Shown: positions 1 through 64,000 of the stretch, one piece after another
How the letters are laid out: each line of letters starts with the position of its first letter
Numbering within the stretch: position 1 is the first letter of the stretch
Assembly: GCA_003058495.1 (NCBI GenBank)
Contig: QBVC01000009.1
Span: forward strand, 1 to 64,000
Direction: 5' to 3'
DNA length: 64,000 nt
From: a gamma proteobacterium symbiont of Ctena orbiculata
GTDB taxonomy: Bacteria > Pseudomonadota > Gammaproteobacteria > Chromatiales > Chromatiaceae
Translations under genes and position numbers: made by a program
Notes under the pieces: generated by a model
Told to the model about the DNA's origin: nothing
Database searches by the model: none
What the model saw: only the letters and a program-made list of their open reading frames with translations

Positions 1-6
1 ATAGAT

Positions 7-38
7 AAAAAACCCATCCCTCAAGCAGGATGGGTTTT
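7..38 (-). terminator. Rho-independent terminator of the multiheme cytochrome gene
   Basis: An 11-bp perfect stem (9-19 with 28-38) closes an 8-nt loop. Read on the minus strand the stem is followed by a run of six T. It lies 45 nt beyond the stop codon of the cytochrome gene. Confidence 0.85.
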
Positions 39-83
39 AAAAGACCCGGATTCGGCTTTCCTGCCGTCTAAGCAAATTCCCAT

Positions 84-2462
84 TCAGTCATCGATAAAGC
101 TGGCTATGTTTCCATTCAAGCTGCGCTCTGGCCTGGTGAAGTTATGGCAGGTCGAACAATCCACTCCTTTATCCTTGACATGCTTTTCGTGTAGCTTGCT
201 GAAACTCATGCTGCCCTTGTTTTCGTGACACTGGGTACAAACCTCGGCTTCGCTTCCTTTCAGGTCATATCCCAGGTCATTCACCAGATCCATGCGCAGC
301 GGCCCGCCAGCGAGGCTTGCATGACATGATCCGCAACCAAGTGCCGCTGACGAATCCTCGACGCCATGGTTGATGGTCTGGAAGGTGTGGACCCTCTTGA
401 CGGTGTAGCTGTCACCCGCCCTGCCCGTCTGCTCCAGGGCGCTCTGCACCGCGCTATCGAAACTGCCGGTGCGGAAGAACTCATAAGTCGAGTGAGCAAT
501 CAGGCTGTTGCTCGCATCATGCACGGCTGAATTGGAGCTATGCTCCTTCATGGGATAGATCTTGGCGTTTTGCGTGTTTACCCAGCCATTGGGCAGGCCG
601 AGGGTGATCGCCTCGCTGCCGTCTTTCAAAACGGTCGATGGATAGTCAGCCAGGTTCTCCCCCAGTACGTAGACCTGGCTGGTTCCGTCAAACCATTGGT
701 AGGTGGGCGTCAGGTTCAATGCCTTGTCCTCTCTTGGCAACCAGCCGCCACGACCGTTGCAGGCCGCGGCAGAGAAGTGAGGGTCTTCCCAATCGCGGTT
801 GGTTTCGGTTGCCACACCCTTGGCATAGGTTGGAATATGACAGGTTTGACAGGCAATCCGGGTGGCATGTTTGTCCCGGCTGCCGCCGATCCGATTGCTG
901 TAGTCGCCGTGGGGCCGATCGTGGCAGCTCTCACAGGTGAAGTGCTCCGCCACGTCATTGAGTCTGAGGTCGAGACCACGCCCCTGCAGCCGATGTCCGC
1001 CCGCATCGTGGCAGTCAGCGCAGCTGAGGTTCCCCCCGGAAGAACTCATATGGATATCGATCTGCGGGCCGGGGTCTATCAACGCTGATGACAAGTCACC
1101 GCGCTTGGTACCGTCACCGCCGCCTGCCTTGGCATGACAGTTGAGACAAGACTTCCTGGTGGTCGCGTGCACGGTTTGTGCGGCGCTCACGCGATCCTGC
1201 ATCATGGGGGTTCCACCCAGGCTGACCAGGGTACTGCTGGCATCGGCGGGCTCGAAGAGGAAATCGAGCGTATTCCGATCAACCACGGGAACCCCTTTCG
1301 AGCCGGTCCTCAGCAGCGGATCAAGATTGGGATCGGGTTTTCCATCCGCGCCGGCCGCTACGATCTCCAGGGGCTCGAACTCCCCGCTCGGAAAACGCTT
1401 GTAGCTGTCCTGGTGGCACATCAGGCAGTCAATATTGCTCAGCTCGGCCTTGCGTTCAGTCTCGTCCATGGGCAGTTCCGGATTGGGAAATCGGCCGTTG
1501 CCCACATGACAACCCGCACAGGTGAAACGGGGGGAGTTTTCATGCGAGCCGCAGTAGGTGTTGATGCCAATGGCGCCATCGCCGCGTTCACCTGCGCGGG
1601 GCAAGCCGTTCTTGCTGAACGGTGTGACATCGTTGGTCAGGTTGATGGTATCTCCCGACTGTTGATAGTGCACCGAACCGTGCATCGCCACCGCTTCATC
1701 TTCATGACAGGCGATGCAGGTCGAGGGTCCTTCGTAGGTGGTAATCGCGGCATGGGCCTCCGCCGCGGTCTTGGGCGGCTCGGTTGGCGGAGGGGGTTCA
1801 ACCGGTGCTGCCTCAACCGTGATCCGCACGCTGTCGGACAGACTCGATTCGTCTTGATCGTCCAACACCACCAGGTTGTATTTATGTATACCCTCACCAA
1901 GGCTGATGACAGGAGAAACCACATCATCCGGATCGGGTGAGCCCTGCCAGATATAGTCGGTGACCGAACCGTCCGGATCGGTTGAACCGCTGCCGTCCAG
2001 GGTCACTGTCAGGCTGGTTTGACCCGCCTCCAATGAATGGACCTGGTCGAGACCCGCATTCGCTATGGGTGCTTGATTTTCAGCCGGTGGCGGTTCGGAT
2101 AGCGCTGTTGGAAAACAGCCTTCCGGTCTCTTTTTCGTCTCGCTGCTGATGACATCCCTTTCCAGGGTTTGAGCCAAGCTTTTGTTAATGACCCTGATCC
2201 TGCAAGGGAGCTGTTGAGGCGACCTGAGCCTGACCTTCAGGGCATCCTTTCTCAGCCTGGTATCGGCAAGCACCTGCGAAGGATCATAAGCGTTTTCTAT
2301 AAGGAGTGTTTGGCCTTGCTTGGCTTTGGCCTCGACGATGAGAAGAGACTTTTCAACCTTCCAAAGCGCCTTCTCTATTTCAAACTCTGCCCCCGTCGCG
2401 ATACCGCTTAACAACAGAGCGAGCGCCACAATTGACAGTAACCGGTAGGACAATTTTTTCAT
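84..2462 (-). CDS. Exported multiheme c-type cytochrome with PKD-like domain
   Basis: This 792-residue protein is probably periplasmic or surface-exposed and carries electrons. A signal peptide covers about residues 1-24 (KK, a hydrophobic core, then an Ala-x-Ala type end). Residues about 125-215 form a PKD/Ig-like domain, with the typical 'ANAGLDQ' opening and 'DGSGSTDPDG' turn. A Pro-rich linker follows, then a C-terminal part with ten CxxCH heme motifs, the first at about 249 and the last near 770. Many extra histidines could be distal ligands. The heme spacing does not match NapC, NrfA, OTR or MtrC types that I can recognise. The gene stands alone between its own terminator and a gene-free upstream stretch. 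Class is secure; the electron partner and substrate are unknown. Confidence 0.85.
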   Translation of the reverse strand: MKKLSYRLLSIVALALLLSGIATGAEFEIEKALWKVEKSLLIVEAKAKQGQTLLIENAYDPSQVLADTRLRKDALKVRLRSPQQLPCRIRVINKSLAQTLERDVISSETKKRPEGCFPTALSEPPPAENQAPIANAGLDQVHSLEAGQTSLTVTLDGSGSTDPDGSVTDYIWQGSPDPDDVVSPVISLGEGIHKYNLVVLDDQDESSLSDSVRITVEAAPVEPPPPTEPPKTAAEAHAAITTYEGPSTCIACHEDEAVAMHGSVHYQQSGDTINLTNDVTPFSKNGLPRAGERGDGAIGINTYCGSHENSPRFTCAGCHVGNGRFPNPELPMDETERKAELSNIDCLMCHQDSYKRFPSGEFEPLEIVAAGADGKPDPNLDPLLRTGSKGVPVVDRNTLDFLFEPADASSTLVSLGGTPMMQDRVSAAQTVHATTRKSCLNCHAKAGGGDGTKRGDLSSALIDPGPQIDIHMSSSGGNLSCADCHDAGGHRLQGRGLDLRLNDVAEHFTCESCHDRPHGDYSNRIGGSRDKHATRIACQTCHIPTYAKGVATETNRDWEDPHFSAAACNGRGGWLPREDKALNLTPTYQWFDGTSQVYVLGENLADYPSTVLKDGSEAITLGLPNGWVNTQNAKIYPMKEHSSNSAVHDASNSLIAHSTYEFFRTGSFDSAVQSALEQTGRAGDSYTVKRVHTFQTINHGVEDSSAALGCGSCHASLAGGPLRMDLVNDLGYDLKGSEAEVCTQCHENKGSMSFSKLHEKHVKDKGVDCSTCHNFTRPERSLNGNIASFIDD

Positions 2463-2880
2463 ATCTTGTACCCCAACCTTTTTTCAAGACAGAACCAGGG
2501 AAACATCCACTGTTGTGGTACAAACGCTATCGAGCCTATTACTGCTTTTTGCTCAACTTGAGGTAAAAACCTCACCACGATTCGTATGAAAAAAAGCCTA
2601 AATCCCAACCCGGATGAAATCTGTGAGCCGGTCGATTCATTGATTTATTAGAATGTACTGGATATCTGATTTTGGGATTATGATCACAAATCCCTGCTGC
2701 GCTTGATAAAGATATTTTTTTGGCTTATCAGCGTTTTTTGTAAGGATGACGGAACGGTTTTCGGACGCGGAAAGAGTCGAAGCCTGTTTTATCCAGAGGC
2801 GACAAATACAAGAGATCCGGGATAGAACAAGCTACCGGTGCCGCAGTTTCAACCACGACGACAACTCGGTTTTTTTTCCA
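2463..2880. other. Gene-free intergenic stretch upstream of the cytochrome gene
   Basis: No convincing gene is present. A short plus-strand ORF from 2746 lacks a ribosome site and runs into the opposite gene. The minus strand has a ttgagc hexamer near 2560 and a weak tcgata hexamer 17 nt further on, which could drive the cytochrome gene. Half-sites of FNR type (ttgat) occur, but no complete palindrome. Confidence 0.4.
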
Positions 2881-3183
2881 TCAGCAGTTATACCGACACA
2901 GATTCATGGAGAGAAACTGCTGATAGGCCTCTCCCGAGTTCAGCCATTTATGCAGATGCTCAGTTAGTTGTTCTTCCGTTAAACCCTCACTGAGGGTGCA
3001 GTAGACACCATAGGGGTGGCGGGGTGCGTTCCTCGGTTCGGCGATCACCCTATTCCCATCAACGAACAGGGTGAACTGAGGCAGGCCGCCTGGGGAGGCA
3101 CAGAATGCCGCCGCGCCAAGTTCCGCTATCAAGCCTGTCACCTGCCCGTTGAACTCTGTCACAGTCGGCGGACTATGACTCAT
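2881..3183 (-). CDS. Small conserved-looking hypothetical protein (100 aa)
   Basis: I do not recognise this protein. The open frame reaches to 3246, but the ATG at 3183 is preferred: it overlaps the last 11 bases of the DUF2189 gene, which suggests translational coupling. The protein has no signal peptide or membrane segment. It has three cysteines (one mid-protein, one after 'YGVY', one at the C-terminus), a central 'FTLFVDGNRVIAEPRNA' strand-like stretch and a helical end. Its overlap with a membrane-protein gene suggests the two work together, but the function is unknown. Confidence 0.55.
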   Translation of the reverse strand: MSHSPPTVTEFNGQVTGLIAELGAAAFCASPGGLPQFTLFVDGNRVIAEPRNAPRHPYGVYCTLSEGLTEEQLTEHLHKWLNSGEAYQQFLSMNLCRYNC

Positions 3184-3967
3184 GTTCTGATGGCACCAGG
3201 GAGCGATAGGCATGCCAGCTTGCGTGTCCAACCCAGGGCAACGCAATCAGCAATCCAACGAAGTAGGTAATCAGTCCCAAACCCACGATCACCACTATCA
3301 AAAAAGCCCAAAGCATCATCGCCGGCATGTTGCTCAACACCGACTTGACACTGAGGCGAATGGCGGTGAATCCGTCGATCTTGCGATCGATAAGAATGGG
3401 CACCGTAATCACGCTGATCATGTAGGCCCACCAGGCAAAGAAAAAGCCGACCATGATACTGGCTATGGTAAAGTTCCTTCCTTTCTCCGAAAGAAAAACA
3501 TTGCTGAAGAAATTGTCCAATGGGGGGGATATGCCTTCATAGAGCAGGGAGAACAACACGTAGTTCAAGGCGATCCAAAGCTGCATCATGATGAAGAAGC
3601 CCGCGGTGATCATGCTGATGTGGGCATGATTGCTCTTCCAGGCCTCCAGCGCGTTACAGGTTTTGAGCGGTTCCCCTCTTTCCAGGTGGGCACTCATTTG
3701 ATAAAGGCCTATCCCCAGGAATGGCGCAATAAGAAAAAACCCGGCAACGAGAAAAGGCAGCAGAAACAAGCTGTCTGTTGTAAACAGCGCCAGTGTCAGC
3801 AGGCCGCTGATCAGGACGATGGCGGCACCATAGGTAAGACTGTAGCGTGCCGCATCCAGCATATCTCTCCAACCTTTCGCCAACCACTCGAAAGGCTTGG
3901 TAAAGCCTATCTTATTGACAACGAGTTCATGCCATCGGGTACTGCCTGTATACGCTGTGGTCTCCAT
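3173..3967 (-). CDS. DUF2189 family integral membrane protein
   Basis: The sequence fits DUF2189 (COG5473), polytopic inner-membrane proteins of about 260 residues found in proteobacteria and of unknown function. At least five to six hydrophobic segments follow a soluble N-terminus containing 'GFTKPFEWLAKGWRDM', which is characteristic of the family. A start at 3967 (264 aa) is chosen over the longer frame from 4018 because a strong ggagg lies 7 nt before that ATG. The gene overlaps the next small ORF by 11 nt. Confidence 0.8.
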   Translation of the reverse strand: METTAYTGSTRWHELVVNKIGFTKPFEWLAKGWRDMLDAARYSLTYGAAIVLISGLLTLALFTTDSLFLLPFLVAGFFLIAPFLGIGLYQMSAHLERGEPLKTCNALEAWKSNHAHISMITAGFFIMMQLWIALNYVLFSLLYEGISPPLDNFFSNVFLSEKGRNFTIASIMVGFFFAWWAYMISVITVPILIDRKIDGFTAIRLSVKSVLSNMPAMMLWAFLIVVIVGLGLITYFVGLLIALPWVGHASWHAYRSLVPSEHES

Positions 3968-4253
3968 CTTCTCTCCTCCGGGAAAAGCGCTAACGCTAAA
4001 GTTGTTATTAATGTTCAAGCATCGATCAGATGCGCTGATGCCAGCAAGGGTTATATTAGTAATTAATTATTTCATCCCGCTAGGCATCGTGCGGGACGAT
4101 CGAGTTACGACAAACACTATTATTCTTATCGGTTTTGGGTCTAGTGTAGCCTGTCGCGTGAAGGATGTGTATTGTTTACTCAGCCAGCCTAGATTTAAAA
4201 AAACAACAAGGAGTCAGGTGTAGAAACAGATCCGGATAATCCCTTTACGCCTG

Positions 4254-4724
4254 CTATTCAGGGCCCTGCAACACGATCAACACAAATCCGAGATTCCGGT
4301 AGTCACGGATCTGCGCCGGACCCGAAGGGGAAACGTCCACGTAAGCGGGATAATCTTCCGGCGTGTATCCATCCCACCCGGCATGCACACCGCAGACATG
4401 CAGATCGATATCCTCGGATTGCAGCTGTTTTGCGTTAGCGTGGATTGGCGCCAGGAGACCATCGGCCTCATCAGCCAGCAGTCCGAACTGTTCACGACCA
4501 TGGGACACCACGGCGATCGGCAGCTCTGGGAAGCGCTTGCGCAATTTGGCGCTTAGACGAGCGACCTTGGGCAGCGCCCAGCCCAAGGCATCGTCGTCAT
4601 CCTCTATGATCTCGAAGATCACACCGGCAGGTTCTTCCTCTGCCTCGAGCAGGCGGTCGACCTGCGGGTCGGCCAGGGCCAGGTTCGTTAAAGAGAGAAA
4701 CAATATCAGAGAGAAAAGACGCAT
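4254..4724 (-). CDS. Exported DsrE/DsrF-like protein
   Basis: A 156-residue protein with a signal peptide (about 1-18, ending in ALA). The remainder resembles the DsrE/DsrF fold (PF02635): a strand and 'DDDDALGWALPKVARL' helix, a 'LPIAVVSHGREQFGLL' strand-helix unit, and a 'DLHVCGVHAGWDG' segment whose single Cys sits where sulfur-relay members carry their active cysteine. Known DsrE proteins pass persulfide sulfur in cytoplasmic sulfur oxidation; exported paralogs are less studied. It is a single gene with no dsr neighbours here. The family call is moderately sure; a sulfur-binding role is inferred from the Cys. Confidence 0.6.
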   Translation of the reverse strand: MRLFSLILFLSLTNLALADPQVDRLLEAEEEPAGVIFEIIEDDDDALGWALPKVARLSAKLRKRFPELPIAVVSHGREQFGLLADEADGLLAPIHANAKQLQSEDIDLHVCGVHAGWDGYTPEDYPAYVDVSPSGPAQIRDYRNLGFVLIVLQGPE

Positions 4725-5047
4725 GCTGGAAACGCTCCCCGGCTAAGTTATCAATAGATGGACAGCAGACGCGGGATTCAAGTTTCAATAACTCAATACA
4801 AGCGTATCTGCTTTTTTTCACGCGATGCTGTGTCCTTGCGAATCGGCAATCCGGTAATTACGTCATATTGAATAACTCTACGCCATAACTTAATAAAAGT
4901 GATGGGCAAATGGTGTACAATTGATAGAACCCCTGTGACAGAGATGCAGAACATAGATCCGTGAAAAACGCCACAGGGTGAAGGGTGGAACGGGAATCTG
5001 CAGATTCAGGTATGACAACAACTCAACCCTGAAGTCTAGAATCAGTC
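4725..5047. other. Intergenic region upstream of the DUF1820 gene
   Basis: A tacaat hexamer at 4915-4920 could be a -10 element for the plus-strand genes, about 130 nt before the DUF1820 start, but no good -35 is seen. The G-rich tract around 4975-5000 was considered as a riboswitch and not supported. Confidence 0.3.
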
Positions 5048-5383
5048 ATGCGCGTATTCAAAGTCACATTCCTGAACCAGGGAAAGGTCTACGAGATCTT
5101 CGCCAAGACCGTGCGCCAGGGTGAACTCTACGGTTTTGTCGAGGTCGAGGACCTGATATTTCATGAGACCAGTTCGGTGGTCGTCGATCCATCCGTGGAG
5201 AAGCTGAAGGATGAGTTCTCCGGGGTTCATCGCACCAAGATCCCGATCCACGCGGTGATCCGCATCGACGAGGTGGAGAAGTCTGAGCAGGGGCCGGGAA
5301 AGATCATCGAGATCGACTCCGACTCCAATATCACACCCTTCCCCAACCCCATGTTCGACCCCAAGAAGAGACCCGATAAATAG
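5048..5383 (+). CDS. DUF1820 family protein
   Basis: A 111-residue soluble protein matching DUF1820 (PF08850), a small family of gammaproteobacterial proteins of unknown function. It begins with 'MRVFKVTFLNQGKVYEIFA', continues with 'VRQGELYGFVEVEDLIF', and ends in a proline-rich tail with 'NPMFDPKKRPDK'. Length and both end motifs agree with the family as I recall it. The ankyrin lipoprotein gene follows closely and may be cotranscribed. Confidence 0.85.
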   Translation: MRVFKVTFLNQGKVYEIFAKTVRQGELYGFVEVEDLIFHETSSVVVDPSVEKLKDEFSGVHRTKIPIHAVIRIDEVEKSEQGPGKIIEIDSDSNITPFPNPMFDPKKRPDK

Positions 5384-5437
5384 CGCCGATTGCGAATCCG
5401 CATTGAGCCGTCTCCACCGGTAGTGAGAATAGAGGGG

Positions 5438-6028
5438 ATGAAGCTCATCCACGCCAACCGCATCCGCCTCTCTGTCTATCTGCCCGCTCTCCTGCTGCTG
5501 CTGTCGGGCTGCGCGAATGACGGATCGGAAGAGATGGCGGTCGATGAGACACCCGGGCTGCTGATCGCAGCCGAGCGGGGCGACCTCCCTACCCTCACCA
5601 GGCTGATCGAGCGCGAGCCTGGCGTCGACGTCAAGGATGCCTGTCTCTGGACCCCCTTGATGAAGGCCGCGCTGAATGGACACTATGAGGCGGCCAAACG
5701 GCTTATCCAGGCTGGGGCGGATGTCAACCAGGCGGACAAGGGCGGTTACACATCGCTGATGCTGGCTGCCTCGAACAACCATCCCGATCTAGTCGAACTG
5801 CTGCTGGAGAACGGGGCCGAGATCGACCGTGTGGAGACGACAAAGGGATGGACCGCACTGATCTGGGCGGCAAAGCTGGGCCGTCAGGAGGCCGTGATGC
5901 GCCTGCTGAGTTACCCGGTGGATCGTGAAATCGCCGATTTCAGTGGCAAGCGCGCCCTCGACTGGGCCAGGGAGAATCGGTTTCAGGGGATTGTCGCCCT
6001 GCTGGGGAACGGGCGCCTGGCACCCTGA
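5438..6028 (+). CDS. Ankyrin-repeat lipoprotein
   Basis: The start at 5438 is preferred over the longer frame from 5390, because agagggg precedes it and the lipoprotein signal then begins directly. The hydrophobic leader ends in a lipobox, 'LLSGC', so the mature protein should be lipidated at Cys and membrane-anchored. About four ankyrin repeats follow, with 'TPLMKAALNGHYEAAKRLI', 'TSLMLAASNNHPDLVELLL' and 'TALIWAAKLGRQEAVMRLL' as clear helix-turn-helix units. Ankyrin proteins bind other proteins; the partner is unknown. Confidence 0.85.
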   Translation: MKLIHANRIRLSVYLPALLLLLSGCANDGSEEMAVDETPGLLIAAERGDLPTLTRLIEREPGVDVKDACLWTPLMKAALNGHYEAAKRLIQAGADVNQADKGGYTSLMLAASNNHPDLVELLLENGAEIDRVETTKGWTALIWAAKLGRQEAVMRLLSYPVDREIADFSGKRALDWARENRFQGIVALLGNGRLAP

Positions 6029-6171
6029 ATGGGACGGCTTTCCGGGAAACTGATTCAGCAGAATATGCTAATTAACTGATCCAGATCATCACCCCCGTTC
6101 CAGGGCAATTCTATGATAGTTAGTCAGATAGCCCCTATCTGTGATCGCGTCTTACTCAGGAGGGATCTCTC

Positions 6172-6636
6172 ATGCCTCAGCACATCACCAACGACCACGA
6201 TTTAAGAGAGGCCATCAGCGGACTGTCGTCTGTCCAGCAGCGGGTGCTGGGCGGTCAGTTTGTTGCCAACGTCAGCCATTTGAGTCAAGACCCGCGGATC
6301 AGCCGTGCCATCGATGCGGCCGCCAACAGCGATATATCACAGGCGGAGCTGGAGGAGACCTACAAGACCGTCAAGGCATTTGCCACCCAGACCTATACCG
6401 CCTGCGGCAGCGATGCCGACTGGGCCGCCCAGGCCGAGCACTTTCTCGCTGCGGCCGCCGCCGCCTCCCTGTCGAGCGATGACCAGAGCGGCGCGCGGGG
6501 GGCATGGAAGGCCGCCATGCAGGCCCGGATGGCGAAAAACTGCGAAATGATCCTCAACGATGACGGCGGCCTCGCCAATGAATCGGAGAAGCAGTATCAG
6601 ATGGCGGAGCGCTATCTCGAGGGGTTGGCGCAGTAG
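6172..6636 (+). CDS. Hypothetical helical protein (154 aa)
   Basis: I do not recognise this protein. A good ribosome site (caggaggga) precedes the ATG. The product is acidic, alanine-rich and predicted mostly helical, without signal peptide or membrane segments. It carries two cysteines (about 78 and 124). Coding bias matches its neighbours, so it is likely real. It ends just before a palindromic repeat. Confidence 0.55.
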   Translation: MPQHITNDHDLREAISGLSSVQQRVLGGQFVANVSHLSQDPRISRAIDAAANSDISQAELEETYKTVKAFATQTYTACGSDADWAAQAEHFLAAAAAASLSSDDQSGARGAWKAAMQARMAKNCEMILNDDGGLANESEKQYQMAERYLEGLAQ

Positions 6637-6646
6637 TCCGACACGC

Positions 6647-6670
6647 GTTCCCACGCTGAAGCGTGGGAAC
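6647..6670. repeat. Palindromic gttcccacgct/agcgtgggaac element
   Basis: An 11-bp perfect inverted repeat with a 2-nt spacer lies between convergent genes (the hypothetical gene on plus, pilU on minus). Very similar palindromes are, from memory, common in proteobacterial intergenic regions. There is no T-run, so it is a weak terminator candidate at best. Confidence 0.7.
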
Positions 6671-6708
6671 CAGGTGACGATAATTGATGGCAGTGAGGCG
6701 GTCTGCGG

Positions 6709-7836
6709 CTAAGAGTGCTTGCCGTCCGCCAGGGTGATCCCCTCCAGTTCATCGATCAGCGAATCGCTGGTGTGGGTGGCGCCCAGCTTGATCATGAGGC
6801 GTACATCGTTGGCGGAATCGGCATGGGCCAGGGCGTTCTCGTAACTGATGATCCCCTCCTGGTAGAGCTGGAACAGATGCTGGTCGAAGGTGATCATGCC
6901 GTGCTCCGTTGAGCGCTTCATCAGCTCCTTGAGCTTGTGTATCTCGCCCTTGCGAATCAGCTCCGCGGCCAGCGGCGTATTCAACATCACCTCAACCGCC
7001 GCCCGTCGGCCGTTGCCGTCGGCGCGGGGAATCAGCTGCTGGGCCACGATCGCCTTCAGATTGAGGGAGAGATCCATGAATATCTGCTCTCTGGCGTCCT
7101 CCGGAAAGAAGTGGATGATGCGATCCAGCGCCTGGTTGGCATTGTTGGCGTGGAGGGTCGAGAGACAGAGATGACCGGTCTCGGAGAAGGAGATGGCGTG
7201 CTCCATGGTCTTCCTGGTGCGAATCTCACCGATCAGGATCACATCCGGGGCCTGGCGCAGGGTGTTCTTCAGCGCCACCTCGTAGGACTCGGTGTCGATC
7301 CCGACCTCCCGCTGGGTGATGATGCAGCCATTGTGGTCGTGCATATACTCGATGGGATCCTCGATGCTGATGATATGGCCCTCGCCCCGGGTGTTTCGAT
7401 AGCCGATCATCGCGGCCAGGGAGGTCGACTTACCGGTACCGGTGGCGCCGACGAAGATCACCAGGCCGCGCTTGACCATCGAGAGGTCCTGTAATATGGC
7501 GGGGAGATAGAGCGATTCGAGGGTGGGGATCGTGGTCTCGATGCGGCGCAGCACCATGCCCACGGTGTCGCGCTGATAGAAACTGCTGACCCGAAAGCGA
7601 CCGAGGTTTTTTGCGCTGATGGCGAAATTGCACTCCTTGGTTTCGTCAAACTCCTTCTGTTGGGCATCGGTCATGATGCTGTAGACCATGTCCTTGGTCT
7701 GTCTCGGCGTCAAAGGGGTCTTGTTGATCGGGTGGATCTTTCCATCCACCTTGATCGAGGGTTCCCGACCGGCGCTGATAAACAGGTCGGAGGCCTTGTT
7801 TTTCACCATCACGGATAGGAGTGCGTTCAATTCCAT
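6709..7836 (-). CDS. pilU: Type IV pilus accessory retraction ATPase PilU
   Basis: PilU is a PilT paralog that helps pilus retraction in twitching. The Walker A motif is GATGTGKST; an acidic 'DPIEYMHDH' Asp box, a Walker B near 'PDVILIGEIR' and the 'GHLCLSTLHANNA' His box follow. The start at 7836 gives the usual PilU opening 'MELNALLSVMV', with gaggat upstream; the frame is open to 7857. PilU rather than PilT is chosen because of the longer C-terminus, the GATGTGKS variant, and its place just downstream of pilT (128-nt gap, same strand). Confidence 0.93.
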   Translation of the reverse strand: MELNALLSVMVKNKASDLFISAGREPSIKVDGKIHPINKTPLTPRQTKDMVYSIMTDAQQKEFDETKECNFAISAKNLGRFRVSSFYQRDTVGMVLRRIETTIPTLESLYLPAILQDLSMVKRGLVIFVGATGTGKSTSLAAMIGYRNTRGEGHIISIEDPIEYMHDHNGCIITQREVGIDTESYEVALKNTLRQAPDVILIGEIRTRKTMEHAISFSETGHLCLSTLHANNANQALDRIIHFFPEDAREQIFMDLSLNLKAIVAQQLIPRADGNGRRAAVEVMLNTPLAAELIRKGEIHKLKELMKRSTEHGMITFDQHLFQLYQEGIISYENALAHADSANDVRLMIKLGATHTSDSLIDELEGITLADGKHS

Positions 7837-7964
7837 AATCGTATCCTCTTCATTCACAACCCAACCCGTCCCAGGGAGGAAAAATTCCTTAAACTCAGAC
7901 AGCTGGCAACATGTCTTGCAGTGGCTGGTCAGGTTGCATCATACACCCGCAAGATAACCATAGT

Positions 7965-8999
<1,035 letters not shown>

Positions 9000-9198
9000 T
9001 CATTCCCCCATTTGAAATTCTATAGACACTTGACGAGTCGCCCGGTATACACTTTAGCGATGTTCAGCGAAGATGGCACTAACCTATCCTTAGATTTGCA
9101 CTTTTCATAGCTATCGTCCCAAAAATAGATAAGTTTAGCCGTGTTGCGGGTAAAATTTAACTTGAAATGACACTGACCAGACCTCACTTTGCAGGATA

Positions 9199-9933
9199 GT
9201 GCGGCGATCAACAGACCCATCAAGTGTGACAGATCCTAACCTGACCAGGCTTCAACAGCGCTACCAGCGCGTACTGAACCGCATACGACAAGCGGAAGCG
9301 GCATGCAATCGCCCGCCCGGCGGCGTGAGGTTGCTCGCTGTCAGCAAGACCAAGAGCATGGAGGAGATCGCCGCGCTGGCCGACCTCGGACAGGGCGATT
9401 TCGGCGAGAACTATCTCCAGGAGGCGTTGCAGAAGATCGACCGCCTGCGCGACAGAGGATTGGAGTGGCACTTCATCGGCCGCATCCAAAGCAACAAGAC
9501 CCGGCCGATTGCGGAGAACTTCCATTGGGTCCACAGCCTGGCGAGTCTCAAGCATGCCGCCCGATTGAGTGATCAGCGCCCCCCCGGTCTGCCGCCGTTG
9601 AATGTCTGTCTGCAGGTCAACACCAGTGGCGAGGCGAGCAAGGATGGTTATCGCGAGGAGGCGTTGCGCGAGGAGTTCGAGGCCTATACCAGGTTGCCCA
9701 ATCTGAGGATTCGCGGATTGATGACGATCCCGGCGCCCGCCGCGGGGGAAACCGCTCAACATCGACCCTTCGAGCGGTTAAGATTGCTGCGTGATGAGCT
9801 GATGCGCGCGGAGACGCCGCTGGATACCCTCTCCATGGGGATGTCGGAGGATCTCGAGGCCGCCATCGCGGAGGGCGCCACGATCATCAGAATCGGCACC
9901 GCAATTTTCGGCCCGCGACAGTATAATCAATGA
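9199..9933 (+). CDS. yggS: YggS family pyridoxal-5'-phosphate homeostasis protein
   Basis: A PLP-binding, alanine-racemase-fold protein that maintains vitamin B6 and amino-acid balance but has no known catalysis. 'RLLAVSKTKS' contains the PLP lysine; 'FGENYLQEALQK', 'WHFIGRIQSNK' and 'LSMGMSEDLEAAI' are family signatures, and the C-terminal 'TIIRIGTAIFGPR' is intact. The start is uncertain: GTG at 9199 or GTG at 9226 (235 aa, closer to usual length). It leads a plus-strand run with proC, yggT and yggU. Confidence 0.95.
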   Translation: MRRSTDPSSVTDPNLTRLQQRYQRVLNRIRQAEAACNRPPGGVRLLAVSKTKSMEEIAALADLGQGDFGENYLQEALQKIDRLRDRGLEWHFIGRIQSNKTRPIAENFHWVHSLASLKHAARLSDQRPPGLPPLNVCLQVNTSGEASKDGYREEALREEFEAYTRLPNLRIRGLMTIPAPAAGETAQHRPFERLRLLRDELMRAETPLDTLSMGMSEDLEAAIAEGATIIRIGTAIFGPRQYNQ

Positions 9934-9963
9934 GGTTTGCACCCATCCAAGGTAAGCTAGGGC

Positions 9964-10791
9964 ATGAGTAACAATAACATTACGTTCATCGGTGGCGGCA
10001 ACATGGCCACCAGCCTGATAAGCGGCTTGATCGCCGACGGTTATGACAAGGCGAGCATCACGGTCAGCGATCCGGACACCGACAAGCTGGCTAATCTGGC
10101 CGCCCGCTGCGGCGTGCACACCCAGACCGACAACAGCACCGCAATCAGTGGTGCCGATGTGGTGGTGCTGGCCATCAAACCCCAGGTGCTCAAGCAGGTG
10201 GCGCAGGCGTTGGCGCCAAGCATACAGCAGGCAAGGCCGCTGGTGATCTCCATCGTTGCCGGGGTCAGGGAGTCTGCCCTGCAGGAGTGGCTGGGCGGCG
10301 GTGTGGCCCTGGTGCGCAGCATGCCGAACACCCCGGCGATGATTCAGTCCGGGGCCTCGGGCCTGCATGCCGGTTCCGCGGTTACCGAATCGCAGCGCAG
10401 CCAGGCCGAAAGCATACTGCGGGCCGTGGGCGTGACCCGCTGGGTCGAGAATGAGTCTCAGATGGATGCGGTGACAGCCGTCTCCGGCAGCGGACCCGCC
10501 TACTTCTTTCTCGTCATGGAGGCGATCGAGACATCCGCCCGGCAGATGGGGCTGGATGACGATACCGCCCGTCTGCTGACCCTGCAGACCGCCCTCGGCG
10601 CCGCCCGCATGGCACTGGAGAGCAGTGACTCCCCCGCGCTGCTCAGAGAGAAGGTCACATCCCCCGGCGGCACCACGGAACGGGCCCTTGGGATCCTTGA
10701 AGCGGGTGATATCCGGACCCTCTTCGACAAGGCCCTGCAGGGCGCCATGGAGCGTTCCATCGAACTTTCCGAGATGCTGGGAGAGCGATAA
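9964..10791 (+). CDS. proC: Pyrroline-5-carboxylate reductase
   Basis: Catalyses the last step of proline synthesis, NAD(P)H-dependent reduction of 1-pyrroline-5-carboxylate. The N-terminal Rossmann motif is 'FIGGGNMATSLISGL'; 'VVLAIKPQVL' and 'RSMPNTPAMIQSGASGL' follow, and the C-terminal dimer domain holds 'AVSGSGPAYFF' and 'VTSPGGTTERALG'. Length 275 is typical. The stop codon overlaps the yggT start by one base (TAATG), indicating coupling. Confidence 0.97.
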   Translation: MSNNNITFIGGGNMATSLISGLIADGYDKASITVSDPDTDKLANLAARCGVHTQTDNSTAISGADVVVLAIKPQVLKQVAQALAPSIQQARPLVISIVAGVRESALQEWLGGGVALVRSMPNTPAMIQSGASGLHAGSAVTESQRSQAESILRAVGVTRWVENESQMDAVTAVSGSGPAYFFLVMEAIETSARQMGLDDDTARLLTLQTALGAARMALESSDSPALLREKVTSPGGTTERALGILEAGDIRTLFDKALQGAMERSIELSEMLGER

Positions 10792-11366
10792 TGGGCAGCA
10801 GCTACCTGACCAATCCCATCGTCTTTCTGGTACAGACCCTGTTCGGGCTCTATATCCTGGCGATACTGCTGCGCTTCCTGCTGCAGCTGGTGCGGGCCGA
10901 CTTCTACAATCCGATCTCCCAGTTTCTGGTGAAGGTGACCAATCCGCCGTTGAAACCGCTGCGGCGGATCATTCCCGGTTTCGGGGGCATCGATCTCTCC
11001 TCGCTGCTGCTTGCCTGGCTGCTCAAGGCGATCGAGCTGATGATCATCATCGCTATCGGCGGCGGCAGCATCAGCCTGATCGCCCCGTTCATATGGGCGA
11101 TACCGGAACTGGTGGAGCTGCTGATCAATATCTATCTCTTCGGGATCTTGATTCAGGTGATCCTCAGCTGGGTAAATCCCGGCAGCTACAACCCGGCGGT
11201 CGCACTGCTCTACAGTCTGACATCGCCCCTGCTCACCCCGGCACAGAAGATCCTTCCCCCGACGGGGGGCATCGATCTCTCCCCGATGCTGGTGATCATC
11301 GGCCTGATCCTGCTGAAGATGCTCTTGATTCCCCCCCTGCTGCAGATCACCGGCAGCCCTTTCTAG
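10791..11366 (+). CDS. yggT: YggT family inner-membrane protein
   Basis: A 191-residue protein with two tandem YggT units, each with hydrophobic helices and a 'NP(I/G)S..L..LT.P.L.P..+.LP..GGID.S' signature. The first is at 'NPISQFLVKVTNPPLKPLRR' and the second at 'YSLTSPLLTPAQKILPPTGG'. The YggT family is linked to osmotic or ionic stress tolerance; the mechanism is unknown. It overlaps proC by one base. Confidence 0.92.
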   Translation: MGSSYLTNPIVFLVQTLFGLYILAILLRFLLQLVRADFYNPISQFLVKVTNPPLKPLRRIIPGFGGIDLSSLLLAWLLKAIELMIIIAIGGGSISLIAPFIWAIPELVELLINIYLFGILIQVILSWVNPGSYNPAVALLYSLTSPLLTPAQKILPPTGGIDLSPMLVIIGLILLKMLLIPPLLQITGSPF

Positions 11367-11372
11367 GCCCTG

Positions 11373-11657
11373 GTGAATTGGTACCGCTGGGATCAGGACG
11401 ACCTGATCCTCAACCTGCGCATCCAGCCCAAGGCATCCAGGGATGCCTTTCTCGGCCCCTACGGCGAAAATGCCTATAAGGTCGCGATCGCGACACCCCC
11501 CGTCGACGGCAAGGCCAACGCCCGGCTGCTGAAGTTTATTGCCAAGGCCTTCGGCCTCCCCCTCTCCCAGGTCGAGCTTGTCTCCGGAAAAAGCTCTCGC
11601 AGTAAGCGTTTACGGTTAAAGTCCCCCCGGAAACTGCCGATAGAGTTTGAAAATTGA
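11373..11657 (+). CDS. yggU: DUF167 / YggU family protein
   Basis: A 94-residue DUF167 protein, starting at GTG 6 nt after yggT. Signatures are 'LNLRIQPKASRD', 'VAIATPPVDGKANARLLKF' and 'VELVSGKSSRSKRLRL'. The fold is a small alpha/beta domain of unknown role that is nearly always encoded with YggT. It closes the yggS-proC-yggT-yggU run. Confidence 0.92.
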   Translation: MNWYRWDQDDLILNLRIQPKASRDAFLGPYGENAYKVAIATPPVDGKANARLLKFIAKAFGLPLSQVELVSGKSSRSKRLRLKSPRKLPIEFEN

Positions 11658-11764
11658 GAGACCCGCGTATGGCGCCGAGGAGACTCCTCGCGTATCATTG
11701 CGGGAGCGCTGAAAACAAGAGTTAAGAGTCTGTTACGGCTAAAAAATATTTTTGGGGCAACGGC

Positions 11765-13741
11765 ATGGAAAAAGTAAGATTTGAAGAACAGTTACAGGCT
11801 TACGAACAGTGGAAAACGGATGTTATCAACACCATTGAGGAGTACGGCCCCTGGTTGGAGGAGAATGGAATGTCCTCGGCGGACATTCAACAGCGCATTG
11901 AACAGACCCTCACCACGCTCAAGGGCGACAAGCTGACCATCGCCTTTGTCGCCGAGTTTTCCCGCGGCAAGACCGAGCTGATCAACGCCATCTTCTTCGC
12001 CGACTACGGCAGGCGTCTGCTCCCCTCCGATGCCGGTCGCACCACCATGTGCCCCACCGAGATCTTCTACGACGATGTGCGCAACGAGGCCTATGTGCGT
12101 CTCCTGCCCATCGAGACGCGCCTGCAGGAGGCCACCCTGACCCAGTTGCGGCACGATACCAAGCAGTGGGTCCACTACCCCCTGGAGGTCGACTCGGTAG
12201 AGCAGATGCAGGCCGCCTTGAATGAGGTCGTGCAGACCAAAACCGTGCCGCTGGAGGATGCCAAGCATCTCGGTCTCTACAGCCAGGATCTGCATCCCCA
12301 TCAGGCAGAGCCGCCCGAAACCGTCGAGATACCCAAGTGGCGCCACGCCATGATCAGCTTCCCCCACGAGATGCTGAAAAAGGGCCTGATCATTCTCGAC
12401 ACGCCGGGACTGAACGCCTTGGGTTCGGAGCCCGAGCTGACCTTGAACATGCTGCCGACGGCCCAGGCGGTGTTGTTCGTGCTCGGCGCCGATACCGGTG
12501 TGACCCGCAGCGACATGGAGATCTGGCAGCATCATGTGAAGGGGTTTCAGAGCGGGCGCCAACGCGGCCTGATGGTCGTGCTGAACAAGATCGATACCCT
12601 GTGGGATGACCTGCGCGAGCACGAGGACATCCACGAGGCCATCAGCAATCAGCAGAGCTCCACCGCCGATATGCTCGGGGTGGAAGCCAAGGCGGTCTTT
12701 CCCATCTCCGCCCAGAAAGGTCTGCTGGCCAAGATCAAGAGTGAACCCGAACTGCTGGACAAGAGCGGCCTGCTGGACCTGGAGAACTACCTGGGTCAGG
12801 ACGTGGTCAACATCAAACAGCAGATCATTCTCGACACCATCAGCTCCGATGTCGGACAGATGCTGGACAACAGCCGCAGCATGCTGTCGGGCAAGCTGAA
12901 CGAGACCAAATACCAGCTCGAGGAGTTGGAGGAGCTGAGCGACAAGAGCGACGACGTCATCAACAACCTGATGGAGAAGACCCGCAGCGAACAGGCCCAG
13001 TACCTGCGCGATGTGGAGACCTTTCAGCAGAGCCGGAAACAGCTCAAGCAGCAGGCGGACATGTTGTCGGAGATCCTCAGCCTGAACCTGCTCGATGAGA
13101 CCATCAAGCGTTGCAGAAAGGAGATGACCAACAGCTGGACCACCAGCGGCATGAAGTCCTCGATGAAGAACCTGTTCGAGGAGACCCGCCGCACCATGCT
13201 CCAGGTGGTGAACCAGAGCGAACAGACGCGCAAGCTGATCCGCTCCATCTACCGCAAGTTTCAAAACGAGCACGGCTTCGCCGTGGTGCAGCCAAAGATG
13301 TTCTCGATCGTAAAGTACCGGGTCGAACTGGAACTGCTGCATCAGGAAGCGGAGATCTTCAGGAACAGCCCGGTTACCGCGATGATGGAGCAGAATTTCG
13401 TGGTCAAACGCTTCTTCTCGGCGCTGGTCAAGCGTGCCCGCGATATCTTCTTTCGCGCCGACAATGAGATCAATCAGTGGATAGTGAGCGCCCTTGAACC
13501 CCTGGTCATGCAGATCAAGGATCACAAGGAGATGATGGAGAAACGCCTCAACAACCTGCAGAAGATCGGTCAGTCGCGCAACACGCTGCAATACCGCATC
13601 CTTGAACTGCAGGAGCAGTATACCGAGTTGGCCCGGCAGCTGACCGCGCTGCGCAACATGTCCAACCGGATCAGCAACAACCGACCCTTGCATGGGAGCC
13701 AGCGTCAAAAGCCCAAGTTGGTGTCGCAGAATGTCTCCTGA
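11765..13741 (+). CDS. Dynamin-like large GTPase
   Basis: A 658-residue bacterial dynamin-family protein, probably membrane-associated. G1 is 'AEFSRGKTELINA' (residues 63-75; the usual first P-loop glycine is Ala63, but GKT is intact). A threonine candidate for G2 is in 'GRTTMCPTE', G3 is DTPGL at 212, and G4 is NKID at 274. Residues about 360-660 are helical with coiled-coil stretches (about 375-440 and 600-645). An amphipathic segment near 'NFVVKRFFSALVKRARDIFF' could be the membrane paddle. Bacterial dynamins remodel or repair membranes, often in stress or phage resistance. Unlike many, no second dynamin gene is adjacent. Confidence 0.85.
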   Translation: MEKVRFEEQLQAYEQWKTDVINTIEEYGPWLEENGMSSADIQQRIEQTLTTLKGDKLTIAFVAEFSRGKTELINAIFFADYGRRLLPSDAGRTTMCPTEIFYDDVRNEAYVRLLPIETRLQEATLTQLRHDTKQWVHYPLEVDSVEQMQAALNEVVQTKTVPLEDAKHLGLYSQDLHPHQAEPPETVEIPKWRHAMISFPHEMLKKGLIILDTPGLNALGSEPELTLNMLPTAQAVLFVLGADTGVTRSDMEIWQHHVKGFQSGRQRGLMVVLNKIDTLWDDLREHEDIHEAISNQQSSTADMLGVEAKAVFPISAQKGLLAKIKSEPELLDKSGLLDLENYLGQDVVNIKQQIILDTISSDVGQMLDNSRSMLSGKLNETKYQLEELEELSDKSDDVINNLMEKTRSEQAQYLRDVETFQQSRKQLKQQADMLSEILSLNLLDETIKRCRKEMTNSWTTSGMKSSMKNLFEETRRTMLQVVNQSEQTRKLIRSIYRKFQNEHGFAVVQPKMFSIVKYRVELELLHQEAEIFRNSPVTAMMEQNFVVKRFFSALVKRARDIFFRADNEINQWIVSALEPLVMQIKDHKEMMEKRLNNLQKIGQSRNTLQYRILELQEQYTELARQLTALRNMSNRISNNRPLHGSQRQKPKLVSQNVS

Positions 13742-14091
13742 GACAATATCGCGTCGGAAATATTAATTATTCGACTTTAGTATTGCGAGATAACCTGCTG
13801 TTTTCATTTATATATCAGTATTGGCCTTGAGCCTTTCTCCAGCGCTATTGCCGCGCCGGCTGCCGCTCTCCATTGGCGCATCCCGGTAATTGCCGGACCC
13901 TGTCGATGACCCGCCATGCAGGCAACGCCCTGAAACGAAATTTGATTTGTATCAAACAATAAGTGGTACTGACTTGCCCCCTTCTCCCCCGGGATTCAGC
14001 CACTTCACCCGACCCCGTTGATCGTCTACACTGAAACTACAACAAAGACCGGCCGTACAGACCGGCACCTGATATTAGGAGGGGTCACTCT
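13742..14091. other. Intergenic region with an FNR-like site
   Basis: This gene-free stretch separates the dynamin gene from the DUF4426 gene. Its main feature is the palindrome at 13942-13955. A strong ribosome site (aggagggg) lies at its end. Confidence 0.5.
13942..13955. promoter_or_regulatory. FNR/Anr-type binding site
   Basis: The sequence is ttgat-ttgt-atcaa, a perfect match to the FNR/Anr consensus TTGAT-N4-ATCAA. It is centred about 143 nt before the start of the DUF4426 gene, the only gene it could serve by orientation. No clear -10 hexamer lies at the spacing expected for class II activation, so the direction of control is unknown. Confidence 0.6.
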
Positions 14092-14535
14092 ATGTCTTAT
14101 ACAAAATCCATTGTTCTATTCTTTATCCTGCTTTTAACGGCCATGGTGAGCTGGGCGGAAAACAGCACCACCGTACCCGGTTTCACCATTCACCATAACG
14201 CCATCCCCAGCGCATCCCTTGAACCCGCAATCGCCAGGCAATACGGTATTCAACGCAGCAAATACCGGGGCATGCTGAATGTAAGCGTGATCAAATCGGT
14301 CGAGGGAACCACGGGCCAGTCCTCAGAGGCCGTGATATTGGCGAAGGCAAATAATATACGGGGTCAGTTGATCAGCATCCCGATGAGAAAGATCATCGAA
14401 GGCGACGCCATCTACTACATCGGTGAGTTTCGTATCGCCGACCAGGAGACGCTGAACTTCGAGATTCAGGTTCAACCCAAAGGCGAAACCCGCTACTACT
14501 CGGCGAAACTCTCCCAGGATTTCTATATCGACTGA
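14092..14535 (+). CDS. DUF4426 exported protein
   Basis: A 147-residue secreted protein with a signal peptide about 1-22 (ending in SWAE). The mature part fits DUF4426 (PF14467): an N-terminal 'HHNAIPSASLEPAIARQYGI' region, 'RGMLNVSV' and a final beta-rich 'ETRYYSAKLSQDFY' strand. The fold is probably an immunoglobulin-like periplasmic domain of unknown role. A strong ribosome site precedes it, and a candidate FNR box lies upstream, suggesting oxygen-dependent expression. Confidence 0.85.
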   Translation: MSYTKSIVLFFILLLTAMVSWAENSTTVPGFTIHHNAIPSASLEPAIARQYGIQRSKYRGMLNVSVIKSVEGTTGQSSEAVILAKANNIRGQLISIPMRKIIEGDAIYYIGEFRIADQETLNFEIQVQPKGETRYYSAKLSQDFYID

Positions 14536-14620
14536 CAACCCGTCGTCGACCCTGCACCCGCTTCCGCGCAGGGCGAGTTGATCGAGCAACAGCCCGCGCG
14601 GGAGAGCGACATCCAAGCGT

Positions 14621-15301
14621 TCACAGCGCCCTGACCAGGGTAAGGATCCCAAACAGGATTACGGTCAGGCCTGCTGCCCTTCTGACCCAGATGTTTTTCA
14701 GCCAGCGCGCGATGCTGCCGGCCAATATGCCCATAATAAACAGATTCGGCAGGGTGCCGAGGCCAAATGCCAGCATCAGGCCGGCTCCCTTGGCCACACT
14801 CCCGGCCGATACCGTCCACACCAGCATGCTGTAGACCAACCCGCAGGGTATCCAGCCCCAAACCAAGCCGAGAATCCAGGCCTGGCCGGGGGTCTTTACC
14901 GGCAGCAACCTGCGGGCGAAGGGTTCGATCCTGGTCCACAACAGACTCCCCAAACGCTCGATTTTGGCCAGCCCAGTCCACCAGCCTCCAAGGTAGAGCC
15001 CGAGCAGTATCATGAAAACGCCGGCGATCGCCAACAAGACTTGCTGCGCGATATAGACCGGTACCGCCTGGGTCAGCAAGACGCCCAGGCCGCCCATGAT
15101 CGCCCCCGCCACCACATAGCTGGTGACACGACCCAGGTTATAGCCCAACTGATAGGGAAAAGTGTCTACCAGGCGATTCTGCACCGGCGCGGGAAGACCG
15201 AACGTCAGCGCGCCGACTATCCCCCCGCACATACCGACGCAGTGCCCGCCGCCGAGCAGCCCCACGACAAAAGCGGCAAGATAGCTGCTTTGTTCAATCA
15301 T
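14621..15301 (-). CDS. Sulfite exporter TauE/SafE (DsbD-like) membrane protein
   Basis: A 226-residue polytopic protein of the TauE/SafE-DsbD_2 group (PF13386). It has about six membrane helices, with a first-helix 'GGGHCVGMCGG' (Cys-x3-Cys) and a mirror motif 'WGWIPCGLVYS'. Members of this subfamily are often encoded beside cbb3 oxidase genes and are suspected to act in copper or cytochrome maturation rather than sulfite export. No oxidase gene is visible in this window. It follows ampG by 32 nt on the same strand. Confidence 0.82.
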   Translation of the reverse strand: MIEQSSYLAAFVVGLLGGGHCVGMCGGIVGALTFGLPAPVQNRLVDTFPYQLGYNLGRVTSYVVAGAIMGGLGVLLTQAVPVYIAQQVLLAIAGVFMILLGLYLGGWWTGLAKIERLGSLLWTRIEPFARRLLPVKTPGQAWILGLVWGWIPCGLVYSMLVWTVSAGSVAKGAGLMLAFGLGTLPNLFIMGILAGSIARWLKNIWVRRAAGLTVILFGILTLVRAL

Positions 15302-15333
15302 TCATCTATCCTCAGACCAACCCACAAGGCTGT

Positions 15334-16749
15334 CTACGAAGTGTCGCTGCCCGGCTCGTGGTTGGGTAGTTCACGAGCGGGGAGATAACGCATGGCCAGG
15401 AAAATAAGGATCAACACCGGGATACCTATGGCTGTGGTTATGAGAAAGAAATTCACATACCCCAAGCCATCAACCATAACACCGGAAAAACCGCCTATAA
15501 ACTTGGGTAACAACAGCATTATAGAGCTGAAAAGGGCATACTGTGTCGCTGAATAGGAGACATTGGTAAGGCTGGAAAGATAAGCCACAAATGCAGAAGT
15601 GGCGAGTCCTGCACTGAGATTGTCCGCCACGATTACCAGGGTCAGCATGGCAAGGTCATGGCCGACTCCGGCCAACCAGGCGAACAGCAGATTGGTGGCC
15701 GCAGCCAGAACTCCGCCTAAAAACAGGATGCGCATGACACCCAGCCGGGTTACCAGCACTCCCCCGAGAACCGCACCCAGCAGCGTCATAACAATCCCCA
15801 GTACATTGGCGATGACGGCAACCTCGCCTTTCGTGAATCCCAGGTCGACATAAAAGACCTGGGAAATCACACCCAGCACCACATCGGAGATGCGGTAGGT
15901 GGCGATCAAGGCCAATATCAACACTGCATGCCAGCGATATCGACCTATGAAATCGGCAAAGGGACTGATTACGGCACCATAGAACCACTCACTGAAATGA
16001 CGCAACACCCCGGGCAGCCAGGACTGGCGCTCAATCATTCGGTCCACGGCAGCCTCCCGTTCCAGAGTAACCGGATTCGGTTGAACATCGGGCTCCTGTA
16101 TCAAAAGAACAGTCGCTACTCCCACCAGCATCAAGGCTGCCATGGCCAGATAAGTGACCATCCAGGCGCCAAGGTGATAGCCGGTTTCGCTCGGGCTGGC
16201 CAATTGGGCTATTCCCAGGGCGCCACCCCCGCTCACTATCATCGCAATGCGGTATCCAATCATGTAGTTGGCGGCCATCACGCCCTGCAACCTCACCGCC
16301 GCCCTTTCGATACGATAGGCATCGATGGCTATGTCCTGGGTAGCTGACGAGAAGGCGACCATCAGCGCCAACATGACAAACCCCTGCAGGCCATCGCGGG
16401 GATCGGAGAAGGCCAGCCCACACAGCCCCGTGATAATCGAGAGCTGGGCCAACAGCATCCAGCCACGGCGTCTTCCCAGTTTTTCGCTCAACCAGGGGAG
16501 TTTCAGACGATCCACCAGCGGTGCCCAGACCCATTTAAAGCCGTAGGCGAGCGCCACCCAGCTGAGAAATCCGATGGTGGAGCGATCGATGTCGGCCTCT
16601 CGCAGCCAGCGGGAGAGGGTACCGAAGACCAGCAACAGGGGCAGTCCCGCGGAGAAGCCGAGGAATAGCATGCTGCGCGCCCCCGGCTGCCAGTAGACAG
16701 CCAGCGTCTTGGACCAGTCGGAAAGCCTGCCGGCAGAATTCACGAACAC
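15334..16749 (-). CDS. ampG: AmpG family muropeptide MFS transporter
   Basis: An MFS permease with about 12-14 membrane helices that imports anhydro-muropeptides (GlcNAc-anhMurNAc peptides) for cell-wall recycling. Characteristic AmpG stretches are 'LFLGFSAGLPLLLVFGTL', 'DRSTIGFLSWVALAYGFKW' and 'FSSATQDIAIDAYRIE', and the C-terminal half has 'NVSYSATQYALFSSIM'. Length 471 is within the family range. The start is GTG at 16749, or GTG at 16743 with agagg upstream. Confidence 0.93.
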   Translation of the reverse strand: MFVNSAGRLSDWSKTLAVYWQPGARSMLFLGFSAGLPLLLVFGTLSRWLREADIDRSTIGFLSWVALAYGFKWVWAPLVDRLKLPWLSEKLGRRRGWMLLAQLSIITGLCGLAFSDPRDGLQGFVMLALMVAFSSATQDIAIDAYRIERAAVRLQGVMAANYMIGYRIAMIVSGGGALGIAQLASPSETGYHLGAWMVTYLAMAALMLVGVATVLLIQEPDVQPNPVTLEREAAVDRMIERQSWLPGVLRHFSEWFYGAVISPFADFIGRYRWHAVLILALIATYRISDVVLGVISQVFYVDLGFTKGEVAVIANVLGIVMTLLGAVLGGVLVTRLGVMRILFLGGVLAAATNLLFAWLAGVGHDLAMLTLVIVADNLSAGLATSAFVAYLSSLTNVSYSATQYALFSSIMLLLPKFIGGFSGVMVDGLGYVNFFLITTAIGIPVLILIFLAMRYLPARELPNHEPGSDTS

Positions 16750-16862
16750 CTCTTATTGAAAAAAAACCACCGCATTATAAGTATCAATGGGAGCCAAGTC
16801 CCCCCTGCCGTCTCAAATCGACACTCACACCTACCCATGCAGGTTTAAAAGAATTAACAATT

Positions 16863-16909
16863 CAGGCCGCAAATGGACGCAAATCAGCGCAAATGAATCG
16901 CAAATGAGA
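16863..16909 (+). repeat. Dispersed cgcaaat-rich repeat, copy 1 (forward arm)
   Basis: Four cgcaaat-type heptamers occur at 11-13-nt steps, beginning ccgcaaatggacgcaaat. This is the forward arm of an inverted pair with 16967-17012. Confidence 0.7.
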
Positions 16910-16966
16910 ACCTATAAGAGTCGCACCGGGCCTCGCGAGGTAGAGCCGCTATTTCCACCAGCCAAA

Positions 16967-17012
16967 TCATTTGCGTCAATTTCGCGGTGATTGGCGGCTA
17001 TTTGCGGGTTAA
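16967..17012 (-). repeat. Dispersed cgcaaat-rich repeat, copy 2 (reverse arm)
   Basis: Its reverse complement (gattaacccgcaaatagcc, then gccaatcaccgcgaaa) closely matches the copy at 29569-29609. Confidence 0.7.
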
Positions 17013-17082
17013 TCATATTCCTCTTAGTCAAAGAAGATGAAAAAAAGTACAATGCACGATCGCTTTCAACAGGTACCGATTC

Positions 17083-17730
17083 ATGCAGGATTATCAACGG
17101 GAGTTCTTACGCTTTGCCCTCGATGTCGGGGTTTTGAGGTTTGGTGAATTCACCCTGAAATCGGGACGCGTCAGTCCCTATTTCTTCAATGCCGGGCTGT
17201 TCAACAGCGGCGCCAGCCTGGCCCGTCTGGGGCGATACTATGCACAGGCCATCGTCGATTCGGGCATGGGCTTTGACCTGCTATACGGCCCGGCCTACAA
17301 GGGCATCCCCCTGGCCGCGGTGACTGCCGCGGCTCTCTACGACCAGCACGGCATCGACATCCCCTATGCCTTCAATCGAAAGGAGGCAAAGGATCACGGC
17401 GAGGGCGGCGTCATCGTCGGCCATGCCCTGGAGGGCCGAGTCCTGATCATCGACGATGTCATATCCGCGGGCACATCGGTGCGCGAATCGATCGATATCA
17501 TCGAATCCCAGCGGGCGACACCGGCGGGGGTTGTCATCGCCCTCGACCGGCAGGAGCGCGGCCGGGGAGAGCGCTCGGCGATCCAGGAGGTCGAGAGCGA
17601 CTACGGCATGCCGGTCAGCGCCATCGTGCGTCTCGAACAGCTGATCGAGTACCTGCAGGAGAGTGAGAGTGACGGCACAGGCAGCGATCTGAAACGCATC
17701 CAGGCCTACCGGGATCAATACGGGGTATGA
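17083..17730 (+). CDS. pyrE: Orotate phosphoribosyltransferase
   Basis: Converts orotate and PRPP to OMP in pyrimidine synthesis. The PRPP-binding motif '[17 protein letters not shown]' is intact, as are '[18 protein letters not shown]' and '[15 protein letters not shown]' (catalytic Lys loop). The N-terminus '[26 protein letters not shown]' is of PyrE type. Length 215 is typical. In other gammaproteobacteria pyrE often lies near argB and slmA; here it is 2-4 kb away on the other strand, isolated between two repeat pairs. Confidence 0.97.
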
Positions 17731-17762
17731 CATATCCGCAGTTCGAATGGATAGCTATTAAA

Positions 17763-17831
17763 GCCGCAAATAGACGCCAATCGACGCAAGTCGTAATAAG
17801 TCCGCAAATGATCGCGAATAAACGCAAATAA
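17763..17831 (+). repeat. Dispersed cgcaaat-rich repeat, copy 3
   Basis: Begins ccgcaaatagacgccaatcg and continues with aagtccgcaaatgatcgcg and aacgcaaat; the heptamer recurs at roughly 11-13 nt. Confidence 0.7.
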
Positions 17832-17999
17832 AACTGTTTTCCGGTTAATCCACTGTTTCCAGATTTTATTGCAAACCAACGTAATACAGAAACTTGCTCT
17901 ATGCAATCTTGTTCCAACCACAGGCTATCGTGTGATCCTGGTGGGATACCTGCAGGCTGTTGTGCCAACCCGCCATTCAGGGCCGTTATAATGTCAAAT

Positions 18000-18032
18000 T
18001 AGCGCTAATTAGCGTTCATTTGCGGACTTAAT
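18000..18032 (-). repeat. Dispersed cgcaaat-rich repeat, copy 4
   Basis: Its reverse complement reads aagtccgcaaatgaacgct and so on, matching the second half of copy 3 in opposite orientation. Confidence 0.6.
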
Positions 18033-18102
18033 AATAAACCAACTCAGATAAACCAAACCACCTGCTTAGAGACTGAGCAACATGGGCAATCAGGTAACGG
18101 AT

Positions 18103-18849
18103 TTAACCCAGCACCAGTTTAGTGCCGATCAGCAGGGTGACCACCTCGAAGCCGCGTTTGATCCAGCGATTGCCCTTGGCGATGGAGAGGTGCGCCCCCA
18201 GGTAGCCGCCAAGCAGCGAACCGATCAGCAGCACCGGTATCCAGGTCCAATGGATGTCGCCGAGGATGCCGAGGGTGAGCGCGCCGCTGCCGTTCCAGAA
18301 GACGCCGACCAGGACCAGGGTGTGGGCCACCGCACGCCGATAGTCGAGACCGAACCAGCGCACCAGCCAGAGGGTGACGAAGAGGCCGGTACCCGAGGTG
18401 AGGGAGCCATTCAGGACGCCGATCAGAAACAGCCCCGCGCCACCGATCGCAAAACCGGCCCTGTCGCGGTGTATCGCATGATACTCCATGCCCAGCCTGG
18501 GACTCAGATAGGAGTAGACCCCCAGGCCCAGGGTCAGCACGCCCAATGCCACCTCGGCATGTCTGTCGGCCACCCGGAGAATCAGGCTGGCCCCCAGCAC
18601 CACCCCGGGGAGGCCCGCTAGCAGCATGTAGATCACGAACTGACGCTCCAGACCCCCCTCGCGGAGATGGCGGACCGTGGCCCCTATTCCCAAGGCGACA
18701 GATGCGACCTTGTGGGTCGCCAGGGCCACGCCGAAGGGCAGCCCGAGAAAGATCAGCGCCGGCAGTTGAACCAGGCCCGCGCCCCCTCCCGAAAAGGCTG
18801 AAAAGAGGTTGGCCAGAAGAGAAATCACGAAAAGGGTGAACTGTTCCAC
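18103..18849 (-). CDS. Sulfite exporter TauE/SafE family protein
   Basis: A 248-residue COG0730-type permease with about eight membrane helices, starting at GTG. The first half has 'FSAFSGGGAGLVQLPALIFLG' and the second the mirrored 'GVLNGSLTSGTGLFVTLWLV', the two family repeats. Members export sulfite, sulfoacetate or other organosulfur anions; the substrate cannot be told from sequence. It is a different branch from the DsbD-like protein at 14621. Confidence 0.88.
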   Translation of the reverse strand: MEQFTLFVISLLANLFSAFSGGGAGLVQLPALIFLGLPFGVALATHKVASVALGIGATVRHLREGGLERQFVIYMLLAGLPGVVLGASLILRVADRHAEVALGVLTLGLGVYSYLSPRLGMEYHAIHRDRAGFAIGGAGLFLIGVLNGSLTSGTGLFVTLWLVRWFGLDYRRAVAHTLVLVGVFWNGSGALTLGILGDIHWTWIPVLLIGSLLGGYLGAHLSIAKGNRWIKRGFEVVTLLIGTKLVLG

Positions 18850-18933
18850 AAAGCAGCTATCTTATGAGGTAAGCCACGCAGTATAATTCATCCTAGATAC
18901 CTTTTGACTTCAGAAACAGAGAATTCCGCCGGT

Positions 18934-19935
18934 ATGCGTCCGAGAATCGTTATCCTGACAGCCCTAATCCTGTCCCTGCTGCCCCTCTCCGGTCTGGCCG
19001 GCAAACTCTACAAATGGGTCGATGACAAGGGTCAAACCCACTATACCCAGACCCTCCCCCCCACCGATGCCCACCGTGCCCGCTCTCATCTGGATGAGCG
19101 CGGTATCACTGTCCAAGAGGTGGATGCAGCGAAGACAGAGGAGCAGTTGAGGCAGGAGGCCGAACAGGACCGGCTACGCAGGGAGCAGCAGCGCCTGGTT
19201 GAAAAACAGCAGGCGCAGGATCGTGTCCTGTTGCGCACCTTCAGAAGCGAGGACGATATTCTGATGACCCGTAACGGCCAGCTGCAGGCGGTCGACACCT
19301 CGGTCCGGGTCACCCAGTCCAACATCAAGCGTCTTAAATCGACACTCGAGGATATGCAGAATGACGCCGCGCAACGCGAGTTGAGCGGCCGCCCCATAAC
19401 GAAAAAGATGCTGCAGGATATCGAGATTAAACGGCAAGCCCTCAAAGACGCCTATCGCTCCATCATAGACCGGGAGCATGACAAAAACCGTATCCGCCAA
19501 TCCTTTGCCCGTGATCTAAAGCGCTTCCGTGAGCTGAAGAAGCTTGAACAATCGAGCGATCCGATTCTCGAGGCCCAGGTCTCCTTTGACGACGCCCTGC
19601 AGAACATCTATCACTGTGAAGGCGGTGATAAGTGTGATGGGCCCTGGCAGCGGGCCAAGCTCTACCTCAAGACCCACAGCACCACTCCGGTCAAGATTGA
19701 AGGTGAAAATATCGTCATTACCGGCGAACCGCTGGATGAGACCGATATCAGTATCTCGATCTCCCGCATCAACGACCCCAAGAAGGGCTCCGTCGTGATT
19801 TTCATGGACCTTCAATGCAAGATCATATCGATGCAGAACCTGATCTGTAAGAACAGTGAAAATATAAAACGGATCAAGCAGGGGTTCCGCACTGCCCTTA
19901 CCGAAGGGGCAAGCCTATCCCAGTCCCTGCCCTGA
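18934..19935 (+). CDS. DUF4124 domain exported protein with coiled coil
   Basis: The start at 18934 is chosen because it places a signal peptide ('MRPRIVILTALILSLLPLSG') at the N-terminus; the frame is open from a TTG at 18904. After cleavage comes the DUF4124 motif 'KLYKWVDDKGQTHYTQTLP'. Residues about 70-225 form a long charged coiled coil. A C-terminal domain has four cysteines. DUF4124 is common in gammaproteobacterial envelope proteins; its function is unknown. A tataat at 18882-18887 may be the -10. The 3' end overlaps slmA convergently by 21 nt. Confidence 0.85.
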   Translation: MRPRIVILTALILSLLPLSGLAGKLYKWVDDKGQTHYTQTLPPTDAHRARSHLDERGITVQEVDAAKTEEQLRQEAEQDRLRREQQRLVEKQQAQDRVLLRTFRSEDDILMTRNGQLQAVDTSVRVTQSNIKRLKSTLEDMQNDAAQRELSGRPITKKMLQDIEIKRQALKDAYRSIIDREHDKNRIRQSFARDLKRFRELKKLEQSSDPILEAQVSFDDALQNIYHCEGGDKCDGPWQRAKLYLKTHSTTPVKIEGENIVITGEPLDETDISISISRINDPKKGSVVIFMDLQCKIISMQNLICKNSENIKRIKQGFRTALTEGASLSQSLP

Positions 19936-20534
19936 TACCGGATCGGGATCTGAGAAGAGCGCAGTCGACAGCAGCCGCCACTTGGCATCCCACTGCTGCA
20001 GGGGAGATATCTTGAAGCGGCTGCGCAGGTATTGATGCATCAAGCCTTCGGCAAAACCGATCATCAGGTTGGCCGATACCGTGCTGTCCGCAGAGAGCAC
20101 AATCTCGCTACGCATCTCCGCTTCCCTGAGGATCTGTTTGAGCTGGGTTTCAACCCGGTCGAAAAACTGCCCCACCCGTACCAGCAGGCGCTCGGTCTCG
20201 CCGACCAGGGCATCACCCAGCAGGACCCGGGTAATACCCGGATTGCGTTCCGAAAAGGCCAACAGCAGATAGAGCAGCTGAGCACAGCGCGGCTCGGCCC
20301 GGGACTGCTCCTTGAGAATCTGATTCACCCGCGCGAAGACACTCTCTTCCGCGAAGTCGATCAGGCCTTCAAACATCTTGGCCTTGCTGGCGAAATGACG
20401 ATAGAGCGCGGCTTCGGAGACACCCACGGCCTTTCCCAGCGATGCGGTAGTGATACGACTGCCCGGATTCTGTTCCAACTCTCTGGCCAGCGCCTCCAGT
20501 ATCAACTGCCGACGGGATAGCTTTTCTGCTGCCA

Positions 20535-20535
<1 letters not shown>
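19915..20535 (-). CDS. slmA: Nucleoid occlusion factor SlmA (TetR family)
   Basis: SlmA binds chromosomal sites and FtsZ to block division over the nucleoid. The N-terminal TetR helix-turn-helix is 'ITTASLGKAVGVSEAALYRH', followed by 'FASKAKMFEGLIDFAEESVF'; the remainder matches SlmA in length (206 aa) and in the argB neighbourhood. The ATG overlaps the argB stop by one base. It has no ligand pocket signature of typical TetR drug regulators. Confidence 0.93.
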
Positions 20536-21449
<914 letters not shown>

Positions 21450-21499
21450 CTAACTGTTTCAAACGGATAAGTCTTGACCGGGTTCCCGCTCCTGGCACA

Positions 21500-24010
21500 T
21501 CAGAATGGAGGCTGCAGTGAGGGATCGACCTTCGCAAGCATATCACGAAAGGTCGATTGAAGCTGCTGGAGACCTTCCTCACTGTTCGCTTCGAAGCGGA
21601 ACAACAGCGCAGGGGTGGTATTCGAGGCACGCACCAAACCCCAACCCTGTTCGAACTCGGCGCGCAGGCCATCGATTTTCACCACTCGGGCTCCCGGCAG
21701 GTCGGGCAGCTTTTCGATCTCCGCCATCAAATTCTCTGCCTGCCCCTCCTCCAACGCCAAGGCATACTCGGGGGTGGAGAGGCTTTCAGGAAGTTCGGCG
21801 AAGACCTCGGCGCTGGTTCGATAGTCGAGAGAGAGGATCTCCAGCAGACGCGCGCCGACATAGATACCGTCATCGAATCCGTACCAGCGCTCGGCAAACA
21901 GGATGTGGCCGCTGAATTCCCCAGCCAGCAGCGCATGGGTCTCTTTCATTTTCGATTTAAGCATCGAGTGGCCGCTCTTCCACATCAGGGGCCTGCCGCC
22001 GTTCGAGAGCACGATGTTAGCCAGGTGACGGGTACATTTCACGTCGTAGATGATATCGCCGCCCGGCTCGCGGGTAAGTATATCAATGGCCAGATACATC
22101 AATAGCCGATCGGGCCATATCAACTTACCCGAAGAGTCGACAATACCGATGCGATCACCGTCACCATCGAGGGCGATGCCCAGCGCGGCCTGGTGATCCA
22201 CCACCGCCTTCTGCAAATCCTGCATGTTTTTCGGATCACTGGGATCGGGGTGATGATTGGGAAAATTACCGTCGGATGTGCAGTAGAGTTCAACCACCTC
22301 ACAACCCAATTGCCGATAGAGTTCAGGCGCCACAACCGAGGCGGCGCCGTTACCGCAGTCGAGGACGATTTTTAACGGCTGACCGAGGCGGGTGTCGGAG
22401 ATCACTCGCTCGATGTAATCATTGACAATCTCTTGTGAATCGAACGAACCCTCCCCCTGCAGGAGCTGTCCCGCATCGATGTGCCGACGCAGATCCTGAA
22501 TCTCATCCTGGGTCGGATACTCACCACCGACAACCAGTTTCAGACCGTTGTAGTTGGCGGGATTGTGGCTGCCGGTAACCATGACACCGCAGTCTGCATC
22601 CAGTTCATTGACCGCATAGTAAAGCAGCGGCGTGGGCACCATGCCGATGTCGATAACATCTCGACCGCTTGCCTGTAAACCCGATATCAAGGCACTCTGC
22701 AGGCGCTCGCTGGAGTTGCGGTTGTCGCGCGCCACAACCACCGACTGATAGCCCTTCTCGAAGATATCACTGCCAAATCCCTGACCAAGCAGGGTTACGA
22801 TCTCTTCGTTCAAGGTCTCACCCACGATACCGCGAATATCATAGGCCCTGAAGATTGAGGAGGGGATATCGACTCTGACCTCGACGGCACTCTCTTGAGG
22901 CGGCTTGGCTACCACTTCGTCTATCTTGATACCCATATCCGCGTCGCCTGAAACAGCGGCTCGCTTGGCTTTGCTCTTCTCGGCCTGCGTCGTTCTGAAC
23001 TCTTTAATCTGATGCTCCATCACCTCCATGGTCGACTGCAGGTCGCCCAACTGCGCGGCTTGCGATTTGGGCGGACGGCCGACAACCAGCGCCTCCACAA
23101 GCGATAGAATCGCCTGCTGATCGCGCTTGAGGGCGTTCGTCATCTGTTGACTGAGACGAAGCAGCAGCAGCGCCACCAGCAGAAACAACAGCAGACCCGG
23201 CGCCAGCAGCAGCAGATTTTCCATTAGGTCGAGCTGCAGACCGCCGCCGCCACCCCAGTAGGCAAGCTGCCAAATCGAACCCCTTACAGGCAGCACCCCA
23301 TCCGGCTGGGATGCGGAGCCGGGGTTAGCCCCCTTCGCCGCGATCACCAATGGTTCCTTGGAGGATACCGTCTGCTGTAGTTCAATACGGCCGTGAACCG
23401 CCTCCAGGCCATGCAGTACATTCTTCACCAGGTCGGTTGAGAAAGCGGCATGGATCACACCGACGATAGCCCCATCCTGGGCGGAGGGTATGGCGCTGGC
23501 GATCGCGATGTGTTGATGAGGCGTGCCAAATTGATGCAGCTCCGCGGGCATCGCTGCATCACTCTTCTCCGCCGCACGCAAAAGCAGCAGGGAAGCATAG
23601 CCCATATTGGGGGACTCGCTGGTATCGGGTTCATTGTAGCCGGCGGGCAGCAGCCTTATCCGCAGCACATCGGGGACCAGGCGGGTGAGTCTGTCCTGCT
23701 CGCCGGACAGTCCCGCCGAATCGGCGTCAGTGACCAATGTCATCAGGCCGGATTGCTGGGCAAGGCCCTGAATCAATGCCAGCCGCTGTTGTATATTCGT
23801 GCTGATGGCGTCGGCGACCAGCTGGGATATCGACTGCATCTGCCGCTTCTGGTTCGCCTGATCCGCCATCATATTCTGATAAACAAGGTAGGACCAGGCT
23901 AGCGCCGTCAATATCAGCACGCCTAAAACCCCGAGCAGCCAATATCCACGAATGGTCCGGCCGCCATTCTGCTGACTTTTCCCTTCCCCGCTAGATTTTA
24001 AAAACCCCAT
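21500..24010 (-). CDS. algC: Phosphomannomutase/phosphoglucomutase with N-terminal membrane domain
   Basis: An 836-residue fusion. Residues 1-about 370 contain two membrane helices (about 22-45 and 250-275) around a periplasmic sensor-like part, then a cytoplasmic linker. Residues about 380-836 are an alpha-D-phosphohexomutase: 'IFRAYDIRGIVGE', the phosphoserine loop 'VMVTGSHNPANYNGLK', the metal loop 'ALDGDGDRIGIVD', and the sugar loop 'GEFSGHILF'. It makes mannose-1-P or glucose-1-P for LPS and exopolysaccharide. Long AlgC forms with this N-terminal extension occur in pseudomonads. Confidence 0.93.
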   Translation of the reverse strand: MGFLKSSGEGKSQQNGGRTIRGYWLLGVLGVLILTALAWSYLVYQNMMADQANQKRQMQSISQLVADAISTNIQQRLALIQGLAQQSGLMTLVTDADSAGLSGEQDRLTRLVPDVLRIRLLPAGYNEPDTSESPNMGYASLLLLRAAEKSDAAMPAELHQFGTPHQHIAIASAIPSAQDGAIVGVIHAAFSTDLVKNVLHGLEAVHGRIELQQTVSSKEPLVIAAKGANPGSASQPDGVLPVRGSIWQLAYWGGGGGLQLDLMENLLLLAPGLLLFLLVALLLLRLSQQMTNALKRDQQAILSLVEALVVGRPPKSQAAQLGDLQSTMEVMEHQIKEFRTTQAEKSKAKRAAVSGDADMGIKIDEVVAKPPQESAVEVRVDIPSSIFRAYDIRGIVGETLNEEIVTLLGQGFGSDIFEKGYQSVVVARDNRNSSERLQSALISGLQASGRDVIDIGMVPTPLLYYAVNELDADCGVMVTGSHNPANYNGLKLVVGGEYPTQDEIQDLRRHIDAGQLLQGEGSFDSQEIVNDYIERVISDTRLGQPLKIVLDCGNGAASVVAPELYRQLGCEVVELYCTSDGNFPNHHPDPSDPKNMQDLQKAVVDHQAALGIALDGDGDRIGIVDSSGKLIWPDRLLMYLAIDILTREPGGDIIYDVKCTRHLANIVLSNGGRPLMWKSGHSMLKSKMKETHALLAGEFSGHILFAERWYGFDDGIYVGARLLEILSLDYRTSAEVFAELPESLSTPEYALALEEGQAENLMAEIEKLPDLPGARVVKIDGLRAEFEQGWGLVRASNTTPALLFRFEANSEEGLQQLQSTFRDMLAKVDPSLQPPF

Positions 24011-24293
24011 AGATTTTTCCTGGATCAGGCTTGGCGCCCTGAAAAGCGTTCAGGAGCAACCAAATTGACTGTAAATAGGCATACTGCTTTAAGAAGATCT
24101 TCTTGTTCCAGGACTACCGTGCCAAGAATCCATACCAACCGAGTGATTGGTACATCAGATATCTCCATAAAATCCCTTGGCGGCATAGGATCGACATATC
24201 ATTCATCCTAGCCTTAAGCGCGCAATCTTCCAATTCATACCCGGCGAAGCATCGGCTAACCGCGTTTACCCGATTGGCGGCGATATTCCTGCA

Positions 24294-25496
24294 TCAAATG
24301 CCTGCATTGTATTGCTCCGCTATCCTTTCGGCGAGCCGCTGAGCCAACGCTGATTTGGCCATCATCGGCAGCTCTTCTCGAGCATCCTGCCACAACAAGA
24401 TTAGTGCATTCTGCTCCGACTCAAAACCTCCTTCATCGCTTCCAACCCGGTTGGCGGCGATCATATTCAGCTGCTTGCGGCGGCGTTTTTCATCGGCATA
24501 CTGCTCTACCTGACCGGTTTCGGCGGCAAAGCCGACGGTGAAAGGTGGGTGTTCCAATGCTGCCACTTGAGCGAGTATATCGGGATTCCTCACAAGATTC
24601 AGTGTTAATATCTCTTTATTTTTCTTGATTTTATCAGCGGCAACCAGGCTCGGTCGGTAATCGGCGACGGCAGCGACGGCAATAAAAATATCACAACTAT
24701 CCACATGCTCCATGACCGAGGCGTGCATCTCCACTGCCGTCTCGACGCGGATGGAAGCGATATTCGCGGGAGTGGGGAGGGAAGTCGGACCGCTGATCAG
24801 GGTTACCTCGGCGCCCAAATCACGCATCGATTGCGCCAGTGCGTAGCCCATTTTTCCCGAACTGCGGTTGCCCACGAAGCGGACGGGATCGATCGGCTCC
24901 CTGGTTGATCCCGCTGTCATCAGCACTTTGACCCCGTGCAGAAGGCCGTTGCCGAAGTAGCTCACTGCCTGTTGGCACAGCGCCTCGGGTTCGAGCATCC
25001 TTCCCGGTCCGGATTCGCCGCAGGCCTGCGCACCCTCATCCGGCCCCCAGCAGAGATAACCCCGCGCCAGCAATCGCTGCAGATTATCCTGGGTTGCCGG
25101 ATTGAGCCACATCACGCGATTCATGGCGGGGGCCACTACGACCTGGGACTCGGTAGCCAGACAGAGCGTCGACAGCAGGTCATTGGCCATTCCGTTGGCG
25201 ATCCGGGCCATAAAGTCGGCGCTTGCCGGAGCGATCAGCACCAGATCGGCCCAGCGGGCAAGGGAGATGTGGTCCATTGCCGCCTCCTGGCTGGGATCGA
25301 GCAGTTCCGTATAGACATCAGTCCCCGAGAGCGCCTGGAAGGTGAGCGGCGTGACAAAGGCCTGCGCCGCCGGGGTCATGACGACGCGTACCTCCGCACC
25401 TGCATCCTGCAGGGCCCGCAACAGCACCGCGCTCTTGTAGCAGGCGATGCCTCCGGTAACACCTAACAGGATCTTTCTATTTGCCAATCCGGACAT
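24294..25496 (-). CDS. coaBC: Bifunctional phosphopantothenoylcysteine decarboxylase / PPC synthetase
   Basis: Two coenzyme A steps in one 400-residue protein. CoaC (1-about 190): 'KILLGVTGGIACYKSAVLLR', 'MDHISLARWAD' (catalytic His) and 'VVVAPAMNRVMW'. CoaB (190-400): 'VLMTAGSTREPIDPVRFVGN', 'RSSGKMGYALA' and 'AAVADYRP', with lysines in 'KIKKNKE'. The gene stands between radA and algC. The dut gene that commonly lies between coaBC and algC is absent; the 283-nt gap is too short for it. Confidence 0.97.
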   Translation of the reverse strand: MSGLANRKILLGVTGGIACYKSAVLLRALQDAGAEVRVVMTPAAQAFVTPLTFQALSGTDVYTELLDPSQEAAMDHISLARWADLVLIAPASADFMARIANGMANDLLSTLCLATESQVVVAPAMNRVMWLNPATQDNLQRLLARGYLCWGPDEGAQACGESGPGRMLEPEALCQQAVSYFGNGLLHGVKVLMTAGSTREPIDPVRFVGNRSSGKMGYALAQSMRDLGAEVTLISGPTSLPTPANIASIRVETAVEMHASVMEHVDSCDIFIAVAAVADYRPSLVAADKIKKNKEILTLNLVRNPDILAQVAALEHPPFTVGFAAETGQVEQYADEKRRRKQLNMIAANRVGSDEGGFESEQNALILLWQDAREELPMMAKSALAQRLAERIAEQYNAGI

Positions 25497-25554
25497 CAGG
25501 TCTCCGAATTATCCCGAAAAGAGTGTGTAAGCGTACCCCATGCATCTGAAAATG

Positions 25555-26931
25555 TTAACAAATCTCTAAAACGTCGGATAGTTTATCGACCCCTGTCACC
25601 TGCAACCCGTCTATCGGCTGCTTGGGTAGGTTCGGGGTTGGAACCACGGCGCGCTTGAAACCGTGTTTGGCCGCCTCCCGCAGCCGCTCCTGACCATTCG
25701 GCACCGGTCTGATCTCACCCGTCAATCCCACCTCGCCGAAGACCACCAGGCCGAGGTCGATGGGGCGATTGCGAAAGCTGGACAGGGCGGCCATCAATAC
25801 CGCAAGATCGGATGCCGTCTCGGTGATGCGTACACCGCCGACCACATTGACATAGACATCCTGATCGAACATGCCGATGCCGCAGTGTCGGTGCAGCACC
25901 GCCAACAGCATGGAGAGTCTGTTCTGCTCCAGGCCGAGGGTGACCCGGCGGGGGTTGGCCAAGGGACTCTCATCCACCAGCACCTGAACCTCCACCAGCA
26001 GCGGCCGCGTGCCCTCGCGGGTGACCAGGATGATGCTCCCCGGTACCGTTTCCGCCTGCCGGGAGAGGAAGATCGCCGAGGGATTGTTGACCTCCTTCAG
26101 CCCCTTGTCGGTCATCGCGAAGACACCCAGCTCATTCACCGCGCCGTAGCGGTTCTTGATGGTGCGGATGAGGCGGAACTGGCTCCCCGCCTCACCCTCG
26201 AAGTAGAGCACGCTGTCGACCATATGCTCCAGCACCCGGGGACCCGCCAGGTTGCCCTCCTTGGTCACATGCCCGACGAGGAAGACCGCGGTGCCGCAGC
26301 GCTTGGCGAAATGCACCAGTTGCGCCGCGGCCTCCCTTACTTGCGACACCGACCCGGGGGCCGACTGCAGCAACTCGGTGTACATGGTCTGGATCGAGTC
26401 CACCACCATCACCTGGGGACGTTCCCGCTCCGCCATGGCGATGATCCGCTCGACACAGGTTTCGGGCAGCAGCTGCAGCTCCGCGGCGGGCAGCCCCAGA
26501 CGCTTGGCACGCAGCGACAGCTGACGGGGCGACTCCTCCCCCGACACGTAGAGGGTTTTCAAGTGAGGGGAGAGGCGAGCCAGGGTCTGAATCAGCAGCG
26601 TCGATTTTCCGATCCCCGGATCACCGCCGATGAGAACCACCGAACCCTCCACCAGCCCGCCTCCCAAAACCCGGTCGAGCTCCGCGCTTCCCGTGGAGGA
26701 GCGCAGCTCCCGCTCGCTCTCCACGTCGGTGAGGTTGAGGATCCTCGGGGATGTCTCTCCGCTGTAGCCGCTGAAGCGAACGCCGGCGCCCGCAGCGGCA
26801 GCGGCCAGACTCTCCTCCAGTGAATTCCAGGCGTGGCACTCCGAACACTGTCCCGACCATTTCGGAAAGCTGGCGCCGCACTCGCGGCATACATAGTGCG
26901 ACTTCTGCTGGCGTTTACTCCCCTGCGCCAT
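25555..26931 (-). CDS. radA: DNA repair protein RadA
   Basis: A RecA-like helicase that aids branch migration in recombination. An N-terminal C4 zinc finger ('CRECGASFPKWSGQCSEC') is followed by Walker A 'GGDPGIGKSTLL', the RadA-specific 'KNRYGAVNELGVF' motif, and a C-terminal Lon-protease-like domain ('DLAVLMAALSSFRNRPID', 'GEVGLTGEIRPVP'). The ATG at 26931 overlaps the alr stop (TGATG), so the TTG one codon earlier is not needed. Confidence 0.97.
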   Translation of the reverse strand: MAQGSKRQQKSHYVCRECGASFPKWSGQCSECHAWNSLEESLAAAAAGAGVRFSGYSGETSPRILNLTDVESERELRSSTGSAELDRVLGGGLVEGSVVLIGGDPGIGKSTLLIQTLARLSPHLKTLYVSGEESPRQLSLRAKRLGLPAAELQLLPETCVERIIAMAERERPQVMVVDSIQTMYTELLQSAPGSVSQVREAAAQLVHFAKRCGTAVFLVGHVTKEGNLAGPRVLEHMVDSVLYFEGEAGSQFRLIRTIKNRYGAVNELGVFAMTDKGLKEVNNPSAIFLSRQAETVPGSIILVTREGTRPLLVEVQVLVDESPLANPRRVTLGLEQNRLSMLLAVLHRHCGIGMFDQDVYVNVVGGVRITETASDLAVLMAALSSFRNRPIDLGLVVFGEVGLTGEIRPVPNGQERLREAAKHGFKRAVVPTPNLPKQPIDGLQVTGVDKLSDVLEIC

Positions 26932-28025
26932 CAAGCCGCCCCCCCTGGACCGATCTCGACGAACTCGACCCGCCGCTTGACGCCGCAGAGCAGCTCATAA
27001 CCGATGGTTCCCGCGGCGTCCGCTATCTCCTCCACCGGCAGTCCTCTGCCCCACAGGATCGCCTCGTCTCCCACTTTCACCCCGGGCAGGGTTCGTGCAT
27101 CGACGCAGATCATGTCCATGGATACGCGGCCTACCAGCGGCAGACGCCTTCCCGAGACCACTACCGGTGTGCCGCTGGGTGCATGACGCGGATAGCCGTC
27201 ACCATAACCGATGGCGATGACCGCCACCGGCATCGCTGCGGGGCAGGTGTAGGTGCCGCCGTAACCGACGCGATCACCCTTTCGGCACTGCTTGACGGCG
27301 ATCACCCGACTCCGCAGCGTCATCACCGGTAGCAATCCCTCGTCTTCGGCGCTGGATGCAGTGAAGGGAGTCACCCCATAGAGCATGATGCCGGGTCTTG
27401 CCCAGTCAGACAGCGATGCGGGATGACCAAGAAGTCCAGCGGAGTTGGCAATTGAACATGCTGCAAAGTGGCGATGGTCCAGGGATTCGAAGAGCCTGCA
27501 TTGGGTCTCGGTTGCGGGATCGCCCCTGTCGTCCGCGTTGGCCAGGTGAGTCATAAGGTTGAGTTCGGCAACCGCTGGATTGGCATGCAATGCGTCGGCC
27601 ACCTGGGCGGTCTCGGAGGCGGCGAAACCAAGCCTGTGCATACCGGTATCGACCTTGATCCAGAGCTTCAGCGACTGCGGATCGAGCTCTGTCTCTGCCA
27701 AGCACTGCAGCTGTGCGCTATCGTGGATCGCTATCTGCAGTGCCGCCTCGGTCGCGATTCGGAACTGCTCCCCGGTATGGCACCCACCCATCACCAGGAT
27801 CGGCGCCTGAATCTTCGCTTCGCGCAATCGCAGCGCCTCATCGAGGCGTGCAACGGCCAGTCCGTCGGCGTCAACGAGGCTGGACGCCACCCGCAACATA
27901 CCGTGACCATATCCGTCTGCCTTGACCACCGCCCATATCCTGCCTCCCTTGGCGGCACGCTTGGCACACTTCAAATTATGCTGAAGCGCGGCATGGTCTA
28001 TCAAGGCCTGAGGGGCACAGCCCAT
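26931..28025 (-). CDS. alr: Alanine racemase
   Basis: Makes D-alanine for peptidoglycan. The PLP lysine is in 'WAVVKADGYGHGML'; the second catalytic Tyr is in 'RVGYGGTYTCP'; 'VGRVSMDMICVDA' is also conserved. Length 364 is usual. The ATG at 28025 overlaps the dnaB stop in a TGATG, and its own stop overlaps radA likewise, so dnaB-alr-radA are coupled. Confidence 0.97.
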   Translation of the reverse strand: MGCAPQALIDHAALQHNLKCAKRAAKGGRIWAVVKADGYGHGMLRVASSLVDADGLAVARLDEALRLREAKIQAPILVMGGCHTGEQFRIATEAALQIAIHDSAQLQCLAETELDPQSLKLWIKVDTGMHRLGFAASETAQVADALHANPAVAELNLMTHLANADDRGDPATETQCRLFESLDHRHFAACSIANSAGLLGHPASLSDWARPGIMLYGVTPFTASSAEDEGLLPVMTLRSRVIAVKQCRKGDRVGYGGTYTCPAAMPVAVIAIGYGDGYPRHAPSGTPVVVSGRRLPLVGRVSMDMICVDARTLPGVKVGDEAILWGRGLPVEEIADAAGTIGYELLCGVKRRVEFVEIGPGGAA

Positions 28026-29431
28026 CAATAGCCCTCATCTCCGTATACATTGTCGGTGTAGTTTTCGAATTTAGTGTATTTACCGAGGAAGGTGAGGCGG
28101 GTGGTGCCGATGGGACCGTTACGCTGTTTACCGATGATGATCTCGGCCATGCCCTTGTCCGGGCTGTCCTCGTTGTAGACCTCGTCGCGATAGATAAAGA
28201 CGATCAGGTCGGCATCCTGCTCGATGGCGCCCGACTCGCGCAGGTCGGACATGATGGGACGCTTGTTGGTGCGCTGCTCCAGGCTCCTGTTGAGCTGGGA
28301 GAGGGCGATCACCGGCACGTCCAGCTCCTTTGCCAGGGCCTTCAATGAACGGGAAATCGCGGAGATCTCGGTGGTGCGGTTCTCCCCTTCGCCCGGGGCC
28401 TGCATCAACTGCAGATAGTCGATGACGATCAAACCCAGATCGCTGTGCTCGCGTTTGAGCCGCCGCGCGCGGGCGCGCACCTCGGTCGGCGACAGCGCCG
28501 GCGTGTCATCGATGAAGAGACGGGTCTCCGCCAGCATGCTCACCGCCGAGGAGAGCCGCGGCCACTCGTCATCATCGAGTTTACCGGTGCGCACCCGAAG
28601 CTGGTCGATACGCCCCAGGGAAGACATCATGCGCATCGCCAGGGCATCACCCGGCATCTCCATACTGAACACCGCAACCGGTTTGTCCCCCTGGATGGCC
28701 ACATTCTCGGCGATATTCATGGCAAAGGTCGTTTTGCCCATGGAGGGTCGCCCGGCGACGATGATCAGATCCGCATGCTGCAGGCCGGAGGTCATCTGAT
28801 CGAAATCGGTAAAGCCCGTACCGAGGCCCGTGATCGGCTCATCCTGCTGAAACAGGGTTTCAATCCTGTCCACCGCCTTGGTCAGCAAACCCTTGATGGG
28901 AGCGAATCCCCCCTTTCCCTTCATCGTCTGTTCGGCGATCTCGAAGACCTTGCGCTCGGCGTTGTCGAGCAGCGCCTCCGCCTTCCTGCCCTGGGGATGA
29001 AAGGCGCTGTCGGTGATATCCGTGCCGACGGAGACCAGCTGCCGCATCACCGAGTACTCGCGAACGATGGTGGCGTAGGATTTGATATTGGCCGCACTGG
29101 GGGTCTCTTCCGCCAGGCGCACCAGGTAGGGCAGTCCACCCCCCTCCTCCAGGACCTCCTTGCGTTCCAGATGTTCTGCCAGCGTCACCACATCGAATGG
29201 CTGGCTCTCCTCCGCCTGGGCAGCGATGGCGTTGAAGATCAGGCGGTGCTCCTTGCGATAGAAATCCCCCTCCACCACCAGGTCTGCGATCTTGTCCCAG
29301 CTTGCATTGTCCAGCATCAGGCCGCCCAGCACCGACTGCTCGGCCTGAATGGAGTGAGGCGGCACCTTGATGGCACGGGTCTCGTCATCCGGATAGGCCG
29401 GCATCTCTTCTGGATAGGCGGTTTCTGACAT
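28025..29431 (-). CDS. dnaB: Replicative DNA helicase DnaB
   Basis: A 468-residue hexameric 5'-3' helicase of the replication fork. The N-terminal primase-interaction domain includes 'PPHSIQAEQSVLGGLMLDN'. The C-terminal RecA-like domain has Walker A 'GRPSMGKTTFAMN', Walker B 'LIVIDYLQLMQ', the 'ALSQLNRSLEQR' motif and the final 'KQRNGPIGTTRLTFLGKYTKF'. No intein is present. The ATG at 29431 is preferred over the preceding TTG. Confidence 0.98.
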   Translation of the reverse strand: MSETAYPEEMPAYPDDETRAIKVPPHSIQAEQSVLGGLMLDNASWDKIADLVVEGDFYRKEHRLIFNAIAAQAEESQPFDVVTLAEHLERKEVLEEGGGLPYLVRLAEETPSAANIKSYATIVREYSVMRQLVSVGTDITDSAFHPQGRKAEALLDNAERKVFEIAEQTMKGKGGFAPIKGLLTKAVDRIETLFQQDEPITGLGTGFTDFDQMTSGLQHADLIIVAGRPSMGKTTFAMNIAENVAIQGDKPVAVFSMEMPGDALAMRMMSSLGRIDQLRVRTGKLDDDEWPRLSSAVSMLAETRLFIDDTPALSPTEVRARARRLKREHSDLGLIVIDYLQLMQAPGEGENRTTEISAISRSLKALAKELDVPVIALSQLNRSLEQRTNKRPIMSDLRESGAIEQDADLIVFIYRDEVYNEDSPDKGMAEIIIGKQRNGPIGTTRLTFLGKYTKFENYTDNVYGDEGY

Positions 29432-29568
29432 CAATCCTGATCTACAGATGGGGTGGTGCGAAAATACCGAATCGGGCTGTTAGCATAAGGGATTGAACCA
29501 GCCTAGGTAAAGATGGATGACCTGGGGAAGCGGCTTGGGGGGGATAGAACCGGAATAAAAAGATTAAC

Positions 29569-29609
29569 CGCAAATGGACGCCAATCACCGCAAATAGACG
29601 CAAATCAAA
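29569..29609 (+). repeat. Dispersed cgcaaat-rich repeat, copy 5
   Basis: Reads gattaaccgcaaatggacg, gccaatcaccgcaaatag and acgcaaatc, the clearest copy of the family. It lies between rplI and dnaB. Confidence 0.7.
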
Positions 29610-29617
29610 AGAAGTAG

Positions 29618-29635
29618 GGTGCGGTTTACCGCACC
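29618..29635 (-). terminator. ggtgcgg/ccgcacc hairpin downstream of rplI
   Basis: A 7-bp stem with a 4-nt loop; on the minus strand it is followed by a moderately T-rich stretch. It may attenuate transcription between rplI and dnaB. A second related imperfect hairpin (ggtgcggcaagccgcatc) lies at 29652-29670, so this may simply be a repeat element. Confidence 0.45.
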
Positions 29636-29688
29636 GTCCCTCTTCTACATCAATGGTGCGGCAAGCCGCATCCTGCTCGAATCGGCCT

Positions 29689-30138
29689 TTAAGCTTCCGG
29701 TACGATGGTCAGTTTGATCGTGGCGTTGACATCGGCGTGCAGATGCAGGCCAACCTCATACTCACCCGCGACACGGAACGGACCGTTGGGCAGCAACACC
29801 TCTTTCTTGGCCAGTTCCACACCGCTTTCTGCAGCCGCCTTGGAGATATCCGCGGTACCCACCGAACCGAACAGGCGGCCCTCTTCACCCGCCTTGCAGG
29901 TGATGGAGAGGGCCAGTCCGTCGAGTTTCGCCTTGCGCGCCTCGGCGGCCTGCAGCCTCTCCGCGGCCTCCTTCTCGAGTTCCGCGCGACGTGCCTCGAA
30001 TACCTTCACGTTCTCTTCCGTGGCCGGGACAGCCTTGCCGGAAGGGATCAGAAAATTGCGGCCGTAACCGCTCTTCACATTTACCTTTTCACCCAGATCA
30101 CCCAGGTTATCCACTTTCTGCAATAGAATAATTTCCAT
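29689..30138 (-). CDS. rplI: 50S ribosomal protein L9
   Basis: L9 binds 23S rRNA and extends from the L1 side. The start at 30138 (149 aa) gives the canonical 'MEIILLQKVDNLGDLGE', with aaaggtg upstream; the frame is open to 30162. 'KVNVKSGYGRNFLIPSGKA' and a long central helix precede the C-terminal domain with 'GRLFGSVGTADI'. Confidence 0.98.
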   Translation of the reverse strand: MEIILLQKVDNLGDLGEKVNVKSGYGRNFLIPSGKAVPATEENVKVFEARRAELEKEAAERLQAAEARKAKLDGLALSITCKAGEEGRLFGSVGTADISKAAAESGVELAKKEVLLPNGPFRVAGEYEVGLHLHADVNATIKLTIVPEA

Positions 30139-30207
30139 TGTTATCACCTTTGTATAGGTCAAATCTTAGCTTACAGGGATCTTCCACGAGCAACCTGTAA
30201 TACGCTC

Positions 30208-31119
30208 TTACCCGCTTTGACCCACTTTGAAGCGGGTTCGAAAATCTATCCATACATCCAACAGACCGATGCTGGTCAGAACCACCACCATCTGCGGCAT
30301 GAACACAAACAGCAATAGATAGGTCACTACCAACCAGAGCTGCGCCGATTTCATTCCCTTGAACACCCCGTGGGCAACGGCCAGGCCCTGCAAAAACAGC
30401 ACCCCCAGGACAACCGTACCCAAGCAGCTGAGAATGGCAGGCGCACTCTCGCCCGGCAGCATCAGCAGCAGCATGGCCAAGGCCCCGACAATCCCCACCG
30501 ACCAATGCACACGCAGTCGATGGAACTCCGTGGCAAAACCGCCGGGGTTGTACAACATCGCCTGCCACCAGCGGGCCAGGTAGAGGCTGAACAGCAGCTG
30601 CAGCATGAAAACCACAGCAACCGCGCCGCACATCACCACTGACATCTGCTCGACCAGCTTCAGACTCTGGGCCTGATCCAACAGGCCGGCATCCACAAAA
30701 CGCTCTCCCAGCGGCTGCATATACTGCTGCCAAAATGCAGCAGGGTCGCTCAATACGATGTACTGTATCAATACCACCAGGAGGCCGAATCCAATCGCCG
30801 CCTGGGTTGTGAAGGCCAGCGACCTGGTGTTGCGCAATACCATGCCAAGCATGGCGGTCGGCACCCATAGCACCAGCAGAACGCCAATCGCCATCAATGG
30901 ATTGCTAAAGATCACTCCTGTCAACAGGGCGACGGCCAGGGTCGATAAAAGCAGTGTCTTGATCCCGCCCGAGGCGCCCTGGCGAAGGAATACCAGGCCG
31001 ATGCAGGCGCTGCCGAGAATGCCGATAAACGGGAATATCAGAGACAGCATGGTCAGGCCGGTGGCAGCCATTGCAGACTGGGACGGCCCGCGCATCACAA
31101 AGGATGCCAACGCCTTCAT
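30208..31119 (-). CDS. DUF2232 (YybS-like) membrane protein
   Basis: A 303-residue protein with about eight membrane helices, located between rpsR and rplI as in many proteobacteria. It fits DUF2232 (PF09991). Its function is unknown; the ribosomal-protein setting suggests coexpression rather than a ribosomal role. No soluble domain is evident. Confidence 0.85.
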   Translation of the reverse strand: MKALASFVMRGPSQSAMAATGLTMLSLIFPFIGILGSACIGLVFLRQGASGGIKTLLLSTLAVALLTGVIFSNPLMAIGVLLVLWVPTAMLGMVLRNTRSLAFTTQAAIGFGLLVVLIQYIVLSDPAAFWQQYMQPLGERFVDAGLLDQAQSLKLVEQMSVVMCGAVAVVFMLQLLFSLYLARWWQAMLYNPGGFATEFHRLRVHWSVGIVGALAMLLLMLPGESAPAILSCLGTVVLGVLFLQGLAVAHGVFKGMKSAQLWLVVTYLLLFVFMPQMVVVLTSIGLLDVWIDFRTRFKVGQSG

Positions 31120-31151
31120 GCTCTGCTACTCCGCTAGGTATCTGTCCCCTC

Positions 31152-31376
31152 TTAGTGCTGATCCGTATACGGCAGCAATGCCAAGTAACGCGCCCGCTTG
31201 ATCGCGGTGGCAAGCTGGCGTTGATACTTTGCCTTGGTACCGGTTATCCGGCTCGGTACGATCTTACCGCTCTCGCTGATATAGGCCTTGAGAAGATTCA
31301 AATCTTTGTAATCGATCTCGTTGATGCCTTCCGCGGTAAAGCGGCAATATTTCTTACGTCGGAAAAAACGCGCCAT
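31152..31376 (-). CDS. rpsR: 30S ribosomal protein S18
   Basis: A 74-residue S18 with '[20 protein letters not shown]' and '[20 protein letters not shown]', both near-universal. The N-terminal '[17 protein letters not shown]' keeps the bacterial form. S18 pairs with S6 on the platform of the small subunit, and rpsF lies just upstream. Confidence 0.98.
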
Positions 31377-31401
31377 TTATAGTTACCTCTCAATCCACCC
31401 G

Positions 31402-31842
31402 TTAATCTTCGCTCGAGGATTCGGCCTCTTCAGCAAGCTCGCTGTCACCCTCGCCTTGCCCATCTCCCTGATCGATATCATCATCGCGGCCACGCATCGA
31501 TGAGCTATCTCTCTCCTCCTCTTCCTGGGACTTTGCCAGTTGAGAGACGTCGACGATAGCCTCGTCACGGCGGATGATCAGGTTGCGAATGACGGCATCG
31601 TTGAAACGAAAGGCGCTCTCCAGCTCGGAGAGTGCCTCAGCATCGCACTCGATGTTCATCAGCACATAGTGCGCCTTGTGGATCTTGTTGATGGGATAGG
31701 CCAGCTGACGGCGGCCCCAATCTTCCAGACGGTGGATCGAACCACCCTTGGTTTCGATACCCGATCGATAGCGCTCGATCATAGCGGGTACCTGTTCACT
31801 CTGATCCGGATGGACCAGGAACACGACTTCGTAGTGCCTCAT
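31402..31842 (-). CDS. rpsF: 30S ribosomal protein S6
   Basis: The start at 31842 (146 aa) has gaaaggagag before it and yields the canonical '[19 protein letters not shown]'. '[19 protein letters not shown]' and '[19 protein letters not shown]' follow. The C-terminal tail after about residue 100 is long and highly acidic (many D/E/S), longer than in many species; E. coli S6 has a glutamate tail added by RimK. Confidence 0.97.
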
Positions 31843-31975
31843 TGTCTCTCCTTTCGGGTTTGGCAGCCTTCCGCAGCGGCGGTAAGGCAAGGAGTGATGC
31901 CCGGTCCACTCGTGAGCGGGTCCTTGGGACCTCGGCCACGGCAGTCGGGCACCGGGAAGCGGCGGATTCTACCGA
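31843..31975 (-). promoter_or_regulatory. Candidate S6:S18 leader in the rpsF 5' region
   Basis: The minus-strand transcript can form an 8-bp stem (31953-31946 with 31903-31896) enclosing smaller hairpins, including ggtcc/ggacc. Leaders bound by the S6:S18 complex are known upstream of rpsF in many bacteria. I could not verify the CCG-bulge consensus in detail, so this is a candidate only. Confidence 0.35.
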
Positions 31976-32052
31976 TTTGAGGGGAAATCTGCAACTTGTG
32001 GGGCACTGCAGCCGTACCGGGACCGGCAGTTACTCAGTTATTGAACCTATTC

Positions 32053-32114
32053 AGGTGGGGCAGGGCCCCACCCTACGCCCTGTCAGACTGGGTAGGTGGG
32101 GCCCTGCCCCACCT
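32053..32114. repeat. Inverted repeat aggtggggcagggccccacc
   Basis: Arms of about 23 nt (32053-32076 and 32092-32114) are almost perfectly complementary, with a 15-nt spacer. Each arm also contains its own small palindrome. It resembles a REP-type element. Confidence 0.65.
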
Positions 32115-32185
32115 TAAGGCACTGGAAACCAATGAAAATCTATAACAAAAGATTTGAGATCTAAATAATCTGTCCGCCTGTAAGC

Positions 32186-32301
32186 GTAGGGTGCGGATCG
32201 CCGCGCCCGAAGGAAGTGCCCTTGGGGTGCACCAATAGACAAGGATAATTACGCCACCCAAGTGTCCAGAGGGTTAAACGGTGCGACAAGCCGCACCCTA
32301 C
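32186..32301. repeat. 116-bp element with 11-bp terminal inverted repeats
   Basis: Ends are gtagggtgcgg and ccgcaccctac, perfect inverted repeats. An internal 26-nt stretch (about 32211-32236) recurs in inverted orientation at about 51862-51887 with about three mismatches. It encodes nothing evident and looks like a miniature mobile or REP/BIME-type element. Confidence 0.6.
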
Positions 32302-32322
32302 AGGGAGGTCTTAAGAAACAGT

Positions 32323-33072
32323 TTAGAAATCTGCCTGCAGACCGAAGAATGCGCCGTCGAAGTCCCAATCGGTATAGATATCATCCAGGTCTTCGAGCTC
32401 CAGGGAGATGCGGTGGTAGCCACCCTTGACACTGATATCGACGGCCAGGCTCTCAACCAGCTTGAAGGCAACACCGGCGGTGTAGTCCTGCAGGGTATGG
32501 TCGCCCACGCTCAACAGGCTCAGGTCGCCAAAGAACCAGAGGCGCGTGGCGGGAACGCCCACCTTGAGCGCGCCATGAAACATGGGCACATAGCCGTCGA
32601 AGCTCTCGCTGGCGCGCAAACCGCTGCTCTCCACCTCGATGTCGCCATCGAGATATTTGAGATTCAGCCCCAGATCGAATGAAACGGTATCGTTGTCGAA
32701 AATCTCGTAATAGAAGATGAAATCGGTGTTCTGCACCTCGAAATCCACATTGACATCGAGTCCGGCGGGAAAATCGACATCGGAAAAGTCGAAGTCGGCG
32801 GCCAGGTTCTGATCGCCGGATGAGCTGAGATCGTTGGTCCTGATCTTCAGGTTTGGCACCACCGGCAGCGGATGCTCGAGGGCGAGGGTCAGGATTGAGT
32901 GACGCTCGCTGCCGAGATCGAAGGATTGCATGTCACTGCTGTCGGCGAGGGAGCCGGATGAATCCATGTTCCAGGAATCGACGTCCGCGGTCAGCCCAAG
33001 CAGGGTATCGGCGTGGGCCGGCATGCCCATCAAACCAGTCACCAGGGTCATACATGCTAGCTTTCTGATCAC
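32323..33072 (-). CDS. TIGR04219-type outer-membrane beta-barrel protein
   Basis: A 249-residue protein starting at GTG after aaggag, with a signal peptide (about 1-21, ending AHA). The remainder is built of alternating amphipathic strands ('DFIFYYEIFDNDTVSFDLGL', 'GYHRISLELEDLDD') and ends in a terminal Phe ('FFGLQADF'), the usual BAM recognition signal. It fits the TIGR04219 family of small gammaproteobacterial outer-membrane proteins of unknown function. Confidence 0.8.
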   Translation of the reverse strand: MIRKLACMTLVTGLMGMPAHADTLLGLTADVDSWNMDSSGSLADSSDMQSFDLGSERHSILTLALEHPLPVVPNLKIRTNDLSSSGDQNLAADFDFSDVDFPAGLDVNVDFEVQNTDFIFYYEIFDNDTVSFDLGLNLKYLDGDIEVESSGLRASESFDGYVPMFHGALKVGVPATRLWFFGDLSLLSVGDHTLQDYTAGVAFKLVESLAVDISVKGGYHRISLELEDLDDIYTDWDFDGAFFGLQADF

Positions 33073-33134
33073 AATAATCTCCTTAACTTAGCGCCTGCCG
33101 GCAACCCGTTCGATTCATTCATCCATGAATGGCT

Positions 33135-33881
33135 TCAGACGTTACCACGCTGTCGAACCGCTTCATAGAGAGTGACGCCACAGGCTACCGAAACATTGAG
33201 GCTCTCCACACTTCCCGCCATTGGCAGCTTTACCAACAGGTCGCACTGCTCCCTGGTGAGCCGTCTCAATCCCTTGCCTTCACCCCCCATGACAATCGCC
33301 AAGGGACCGCGCAGATCCACTTCATAGAGCGACTGCGCCGCCTCTCCCGCGGTGCCTATGAGCCAGACTCCCTCCCCTTTCAGCCACTTCAGGGTGCGGG
33401 CCAGATTGGTGACCTGGATGAAGGGGACCGTCTCCGCCGCTCCACTCGCCACCTTCCTGACCGTTGACGTCAACGCCACCGATCGATCCCTGGGGGCGAT
33501 GACCGCCTGCACGCCTGCGCCGTCCGCACTCCTCAGGCATGCACCCAGATTGTGCGGATCCTGCACCCCATCAAGTATCAGGAGAAAGGGCGGTGCCTCG
33601 AGGCGTCTCAACTGGGCCTTCAGATAGGGCTCATCCTGGGTCTGCCGCTGTCTGATACATAGCGCAACACCCTGATGATTCCCGCCGCGAAACCGCTCAT
33701 CCAGCACCCTGCCCGGAATCTGTTGCCATGGGATACCGGCTTTTTCGGCAAGATCGAGGATCTCTTTAATTCGGCCGTCCCGCCGATTGGCGTCGAACAG
33801 CAACTCCTCCGCGTCCCCCTGCCGCCGGAGCGCCGATTTCACCGCATGCAGGCCAAGCACCCATGCATGAGTATCGGACAT
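33135..33881 (-). CDS. rlmB: 23S rRNA (guanosine-2'-O-)-methyltransferase RlmB
   Basis: A SPOUT-fold enzyme that methylates the ribose of Gm2251 in the peptidyl transferase P-loop. The N-terminal L30e-like domain begins 'WVLGLHAVKSAL'. SPOUT motifs are 'ILDGVQDPHNLGACLRSADG', 'IVMGGEGKGLRRLT' and 'KLPMAGSVESLNVSVACGV'. Length 248 is usual. Its ATG overlaps the rnr stop (TGATG). Confidence 0.97.
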   Translation of the reverse strand: MSDTHAWVLGLHAVKSALRRQGDAEELLFDANRRDGRIKEILDLAEKAGIPWQQIPGRVLDERFRGGNHQGVALCIRQRQTQDEPYLKAQLRRLEAPPFLLILDGVQDPHNLGACLRSADGAGVQAVIAPRDRSVALTSTVRKVASGAAETVPFIQVTNLARTLKWLKGEGVWLIGTAGEAAQSLYEVDLRGPLAIVMGGEGKGLRRLTREQCDLLVKLPMAGSVESLNVSVACGVTLYEAVRQRGNV

Positions 33882-36253
33882 CAGGCCCTCTTCAAGCCGG
33901 ATTTTGCTCCCTTGCCCCGCGCCTTCTTCTTGGCCGTCTTTTTGGTGATCTTCTTTTTGGCCTTCTTGGCTGATTTCTTCGCTGCCTTGTTGGCCTTTTC
34001 GGCTTTCGAAGCGCTGGAACCGCCGGCCGCACGGTGGGTTTTTCTCCGCTTGGCGGCTTTATGCTCCGCTTCCTTGGCCGGAACAAAATCGATCTTGCGG
34101 TCATCGAGATTGACCTTGGCCACCACAATGGTCAGGGGATCGCCCAGCCGCAGCACCCTGCCGGTACGCTCACCGGTAAGGCGATGTCCCACCGGATCGT
34201 AGTGATAGTAGTCGTTGACCAGTGCGGAGATATGCACCAGTCCGTCCACATAGATCTCATCGAGTTCGACAAATACCCCGAATGAGTTGACGCTGGTGAT
34301 TATGCCGTTGAAGGTCTCACCAACCTTATCCTGCATATATTCACACTTCAGCCAATCAAGGGCGTCCCGGGTCGCCTCGTCCGCTTTCCTCTCGGTGCTT
34401 GAACAGTGCTCCCCCAAGGCCTGCAATTCCGCCTTGGTGTAGTCGAAATCGTCCGCGCTGCCACGGTTCAGGGCATGCTTTATGGCGCGATGGACGATCA
34501 GGTCGGGATAGCGTCTGATCGGCGAAGTGAAATGGGTATAGGCCGCATAGGAGAGGCCGAAATGGCCCACATTGTCGGAACTGTAGAGCGCCTGCGAGAG
34601 CGACCGAAGGAGCACGGTCTGGATCAGGTGCCTGTCGGCCCGCTGCTTGATCTGCTCGAGCAGGATCGCATAGTCGGCGGCCCGGGGCTTTTTGCCGCCG
34701 GGCAGGCTGAGTCCCAGCTCTCCCAGAAACTCCCTCAGATCGGTCAGCTTCTCATCCGCCGGTCCTTCGTGGATACGATAGAGCGCGGGTTGCTTTTTGC
34801 GCAGCAGATAGCCCGCCGCGGCGACGTTCGCCGCCAGCATGCACTCCTCGATGATGCGATGGGCATCGTTCCTCTCCACGGGTACGATACGCTCCACCCG
34901 TTTCATCTCGTTGAATTCTATCCGTGTCTCAGTGGTGTCGAAATCGATGGCGCCGCGGATTGAGCGCTGTTCGAGCAGCAGCTGGTAGAGTTGATTGAGG
35001 TGGTGCAGATGGGGCAGCAGTCCCGCGTGCCGCCGACATAAATCGGGATCGCCCTCGAGCATCGCCGCCACATCGTCGTAGACCAGCCTTGCATGAGACC
35101 GCATCACCGCGGGGAAAAACTTCGATCTCGTCACCTTGCCGCTGTTGTTGATGTAGAGTTCGCAGGTCATGCAGAGCCGGTCGACCTGGGGATTGATGGA
35201 GCAGAGGCCGTTGGAGAGCAGCTCCGGAAGCATCGGCACCACCCGGTCGGGAAAATAGACCGAGTTGCCCCTGATCCGCGCCTCGTTGTCCAGCGCGGTG
35301 CCGGGTTGCACATAGTGGGAGACATCGGCGATACAGACCAGCAGACGCCAACCCTTCGGCTTGGGTTCGCAGAACACCGCATCGTCGAAATCCCTGGCAT
35401 CCGCGCCATCGATGGTCACCAGCGGCAGATGTCGCAGATCGACCCGCCCCTCCTTATCCGCTTCGGCCACCTCGGTTGAGATCGTCTTGATCTGCTGATC
35501 CACCTCACCGGGCCAGTCCACCGGAATGCTGTGGGTGCGAATGGCGATGTCGGTCTCCATGCCCGGCCCCAGGTGATCGCCCAGGACCTCGATGATGCGG
35601 CCGATGGGCGGGGTGCGCACGGTGGGTTGATCCAATATCTCGGCAACCACCATCTGCCCCTGTTTCGCTTTACCGATCTCGCTGCTAGGAATGACCACAT
35701 CCTTGCTGAGACGTCTGGAGTCAGGGACCACAAAACCCACGCCCGTCTCCATGTAGAGGCGCCCGGCAACGGTACGGGTGTTACGCTCCAACACCTCCAC
35801 CACCGCCCCCTCCAGGCGGTTGCGGCGATCCAGACCGGTCACCCTCACCACCGCCCGGTCGTCGTGAAACACGGAGCGCATCTCCTTGAAGGAGAGATAG
35901 AGGTCGTCGCCGCCGTCGTCGGGCCTGAGGAAACCGAAGCCGTCCGCATGGCCGATGACGCGTCCGACGATCAGGTCGCGCTTGTTGACCAGGCAGAAAT
36001 TGTCGTTTCGGTTGCAGACCAGCTGCCCGTCCCGCTGCATCGCGCGCAGGCGTCGGCGCAGCGCCTCCTGCTGCTCATCCGATGCGAGTTCCAGACGCTC
36101 CGCAAGGCTGTACATATCCATCGGGACACCCTCGCGTTCCAGGGTATCCATGATGAACTCGCGACTCGGGATGGGATTCTGATATTTTCGCGCCTCCCGT
36201 GCTTGATGCGGATCCCTCCCGGCAGACCGTCTGCCCTTATTCTTCTTTGCCAC
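33881..36253 (-). CDS. rnr: Ribonuclease R
   Basis: A 790-residue 3'-5' exoribonuclease able to degrade structured RNA. Order: an N-terminal HTH, cold-shock domains, the RNB domain with catalytic 'IDGADARDFDDAVFCEPK', then the S1 domain ('EYMQDKVGETFNGIITSVN') and a Lys/Ala/Arg-rich tail from about residue 725. The start is GTG at 36253. The basic tail is a known feature of RNase R. It is cotranscribed with rlmB. Confidence 0.97.
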   Translation of the reverse strand: MAKKNKGRRSAGRDPHQAREARKYQNPIPSREFIMDTLEREGVPMDMYSLAERLELASDEQQEALRRRLRAMQRDGQLVCNRNDNFCLVNKRDLIVGRVIGHADGFGFLRPDDGGDDLYLSFKEMRSVFHDDRAVVRVTGLDRRNRLEGAVVEVLERNTRTVAGRLYMETGVGFVVPDSRRLSKDVVIPSSEIGKAKQGQMVVAEILDQPTVRTPPIGRIIEVLGDHLGPGMETDIAIRTHSIPVDWPGEVDQQIKTISTEVAEADKEGRVDLRHLPLVTIDGADARDFDDAVFCEPKPKGWRLLVCIADVSHYVQPGTALDNEARIRGNSVYFPDRVVPMLPELLSNGLCSINPQVDRLCMTCELYINNSGKVTRSKFFPAVMRSHARLVYDDVAAMLEGDPDLCRRHAGLLPHLHHLNQLYQLLLEQRSIRGAIDFDTTETRIEFNEMKRVERIVPVERNDAHRIIEECMLAANVAAAGYLLRKKQPALYRIHEGPADEKLTDLREFLGELGLSLPGGKKPRAADYAILLEQIKQRADRHLIQTVLLRSLSQALYSSDNVGHFGLSYAAYTHFTSPIRRYPDLIVHRAIKHALNRGSADDFDYTKAELQALGEHCSSTERKADEATRDALDWLKCEYMQDKVGETFNGIITSVNSFGVFVELDEIYVDGLVHISALVNDYYHYDPVGHRLTGERTGRVLRLGDPLTIVVAKVNLDDRKIDFVPAKEAEHKAAKRRKTHRAAGGSSASKAEKANKAAKKSAKKAKKKITKKTAKKKARGKGAKSGLKRA

Positions 36254-36463
36254 TTTTTTATCTGATCCAATTGCCTAAAAATCCGATTTTAACATTTAAC
36301 CGACTAATACCCCATGACTTATCACAAGTATTGACAGCTGTGATTCACAACAGCCATCACAATATTTTCGACAACAAAAACCAGTCTACTCTGCTCCTCA
36401 TGGGGGTTCTTGATTGCTCCAATCCAGGGTCCATGATGTACCATGCTGGCGAGTACATGATTT

Positions 36464-36492
36464 TTTGCGTTTATTTGCGTTCGTTTGCGGAC
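36464..36492 (-). repeat. Dispersed cgcaaat-rich repeat, copy 6
   Basis: The reverse complement reads gagtccgcaaacgaacgcaa and then ataaacgcaaa. It ends only about 12 nt before the antiporter start codon, and so lies in its leader. Confidence 0.6.
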
Positions 36493-36503
36493 TCAAGAAA
36501 CAA

Positions 36504-38486
36504 ATGAATATACATACCCTGCAGATCATCCTCGTCTTGCTGAGTGTTGCCGTGTTGACGGTTACCCTGTTCAAGCGCCTGCACCTGCCGCCCATACTCG
36601 GCTATCTGATTGTCGGTATCCTGGTGGGCCCGTTCGGCACGGGGGTGATTCCATCCAATGAGGAGACCCGTTTCCTTGCCGAATTCGGGGTCGTGTTTCT
36701 GCTCTTTGCCATCGGCCTGGAGTTCTCCCTGCCGCAGATGATTGCGATGAAGGGCGCCGTGTTCGGCCTCGGTGGCAGTCAGGTCCTGATCACGGGTCTG
36801 ATCATCGGCGGTATCGCCTGGCTGCTTGGGATGGAAGCGGACGCCGCGATCATCACCGGGGCCATCCTGGCCCTCTCCTCCACCGCTATCGTCATCAAGC
36901 AGCTCTCGGAGCAGGTGGAACTGAATAGCGCCCATGGCCGGGTCGGGGTCAGCATCCTGCTGTTTCAGGATCTCGCGGTTATCCCGCTGCTGGTGATCAT
37001 CCCCATCCTCGTCAGCAACAATGAACAGGGCCTGCTGCAGCCGCTCTCCTGGGCGCTGATCAAGGCCGCTGCGGTATTCGCCCTGATCATGGCAGTCGGT
37101 CACTGGGCATTGCGTCCGCTGTTCCACGAAATCGCACGCAGCCGATCCGCGGAGCTGTTTACCCTGACCGTGCTGCTGGTCTCCCTGGCCGCCGCCTGGC
37201 TGACCCATGAGGCCGGCCTCTCCCTCGCCCTCGGCGCCTTCCTCGCCGGCATGATGCTGGGCGAAACCGAATACCGTCATCAGATCGAGGCCGATATACG
37301 CCCTTTCCAGGATGTCCTGCTGGGGCTCTTCTTCATCACCGTGGGTATGCGGGTCGATCTCCTGTCACTCGTTCCCCTGCTGCACTGGGTGCTGCTCCTG
37401 GCCATCGCCTTGATCCTGGTAAAAGCGGGGATCATCCTGCTGCTTGTCAGGCTTTCAGGGCGTCCCCTGGAAACCGCCTTCCGCTCCGGACTGCTGTTGG
37501 CCCAGGGGGGCGAGTTCGGCTTCGTCCTCCTCGACCTCTCGCTGCAATCCTCCCTCATCGCGGGGGAGGCGGGGCAGATTCTGTTTGCCGCCATCATCAT
37601 CAGCATGGCGATCTCGCCGTTTCTGATTCGCTACAACGGCAGACTGGCTGAAAAGATCTGTCATCTGCGCCTACCCGAACAGGACTACGCGCTCACCCAG
37701 GACCTGGAACATGAAGCCGAGGGGATGGACCAGCACGTCATCATCTGCGGCTATGGCCGCATCGGGCAAAACCTCGGCCGGCTGCTGGATCATGAAGGCC
37801 TGTCCTATGTCGCACTCGATCTCGACCCCACCATCGTCCGCGAGGCCCACGAGGCGGGGGAACCGGTCCATTTCGGCGATGCATCCCGCACTGAGATTCT
37901 AATCGCGGCCGGTATCGAGCGTGCCGCGGTGGTCGTGGTCACCCTCGAAGATCACACCACGGCGCTGCGGATTCTCCACCAGATGCAAAAGCTGGCGGCG
38001 GACGTGCCGGTGCTGGTGCGTACCAGGGATGATACCCACCTGGAAGAGCTGGAGGCCGCGGGCGCCGCCGAGGTGATGCCGGAGGCCGTCGAGGCGAGCC
38101 TGATGATGGGGGGACAGCTGCTGCTGTTGCTGAAGGTACCGGGCTCACGGATCTTCAAGATCATGCGCGAGATCCGTGAAAACCACTACAAACTGCTGCG
38201 CGATTTCTATCATGGCGAGGAAGCGATCGACCTCGAGCAGGATGAAGGCTTTCAGGAGCGCCTGCATACCATCACCCTCCCCGAGCGCGCCTTCGCCGTC
38301 GGCCATACCATTGAAGATCTGCATCTATGGGATTGGGATGTCGGCGTGACCGCGGTGCGTCGCGGCGGCATCAGGGGCGAGGCGCCTGCGCCGGAGACGC
38401 GACTGCAGGCGGGCGATGTACTGGTGCTGGCGGGAACCGCGCACCATCTGGAGCACGCGGAGGGGCTGCTGCTCTACGGACGCTAG
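36504..38486 (+). CDS. KefB/KefC-like monovalent cation:proton antiporter (CPA2) with RCK domain
   Basis: The start at 36504 (660 aa) places the first membrane helix right after 'MNIHT'; the ribosome site is weak. The N-terminal CPA2 transporter (about 1-380, 11-13 helices) has 'PPILGYLIVGILVGP', 'FLLFAIGLEFS' and 'SLALGAFLAGMMLGE'. Then comes a TrkA-N/RCK domain with Rossmann motif 'VIICGYGRIGQNLGRLL' and a C-terminal TrkA-C domain. Related proteins export K+ in response to glutathione adducts or osmotic change. No KefF/KefG gene is adjacent. It ends 1 nt from the lysS stop (convergent). Confidence 0.88.
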   Translation: MNIHTLQIILVLLSVAVLTVTLFKRLHLPPILGYLIVGILVGPFGTGVIPSNEETRFLAEFGVVFLLFAIGLEFSLPQMIAMKGAVFGLGGSQVLITGLIIGGIAWLLGMEADAAIITGAILALSSTAIVIKQLSEQVELNSAHGRVGVSILLFQDLAVIPLLVIIPILVSNNEQGLLQPLSWALIKAAAVFALIMAVGHWALRPLFHEIARSRSAELFTLTVLLVSLAAAWLTHEAGLSLALGAFLAGMMLGETEYRHQIEADIRPFQDVLLGLFFITVGMRVDLLSLVPLLHWVLLLAIALILVKAGIILLLVRLSGRPLETAFRSGLLLAQGGEFGFVLLDLSLQSSLIAGEAGQILFAAIIISMAISPFLIRYNGRLAEKICHLRLPEQDYALTQDLEHEAEGMDQHVIICGYGRIGQNLGRLLDHEGLSYVALDLDPTIVREAHEAGEPVHFGDASRTEILIAAGIERAAVVVVTLEDHTTALRILHQMQKLAADVPVLVRTRDDTHLEELEAAGAAEVMPEAVEASLMMGGQLLLLLKVPGSRIFKIMREIRENHYKLLRDFYHGEEAIDLEQDEGFQERLHTITLPERAFAVGHTIEDLHLWDWDVGVTAVRRGGIRGEAPAPETRLQAGDVLVLAGTAHHLEHAEGLLLYGR

Positions 38487-38487
38487 G

Positions 38488-39978
38488 CTACTCCGGGCGC
38501 ATGTGCGGAAACAGCAGCACATCGCGGATCGAGGAAGAGTCGGTGAGCAGCATCACCAGCCGGTCTATACCGATCCCCTCGCCCGCGGTGGGGGGCATGC
38601 CGTGCTCCAGGGCACGCACATAGTCGGCATCGTAGTGCATCGCCTCGTCATCCCCGGCCTCCTTCTCCGCCACCTGTTCGCGGAACCGCTCGGCCTGATC
38701 CTCCGCGTCGTTGAGCTCGGAAAAGCCGTTTGCGATCTCCCGGCCGCCGACGAAGAACTCGAAGCGATCGGTGACCAGGGGATCGGCGTCGTTGCGCCTC
38801 GCCAGGGGTGAGACCTCGGTGGGATAGGCGGTGATGAAGGTGGGGTTCATCAAGCGATGTTCCACGCTCTTTTCGAAGATCTCGATCTGTATCTTGCCGA
38901 GTCCGTAGCTCGGCTTGAGGGGGATCTCCATACCCTCGGCGATGGCCCTGGCCTGGGCCTCGTCGTCCAGCATCGCCGCGCTGATCTCGGGATTGAAATG
39001 GCAGATCGACTGCTTCACCGTCATCCGCTGGAAGGGGCTGCCGAAGTCGTAGCGCTCCCCCTGGTAGGTAACCTGCGTACTACCCAACAGCTCCTGGCAG
39101 AGGGCCCGCAGCATCGCCTCGGTGAGGTCCATCAGATCGTTGAAGTCGGCATAGGCCTCGTAGAACTCCAGCATGGTGAACTCGGGATTGTGCCGGGTGG
39201 AGAGCCCCTCGTTGCGGAAATTTCGATTGATCTCGTAGACCCTTTCGAACCCGCCCACAACCAGTCTTTTCAAATAGAGCTCCGGTGCAATGCGCAGAAA
39301 CATGTCCATGTCGAGGGCGTTGTGGCGGGTGGCGAAGGGGCGCGCGGTGGCGCCGCCGGGGATCACCTGCATCATCGGCGTCTCGACCTCCAGAAAACCG
39401 CGCTGATCGAGAAAGCCGCGAATGAACTGCACGATCCGGGTGCGCATCTGAAAGGTCTTGCGCGAGGCCTCGTTCATGATCAGATCCACATAGCGCTGGC
39501 GGTAGCGGATCTCCTGATCGGAGAGGCCATGGAACTTCTCCGGAAGGGGGCGCAGCGCCTTGGTCAGCAGCCTCAGGCTGTCGACCTTGACCGAAAGCTC
39601 TCCGGTCTTGGTCTTGAACAACAGACCTTCGGCGCCGATGATGTCACCGATATCCCACTTCTTGAATTGGCTGTTGTAGAGGCCCTCCTCGAGGGCGTCC
39701 CGCTGCACGAAGAGCTGGATGCGCCCCGACATGTCCTGCAGATGGGCAAAGCTCGCCTTGCCCATGACCCGGCGGCTCATCATGCGCCCGGCCAGTTTGA
39801 CACGCAGACCCTCGGCTTCCAGCGCCTCACCCGACTTCTCCCCATACTCGGCATGCAGTTCTCCGGCCATGCTGTTGCGGCGAAAATCGTTGGGGAAGGC
39901 ATTCCCGTTCTCGCGCAACAGCTGCAACTTCTCACGACGCTGGGCGATGAGCTTGTTTTCGTCTGTCTGATCGTTCAT
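38488..39978 (-). CDS. lysS: Lysine--tRNA ligase (class II)
   Basis: Charges tRNA-Lys. An N-terminal OB-fold anticodon domain with '[19 protein letters not shown]' precedes class II motif 1 near '[11 protein letters not shown]', motif 2 '[20 protein letters not shown]', and motif 3 '[13 protein letters not shown]'. The ATG at 39978 is preferred to a GTG two codons earlier. It follows prfB, a classical pairing. Confidence 0.97.
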
Positions 39979-40009
39979 TGGCACTTCATATCAAGTTGTC
40001 TGTTGGTCG

Positions 40010-40116
40010 ATAACGCAAAGAGCGCAATGTGGATAATGTTGGTCTCGACAACCAACCACACAATTCCACATTAACAAACTTTGCGCCCCTGGCGCTGCTT
40101 TGCGTCCTTCGCGTTA
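40010..40116. repeat. Inverted repeat between prfB and lysS
   Basis: Outer arms ataacgcaaagagcgcaa and tttgcgtccttcgcgttat, and an inner pair aatgtgga/tccacatt, form an imperfect 107-nt inverted repeat in the prfB-lysS gap. The core (cgcaaag) is related to, but different from, the cgcaaat family. Confidence 0.55.
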
Positions 40117-40128
40117 TAAAGAATCCAC

Positions 40129-41227
40129 TCAAAGGCCACCCTTGAGACTCGCCTCGATGAACATGTCGAGACCGCCGTCGAGCACGGCCTGGGTGTTCCC
40201 GGTCTCTACACCGGTGCGCAGATCCTTGATCCGCGAGGCATCGAGGACATAGCTGCGGATCTGGCTGCCCCAGCCGATGTCGGACTTGGTCTCTTCCAGC
40301 TGCTGTTGCGAGGCGTTGCGCTTCTGCACCTCGAGCTCGTACAACTTCGCCTTCAGCTGTTTCATCGCCGTCGCCTTGTTCTTGTGCTGGGAGCGGTCGT
40401 TCTGGCACTGCACCACGGTGCCGCTGGGATTGTGGGTGATTCTCACCGCCGATTCGGTACGGTTGACATGCTGACCACCCGCGCCGCTGGCGCGATAGAC
40501 ATCGATGCGCAGGTCCGCGGGATTGATCTCGACCTCGATGGAGTCATCGATCTCCGGCGAGACGAATACCGCGGCAAAGGAGGTATGACGCCGATTCCCC
40601 GAATCGAAGGGCGACTTGCGCACCAGGCGATGGACACCGATCTCGGTGCGCAGCCAGCCGAAGGCGTACTCCCCCTCGAAGCGCACCGTGGCGCTCTTGA
40701 TGCCCGCCACCTCGCCCGCGGAGACTTCGATGAGCTCGGTCTTGAAACCGCGGTGTTCACCCCAGCGCAGATACATGCGCAGCAGCATCTCCGCCCAATC
40801 CTGCGCCTCCGTACCCCCCGAGCCGGCCTGGATATCGAGGAACGCATTGCAGTGGTCGGTCTCACCGGAGAACATGCGCCGAAACTCCAGATCGGCGACC
40901 TGCCTGTCATACCCGGCAAGCTCCTCCTGGATCGCCCCCACCGCGGCCTCGTCCCCCTCCTCGACCGCCATCTCCAGCAGTTCGCCGGCATCGGCCAGAC
41001 CGCCGGTGAGTTGGTCAAGGCTTACGACCACGGTCTCCAGGGTGGCGCGCTCGCGACCCAGGGCCTGGGCGCGCTCCTGGTCACTCCAGATCCCGGGGTC
41101 CTCGAGCTCGCGCAGGACCTCGGTCAGACGCTCCTGCTTGGCCTCGTAGTCAAAGATACCCCCTCAGGGCGGAGACTCTGCCCTTCAAGTCGGCGATGGA
41201 CTGGGTGATCGGATTAATATCTTGCAT
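40129..41227 (-). CDS. prfB: Peptide chain release factor 2, with programmed +1 frameshift
   Basis: RF2 terminates at UGA and UAA. The gene is in two frames: ATG at 41227 opens 25 codons ending in an in-frame TGA at 41152-41150; after a +1 shift the second frame runs from 41151 to 40129, giving 365 aa as in E. coli. The recoding site shows an SD-like agggggt followed by atctttgac, the classical arrangement by which low RF2 promotes its own synthesis. The anticodon tripeptide SPF ('RKSPFDSG') and catalytic GGQ ('[11 protein letters not shown]') are present; Ala precedes SGAGGQ, the fully active variant rather than the E. coli K-12 Thr. Confidence 0.98.
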
Positions 41228-41342
41228 GGCAATACCGGCATGGGAAAAAGCGGGAATTCTACACTACCTCCCCGAGAGCAGGAACCGCAAACTCCATCCA
41301 GGTGCCATAAAACGATGAGAAAACAGGCTTGCTGTCGAAGCG

Positions 41343-42221
41343 TCAGTGATGGTTCGAGGAGAGTTTGCGCACCCGGGACCCTTTCGCATCGGATCGTTTG
41401 CCCAGATTCGAAAGTTTGGATCTGACCTGCTGCTTGAACTGCCCGAATTTGTCGGCGAGGCCCCCGGCAGGCTCTTCTTCCTTGACGGGCTCGGCAGGTT
41501 GCTGCGGCTGCTCCGCCTGCATCAGCCACATATTGAAGGAGTCGATGATCTCCCGATCCCAGGAGGCAGGCGGCTTCACGACCCTGCTTTCGCGATAGAG
41601 CCTAACCAGTGAATGCCTCACCGGGCAGCCCGAGTCTTTCATCGCCTCGCGGAGCAGGCTCTCCGCCCTACCGAGCCGTTTCTCGATCGTCTTCTTGTCG
41701 ACATCCAGCGCCTTCGCGATGGCAGTCTCACTGATACCGATCTCATGCTTGAAGAGGAAAAAGCGTTTCTGCTCAGCAGGGAGTTTTTTGAAGTGCTCCA
41801 GGAGCACCAGGCTCCAGTTGCCATCCGCCTCGATATCCTTCGGCAGATAGTTGCTTGGCATCTCGACACTCTTGAGCCCTCCCGGGTTTTGCACCGACTT
41901 CCCGAGATACTTATAGAATGAGAGCTTCAGATCCTTGGGTGTCTTTATACTGAGCCCCGACACCACCAGGTGACGCCAGGTTGAGTAGTAGGCGGCCTTG
42001 CCGTACTCCCCGGTGCCGTACTGCCTGACGATAAAACGGTAGACACGCCCCCGATAGCGTTCATAGAAAGAGGTAAAACCTTCCTTGTCGTGCTGCATGA
42101 TTTTTTCGAGCACGGCGTCTGTATCGAATCTTCTTGATCTCACTTCCGCATAGGCCCCGAGGAGGAATCCTCCTCTCAGATAGGTTGCCGGAATGTGCAA
42201 TATCCCTTGCCAGCCACGCAT
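41343..42221 (-). CDS. ECF-like sigma-70 family protein with C-terminal extension
   Basis: A 292-residue protein; the start is uncertain (ATG at 42221 lacks a ribosome site; later starts, including Met42, are possible). Residues about 35-125 resemble sigma region 2 ('FTSFYERYRGRVYRFIVRQYG'), and residues about 140-195 region 4 with a helix-turn-helix ('ETAIAKALDVDKKTIEKRL'). About 100 further residues follow, ending in a basic, Ser-rich tail and containing an acidic 'EPVKEEEPAGG' hinge. No anti-sigma gene is adjacent. It is divergent from the GT2 gene. The family call is moderate; target genes are unknown. Confidence 0.6.
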   Translation of the reverse strand: MRGWQGILHIPATYLRGGFLLGAYAEVRSRRFDTDAVLEKIMQHDKEGFTSFYERYRGRVYRFIVRQYGTGEYGKAAYYSTWRHLVVSGLSIKTPKDLKLSFYKYLGKSVQNPGGLKSVEMPSNYLPKDIEADGNWSLVLLEHFKKLPAEQKRFFLFKHEIGISETAIAKALDVDKKTIEKRLGRAESLLREAMKDSGCPVRHSLVRLYRESRVVKPPASWDREIIDSFNMWLMQAEQPQQPAEPVKEEEPAGGLADKFGQFKQQVRSKLSNLGKRSDAKGSRVRKLSSNHH

Positions 42222-42530
42222 TTGATAGATTCCGTCCCTAGTTATCAGCGCATAGTACCGCTGTCAATTATAAAGCATATGGGCTTTTTTGCCCGTTTTT
42301 TGCCAAGCGGCTCATAGAATTTCACAAAATGACCACTTGTCTTCCGGTTACCGTGAACCCTTTGGGCGAAATATTCCTATTCCGATTATTATTAACGGGT
42401 TAGGGACGACTCCTGAGAACCTGCTTCCGTTTACGTCGCTGAACGGTTTTGAACAACCTTCCCTATCAATCCATCTTGGTTGAACGATTTCAGGATAGAC
42501 GTCGCCAAATCCGGCGTTTAATCTTGATCC
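42222..42530. other. Divergent intergenic region
   Basis: This 309-nt stretch separates the sigma-like gene from the glycosyltransferase gene and must hold both promoters. It is more A+T-rich than its surroundings. I see no confident hexamer pair, repeat or RNA. Confidence 0.35.
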
Positions 42531-43355
42531 ATGTCGGTTTCTGTCGTAATTCCAACCCATAACCGGGCCCATACATTGCCGAGGGCGCTTGACTCTGTCT
42601 TGACGCAGAGCTGTCAACCACTGGAGATTATCGTCGTCGACGACGGTTCGGAGGATCAGACAGCGCAGCTGATGGAGGAGCGCTACGGCTGCTGCGACTA
42701 TCTGCGCCAGGCCAACCGGGGGGTCAGCAGCGCCCGCAATCTGGGCATCGAAAAGGCGCGCGGGGAATGGATCGCCCTGCTCGACTCCGACGACCGCTGG
42801 CTGCCGAACAAGCTCCAGCTGCAGCTCGAGGCGTTGACCGGCGCACCCGGATACCGTCTCTGCCACACCGACGAGCTCTGGATACGCAAGGGTGTCAGGG
42901 TCAATCAAATGCTCAAACATGCCAAAAGCGGCGGCAGGATCTTTCAGCGCTGTCTCCCGCTCTGCGTCATCTCACCCTCGTCGGTGATACTCCACCATAC
43001 CCTGTTCGAGGAGTTCGGCCTGTTCGATACCGAGCTCCCGGCCTGCGAGGACTACGACCTCTGGTTGAGGATCTGCGCCAGGGAAGAGGTGCTGTTCATC
43101 GATCAGCCGTTGATCGAGAAATATGGCGGTCATGACGATCAGTTGTCCCGACGGCACTGGGGGATGGACAGGTTTCGCGTCCATGCCTTAATCAAATTAC
43201 TCGATACGCAACAGCTTGCAAACGATGACCGGGTTGCCGCCGTCGCCACATTGAGCGAAAAAAGCGCCATCCTGGCCCAGGGGGCGGAGAAGCGCGGCCA
43301 ACCCGAGCGGGCCGCCTACTATCGAGAGATTCAGCGGCGATACCTGGCGGATTGA
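42531..43355 (+). CDS. Family 2 glycosyltransferase
   Basis: A 274-residue GT-A fold enzyme. It begins with 'VSVVIPTHNRAHTLPRALDS', then 'EIIVVDDGSEDQTA', 'GVSSARNLGIEKARGEWIAL' and the metal-binding 'LDSDDRW'. An 'ACEDYDLWLRIC' motif marks the catalytic base region. No membrane segment is seen. The sugar donor and acceptor are unknown. It starts a close plus-strand run with a phosphorylase-like gene, an SDR and TrmO. Confidence 0.88.
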   Translation: MSVSVVIPTHNRAHTLPRALDSVLTQSCQPLEIIVVDDGSEDQTAQLMEERYGCCDYLRQANRGVSSARNLGIEKARGEWIALLDSDDRWLPNKLQLQLEALTGAPGYRLCHTDELWIRKGVRVNQMLKHAKSGGRIFQRCLPLCVISPSSVILHHTLFEEFGLFDTELPACEDYDLWLRICAREEVLFIDQPLIEKYGGHDDQLSRRHWGMDRFRVHALIKLLDTQQLANDDRVAAVATLSEKSAILAQGAEKRGQPERAAYYREIQRRYLAD

Positions 43356-43360
43356 GACCC

Positions 43361-43984
43361 ATGGAGCCTGGATACGGCAATTCAACCAACCTCGTGATTG
43401 CCCTGCCGGCTGAGGCCAGGCCGCTGATAGATATGCTGAATCTGAAGCGGGATCAGACAAACAGGGTGATGCCTCTCTATTCGGCCGATGCCGTCAACCT
43501 GGTCGTGACCGGCCCCGGAGCATCCGCAGCCGCCCGGGGGGTGCGCTATATCGACGACCTGAGGCCCCGACCCCATGCCCATTGGATCAATATCGGAATC
43601 TGCGGCCACGGCACCCTTGCTGTCGGCACACCGCTCCTGGTCGATCGGATCCTTGACCTGCAGGGCGGCGGGGAGTGGGCACTGATCCTACCCCACCCTC
43701 CAGCCGGCTGCGTTGGCCCGCTGGTGTGCGTCCCGGAGCCCCAAGCTGAATATGAGACGGATATGGCTTACGATATGGAGTCGTGCGGATTCATCGAGGC
43801 GGTGACCGCTATCGACAGCGTCGCCTCTGCCACGGTGTTGAAGATCGTTTCGGATAATCCGGACAATGACGTTCGAAAGATCAGTGGGAAATTCGTCCAC
43901 AGGCTGGTTCAACAACACCTCGGTCTGATTCGATCCCTGATCGATTCGCCACTATCAGAGGATGGCTGCCCGGTTCCACAGTAG
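43361..43984 (+). CDS. Nucleoside phosphorylase / MTA-SAH nucleosidase-like protein
   Basis: A 207-residue protein resembling the PNP_UDP_1 fold. 'VIALPAEARPLI' and 'VTGPGASAAARGV' form the N-terminal part; 'INIGICGHGTLAVGT' is the phosphate or ribose loop; 'DMESCGF' corresponds to the ribose-binding Met-Glu motif and 'KIVSDNPDND' to the catalytic Asp loop. ATG 43361 is preferred to a TTG at 43352 that overlaps the GT2 stop. In other bacteria similar proteins act on purine or hopanoid adenosyl groups; the exact substrate is open. Confidence 0.7.
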   Translation: MEPGYGNSTNLVIALPAEARPLIDMLNLKRDQTNRVMPLYSADAVNLVVTGPGASAAARGVRYIDDLRPRPHAHWINIGICGHGTLAVGTPLLVDRILDLQGGGEWALILPHPPAGCVGPLVCVPEPQAEYETDMAYDMESCGFIEAVTAIDSVASATVLKIVSDNPDNDVRKISGKFVHRLVQQHLGLIRSLIDSPLSEDGCPVPQ

Positions 43985-44010
43985 ATGATGATCAGCGACG
44001 AGATCCTAAA

Positions 44011-44736
44011 TTGACGCAAAACGGAGATCAGGAATCACCCCGTAAACTCCTGGTGACCGGTGCCAGCGGCGGTATCGGCGGCGCGATTACCCGCCGTCTG
44101 CTGAACCGGGGTCACCGGGTGGTCGCACTGAGCCGGGATTTCTCCCACTGGCCCGACCAGACCGGTCTCCACAAGCATAGCCTGGACCTTGCTGACCTCG
44201 ATGCCCTGCCACCTCTCCTCGCTGAAATCACGGCCGACCATCCCGATCTGGATGGTGCCGTGTTGAATGCGGGATCGGGTCGTTTCGGGAATCTGGAGGA
44301 GTTCTCTTATCAGCAGATCAGCGAGCTGGTGGCCATCAACCTGACGCAGCATCTCTACCTGGCCCGCGCCCTGGTGCCCCTGTTCAAAAGAAAGGCGCGA
44401 AGCGACCTGATCACCATCGGCTCGGAGGCGGCGTTGACCGGTGGCCGCAAGGGTGCCGTCTACTCGGCCTGTAAATTCGCCTTGCGGGGTTTCAGCCAGT
44501 CAATAAGGGCTGAATGCAGCGGCAGCGGCGTCAGGGTCAGCCTTATCAATCCCGGTATGGTGGATACGGACTTCTACGAAAATCTCAATTTCAAACCGGG
44601 GGACAAGCCGGAGAACGCCTTGCGCGCGGAAGACATTGCAAATACCGTGATGCTGGTACTGGAGGCCCATCCAGGCACGGTATTCGACGAGATCGATCTC
44701 AATCCGTTGAAGCGGGTAATCGCGTTCAAGAACTAG
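44011..44736 (+). CDS. Short-chain dehydrogenase/reductase
   Basis: A 241-residue classical SDR, apparently starting at TTG. The cofactor motif is 'TGASGGIGGAITRRLL', followed by 'LNAGSGRFG', the catalytic Ser in 'TIGSEAALTGG', and the YxxxK motif 'YSACKFALRGF'; 'LINPGMVDTDFY' follows. The basic residues after the first strand ('LSRDFS') suggest NADP(H). The substrate is unknown. Confidence 0.88.
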   Translation: MTQNGDQESPRKLLVTGASGGIGGAITRRLLNRGHRVVALSRDFSHWPDQTGLHKHSLDLADLDALPPLLAEITADHPDLDGAVLNAGSGRFGNLEEFSYQQISELVAINLTQHLYLARALVPLFKRKARSDLITIGSEAALTGGRKGAVYSACKFALRGFSQSIRAECSGSGVRVSLINPGMVDTDFYENLNFKPGDKPENALRAEDIANTVMLVLEAHPGTVFDEIDLNPLKRVIAFKN

Positions 44737-44756
44737 GGCCGGTCAACACCAAACCC

Positions 44757-45476
44757 ATGGCGTATGAATTTCATCCAATCGGCCGGATTCACTCCTGTTT
44801 CAAGGAGAAATTCGGTATTCCCCGGCAGTCGCGGCTGATCGCCGAGGCCGAGGCCCGGCTGGAGATCCTGCCTCCCTACAACCGCGCGGAGGCGTTTCGC
44901 GAGTTGGCCGACTACTCCCATCTCTGGATCCTTTTCGTATTTCACGCCACCAGGGATGAATGGAGACCGAGGGTTCGACCGCCCCGGCTGGGGGGAAACC
45001 GACGCATCGGCGTATTCGCCTCGCGCAGTCCCGTCCGTCCCAACCCCATCGGACTCTCCGTGGTCGATCTGCTCCACCTGGAGTTGGCGAACAATCAAGT
45101 GGTGCTGCATCTGGGTGGCGTCGACCTGTTGGATGGCACGCCGGTACTCGATATCAAGCCCTACCTGCCCTATGTGGATGCGATCCCCGATGCAAAGAGC
45201 GGGTTTGCGCCGACCCCCCCGGGAGAGGCGATCGAACTGGGCTACTCCTCCGCTGCGGAGGCTGTGCTGCAGCGGTTGCCCCCCGCTCAGGCAGAGCAGC
45301 TGAAGACCCTGATTCGGCGCATCCTGGAAAACGATCCGCGACCCGCCTACCTGGATGAGGCGAAAAGGGATCGATTCGGCATGCGGCTCTTCGATTTCAA
45401 CATACGCTGGGAGGTGCGTGACGGTTCCTTCCTCGTCACTGAGCTGCTGCCGCTCCGGGAGCCGAATTCCGAATAG
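44757..45476 (+). CDS. trmO: tRNA (N6-threonylcarbamoyladenosine-37 N6)-methyltransferase TrmO
   Basis: A 239-residue TsaA/TrmO protein that methylates t6A37 in tRNA-Thr using SAM. 'FHPIGRIHSCFKEKFGIPRQ' opens it, with 'SHLWILFVFH', 'RRIGVFASRSPVRPNPIGLS' (SAM/catalytic loop) and 'VDLLDGTPVLDIKPYLPYVD'. The C-terminal domain with 'RPAYLDEAKRDRFGMRLFDF' matches the long form. A longer reading frame from 44514 overlaps the SDR and is not used. Confidence 0.93.
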   Translation: MAYEFHPIGRIHSCFKEKFGIPRQSRLIAEAEARLEILPPYNRAEAFRELADYSHLWILFVFHATRDEWRPRVRPPRLGGNRRIGVFASRSPVRPNPIGLSVVDLLHLELANNQVVLHLGGVDLLDGTPVLDIKPYLPYVDAIPDAKSGFAPTPPGEAIELGYSSAAEAVLQRLPPAQAEQLKTLIRRILENDPRPAYLDEAKRDRFGMRLFDFNIRWEVRDGSFLVTELLPLREPNSE

Positions 45477-45672
45477 GGGAACCCGCCCGAATGTAAAACT
45501 GTGCAACACCCGGCCATTTCCTCAAACAGTGCTTCCTGTCGGCCTAACAAACCGCTATCATTCCCTGATCGGACAAGTAGTTAGACGCTGAAGCCAAAGT
45601 CATGTATCGATAGCTCGATCCATCGCCGGGCCCCGGCATGCTGTATAGATATAAAACAAACACAACTTCCTG

Positions 45673-48135
45673 ATGAGTAACGACAAATCCGCTCAACAAA
45701 CTGCAAAACCCGACCTGGTACAGACATTTCTGAATCAGGTCCCGGGGAGGGTGTCCGCGATTCTGGAGAATTGGCATCAGTTGGTCCACAGCGACTGGAA
45801 AGGCAACCTCCTGGATACCCTGATCGAACGCATCACGACACTCAACGAGTCCGGCAGCAAGTTCGGCGTGCCCCAGATTACCCAGAGCGGTAAATCCCTG
45901 ATCGCTCATCTCAGCGACTACCACGGAACCGGCCTAAAACCCCAGCATGACGATGTGGTCGCCCTTGACGGCCTGGTCCATGCCTTCAAGGATGCCGCGA
46001 TCCAAGCCTGCAACCAGCAGGCCGAAGTGCTCGCCAGCGCCCCGGCCGAAAGCGCCAAGGAGACTGCTGAATCAAGCGGGGAACAGAAGGTCTTCATTCT
46101 CGGCATAGATGAAGCGCTGGCGGCGAATCTGACCCGCCACCTGCAAACCCACCATTTCGATGTCCACTACCTCACCGAAGTGGATCAGATCGTCCGTCAT
46201 TACGAAATCAATCCGGATGAGCCGAGCTATCTTGTCAGCCATGTGGAGATGCTGGACAAGCTCTTCCCGGAAGCGAAAGAAGGGGGATTGTGGAATAAAA
46301 ACAACGGTCTTCCGGGGATGCCCGTGGCCTTTATCGCCGACAATTCCGATCTCAAGACCCGCCTCGCGGCGATGCGCGTGGATGCCAGCGCCTACTGGGT
46401 GAAGCCGGTTGACCCCTACCTGGCGGCGAAGCGCATCCAGGAACTCTCCACCACCCATTCCCATACCGCCTATCGCATCCTCATCGTGGAGGATGATCCG
46501 GCACAGGCGGATTTCGCCGACGCCATCCTCAGCAAAGCAAATTTCGAATGCCGCAGCGTGACCGATCCGCTGCAGGTGATGGACGTACTGCAGGAGTTCA
46601 GACCCGATTTGATCCTCATGGATCTCTACATGCCGGAGGCAAGCGGCACTGAAATGACCACCGTCATCCGGGAAGACAACGAATTTGTCGATATTCCGAT
46701 CGTCTTTCTCTCCGGCGAGCAGGACCTGGACAAACAGCTGAGCGCACTCAGTTTCGGCGGCGAGGACTTCCTGTCAAAACCGATCGCCCCCAAACACCTG
46801 ATCACCACGGTCACCAACCGTATCCGCCGCGCGCGCCAGCTCAGCCACCGCCTGCATGGACACACCCGGGGGGAAAAGGAGACCGGGCTTCACTCCCGCA
46901 ACTACCTGCTAGAACGCCTGGATGCCCTGCTGAAGTCGGAGTCGCCGATCGAAGAAGTCACGGGAATCTATTTTATTCAGATCGACAACCAGGAAGACCT
47001 GATCAAGACCGTGGGCATCGGCGGTCTCGATGCCGTACTGGCCGTGGTGGCCTCGCATCTGAAACAGAATCTGCAGAGCCAGGATATATTGACACGATTC
47101 GGCGACAACAGTCTGAGCCTGCTTGCCCTGCGCCCATCCGACGACGACCTGAAATCTCTCGGTGAAAGCCTCTGTCAATCGGTGTCGAAGCAGATCATCG
47201 AGGTCGAAAACTCCACCGTCGGCGTCACCCTCAGCATCGGCATCTACCCGGTGCAGAACAACCAGCACGACTCCAGCTCGATCATTGCCCAGGCCCAGAC
47301 CGCCAGCCGCAATGCCCAGGACGCGGGCGGCAATCAAATCAATATCGTCGAGCCGGAAGTGGCGGCAGAGGATCAGTCAGCTGCGACTGCCGGTGGAGAT
47401 TTGGGCGCATTGATAGAAAAGGCCATCGAAAACAACTATTTCGATATCTATTTTCAGCCGGTGGTAGCGCTGCAGGGCAGTACCCAGGCCCATTACCAGA
47501 CCCTGCTCCGGTTGCAGGAGCCCGATGGCAAGCTCCATCGCGCCGCTGAGTTCATCCCCAAGGCGGAAGAGCTGGGATTGATCAGCAAGGTTGACCAATG
47601 GACGATGCGACGTGCTATCCATGTCATCAACGAACACATGGCCCAAGGCAACCGGCTTCACCTGTTCGTCTCCCAGTCCACCGACCTGCTGGAGAACATG
47701 GAACGTCTCTCCTATCTTCGCGAAAAGCAACGCCAAGGACAGATTCAGGATGGCAGCCTGACCTTCGAGTTCAATATCAACGATGTGGCAAGGAACCTAA
47801 AATCCGCCAAAATCTGCTTCGATGTGCTCAACAAGATCAATATCACCACGCTGCTTACCCGTGTCACCTCCTCCGTGGAGACGGAGCGCGTCATCGAGCA
47901 CCTGCCGATAAAATATATCAAGCTCGACTTTACCCTGCTGCAGGATCCCGAACTGGGACTCAAACAGCTGATCGAACTTGCCCATGGAAAAGGCATCAAA
48001 GTCATTGCCCCTCAGGTCGAGGATCCGCGCAGTATCGCAATTTTATGGAGCAGTGGTACCGATTACGTGCAAGGGAACTTCGTACAGCGGCCGGAGAGCA
48101 ATCTGATCTACGATTTCAACGAGTCCGTACTCTGA
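45673..48135 (+). CDS. FimX-like REC / degenerate GGDEF / degenerate EAL protein
   Basis: An 820-residue cytoplasmic signalling protein. Order: an Hpt-like helical bundle (about 10-115) without the phospho-His; a degenerate receiver (about 135-255, acceptor Asp lost, Lys kept); an intact receiver (about 268-385, phospho-Asp317, Lys in 'LSKPIAP'); a GGDEF domain (about 400-560) whose signature is 'RFGDNS' at 475; and an EAL domain (593-810) with QTL at 609-611 in place of EAL and 'APQVED' at 779 in place of the EGVE loop. Both enzymatic sites look dead. This layout and the 'YDFNE' end resemble FimX, a c-di-GMP receptor that drives type IV pilus assembly; pilT/pilU are in the window. Binding is inferred. 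Confidence 0.8.
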   Translation: MSNDKSAQQTAKPDLVQTFLNQVPGRVSAILENWHQLVHSDWKGNLLDTLIERITTLNESGSKFGVPQITQSGKSLIAHLSDYHGTGLKPQHDDVVALDGLVHAFKDAAIQACNQQAEVLASAPAESAKETAESSGEQKVFILGIDEALAANLTRHLQTHHFDVHYLTEVDQIVRHYEINPDEPSYLVSHVEMLDKLFPEAKEGGLWNKNNGLPGMPVAFIADNSDLKTRLAAMRVDASAYWVKPVDPYLAAKRIQELSTTHSHTAYRILIVEDDPAQADFADAILSKANFECRSVTDPLQVMDVLQEFRPDLILMDLYMPEASGTEMTTVIREDNEFVDIPIVFLSGEQDLDKQLSALSFGGEDFLSKPIAPKHLITTVTNRIRRARQLSHRLHGHTRGEKETGLHSRNYLLERLDALLKSESPIEEVTGIYFIQIDNQEDLIKTVGIGGLDAVLAVVASHLKQNLQSQDILTRFGDNSLSLLALRPSDDDLKSLGESLCQSVSKQIIEVENSTVGVTLSIGIYPVQNNQHDSSSIIAQAQTASRNAQDAGGNQINIVEPEVAAEDQSAATAGGDLGALIEKAIENNYFDIYFQPVVALQGSTQAHYQTLLRLQEPDGKLHRAAEFIPKAEELGLISKVDQWTMRRAIHVINEHMAQGNRLHLFVSQSTDLLENMERLSYLREKQRQGQIQDGSLTFEFNINDVARNLKSAKICFDVLNKINITTLLTRVTSSVETERVIEHLPIKYIKLDFTLLQDPELGLKQLIELAHGKGIKVIAPQVEDPRSIAILWSSGTDYVQGNFVQRPESNLIYDFNESVL

Positions 48136-48188
48136 CCCTCTCCGCCCCGCCGGCCGCCACCCGTCGTTGAGAACTTGGGAGCCGTATT

Positions 48189-48572
48189 ATGATGCAATTG
48201 CAACGATACACCCTGCCTCTGCTGTTGATGCTGCTGGTCTCGAGCCCTCAATTGTCCGCTGATGATCAGCGAGCCTATCCACGCCCTGTCGAGCCCCGCT
48301 ACGAGGAGAGCGATAAAGCGCTGGACTGCAGGCAGTTGGAGCAGCGGCTGGCTGAACTCGAAAGTCAATCCTACAGCGCCAAACCCGGTTTCTATGAGGA
48401 TCCCTATACCGGCGCCTCCATCTGGATCGGCTCACTCTGGGTGCCGGGCGCACTCTCCTATCTGGGCTATTCCGCTATCGCCGAATATCATGAGAACGAC
48501 CGTCTTCATCACAATCTGAGCCGCATCGAGGGGCTGCGACGGATAAAGGCCAACCTTCGTTGTCATGAGTAA
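48189..48572 (+). CDS. Exported hypothetical protein (127 aa)
   Basis: I do not recognise the family. A signal peptide (about 1-24) is followed by a charged helical stretch and a glycine/tryptophan-rich hydrophobic segment ('GASIWIGSLWVPGALSYLGY') that may be a membrane helix, then a basic C-terminus. Two cysteines (about 47 and 125) could bridge. ggga upstream serves as ribosome site. It overlaps the ABC exporter gene by 8 nt, so a shared role at the membrane is likely. Confidence 0.6.
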   Translation: MMQLQRYTLPLLLMLLVSSPQLSADDQRAYPRPVEPRYEESDKALDCRQLEQRLAELESQSYSAKPGFYEDPYTGASIWIGSLWVPGALSYLGYSAIAEYHENDRLHHNLSRIEGLRRIKANLRCHE

Positions 48573-50394
48573 CGGTGCCGACTATCCACTAGCCGCATCG
48601 GCAATACGCGAGGGGGAGTATCGCTGGAATGAACTGATCCAGATGGTGCTGAGTCACCGGCGAGAACTGATCGCCGCCAATCTGATAGCCGTGCTCGGTA
48701 CCATAGCCGCCGTACCCGTCCCGCTGCTGATCCCGCTGCTGGTTGACGAGGTGCTGCTCGATCAGCCGGGCAAGGCGGTGGCGTCCATGAATGCCCTGTT
48801 TCCGGAGGCTTGGCATGGACCGGTGCTCTATATCCTGGCGATTCTGGTCCTTACCCTGATCCTGCGCATCTTCGCCCTGGTCTTCGGTGTATGGCAGACC
48901 TGGCAGTTCACAAGAATCGCCAAGGATGTGATCTTCCACATCCGGCGGGACCTGCTTCATCGACTCGAACGCATATCGATGTCCGCCTATGAAACCATGG
49001 GCAGCGGTACAGTCGCCTCCCACCTGGTCACCGATCTTGAGGCCGTGGACAGCTTTGTCAGTGTAACCACCAGCAAGTTCCTGGTGGCCGCCCTCAGTAT
49101 CATCGGCACCGCGATCGTGCTGCTCTGGATCAACTGGGCCCTGGCCCTCTTCATACTCTTTCTCAATCCCTTGGTGATCTATTTCACCACCATCTTCGGA
49201 CGCAAGGTCAAGCAGCTGAAAAAGCGAGAGAACTCAGCCTTCCAGCTCTTCCAGGAGTCCCTCGAAGAGACCCTGGACGCGATCCAGCAGATACGCGCCA
49301 GCAATCGTGAACGCCACTATATCCGGCGCATCATCGACAAGGCCAACCATATCCGCCACCACTCTTCCGCCTTCACCTGGAAGAGCGATGCCGCGAATCG
49401 TCTGTCGTTCATGATCTTTCTCTTCGGTTTCGATATCTTCCGCGCGGTCAGCATGTTCATGGTGCTCTGGTCGGATCTCACCATCGGCGAGATGCTCGGT
49501 GTCTACGCCTATCTCTGGTTCATGATGGGGCCGGTGCAGGAAGTATTGAATATCCAGTATGCCTACAACGGCGCACAGGCGGCGCTCGGACGCATCAACG
49601 ATATGCTGAGGGTCGACCTGGAACCCAGCTATCCCCACAAGCACAATCCGTTCAACGGCAAGACTACCGTGGGTCTCCGCCTCGAAGATATCCGCTTTGC
49701 CTATGGCGATGGCCCCGCCGTCCTGAACGGCCTCGATCTGGATATCAAGGCCGGAGAGAAGGTTGCTTTCGTCGGCGCCAGCGGCGGCGGAAAGACCACC
49801 CTGGTGCAGATCGTACTCGGTCTCTATCCGGTCAAGGCGGGCAAAGTTCTGTTTGACGGCATCGCGGTGAATGAGATCGGAATGGATGTGGTGCGCGATC
49901 ATGTCGCCACAGTTCTGCAACACCCGGCCCTGCTCAATGACAGCGTCAGGATCAACCTCACCCTGGGGCGGGAGATCGCCGATGACAGGCTGTGGCAGGC
50001 CCTGGAGATCGCGCAACTCAAACAGACCGTCGAGGCCATGGACCAAGGCCTGGAGACCCTGATCGGCCGCTTCGGCGTCCGTCTCTCCGGAGGACAGCGT
50101 CAGCGCCTCGCCATTGCCCGCATGGTATTGACCGATCCCAAGGTGGTGATACTCGATGAAGCCACCTCCGCCCTCGACACCACCACCGAAGGCGACCTCC
50201 ATGCCGCGCTGCAAAACTTCCTCAAGGGACGCACCACGATCATCATCGCGCATAGACTGAGCGCGGTAAAACAGGCCGACCGGGTGTTGGTCTTCGAGGA
50301 CGGCCGGGTGGTCGAAGAGGGCCGTCACGAAGAGCTGCTGGAGAACAACGGTCTCTATACCAGCCTTTATGGTCGCCAGGAACAACAGATTTGA
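48565..50394 (+). CDS. ABC exporter, fused permease and ATPase
   Basis: A 609-residue half-transporter of the type I exporter (MsbA/LmrA-like) family. Six membrane helices lie in about 30-330, with 'SYPHKHNPFNG' leading into the nucleotide-binding domain: Walker A 'GASGGGKTTLVQ', Q-loop, signature 'VRLSGGQRQRLAIARM', Walker B 'VVILDEATSALD' and H-loop 'IIAHRLSAVKQAD'. It should act as a homodimer. The substrate (lipid, peptide or drug) cannot be told; the neighbouring LpxR-like gene hints at an envelope substrate. Confidence 0.92.
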   Translation: MSNGADYPLAASAIREGEYRWNELIQMVLSHRRELIAANLIAVLGTIAAVPVPLLIPLLVDEVLLDQPGKAVASMNALFPEAWHGPVLYILAILVLTLILRIFALVFGVWQTWQFTRIAKDVIFHIRRDLLHRLERISMSAYETMGSGTVASHLVTDLEAVDSFVSVTTSKFLVAALSIIGTAIVLLWINWALALFILFLNPLVIYFTTIFGRKVKQLKKRENSAFQLFQESLEETLDAIQQIRASNRERHYIRRIIDKANHIRHHSSAFTWKSDAANRLSFMIFLFGFDIFRAVSMFMVLWSDLTIGEMLGVYAYLWFMMGPVQEVLNIQYAYNGAQAALGRINDMLRVDLEPSYPHKHNPFNGKTTVGLRLEDIRFAYGDGPAVLNGLDLDIKAGEKVAFVGASGGGKTTLVQIVLGLYPVKAGKVLFDGIAVNEIGMDVVRDHVATVLQHPALLNDSVRINLTLGREIADDRLWQALEIAQLKQTVEAMDQGLETLIGRFGVRLSGGQRQRLAIARMVLTDPKVVILDEATSALDTTTEGDLHAALQNFLKGRTTIIIAHRLSAVKQADRVLVFEDGRVVEEGRHEELLENNGLYTSLYGRQEQQI

Positions 50395-50563
50395 ACTGGA
50401 CTCAACCACCGACCGGCTACAAAATCATCACTAGCCTGTGATCTGCCTCCGCAACTATCAATATCGCGCTGGTCAAGGAATTTGGTCCCAGGGATTACGA
50501 CAAATCAAACTTTTAACACCCATGTATCGGTAACCGTGAGGGCAGGATTGCCGGATAGTCTGC

Positions 50564-51667
50564 ATGTCGAACATCAAGCTATACCCAATACGGCTCTTTT
50601 TTATCCTGCTGCCATCTCTCCTGGCACCTCACCCGTTGTTGGCGCAGGAGCAGGATAGAGGGCATGCCAAGGATTCGGCTGTGGCCGACGAGGCATTCGA
50701 TACGGGTTGGCAGTTTTACTTCGACAACGATATCTCATTCAGCGATGAAAAGGATCGGAACTATACCGGCGGTGTCGCCCTCACCCTGACAGGCAGACGC
50801 GCCGTCGAATACTGGTTTTCACTTGATAGCTGGCTGAATGGAATGAATCGGGCGATTGGCTTTCAAACAGAGGAGGAGGCTGCTATCGAACGCCATGCCA
50901 TAGAATTGGGTCTCACCATCTTTACCCCGGATGATATTGCCGAGGCCGATGCCATTGAGGATGATCATCCCTATGCCAATATGCTGTTTTTCTCCAACAG
51001 CCAGAGCCGGGCCTATCCACAGCGCGGAGTAATCTTTCAGTCCAGCCTGCTGATCGGACTCCTCGGCAGTTCAGTCGGCGAAGAGGTGCAGAAGGCGATG
51101 CACAACCTGACCGATTCCGATCAGCCTCGGGGATGGCGTAATCAGATCTCCGACGGCGGAGAACTGACGGCGAAATATTCCATCGCGGCACAGAAGATGC
51201 TGCTGAGTCACCAGGGTGATATCTCATTCGATATACGCGGCGGGGTGGAGGCAGGCATCGGCTACTCCACAGACATCAACGGTTCCATCAGTTTCCGCCT
51301 CGGCAGACTGAAGACACCCTGGTGGAGCTTTACGCCCCATCAATCGGAATACATCAGCATTGGACAGACATTCGGTGAAGGCAGCGGCGGGGGATTCAAT
51401 CGACCCGAGTTCTTTCTCTGGGGTGGATTGAACCTGAAGTACCGTCTCTACAACGCCATTCTGCAGGGCCAGTTTCGCCACAGTGCCGTCACCTTCGACC
51501 GCGATGAACTGGAAGCTGTGATTCTGAACGGCTGGCTGGGGCTCACCAAGACATTCGGCAATGGAATGGGCATCAGTTTTGTGATGCGAAAGCAGACCAA
51601 CGAAATAGAGGGAAGCGACAGGGACGATCCATTCTGGAGCGGTCTCATCATCAGCAAGACCTATTGA
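50564..51667 (+). CDS. LpxR-like outer-membrane lipid A deacylase (DUF2219)
   Basis: A 367-residue exported protein (signal peptide about 1-28, ending LLAQ). 'QFYFDNDISFSDEKDRNYTG' contains the D-N-D...D.NYTGG motif of LpxR, which binds Ca and removes the 3'-acyloxyacyl group of lipid A. The remainder is a beta-barrel pattern ending in an aromatic residue ('GLIISKTY'). LpxR has about 320 residues, so this is slightly long. Activity is inferred from family. Confidence 0.82.
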   Translation: MSNIKLYPIRLFFILLPSLLAPHPLLAQEQDRGHAKDSAVADEAFDTGWQFYFDNDISFSDEKDRNYTGGVALTLTGRRAVEYWFSLDSWLNGMNRAIGFQTEEEAAIERHAIELGLTIFTPDDIAEADAIEDDHPYANMLFFSNSQSRAYPQRGVIFQSSLLIGLLGSSVGEEVQKAMHNLTDSDQPRGWRNQISDGGELTAKYSIAAQKMLLSHQGDISFDIRGGVEAGIGYSTDINGSISFRLGRLKTPWWSFTPHQSEYISIGQTFGEGSGGGFNRPEFFLWGGLNLKYRLYNAILQGQFRHSAVTFDRDELEAVILNGWLGLTKTFGNGMGISFVMRKQTNEIEGSDRDDPFWSGLIISKTY

Positions 51668-51772
51668 ACAGATCTGGGGTGCAGACGCACCGATCTCGCG
51701 CTCCCATACCCTAAGCCAGAAATGTATACCTGAACTAGGGCCTGTTCACACTAATCCAATACGACCTGTTGT

Positions 51773-51887
51773 GCCTGAAAAAGCGCCAATCAAGGTGCGA
51801 GGAGAGAGGTTTGGTGATGCCAAATGAACGACGAGCAACGCCGAGTGGCGCTGTTTCAGGCGCACCCCAAGGGCACTTCCTGCGGGG
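51773..51887. repeat. Structured intergenic repeat, inverted arms plus shared segment
   Basis: Arms gcctgaaaaagcgcca (51773-51788) and tggcgctgtttcaggc (51846-51861) pair at 15 of 16 positions around a 57-nt loop. Directly after, 51862-51887 shares about 23 of 26 bases with the 116-bp element at 32186-32301. A longer copy of this element probably covers about 51735-51930. Confidence 0.6.
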
Positions 51888-51932
51888 CGCAACCCGAAGG
51901 GCTGGGGCTGTTTTTGCCCCCAGCGGCGGGGT

Positions 51933-52454
51933 TCATACCAATCTCCAACGATTCAGCACCTGATAACGTGACCTGTGTGAATCCGCAGTTGCCGACGCGG
52001 CGAGGACAAATTCATTAACCCGCCAGGTTATCGGCGATGCCAATTGGGTGGTTATTGCCTTGCGCGCCTTTCTGTAGAGGGTGACATGGGGTTTGTAGCT
52101 GCGTCTCTCGGGTTCGAATCCGCAGCCCCGCAAGCCGTTGTTCAAATCAGCGACCAGTTGACCGAGTGCCTTCGGGGTCTCCTCCGGAGAGGCCCACAAT
52201 ATCCTCGGCCTCGGCCAGTAACCGGTGTGATCGATGGTCAAATCGAAGGGGGCCGATCGGATGCGATCGGCGACATCCTCGATACAGCGCCTTTGCGAGG
52301 GGGCTATTTGGCCGAGAAAGACCAGGGTCATGTGCAGGTCGTCCGCATGGTGGCGGCGCCCCTCCGCCAGCTCCACGCCATGTGCCAATGCACTCAATGC
52401 TTCCCGCACCTGTCGATCCGGCCATAGGGCAAAGAAAAAACGTCGGCCGCTCAC
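51933..52454 (-). CDS. thpR: RNA 2',3'-cyclic phosphodiesterase
   Basis: A 2H-phosphoesterase family protein that opens 2',3'-cyclic phosphates (LigT/ThpR). Both HxT motifs are present: 'LHMTLVFLG' and 'YKPHVTLYRKA'. The N-terminus 'RRFFFALWPDRQVREAL' is typical. GTG at 52454 (173 aa) with ggggg upstream is preferred; the frame is open to 52478 within pncC. It is the last gene of the ten-gene phosphoryl-transfer operon. Confidence 0.92.
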   Translation of the reverse strand: MSGRRFFFALWPDRQVREALSALAHGVELAEGRRHHADDLHMTLVFLGQIAPSQRRCIEDVADRIRSAPFDLTIDHTGYWPRPRILWASPEETPKALGQLVADLNNGLRGCGFEPERRSYKPHVTLYRKARKAITTQLASPITWRVNEFVLAASATADSHRSRYQVLNRWRLV

Positions 52455-52459
52455 GCTGT

Positions 52460-52990
52460 TTAGACCCCCAGGGAACAACCGGGAACCTGAGAATCATGCA
52501 ACAACCGTTCGAGTCGCACCAAGGCGTGCGCCACCGCCTGCCAGCGCACCTGGCCGCGATCGCCGCGGAAACGGACCCGGGTGGTCTCCGCGTCGCCGCC
52601 CTTGAACTGCCAGGAGAAGCAGACCGTACCCACCGGCTTCTCCACCGAACCCCCGCCGGGCCCGGCAATACCGCTGATGGCGATCGCGACGTCCGCGCCG
52701 CTCTCGTTCAAGGCACCCTGGGTCATTTCGATGACGCAGGCTTCACTCACGGCTCCCTGTTGCTCCAGGGTGGCGGGAGAGACGCCGAGCATCCTCTGTT
52801 TCGCCTGATTGCTGTAAGTCACAAAGCCGCGGTCGAACCAGTCGCTGCTGCCGGGGAGGTCGGTCAATACCTTGGCCAGCCAGCCGCCGGTGCAGGACTC
52901 GGCGACCACCAGACGATAGCCCTGACGACGCAAGGCATCGGCACAGCGCGCGCACTTCTCCTCGACAGCCTGTGGGGAGAGGTTCTCCAT
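52460..52990 (-). CDS. pncC: Nicotinamide-nucleotide amidohydrolase PncC (CinA C-terminal domain)
   Basis: A 176-residue stand-alone CinA-C enzyme that deamidates NMN to nicotinate mononucleotide in the pyridine-nucleotide salvage cycle. Motifs are 'VVAESCTGGWLAKVLTDLPG', 'GFVTYSNQAKQRMLGV' and 'ISGIAGPGGGSVEKPVGTV'. It is immediately downstream of the amphi-Trp gene with no gap. In many gammaproteobacteria pncC precedes recA, but not here. Confidence 0.95.
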   Translation of the reverse strand: MENLSPQAVEEKCARCADALRRQGYRLVVAESCTGGWLAKVLTDLPGSSDWFDRGFVTYSNQAKQRMLGVSPATLEQQGAVSEACVIEMTQGALNESGADVAIAISGIAGPGGGSVEKPVGTVCFSWQFKGGDAETTRVRFRGDRGQVRWQAVAHALVRLERLLHDSQVPGCSLGV

Positions 52991-53266
52991 CTACTTCACT
53001 TTCACCTTCAGGTTCTTGCTCTTTTTCTCCCGCTCCGCTTCGACCTGCCAGGTTATGCGCAGATTGATGCGATGCCGCTCCTCATCCTGGGTGGCGGCGA
53101 CCTTCAGCTGCAGCAGTCCATCCGGCTGCATCACCATCTCTCCATCCTCATCGCTCAGGGTCAGGCGGCCCTTGGCGATGCCTTGAGAGATCGCTTTCAA
53201 AAGTGCCTGAATCGAGTCCCGATCCTGCAGTGATTCATGACGAAAGTTTTTTTTGCCCTGTCTCAT
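52991..53266 (-). CDS. Amphi-Trp domain protein
   Basis: A 91-residue protein with 'ESLQDRDSIQALLKAISQGI', 'KGRLTLSDEDGEMVMQPDGL' and 'DEERHRINLRITWQ', which closely matches the amphi-Trp domain (TIGR04354), named for an amphipathic strand with Trp. From memory this family is one of the proteins listed in the GAK system with HprK-related kinase B and a special ATP-grasp enzyme, both encoded in this operon. The function is unknown. A basic Lys-rich tail ends the protein. Confidence 0.85.
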   Translation of the reverse strand: MRQGKKNFRHESLQDRDSIQALLKAISQGIAKGRLTLSDEDGEMVMQPDGLLQLKVAATQDEERHRINLRITWQVEAEREKKSKNLKVKVK

Positions 53267-53322
53267 ATCTGTTTCCCGAAGTGGATCGAGTTAATGACAA
53301 CCTCCGGTCGTTCAGTGGCTGG

Positions 53323-54672
53323 CTAAAGGAACGACTTCTGGTCGAACACCTTGATATGGGGGTAGTCGGTACTGATCCCCATGATGAGGCGTTTCGGGTG
53401 GACGATGGTCACCGCGGCGCCCTCGCCTTTCAATCCCTCTTTTTTGCGGCTGTTGCGGTCGATGGTAGCATCACACTGAAAATGGATCATACCCTTGCGC
53501 AGCATGATGCGCTGTCCGTGATAGCAGTTGGCATGGCCGTGAATAATGGCGTGGATATCCGCGCTATGCATCAATCCAACACCCTTGCGGGTCAGCGGCA
53601 TATCCACGTCACGGTACTTGGTGCGAATCAGGTTGGCCATCGGGCCGTAGTAAAACTCGAAGATCTCATCATCGATGCTCTCCTTGAACTCCTTGTTGAG
53701 ATAGTCAACGCCCTTGCGGTTGATCAGTTTCGCCATCCTGTCATCGACGCCGGCATGCACAAAGAGAAATGTACCTTTGCGATAGGCGAGCTTCATGCGC
53801 TTGAAGAACCAACTGAACTCCCCGCCCGGGGTAAGAAAAAGCTGCTGCCATTTCATCACCGCCGCATAGACATGACGCAGTGTGAGACCGGCCGCCGCAC
53901 AGTCCGATTCGAAACTCTCGATCTTCTCCCTGAGGCGCCTCAATTCACGGGCCATGCGTTTTTCCGGCATCACCCAGTCCGCCATTTTGGGGAACTCCTT
54001 GAACCAGCTTTTGGGCGGATAGAGTATGCGCCTGCAGTTGCGGCTTGGCGGCACGCCCTTTAACGCGTTCTCGCCATGGAGATACTCGTCGACTATCTCG
54101 CGCAGCATGGGTATCACCTTGCTGCCCATGCGGATAAAGAAGTGATCGTGGCGAGGATCGGGATCCATCCCCACCGAAGCGATGCCCAGCTTGACCCGGA
54201 TATCGTGGTTGCCCGCGAGCAGCACCACCTTCGCTCCCTGCTTCTTAAGCAGATGGATCACGCGCAACAGCCTCAGGTTGCTGGGCCCCTTATCGAAGCA
54301 ATCCCCTCCGATAACGAAAGTGGCCGCTTTACCGCTGGAGGTAAGCTTCAGGTCAGTCTCTTTTTTACCGTTCTTACTGACCCCGCCGGAGGCGATGAGC
54401 GAAGTGATAAAGGCATCCGCATCGGCATGCAGATCGGAGAAAAAGTAGTGTTTCCGCTTCGGCCATTGCCACTCATCCCGGTTCACCGCTTCGGTCAACA
54501 GACTCACCGTCGAACAGCGCTGCCCCCGCTCCTTGACCACCGACCGCTGCTTGCCCAGATGCCAGGGTTCGCCGGTCGTCGGCAATTCGACCCCGAGCCA
54601 CTTCAGCCCCTTGTAAGTCGGCAGGTATCTCTCCAGGCGTCTGTTGTTGACGGGTTTAATCGACAAGTTCAT
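53323..54672 (-). CDS. Metallophosphoesterase of the kinase/phosphatase operon
   Basis: A 449-residue calcineurin-like phosphoesterase. Metal-binding motifs are 'FFSDLHADADAF' (D-x-H), 'GGDCFDKGPSNLRLL' (GD.x.D.G), 'VLLAGNHDIRVKLG' (GNHD), 'FLFVHAGVDD' and 'AIIHGHANCYHG' (GH). This pattern is of the Ser/Thr phosphatase or ApaH type rather than a nuclease. An insert of about 120 helical, basic residues separates the third and fourth motifs. The first 85 residues have no motif. It overlaps the upstream histidine phosphatase by 17 nt. The substrate is unknown. Confidence 0.85.
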   Translation of the reverse strand: MNLSIKPVNNRRLERYLPTYKGLKWLGVELPTTGEPWHLGKQRSVVKERGQRCSTVSLLTEAVNRDEWQWPKRKHYFFSDLHADADAFITSLIASGGVSKNGKKETDLKLTSSGKAATFVIGGDCFDKGPSNLRLLRVIHLLKKQGAKVVLLAGNHDIRVKLGIASVGMDPDPRHDHFFIRMGSKVIPMLREIVDEYLHGENALKGVPPSRNCRRILYPPKSWFKEFPKMADWVMPEKRMARELRRLREKIESFESDCAAAGLTLRHVYAAVMKWQQLFLTPGGEFSWFFKRMKLAYRKGTFLFVHAGVDDRMAKLINRKGVDYLNKEFKESIDDEIFEFYYGPMANLIRTKYRDVDMPLTRKGVGLMHSADIHAIIHGHANCYHGQRIMLRKGMIHFQCDATIDRNSRKKEGLKGEGAAVTIVHPKRLIMGISTDYPHIKVFDQKSFL

Positions 54673-55360
54673 CCCCTTCGGAACGGTGCTTCCACTCCCC
54701 GGTCAGATGGCGCCAGCTGCCCTCGGGCAGACGCTCGAGGAAGACCGGCCGGCAGTGGTACATGCTCAACGCGGCTATCTGCTCGAAGGCCAATACCCCG
54801 AGATGGTAAGCGGCGTGACGAAAGGCGGCGCCGTGGCCGACAAACAGCTTGACGCTGTCCACCGCCACCCGGGACTGCAGCTCCACGAGCCGTCGTTCAA
54901 GATGTTCGGCCACCCGTTCCCCCGCCTCCATCAGCGACTCCGCTCCCTGCAGCGGCAACCGGTAGTAGCTGTCGGATTTCCAGCCCGTCGGTGGTGGGGT
55001 GAATCGCGGGTCGTCATGGAGTATCGATTCGACCTGCTTGAGGGTCAGATTTGCCGCCGAGCCCAGTGAACGCTCCGCCAGGGCGTCGAACGATTCGATG
55101 CCCATTTTCTGCCGGCTGCCGATCTGCATACCCTGCCGCATCACCTCGGCTGTCTGCCAGCCGCGTAGCAGGCGCGAGCTGTCGATCACCGGATAGAGTG
55201 ACCAGTCGAACATCTTCAGGGTGCCCTGTATCAGGCTCACCGAACGTTCCGCCTGCTGCTCCCCGGTAGCGGTCAGGGGGAAGGGCTGCAGGGCGCTTGG
55301 GGTATCGGGCAGTTGATGATACTCGCCATGGCGCAACAGGGCGGCGATCACTCTAGCCAT
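54656..55360 (-). CDS. Histidine phosphatase family protein
   Basis: A 234-residue branch-1 phosphoglycerate-mutase-like phosphatase. The RHG phospho-His motif is 'ALLRHGEYHQL'; the conserved second His is in 'KLFVGHGAAFRHAAYH'. 'SSRLLRGWQTAEVM' supplies the usual Arg. It lies between the SixA-Nudix fusion and the metallophosphoesterase. The substrate may be a phosphoprotein or a small phospho-metabolite. Confidence 0.85.
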   Translation of the reverse strand: MARVIAALLRHGEYHQLPDTPSALQPFPLTATGEQQAERSVSLIQGTLKMFDWSLYPVIDSSRLLRGWQTAEVMRQGMQIGSRQKMGIESFDALAERSLGSAANLTLKQVESILHDDPRFTPPPTGWKSDSYYRLPLQGAESLMEAGERVAEHLERRLVELQSRVAVDSVKLFVGHGAAFRHAAYHLGVLAFEQIAALSMYHCRPVFLERLPEGSWRHLTGEWKHRSEGDELVD

Positions 55361-55418
55361 GAGCTGTAGCCATCCTGTACGGGGATTGCCGAATGATAAA
55401 AACCATGCAGATGACGGC

Positions 55419-56384
55419 CTAACCCTTGAGATGCTTGGCCAGGGCCTGGATCATCGGTTTCAATTCAGCCTGCTTGACCCGTTTTATCGCCTGTTTCGGC
55501 GAGAGCCACTCGCGACCGCGATGGTTCTCCTCCCACTCCTTTTCCGACAGTTCGCGGGTCACCCGCATGGGGAAGACATCCACCGTGCACTCGGCGCCCC
55601 ATTTCTCGTAGCTGTAGCTGCCGATAGGCTCTTCGGCGACCTCCCCCTCGATCCCCGCCTCTTCGAGGGCCTCCTTTGCCGCCGACTCCTGCAGGCTGAG
55701 GGCGGGTTCGCTGATCCCCTTCGGCAGCACCCAGTGCTTGCGCTTGCTCGACATCACCACCATGATTTCGACCTTGTCATCGACGACACGATAGGGAATC
55801 ACCGAGGATTGCTTATAGTAGTAGGCCGGCCGATCCCGCATCTCGGTGCCATGCTCATCGGGATAGGGAAATTTCTTATCCATGCTGCTGGGGCGGACGA
55901 TGGAGAGCAGCTTGCCGTCACCGGCCTTCAGGTCGCTCCAGTCATCCGGCATTTCGATCAGCACCAGGGTGGCGGTGGGAATCAACTTGCCATCGCTCGG
56001 CAGGGGGATGCGCTCCCCCTCGAGGAACTCGGCCAGCAGCTCCAGGCCGGGATTGTGCCCCACCAGCATGACCCGGCTGCGGTCGGCGGGGACTTCGCCA
56101 AGCACCTGCAGCAACTCCTCCACGTTGGCGGCATAGACTCGACGCTCCTCCTTGATCGCCTGGGCATCGCCACCCATCGCCTTGATCGTCTTCTGTGCCG
56201 TGACGATGGCGCGTTCCGCCGGCGAACTGATGACATAATCGGGTTGCAGCCGCTGCTGCAGCAGCCAGACGCCCATACGCTGGGCGCCGCGCTTGCCCCG
56301 ATCCTTGAGCGGACGCTTGAAATCCTCTACCTGCTGACTCCAATCGGACTTTCCATGTCTGAGCAACATCAATTCTCTGGTCAT
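55419..56384 (-). CDS. SixA-type phosphohistidine phosphatase fused to a Nudix hydrolase
   Basis: A 321-residue two-domain protein. The N-terminal part (1-about 170) is a SixA-like domain: 'LMLLRHGKSDW', 'SPAERAIVTAQ' and 'VMLVGHNPGLELLAEFL'. The C-terminal part (about 185-321) is a Nudix domain: 'HWVLPKGISEPALSLQE' then 'SAAKEALEEAGIEG', with the E-E of the Nudix box present and the usual Arg replaced by Lys. Such Nudix domains resemble diphosphoinositol-polyphosphate or diadenosine-polyphosphate hydrolases. The fusion joins two hydrolases of phospho-compounds in one polypeptide. Confidence 0.87.
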   Translation of the reverse strand: MTRELMLLRHGKSDWSQQVEDFKRPLKDRGKRGAQRMGVWLLQQRLQPDYVISSPAERAIVTAQKTIKAMGGDAQAIKEERRVYAANVEELLQVLGEVPADRSRVMLVGHNPGLELLAEFLEGERIPLPSDGKLIPTATLVLIEMPDDWSDLKAGDGKLLSIVRPSSMDKKFPYPDEHGTEMRDRPAYYYKQSSVIPYRVVDDKVEIMVVMSSKRKHWVLPKGISEPALSLQESAAKEALEEAGIEGEVAEEPIGSYSYEKWGAECTVDVFPMRVTRELSEKEWEENHRGREWLSPKQAIKRVKQAELKPMIQALAKHLKG

Positions 56385-56434
56385 TGTCTGTTTGCCTCAT
56401 ACATTATTGACTTTGCGGAGCATCGACGCGCCAG

Positions 56435-57553
56435 TCAGCTACCCCACTGTTCCAAACACAATCCGCTCAATTCGTTGAAATCCATTCTACCCGTGACCTC
56501 GTAGACAGGAACACTCTTCAACAGGGCCAGATAGGGTGCAGGCTGCAGCGGTTCGTCATCCCGCAGGAAATCTCCGAGCCCGTCCTGATAGAAGGGCCCG
56601 GGGGATTTCATCACCGCGCTCAGCAACTCGCCGCGCTGGGCAATCGCAATCTTCGCCAGCCTCACCGGCGAGGGATCATGCCTGTTCCAGTTGAGGATCA
56701 CCAGGGCCTCCAGGGGAACGGGCGTCGAGGTGTCGATGCGATCCGGGCCGTAGAGCCGCTCCACATCGACGTCGAACTTCTCCTCAAGCTCCCACAGCGC
56801 CTGTTTCGGCAGCTGCAACAGCCGTTCCCGCCTCTCCTCATCGATCAGCGGCGAGAGCCGCGGATTGTTCACCAGGGTCCCGGGATTGATGCGAGGAAGC
56901 TTGGGAATCCCCACTGCCTCCACCCCGACCCCCTGGCGGCGCAGAAAGAGCCTGTCATTGGTCAGGTAGCGGCTCTCCGGCTGTTCCATCAGATGCAGCA
57001 TCAGGGTCGACTTGCCGCCCCCGGAAAAACCGGCCAGGGCAATTCCCTTTCCGTTCAGCAGCAGGCCGGCGGCGTGACAGATCAGCCACTGCCGCTGCTG
57101 CAGCCAGTTCATCACCTGGGAATTGATGAAATTGATCAGCTGGTTGTCATGGGCGATGCAGGGACCCGCCGCGATGCGCCACCGCTCGCTCTGCAGAAAC
57201 AGCATCCCGGTGCGCACCTTGCGCACCAGACGGCCGTCCGCCAGGTCGACATAGGCATCCTTTCGCCCCGATTTGCCCGCTTCCCGTCGCCAGTCGATGA
57301 AAGGGAGACCGGTCTTGAGTTCCCCGCCCTCGATGGCGACGACCTCGATCGGCGCCGCTATCTGACTTTTCGGCAGATGGTGAAAATAGCCCGCCAGCCG
57401 ATCCAGCAGCGGCTGGCTGTTGGAGCGAATCACCAGACCACAGTCACCTGTCGCCAGCTGCAGGGAGCGCTCAGCCAGGGAGATCCCCTGCATGAGCAGA
57501 CCGGCGGCATGCCCGGCATCCAGGATCCCGGTCCATTTCTCCACCATGTTCAC
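56435..57553 (-). CDS. HprK-related kinase B
   Basis: A 372-residue protein resembling the P-loop kinase domain of HPr kinase. Walker A is 'ALAGFSGGGKSTLML' (Lys181). The preceding 'QWLICHAAGLLLNGKGIALA' is the usual HprK-type strand, and 'ESRYLTNDRLFLRR' corresponds to the Asp-containing loop. The long N-terminal half differs from true HprK, and no HPr or PTS gene is present. It fits, from memory, TIGR04355 of the GAK system. The start is GTG overlapping the ATP-grasp stop (GTGA); ATG 57547 is an alternative. Confidence 0.85.
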   Translation of the reverse strand: MNMVEKWTGILDAGHAAGLLMQGISLAERSLQLATGDCGLVIRSNSQPLLDRLAGYFHHLPKSQIAAPIEVVAIEGGELKTGLPFIDWRREAGKSGRKDAYVDLADGRLVRKVRTGMLFLQSERWRIAAGPCIAHDNQLINFINSQVMNWLQQRQWLICHAAGLLLNGKGIALAGFSGGGKSTLMLHLMEQPESRYLTNDRLFLRRQGVGVEAVGIPKLPRINPGTLVNNPRLSPLIDEERRERLLQLPKQALWELEEKFDVDVERLYGPDRIDTSTPVPLEALVILNWNRHDPSPVRLAKIAIAQRGELLSAVMKSPGPFYQDGLGDFLRDDEPLQPAPYLALLKSVPVYEVTGRMDFNELSGLCLEQWGS

Positions 57554-58440
57554 CCTGCGAGCTCCTCCAGGATGTAGGCCACATAGCGGGAGGGTACGTC
57601 GATGCCGATCCCCTCCTTCGCGCCGCGAAAACCGCCGAATGCCGAGACCTCGAAGACCACCGGCCCCTGCTCGGTCTCCGCCACGTCCACGGTGGTGAAG
57701 TCGAGGCCGAAGATCCCCTGGGCCTTGCGCGCCAGGATCACCAGATCCGCATCGGCCGCATGGCCCTCGTAACGACCGCCGCTGCGGATGGTGGTGTTCC
57801 AGGCCCCCGATCCGCCAACCCGGGCGTAACTGCCGAGATAGTCGCCGTCGAGAAAGACCATCCCCAGATCCCTCCCCGGCAGCTCGAGCCGCTGCTGGAT
57901 ATACATCACAGGGTTGTCGGCGCGAAATGCCTCGATCTGATCACGCAACCGCTGCGGATCCTGATCGGCATCGATCACCGTCATGCCCCGGGCCTTGGTG
58001 GAGTAGAGCGGCTTGAACACCGCCGAGCCGAATGCCCGGACCGCATCGGCGGCAATGTCGGGATTCTCGGTGACCCGGGTCGGCGGCAGGGGAATCCCTG
58101 CATTGTAGAGCGAGAGGGTACAGCTGAGCCTGTCGATGAGGCGGATGATCCGCTCCACCTTGCTGAAGACCCTCACCCCGGCGCGCTGCAGCTGGCGCAG
58201 CATCTCCAGCCTGTCGAGGACCCGGGGGCTGTACTCCTCGCTGATCTTTTTCACCACCAGGGCATCGAGTTGGGTCAAATCCTGGTCGCGATAGCGGAGT
58301 TGGCCGCTGTCGAGCTCGGCGCAGACCTCGGTCATATCGATTACCAGACGAAAGCCGGTGGCAGCCTCCACCGCGTCGGCCAGGGCCTCGGTGGACCACT
58401 TTCCGGGGATGCCGACCACTCCGATCTTCGGTTTATCCAA
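57550..58440 (-). CDS. ATP-grasp enzyme of the GAK type
   Basis: A 296-residue ATP-grasp protein of the RimK/GshB group, starting at TTG (overlap of 8 nt with the preceding gene). 'KIGVVGIPGKWSTEALADAV' opens the N-lobe; 'SAVFKPLYSTKARGMTVI' is the ATP-binding Lys region; 'MYIQQRLELPGRDLGMVFLD' and 'VFEVSAFGGFRGAKEGIGID' contain the acidic metal ligands and final Asn/Ser region. It ligates an amine or amino acid to an acyl-phosphate intermediate in related enzymes; the substrate is unknown. It fits, from memory, TIGR04356. Confidence 0.85.
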   Translation of the reverse strand: MDKPKIGVVGIPGKWSTEALADAVEAATGFRLVIDMTEVCAELDSGQLRYRDQDLTQLDALVVKKISEEYSPRVLDRLEMLRQLQRAGVRVFSKVERIIRLIDRLSCTLSLYNAGIPLPPTRVTENPDIAADAVRAFGSAVFKPLYSTKARGMTVIDADQDPQRLRDQIEAFRADNPVMYIQQRLELPGRDLGMVFLDGDYLGSYARVGGSGAWNTTIRSGGRYEGHAADADLVILARKAQGIFGLDFTTVDVAETEQGPVVFEVSAFGGFRGAKEGIGIDVPSRYVAYILEELAG

Positions 58441-60070
58441 TGAATATCTCCTTCACGGGTACAACAAAAGGACGCTTGGATTTGGCTTCGCTCTCGAGCA
58501 GCCTCTCCATCAGGTAGGTCGCCCGGGAAAACATACGTTCCGACAGGGACTTGTCGAGAATGAACCGGGTCGAGGTGGCAAAGGAGCGGATCAGGCCCAT
58601 CGCCAGACGGATCTCGAAGCCCTCATCCCCCTGCCTGCGGGCAAAGGCGCCGGCGAAGCGATAGAAGGCGCGGCAGAGATCCATGATCCGCTGCCTGACC
58701 CGGGGATCGAAGACCTGCAGGCGGTAGTTGGAGACCAGGAAGACGCTGACGTCCTGCAGGTAGTCCATGTAGGTGGAGCGATGGAGATCGATGAAATTTA
58801 TCCGCTTCTCCGCGGCATCGTAGATGATGTTGTCGACATTGAAATCCCCATGGATATAGACCGAAAACGGTGCCTTGACCCCCTTCTCGAATCCCTGCAT
58901 GCGCTGCAGCAGCTCATCGAATGCAGCCAGCCTCACCCCACCGATCCCGACCGCGGGCTGCCTGAACTCGGGATGGATGGCATAGACATCCTCCATGCGC
59001 TTCGCCAGCTGCCGCATATAGCCGGCGGAGACCGGTTTCTTGGTCTTTGTCTCCAGCCAGACCCGGCTCAGGGTCCCGGTGAGACGGTCCAGTGCATCCT
59101 GCAGCAGCTCATCGGAACCGTGCAGCAGGATCTGCTCGATGGTCTGGCCGGCGAGGTGTTCGATCAGCAGCGCCGCCGAGTCCCCCCGTTTCTGATAGGC
59201 GAGTATCTTCGGCGCCAGGCCGGGAAAGATCTCGTGCCAATCCTCGACCCGCGCCCGCTCCTCCTTCAGTTTGCGCTTGCGCCCATCCTTGAAGATGGCG
59301 TGGTAGCCACTCCCCTCCTTGCCGCTGCTGAGGGCATTGATGGCGCTGCCCGACCTGGTCTCAGCGATGGGTTCGAACTCCAGCTTGTCGATATCGTCCA
59401 CCGTCTTCAGTTCACCCAGCGAGGCATTGAAGGTGTGGTAGCGCTCGGTATTGAAATGCTGGCCCATGGAGGCGGAGATGATCGCCTCGCTGATGCGCAG
59501 CATGGCATCGCCCATCTGCTCGATGAGATGGGCCAGCATGATCAGGGAGACGCGGTCCGCCGGGTGTTTCTCCTTTTTCAACAGCCTGGTGTAGCGCTTG
59601 AGCTGTTTCTGATAGGCGCTGTCGAGACGCCGTTCCACCCGCCCGATCTTCAAGGCGCGCCGGGTATCCTTCGCCGACAACGCCGGTTCGATCAGCTCCA
59701 GCCCGTTGCTCACCTGATCGATCATGGTCAGATAATCCTTCACCTTCAGCATCGCCCGGTGCTGCAGATGGACACTCTGCATCACCGCATCCCGGCTCAA
59801 CTCGGCGATCCGTTCCAGCTGGCTGGCGATCCCCTCCACCGCGCGCAGCAGTTGGTGGTCCGATTCCCGACCCTCGGGCGAGGCCATCTGCTGCATGCAG
59901 TGGTTGTGGATGCTCAGTTTCAGATTCTCCACGTAGCCCTGGCGGTCGAGCAGGCGGGTAGGAATGGTCGCCTTGGGCAGGATCAGATACTCTTTCAGCA
60001 GGGAGAGATGGGTCGCGGTTTCAGTCAACAGGAAGTGGAGGTTCTCCCGGATGCTCTTGGCGAGGGGCAT
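58433..60070 (-). CDS. PhoU-like domain fused to APH-type kinase
   Basis: A 545-residue protein. Residues about 70-225 are all-helical and PhoU-like ('AVEGIASQLERIAELSRDAV', 'LAHLIEQMGDAMLRISEAI'). Residues about 240-545 form an aminoglycoside-phosphotransferase/ChoK-like kinase: 'AALLIEHLAGQTIEQIL', the Brenner motif 'YIHGDFNVDNIIYD' (H-x-D-x4-N), and the metal Asp in 'INFIDLHRSTYMDYLQDVSV'. PhoU domains usually sense phosphate transport or bind metal clusters; joining one to a small-molecule kinase is unusual. It is translationally coupled to the ATP-grasp gene. Confidence 0.82.
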   Translation of the reverse strand: MPLAKSIRENLHFLLTETATHLSLLKEYLILPKATIPTRLLDRQGYVENLKLSIHNHCMQQMASPEGRESDHQLLRAVEGIASQLERIAELSRDAVMQSVHLQHRAMLKVKDYLTMIDQVSNGLELIEPALSAKDTRRALKIGRVERRLDSAYQKQLKRYTRLLKKEKHPADRVSLIMLAHLIEQMGDAMLRISEAIISASMGQHFNTERYHTFNASLGELKTVDDIDKLEFEPIAETRSGSAINALSSGKEGSGYHAIFKDGRKRKLKEERARVEDWHEIFPGLAPKILAYQKRGDSAALLIEHLAGQTIEQILLHGSDELLQDALDRLTGTLSRVWLETKTKKPVSAGYMRQLAKRMEDVYAIHPEFRQPAVGIGGVRLAAFDELLQRMQGFEKGVKAPFSVYIHGDFNVDNIIYDAAEKRINFIDLHRSTYMDYLQDVSVFLVSNYRLQVFDPRVRQRIMDLCRAFYRFAGAFARRQGDEGFEIRLAMGLIRSFATSTRFILDKSLSERMFSRATYLMERLLESEAKSKRPFVVPVKEIFIG

Positions 60071-60071
60071 A

Positions 60072-60560
60072 TCAGTCGATCACTCCCAGATAGACCGGAG
60101 GCGTGACATCGCCGAGCCTGGAGAGGTGGGTGGCGAGACCCTTGGGATAGACCTCATAGTCGAGGATATGGTCGATCGGCAACCAGACCACATCGATCTG
60201 ATGCTTGTCGGGATGCCCCCCCGACACAGGTCGGTACTCCGCCGGCAGCGAACAGGCGAAATGCAACTCCACCAGATGCCTCACAGAGGGGTAGCCGGTA
60301 TCGCGCTGTTTGTAGAAGTCTGCGATCCAGAGCAGGCCGTCGATCTCGACCCTGGCGCCGATCTCCTCCTCGCACTCCCGCTGCAACGCCTCGGCCAGGG
60401 TTTCGTGGACATCCTGCCCACCGCCCGGGAGGGTATACCAGGTGCCGCGATGCTCCGCCCACTTCTTCTGCATCAACACCGCGTCGTCGCGAACGATCAC
60501 CGCGCGCACCGCATTGCGGATATTGGGTTCGAGCCCTTCAGGTTGTGGTCGGTCGTTCAT
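60072..60560 (-). CDS. Nudix hydrolase
   Basis: A 162-residue stand-alone Nudix protein. The box is complete: 'GGGQDVHETLAEALQRECEE' then 'EIG' (G-x5-E-x7-REUxEExG). 'WYTLPGGG' precedes it. The substrate (a nucleoside diphosphate linked to X, or a sugar nucleotide) is unknown. It is the first gene of the ten-gene operon, with a 1-nt gap to the PhoU-APH gene and 151 nt behind dgkA. Confidence 0.92.
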   Translation of the reverse strand: MNDRPQPEGLEPNIRNAVRAVIVRDDAVLMQKKWAEHRGTWYTLPGGGQDVHETLAEALQRECEEEIGARVEIDGLLWIADFYKQRDTGYPSVRHLVELHFACSLPAEYRPVSGGHPDKHQIDVVWLPIDHILDYEVYPKGLATHLSRLGDVTPPVYLGVID

Positions 60561-60711
60561 AGGGCAGGTGATTAGCTACCTCTCAGTTGTTTAAAACAGT
60601 CATGCAATCAGCTGCTAAATTGCCTTGGATCTGTATCCGCTCATATCCAGCTAATCGCAATTCATGAGCAACTGGTATACGGCTAGGCGACTGGCGGTTG
60701 TCTTCCAACTA

Positions 60712-61092
60712 CTAAAATAATCTATTGGCCAACACCATCCCCCAACACAACGTCACGAGCATCAGGGAGATCAAGACAGCCGCCGACCCCTGATCCTTCG
60801 CCCTGCCCGAGAGCTTGTGCTTCTCATCGCTGATCCTGTCGACCACGCTCTCGATGGCGCTGTTGAGCAGCTCCACGATCAAGACGATCAGCAGCGGCCC
60901 CACCAGCAGTGCCCGTTCCACGCCGTCGTTTCCCAGCCAGAATCCCAGCGGCGCCAGCAGAATCAGCAGATAGACCTCCTGTCTGAACGCCTCCTCATGC
61001 TTGAAAGTCGCCTTAAGTCCCTTCATCGACCAGCCCAGGGCGTACACCAACCGCCTGATTCCCATGTGTTCTTTGTGTTCTCTTTCCAACAT
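60712..61092 (-). CDS. dgkA: Diacylglycerol kinase
   Basis: A 126-residue integral membrane kinase of the DgkA type that recycles diacylglycerol to phosphatidic acid. Three membrane helices; catalytic 'ELLNSAIESVVDRIS' and 'RAKDQGSAAVLIS' are intact, and 'KATFKHEEAFRQE' is the N-terminal amphipathic region. It lies on the same strand as the phosphoryl-transfer operon and divergent from the LpxH-like gene. Confidence 0.95.
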   Translation of the reverse strand: MLEREHKEHMGIRRLVYALGWSMKGLKATFKHEEAFRQEVYLLILLAPLGFWLGNDGVERALLVGPLLIVLIVELLNSAIESVVDRISDEKHKLSGRAKDQGSAAVLISLMLVTLCWGMVLANRLF

Positions 61093-61218
61093 GACGGCCT
61101 TTCTAACAGCTTATGCGAAAAAAATCGACCAGGTAATAAACAAATCATATTCTCCACATGAAATTGCAACAGTCTGCCACTATGGTGCGCAGGCAATGAA
61201 GCATATGAGAAAAGGTAT

Positions 61219-62067
61219 ATGACGACACTGCGCTATAAGAGTCTCTTCATATCCGATACCCACCTCGGCCTCCGCGCCTCCCGCACCGAATATCTCCTCG
61301 ACTTTCTCAAACACACCGACAGCGACAACCTCTATCTTGTCGGGGATATACTCGATTTCTGGAAGATGCGATCCGGGTGGTATTGGCCAAACATCAACAA
61401 CGAGATCGTGCATCAGATCATCGCCAAGGCGAAGCGTGGCACCCGGGTGGTCTACGTCCCGGGCAACCATGATGAGGTGATGCGCGACTATTTCAATTTC
61501 CATGTCTCGGGAATCGAAATCCAGAAAGAGGTGATTCACACCACCGCCGACAACAAGCGCTTTCTGATCCTCCACGGCGACGAGTTCGACGGCGTGGTGA
61601 TGAACAACAAGTGGCTGGCCCATCTCGGCAGCGACGCCTATGACCTGCTGTTGTGGCTCAACCGCTGGTTCAATATCGCGCGGCGGCGCCTCGGCTTCGG
61701 CTACTGGTCGCTCTCCGCCTACCTCAAGAACCAGGTCAAGGAGGCGGTGAAGTATATCGGCAACTATGAAGAGGCGGTGATCCACACCGTGCGCGAACGC
61801 AACCTCGACGGTGTCATCTGCGGCCATATCCACCATGCGGTGATCAACGAGATGGACGGTCTCACCTACGCCAACTGCGGCGACTGGGTGGAGAGCTGCA
61901 CCGCTCTGGCGGAAGCGCCCGACGGCTCCCTGAAACTGATCCGCTGGGTCGATGAATCGATGCGGCTGCTTGAGACCGCCGATTCACCCGCACCCGTGCC
62001 TGTCGTGCCCGATTCCACCCCTGTTGTCGCGAAAAATGAACCGATCAAGGCACGCAAGGTTGCTTAG
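61219..62067 (+). CDS. UDP-2,3-diacylglucosamine diphosphatase-like phosphoesterase
   Basis: A 282-residue metallophosphoesterase of the LpxH-related COG2908 group. Motifs: 'LFISDTHLGLRASRTEY', 'LYLVGDILDFWKM', 'VVYVPGNHDEVMRDY', 'RFLILHGDEFDGV', 'VICGHIHHAVI' and 'YANCGDWVES'. True LpxH is about 240 residues; this branch has an extra C-terminal tail of about 30 residues rich in Pro/Val and is usually paired with a glycosyltransferase, as here. It may act on a glycolipid precursor rather than in the main lipid A pathway. Confidence 0.85.
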   Translation: MTTLRYKSLFISDTHLGLRASRTEYLLDFLKHTDSDNLYLVGDILDFWKMRSGWYWPNINNEIVHQIIAKAKRGTRVVYVPGNHDEVMRDYFNFHVSGIEIQKEVIHTTADNKRFLILHGDEFDGVVMNNKWLAHLGSDAYDLLLWLNRWFNIARRRLGFGYWSLSAYLKNQVKEAVKYIGNYEEAVIHTVRERNLDGVICGHIHHAVINEMDGLTYANCGDWVESCTALAEAPDGSLKLIRWVDESMRLLETADSPAPVPVVPDSTPVVAKNEPIKARKVA

Positions 62068-62073
62068 GAAACC

Positions 62074-62171
62074 TCTGATTAATCCCCTTATCGTCATTCC
62101 GGCGCATGCCGGAATCCATGTGCTTGGTTTTCCTGGGTCCCGGCATACGCCGGGATGACGGATTAGTCAGA
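62074..62171. repeat. 98-bp MITE-like element
   Basis: Imperfect terminal inverted repeats tctgattaatcc and ggattagtcaga (11 of 12) enclose a second inverted pair cgtcattccggc / gccgggatgacg (11 of 12). The inner part resembles a repeat common in proteobacterial intergenic DNA. It lies between the phosphoesterase and glycosyltransferase genes and contains a false ATG that lengthens the latter reading frame. Confidence 0.6.
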
Positions 62172-62210
62172 CCCTGCTTAGTGAAGTTAAATGAAAAACA
62201 GAGAGAGTCT

Positions 62211-63251
62211 ATGCGCATAGCGATAGTGACAGACGCCTGGTTTCCACAGGTCAACGGCGTCGTTCGAACCCTGGACAAGACCATCAACCTGCTCAAGCAG
62301 TGGGGACATGAGGTGCTCTGCATCAATCCGGGGCTGTTCCGCACCCTGCCGATGCCGACCTACCCCGACATACCCATCGCGCTCTTCCCCTATGGGGATG
62401 TGAAAAAGCTGCTCGACGACTTCCAGCCGGACGCCATCCACCTCTCCACCGAAGGCCCCATCGGCTGGGCCGGCAGGCGCTACTGCCTGCGCCGCGACAT
62501 CCCCTACACCACCACCTACCATACCCGTTTCCCCGAGTATGTGCGGCTGCGCGCGCCGATCCCCCTCGCCCTCTCCTACGCCTTCGTCAGGACCTTCCAC
62601 AGCAAGGCCTCCCTGACCATGGTGGCGACCAGCTCGATGAAGGCGACCCTGGAGGAGCGGGGCTTCAAAAACCTCGAATACTGGACCCGGGGGGTCGATA
62701 TCGACCATTTCGTGCCCATCGACAAGCCGGTGCTCGACCTGCCCCACCCCATCGCCCTCTACCTGGGCCGGGTGGCGGTGGAGAAGAACATCACCGATTT
62801 CCTCGATCTGAAGATGCCCGGCTCCAAGGTGGTGATCGGCGACGGCCCCGCCATGGAGTCGCTGCAGGAGCGCTACCCCGACGCCCACTTCCTCGGCTAT
62901 CGCAAAAACGGCGAACTCGCCCGCCTCCTCGCCTCCGCCGACGTCATGGTCTTCCCCAGCCGGACCGACACCTTCGGTCTGGTGATGCTGGAGGCGATGG
63001 CCTGCGGCGTGCCGGTGGCCACCTACCCGGTGGAGGGCCCGCTGGACGTGATCAAGAACGGCGTCAACGGCTGGATGGACGAGGATCTGCAGACCGCCGC
63101 CAACAAGGCCCTCGAGGTCGACTCAGCAAGCTGTCGGGAGTTTGCCGAGGGCTACTCCTGGGATGCCTGCACCCAGCAGTTCCTCTCCCTGATACAGTCC
63201 AACGTGAAGGGTCCGGCCGCCTCGACCGCGACCGCGGAAAAGAGCCTCTGA
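62211..63251 (+). CDS. Family 4 glycosyltransferase
   Basis: A 346-residue GT-B fold enzyme. ATG 62211 is the real start ('MRIAIVTDAWFPQVNGVVRT', with agagagag upstream), not the repeat-borne ATG at 62106. Further motifs are 'YTTTYHTRFPEYVRLR', 'WTRGVDIDHF', 'ALYLGRVAVEKNI', 'VVIGDGPAMESL' and the nucleotide-sugar site 'PSRTDTFGLVMLEAMACGVP'. Similar proteins transfer sugars to diacylglycerol or phosphatidylinositol; the neighbouring lipid genes support a glycolipid role. Confidence 0.88.
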   Translation: MRIAIVTDAWFPQVNGVVRTLDKTINLLKQWGHEVLCINPGLFRTLPMPTYPDIPIALFPYGDVKKLLDDFQPDAIHLSTEGPIGWAGRRYCLRRDIPYTTTYHTRFPEYVRLRAPIPLALSYAFVRTFHSKASLTMVATSSMKATLEERGFKNLEYWTRGVDIDHFVPIDKPVLDLPHPIALYLGRVAVEKNITDFLDLKMPGSKVVIGDGPAMESLQERYPDAHFLGYRKNGELARLLASADVMVFPSRTDTFGLVMLEAMACGVPVATYPVEGPLDVIKNGVNGWMDEDLQTAANKALEVDSASCREFAEGYSWDACTQQFLSLIQSNVKGPAASTATAEKSL

Positions 63252-63260
63252 CCACAACTG

Positions 63261-63282
63261 TGCGGCATGCCGCACCTTTTCC
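63261..63282 (+). terminator. Terminator downstream of the glycosyltransferase
   Basis: A gtgcggcatgccgcac palindrome (63261-63276) is followed by cttttcc. The T-run is short, so strength is uncertain; the same gtgcgg core occurs in the repeat elements elsewhere in the window. Confidence 0.45.
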
Positions 63283-63315
63283 GTAAAAAGTCGCAATTAC
63301 CCGGCTTGACCAAGG

Positions 63316-63345
63316 TTGAGCCCGGGCGGACTTCTTTTCTACAAT
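63316..63345 (+). promoter_or_regulatory. Predicted sigma-70 promoter of the UPF0149 gene
   Basis: ttgagc at 63316-63321 and tacaat at 63340-63345, spaced 18 nt, sit 38 nt before the start codon. Confidence 0.5.
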
Positions 63346-63383
63346 AGCGCTATGACCAACTATCGGATAGCAAGCGAAAGACC

Positions 63384-64000
63384 ATGGATGATCTAAACAG
63401 CCCGCTCAACGATGACGAGATCGACCGTCTCGACCAGTTCCTCCTCAACCGCATCGACAACGAGGTCATCACCGAGGAGATGGACGAGGGCATCTTCGAC
63501 ATCTCCACCCTGGACGGCTTTCTCACCGCCATCGTCAGCGGACCGGTGACCCTCCCGCCCTCGGTCTGGCTGCCTTCTGTGTGGGGCGACTTCGAACCGG
63601 AGTGGGAGAGCGAGGAGGCCTTCAGCGAGATCCTCGCCCTGCTGATCCGCCACATGAACGGCATCGTTCAGACCCTGATGCAGTACCCCGACGATTTCGA
63701 ACCCCTCTATCTGCAGCGCCAGGTCGACGACATGACCTACACCATTGTCGACGAGTGGTGCGAAGGCTATTTCCGCGGCGCCGAGCTCTCCTCCGATGAG
63801 TGGCTCGCCGGCGGCGAAAAGATCGCCGCCCTGCTGAGCCCCATCTACGCCTTCACCGAGGCCATGGACTGGCAGGGGCACAACCAGGACGACGACGAGG
63901 TCATCACCCTGCAGAAGTCGATCGCCCCCAACGCCAGGGAGATCCACGCCTACTGGCTGGCCCGACGCGCCGACCAGCCCCAGCAGAAACCGGCTATCTC
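63384..64000 (+). CDS. UPF0149 / YecA family protein (cut by window end)
   Basis: The frame opens at ATG 63384 and is still open at the window end (205 codons seen). 'LDGFLTAIVSGP' and 'WCEGYFRGAELSSDEW' are family signatures; the N-terminus is acidic with 'DEGIFDISTLDGFL'. The final visible residues 'APNAREIHAYWLARRA' are close to where other members have a SEC-C zinc motif, outside this window. The function is unknown. Confidence 0.88.
   Translation, partial: MDDLNSPLNDDEIDRLDQFLLNRIDNEVITEEMDEGIFDISTLDGFLTAIVSGPVTLPPSVWLPSVWGDFEPEWESEEAFSEILALLIRHMNGIVQTLMQYPDDFEPLYLQRQVDDMTYTIVDEWCEGYFRGAELSSDEWLAGGEKIAALLSPIYAFTEAMDWQGHNQDDDEVITLQKSIAPNAREIHAYWLARRADQPQQKPAI

Follow-up and report, generated by a model that had tools for sequence, protein, structure and literature searches.

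An eight-gene cassette around the GAK families in a gammaproteobacterial symbiont suggests an uncharacterised system for phosphate handling or signalling

The window, by which we mean the whole 64,000 nucleotide stretch of DNA analysed, holds on its minus strand an eight-gene cassette (60560-52991) that may encode a system, so far uncharacterised, for handling phosphate or signalling its status. The GAK families at its centre have been named, yet we found no description of a function in the literature searched for the GAK system, amphi-Trp and HprK-related kinase, and the wider matches were mostly to heme-type XXXCH and unrelated by title. The analysis shows that these families sit at the centre of an eight-gene unit whose order is largely fixed, and that their CofD-like partner appears to be YvcK-like. 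What is shown comprises gene content, gene order, conserved motifs, the predicted folds of two proteins and, for some copies, linkage in the genome to genes for phosphate and polyphosphate.

Results

All ten open reading frames of the preliminary description are present on the minus strand (51933-60560), with neighbours 0-58 nt apart or overlapping by 4-19 nt, and profile scores uphold their domain assignments. The first to be transcribed is NudA (60072..60560), a Nudix hydrolase with a full Nudix box (PF00293, 60.8 bits). It is followed by a fusion of a PhoU domain to an APH-type kinase (58433..60070; PF01895 38.7 and PF01636 42.3 bits), with conserved HGDFNxDN and DLHRS motifs, then by a RimK/LysX-like GAK ATP-grasp (57550..58440; TIGR04356, 427.5 bits, cut-off 300) and the HprK-related kinase B (56435..57553; TIGR04355, 326.5 bits, cut-off 200). 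Next comes a fusion of a SixA-type histidine phosphatase to a DIPP/Ndx1-like Nudix domain (55419..56384; NUDIX 32.6 bits, and SixA 50.7 bits, which is below the SixA family cut-off of 74.5). A second histidine phosphatase with RHG and GHG motifs (54656..55360; PF00300, His_Phos_1, 43.9 bits) precedes a calcineurin-like metallophosphoesterase with DxH, GDxxDKG and GNHD motifs (53323..54672; PF00149, 31.7 bits), for which a sequence search of the PDB found no relative at E 0.1. Amphi-Trp (52991..53266; TIGR04354, 69.5 bits, cut-off 31) is a 91 aa protein with an FxHxSxQ motif containing Ser12 and a basic tail. The two tail genes encode a PncC-type nicotinamide-nucleotide amidase (52460..52990; PF02464, CinA/PncC, 193.2 bits) and ThpR, an RNA 2',3'-cyclic phosphodiesterase (51933..52478; TIGR02258, 120.4 bits, cut-off 65.7). 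With scores this far above their cut-offs, kinase B, ATP-grasp and amphi-Trp belong to the GAK families, as had been proposed.

The CofD-like member, earlier described as not seen in the cassette, is present in the genome. A TIGR04357 protein (CofD_rel_GAK) lies at G000:C8:75194-76294, on a contig other than the cassette's, and scores 540.9 bits (cut-off 340). XXXCH (TIGR04358), which we take to be a further member of the GAK system, gave no match in this genome, and its absence is unproved because no control genome gave a match either. Outside its own family the CofD-like protein is nearest to YvcK/GlmR (TIGR01826, 117 bits, below the cut-off of 196), and its five PDB relatives at E 0.01 (best E 4.9e-20) are all uncharacterised, two of them being named UPF0052. 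It has no match to the F420 CofD profile (TIGR01819) at E 0.001, and among four CofD-like copies scanned one (L014) scores 22 bits against a cut-off of 257. The lack of an F420 CofD hit for this genome's protein, together with its closeness to YvcK, led us to drop F420-like cofactor synthesis by CofD and a CofF-like ligase as a candidate. The sequence thus suggests a YvcK-like rather than an F420-type partner.

Predicted folds were obtained for two cassette proteins, kinase B and amphi-Trp. Kinase B carries a GxSGGGKS P-loop, His160 and Asp200. The outcome of PDB sequence searches made a fold comparison necessary: the single sequence hit chains of ABC transporter and antibody entries, none better than E 0.67, and the profile placed ABC transporters on top with HprK at E 0.085. 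The model (pLDDT 94.4) has PEPCK as its best Foldseek match (E 1.9e-8), and the fold is predicted to be of the PEPCK/HprK type. A canonical HprK encoded in the same genome (282.8 bits, cut-off 240) has the His, P-loop Lys and second Asp in common with kinase B, where Asn199 takes the position of the first Asp. The amphi-Trp model (pLDDT 85.7) consists of one helix and four strands and has no match among solved structures at E 0.001. Ser12 is found in 66/66 cassette-linked amphi-Trp rows, and FxHxS in 0/9 sequences from outside a cassette, one of which is below the family cut-off. Two cassette-linked copies from one genus (L134 and L137) have Ala at this position, though their kinase B retains His160, Asp200 and the Lys of the P-loop; in L137 the P-loop Ser177 is replaced by Ala as well.

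One reading of these proteins is an HprK-like switch, in which kinase B would (poly)phosphorylate Ser12 of amphi-Trp, the hydrolases would reverse this, and phospho-amphi-Trp and the YvcK-like protein would steer metabolism. An HprK-type kinase, a small protein of ~90 aa, a YvcK-type protein and a Nudix gene also occur in the HprK/Crh/YvcK set of Bacillus, where we take YvcI to be a Nudix protein and Crh to have ~85 aa. The two differ in that kinase B matches HprK in sequence only around the P-loop, amphi-Trp lacks a match to the HPr fold, whose topology differs from that of its model, and neither PhoU-APH nor ATP-grasp has a counterpart there. The residues common to kinase B and HprK, the distribution of Ser12 and the nearness of the CofD-like protein to YvcK all fit such a switch. 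So do three papers, which give the B. subtilis operon as yvcI-yvcJ-glmR(yvcK)-yvcL-crh-yvcN (PMC6171935), ascribe the sensing of free phosphate to HprK/P (PMC8004850) and report that a peptide Ser receives several phosphates from HPr-kinase homologues (PMC8498205). We nevertheless consider the switch unlikely, given Asn199, the amphi-Trp model that matches no solved fold, and the two copies with Ala beside a kinase B with its residues retained. Those copies led us to reject Ser12 as an obligatory phospho-acceptor and to keep it only within this reading.

The ATP-grasp protein is closest to RimK in the PDB (5zct, E 1.4e-18), with Ser266, conserved among relatives, at the position of a RimK Asn. 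At E 1e-4 the PDB yields 10 sequences, which belong to glutamate ligases or ligases of the RimK/LysX type plus one titled putative acetylornithine deacetylase, presumably ArgX, and none is named as PPIP5K or ITPK type. By this sequence comparison a RimK-like enzyme is probable, which argues against a direct inositol kinase of the PPIP5K/ITPK type. In the SixA-Nudix fusion the first half matches SixA (2rfl, E 3.9e-11), and the Nudix half is nearest to Ndx1 (1vc8, E 3.6e-7), whose substrate we take to be Ap6A, and to DIPP1 (9t4k, E 1.3e-6). Both proteins could serve the turnover of a small phosphorylated metabolite, such as a nucleotide polyphosphate or a phosphorylated inositol or sugar, to which the RimK-like enzyme would add an amino acid and which would have nothing to do with phosphate homeostasis. 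The Nudix half resembling Ap6A/DIPP-type hydrolases and the RimK- and LysX-type neighbours of ATP-grasp agree with this, but it leaves the repeated linkage to phosphate and polyphosphate genes (below) unexplained, and no inositol-synthesis gene was seen by eye among the recurrent flank families, some of which were scanned. We regard it as unlikely.

A conserved neighbourhood in other genomes was found among the 80 best of 493 ATP-grasp relatives. The recurrent order is Nudix, PhoU-APH, ATP-grasp, kinase B, SixA-Nudix, histidine phosphatase, metallophosphoesterase and amphi-Trp; it is common to many genera, with tight or overlapping junctions, and the cassette is kept together in many marine bacteria. 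This recurrence is far beyond chance. PhoU-APH is in 79/80 loci and adjoins ATP-grasp in 77 of these 79; the histidine phosphatase is in 69/80 and the metallophosphoesterase in 62/80. The proposed co-occurrence of phosphatases and PhoU-APH is borne out in loci with enough flank, at 46/48 for the histidine phosphatase, 46/48 for the metallophosphoesterase and 48/48 for PhoU-APH (36/38, 36/38 and 38/38 outside L028-L042). Rearranged copies occur in L014, L065, L071, L093 and L096. As in the NCBIfam GAK system (TIGR04354-TIGR04358), ATP-grasp, kinase B and amphi-Trp share one operon and CofD_rel_GAK is in the genome; the difference is that the present unit, like that of most of the 80 relatives, adds PhoU-APH, SixA-Nudix, histidine phosphatase and metallophosphoesterase, with NudA added in 55/80, and that in this genome the CofD-like gene lies apart from the cassette.

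PncC and ThpR are found in 15/80 loci, every one within L028-L043, which come from Ca. Thiodiazotropha-type symbionts of lucinids (L038 is labelled Chromatiales and L043 gammaproteobacterium). They are a lineage-specific tail outside the cassette, and the ten-gene extent given in the preliminary description shrinks to a conserved unit of eight. Grouping by chance or for housekeeping, which PncC and ThpR do show, is very improbable as the origin of the phosphatases around the three named GAK genes, and for the eight core genes the neighbourhood comparison, with its well-flanked loci, speaks against it.

The catalytic motifs are present in nearly all rows of the conservation alignments; in SixA the first His is kept in 65/68 rows and the second in 62/68. 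These counts omit L012, L015, L016 and L020 as duplicates of named loci, as well as proteins of at most 80% of the window protein's length, and use the longest piece of split genes; the frame-broken L013 was excluded from the ATP-grasp alignment, and L133 is a repeat of L061. In the phylum of Stieleria (L053) ATP-grasp was found in 2/119 genomes, that of L053 itself being one.

Some copies of the cassette lie near phosphate and polyphosphate genes. Against expectations from genome-wide density, a Na/Pi-cotransporter is nearby in 9/50 loci (0.21 expected, with a copy number of 75 estimated by eye among the matches listed), CYTH-CHAD in 9/50 (0.15 expected) and PPK1 in 5/50 (0.12 expected, from 45 copies after two partial rows of 47 were removed). 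The sample is 50 of the 65 loci L043-L107, omitting four near-duplicates (L064, L067, L087, L095) and 11 mostly short loci (L044, L046, L047, L056, L060, L063, L074, L076, L078, L079, L082). A Na/Pi gene is also present in the omitted L078, L087 and L095. In 36/50 loci no CHAD, PPK1 or Na/Pi gene lies within 10 kb, or as far as the contig reaches. The 14 linked loci fall into one gammaproteobacterial clade and three outlying groups. On the ATP-grasp tree they require 8 changes, of which well-supported branches force at least 5; shuffled labels need 12.5 on average, and the label is clustered on the tree, as only 3/500 shuffles reach as few as 8.

Some cassettes (L049, L054, L092, L093, L094) lie inside phosphate/polyphosphate islands, and PstS, PiT and PhoU genes occur in some flanks; the flank families were defined by clustering and a single member of each was confirmed with Pfam, and the name DUF47-like for a gene in L094 was given by eye. 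A second kinase-B copy in G153 adjoins CHAD, another Nudix and another histidine phosphatase. CHAD domains bind polyphosphate, according to PMC6537752, and CHAD is found in 11/12 kinase-B genomes versus 109/357 others in a class sample (Fisher P 2.7e-5, uncorrected for genome size and relatedness). In this genome CHAD (C34), PPK1 (C31) and the cassette (C11) are on separate contigs. The ratio of Lys/Arg to Asp/Glu among invariant residues (12:6 in kinase B, 10:3 in SixA-Nudix, 9:4 in the histidine phosphatase) gives a weak hint of a polyanion substrate. This lean is not seen in NudA, PhoU-APH, ATP-grasp, the metallophosphoesterase or the CofD-like protein, and it is a poor guide because CHAD, a polyphosphate binder, is itself near even at 24:21.

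Control by the Pho regulon was not taken as support, since an apparent enrichment of Pho boxes over random locus segments was not clear against the upstream regions of other genes. Scored with a 14-position Pho-box pattern, at least 11 matches occur in 10/71 cassette upstreams versus 20/261 others (P 0.08); enrichment is nominal at thresholds of 10 (30/71 versus 72/261, P 0.014) and 12 (4/71 versus 2/261, P 0.02). The window's own upstream region scores 9.

Discussion

We tentatively favour, at close to an even chance, the view that the eight genes and the unlinked YvcK-like 'CofD' form one extended GAK system, running a cycle of phosphate charge and discharge on one strongly anionic substrate and tied to phosphate or polyphosphate status. 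Kinase B, the PhoU-APH kinase and the RimK-like ATP-grasp would charge the substrate with ATP. For discharge, the two Nudix domains would cut phosphoanhydrides, and SixA, the second histidine phosphatase and the metallophosphoesterase would remove phosphomonoesters, while the PhoU domain, the YvcK-like protein and amphi-Trp may act as regulators or carriers. Every reaction in this scheme is our inference, as are the common substrate and the direction in which control runs. The earlier suggestion, a circuit of reversible phosphorylation or the turnover of a phospho-metabolite, fits and is strengthened by the linkage of some copies to Na/Pi-cotransporter, CHAD and PPK1 genes, although its ten-gene extent does not hold. 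Polyphosphate islands with PPK1, CYTH-CHAD and a Na/Pi cotransporter contain some cassettes, but profile scans found no PPK or Ppx domain in the cassette proteins and most copies examined are unlinked.

A bolder version of this charge and discharge cycle, and quite an unlikely one, is phosphate-status signalling unlike any described. Kinase B and PhoU-APH would build a phosphoanhydride carrier, which the DIPP-like Nudix and SixA would read down, tuning polyphosphate storage and Pi uptake as a functional counterpart of eukaryotic inositol pyrophosphates. The carrier might be a polyphosphorylated amphi-Trp or a diphosphorylated small molecule. Among the eukaryotic enzymes PPIP5K joins an ATP-grasp to a histidine phosphatase and DIPP is a Nudix protein, so that three folds are common to both and the cassette has a DIPP-like Nudix domain; the cassette differs in its RimK-type ATP-grasp and in that no inositol enzyme was seen in it.

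Together with the largely fixed eight-gene order and the YvcK-like partner, the presence of some copies in phosphate and polyphosphate islands turns these hypothetical equivalogs into a testable hypothesis, and cultured relatives with the cassette exist in Thalassospira, Halomonas and Marinobacterium. If the hypothesis is true, it would add a phosphate-linked phosphoryl-transfer system to those of marine bacteria and animal symbionts.

Gene content and GAK membership

The ten-gene order claimed in the preliminary description matches the ORFs that we found from 60560 to 51933, all ten on the minus strand, and its domain assignments were borne out by Pfam and NCBIfam scans. The window covers the opening 64 kb of contig C11, in a genome of 4.5 Mb and 51 contigs. 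When the GAK models were searched, the ATP-grasp protein scored 427.5 bits (TIGR04356, cut-off 300), kinase B 326.5 bits (TIGR04355, cut-off 200) and amphi-Trp 69.5 bits (TIGR04354, cut-off 31), and the cassette belongs firmly to the named GAK families. Four of the five GAK-defining proteins were found in the window's genome. These include the CofD-like member, which the preliminary description did not see in the window and which is encoded elsewhere in the genome (540.9 bits); XXXCH gave no match there in a scan run without a positive control. Individual GAK genes already carry their names in public annotation. Our literature searches, with most subscription journals outside their reach, found no description of the GAK system, nor did they turn up any published account of the eight-gene extent, the YvcK-like 'CofD' partner or the polyphosphate or Pi link.

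Conservation and spread of the unit

GTDB species genomes were scanned with an ATP-grasp alignment and the best 80 of at least 493 confirmed relatives were read, a choice that over-represents close relatives and in which many of the 80 loci end at contig ends. Among these best 80 of at least 493, ATP-grasp was counted in 80, PhoU-APH in 79, kinase B in 74, the histidine phosphatase in 69, SixA-Nudix in 68, the metallophosphoesterase in 62, amphi-Trp in 59 and NudA in 55, with CofD-like in 30 and the tail genes PncC and ThpR in 15 each. In the 48 loci with sufficient flank the counts were 47 for kinase B, 46 each for the histidine phosphatase and the metallophosphoesterase, 45 for amphi-Trp, 44 for SixA-Nudix and 35 for NudA; the complete eight were present in 33, and the neighbourhood whose conservation had been in question does recur across loci. 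From NudA to amphi-Trp the seven neighbour pairs were adjacent in 51/55, 77/79, 71/74, 66/67, 56/63, 61/62 and 55/57 cases. Median junctions run from -8 to +22 nt, as would be seen in a translationally coupled operon.

Rearranged copies occur at loci L014, L065, L071, L093 and L096, and at L101 (Methylomonas) and its relative L070 PhoU-APH and ATP-grasp are the only cassette genes nearby. At L077 (8363-14011), from the Lamellibrachia barhami endosymbiont, PhoU-APH and SixA-Nudix are each seen as two ORFs; the close relatives L073, L087 and L095 have one ORF for each.

Hosts among the best 80 of at least 493 include Halomonas, Onishia, Thalassospira, Marinobacterium, Marinobacter, Roseibium, Enterovibrio and two planctomycetes. 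In a sample of 369 genomes from the class, 12 have a kinase B that exceeds its cut-off. ATP-grasp was found at E 1e-60 on five plasmid records (three of Tritonibacter, one each of Qingshengfaniella and Pseudooceanicola), and the two examined closely, both from Rhodobacterales, carry the cassette without SixA-Nudix. Because the cassette is rare and patchy and has copies on plasmids, lateral spread is suggested.

The CofD-like partner

The CofD-like gene is divergent from and upstream of the cassette in all 30 of its occurrences in the best 80 of at least 493 loci; at two other loci, L014 and L132, it lies 3' of amphi-Trp on the same strand. At E 1e-60 it was found in 8 of the 369 class genomes, seven over the cut-off and one (G218) under it. 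Seven of the eight fall within the 12 genomes with kinase B (Fisher P 3.6e-11), and in the eighth, G196, cassette pieces adjoin the CofD-like gene; none was found at this threshold in 5 of the 12. The closest profile to the protein is YvcK, at 117 bits and below the YvcK cut-off of 196, and a profile search gave no match to F420 CofD for the protein of the window's genome. Its PDB relatives include UPF0052 proteins, which we take to be YvcK-type. Judged by its sequence, the 'CofD' partner would be nearest to YvcK in nature.

On contig C8 of the window's genome (L025, 239-1768 and 9114-11747) a Ppx/GppA gene is found some 7 kb away from the unlinked CofD-like gene, and the ORF adjoining the CofD-like gene matches fatty-acid desaturase and ISL3 transposase models alike.

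Enzyme features

Catalytic motifs are retained in nearly all rows, namely the Nudix boxes, APH HGDFNxDN, metallophosphoesterase DxH/GDxxDKG/GNHD and SixA RHG (first His in 65/68 rows, second His in 62/68). The Nudix half of SixA-Nudix is closest to Ndx1 and DIPP1. The ATP-grasp protein is RimK/LysX-like, with Ser266 (FEVSAFGGF) at the position of the RimK Asn that binds Mg. Kinase B retains His160, the P-loop and Asp200, and its confident structure model (pLDDT 94.4) best matches the fold of PEPCK (E 1.9e-8, TM 0.50 over the query). A canonical HPr(Ser) kinase/phosphorylase is encoded on contig C15 (L157, 1178-2116; 282.8 bits, cut-off 240), sharing the His, Lys and Asp of kinase B and having Asp at kinase B Asn199; since the same genome holds both, kinase B is an additional, separate relative. 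Invariant residues lean to Lys/Arg in kinase B, SixA-Nudix and the histidine phosphatase. This lean is given little weight, because it is absent from the remaining enzymes and from CHAD, a known polyphosphate binder.

Amphi-Trp and the possibility of a protein switch

The main alternative to a cycle acting on a polyanion is a protein switch resembling HprK-Crh-YvcK, and in parts the parallel is real. YvcI is a Nudix protein, and one B. subtilis operon runs yvcI-yvcJ-glmR(yvcK)-yvcL-crh-yvcN (PMC6171935). HprK/P has been termed a sensor of free phosphate (PMC8004850), and HPr-kinase homologues are reported to put several phosphates on a peptide Ser (PMC8498205). Amphi-Trp carries Ser12 in all 66 cassette-linked rows of the first set; the phylum sample adds 11 linked copies, one of which (L133) repeats L061, and 9 of these have Ser12. 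The two others, both of one genus, have Ala instead, which weakens the switch. Its second weak point is that an HPr fold is not seen for amphi-Trp: the model has one helix and four strands (pLDDT 85.7), and a fold search gave no match.

Amphi-Trp was found in 21 of 398 genomes sampled from the phylum, 13 with the cassette (the window's genome and G365 included) and 8 without. FxHxS was in none of nine unlinked sequences, one of them under the cut-off. The C-terminal tail (53020-52994 in the window) is predicted with low confidence; many copies keep there, by eye, a motif of the Lys-x-Leu-x-Val type, set back a few residues from the end, that could serve in docking or be modified. Of the cassette-less amphi-Trp genes, the one at L142 (G493:C445, 73-4691) has a heparinase-like gene on one side and a Ppx/GppA-type phosphatase gene on the other, and those of two genomes (L144, 10008-10331; L148, 7614-7946) lie directly 3' of a gpsA-like gene, identified by eye.

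Phosphate and polyphosphate context

Among the gene families that recur in the flanks are Na/Pi cotransporter, CYTH-CHAD, PPK1, PstS, PiT and PhoU, with one member of each checked. Genome-wide, 45 of 50 genomes have CHAD, 44 PPK1 and 38 Na/Pi. Inside the cassette loci (n=50) they were found 9, 5 and 9 times, where density would give 0.15, 0.12 and 0.21, the last from an estimated Na/Pi copy number. As related loci are not independent, an ATP-grasp tree was built, on which the 14 linked loci require 8 changes, at least 5 of them forced by well supported branches. These loci come from one large gammaproteobacterial clade, Pirellulaceae, one Thiotrichaceae and Enterovibrio; the remaining 36 of 50 are unlinked. 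CHAD, a polyphosphate-binding module according to PMC6537752, is present in 120 of 369 class genomes, in 11/12 with kinase B versus 109/357 others, uncorrected for genome size or kinship. The window's genome has CHAD and PPK1, both on contigs other than that of the cassette. G290 has its NudA and CofD-like genes close to CHAD. Pho boxes gave no clear signal at cassettes.

One genome holds a second kinase B gene (L017, G153:C152, 216-6534; 339.7 bits), whose neighbours, in place of the usual cassette, are CYTH-CHAD, one further Nudix, one further histidine phosphatase and a membrane protein that by eye is of the CBS type.

Two kinases and one ligase would be opposed by three phosphatases and two Nudix domains, and some of the neighbours are Pi import and polyphosphate genes. 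The reading that we favour, at a little short of an even chance, is a cycle of phosphoryl transfer that is linked to phosphate and acts on a polyanion.
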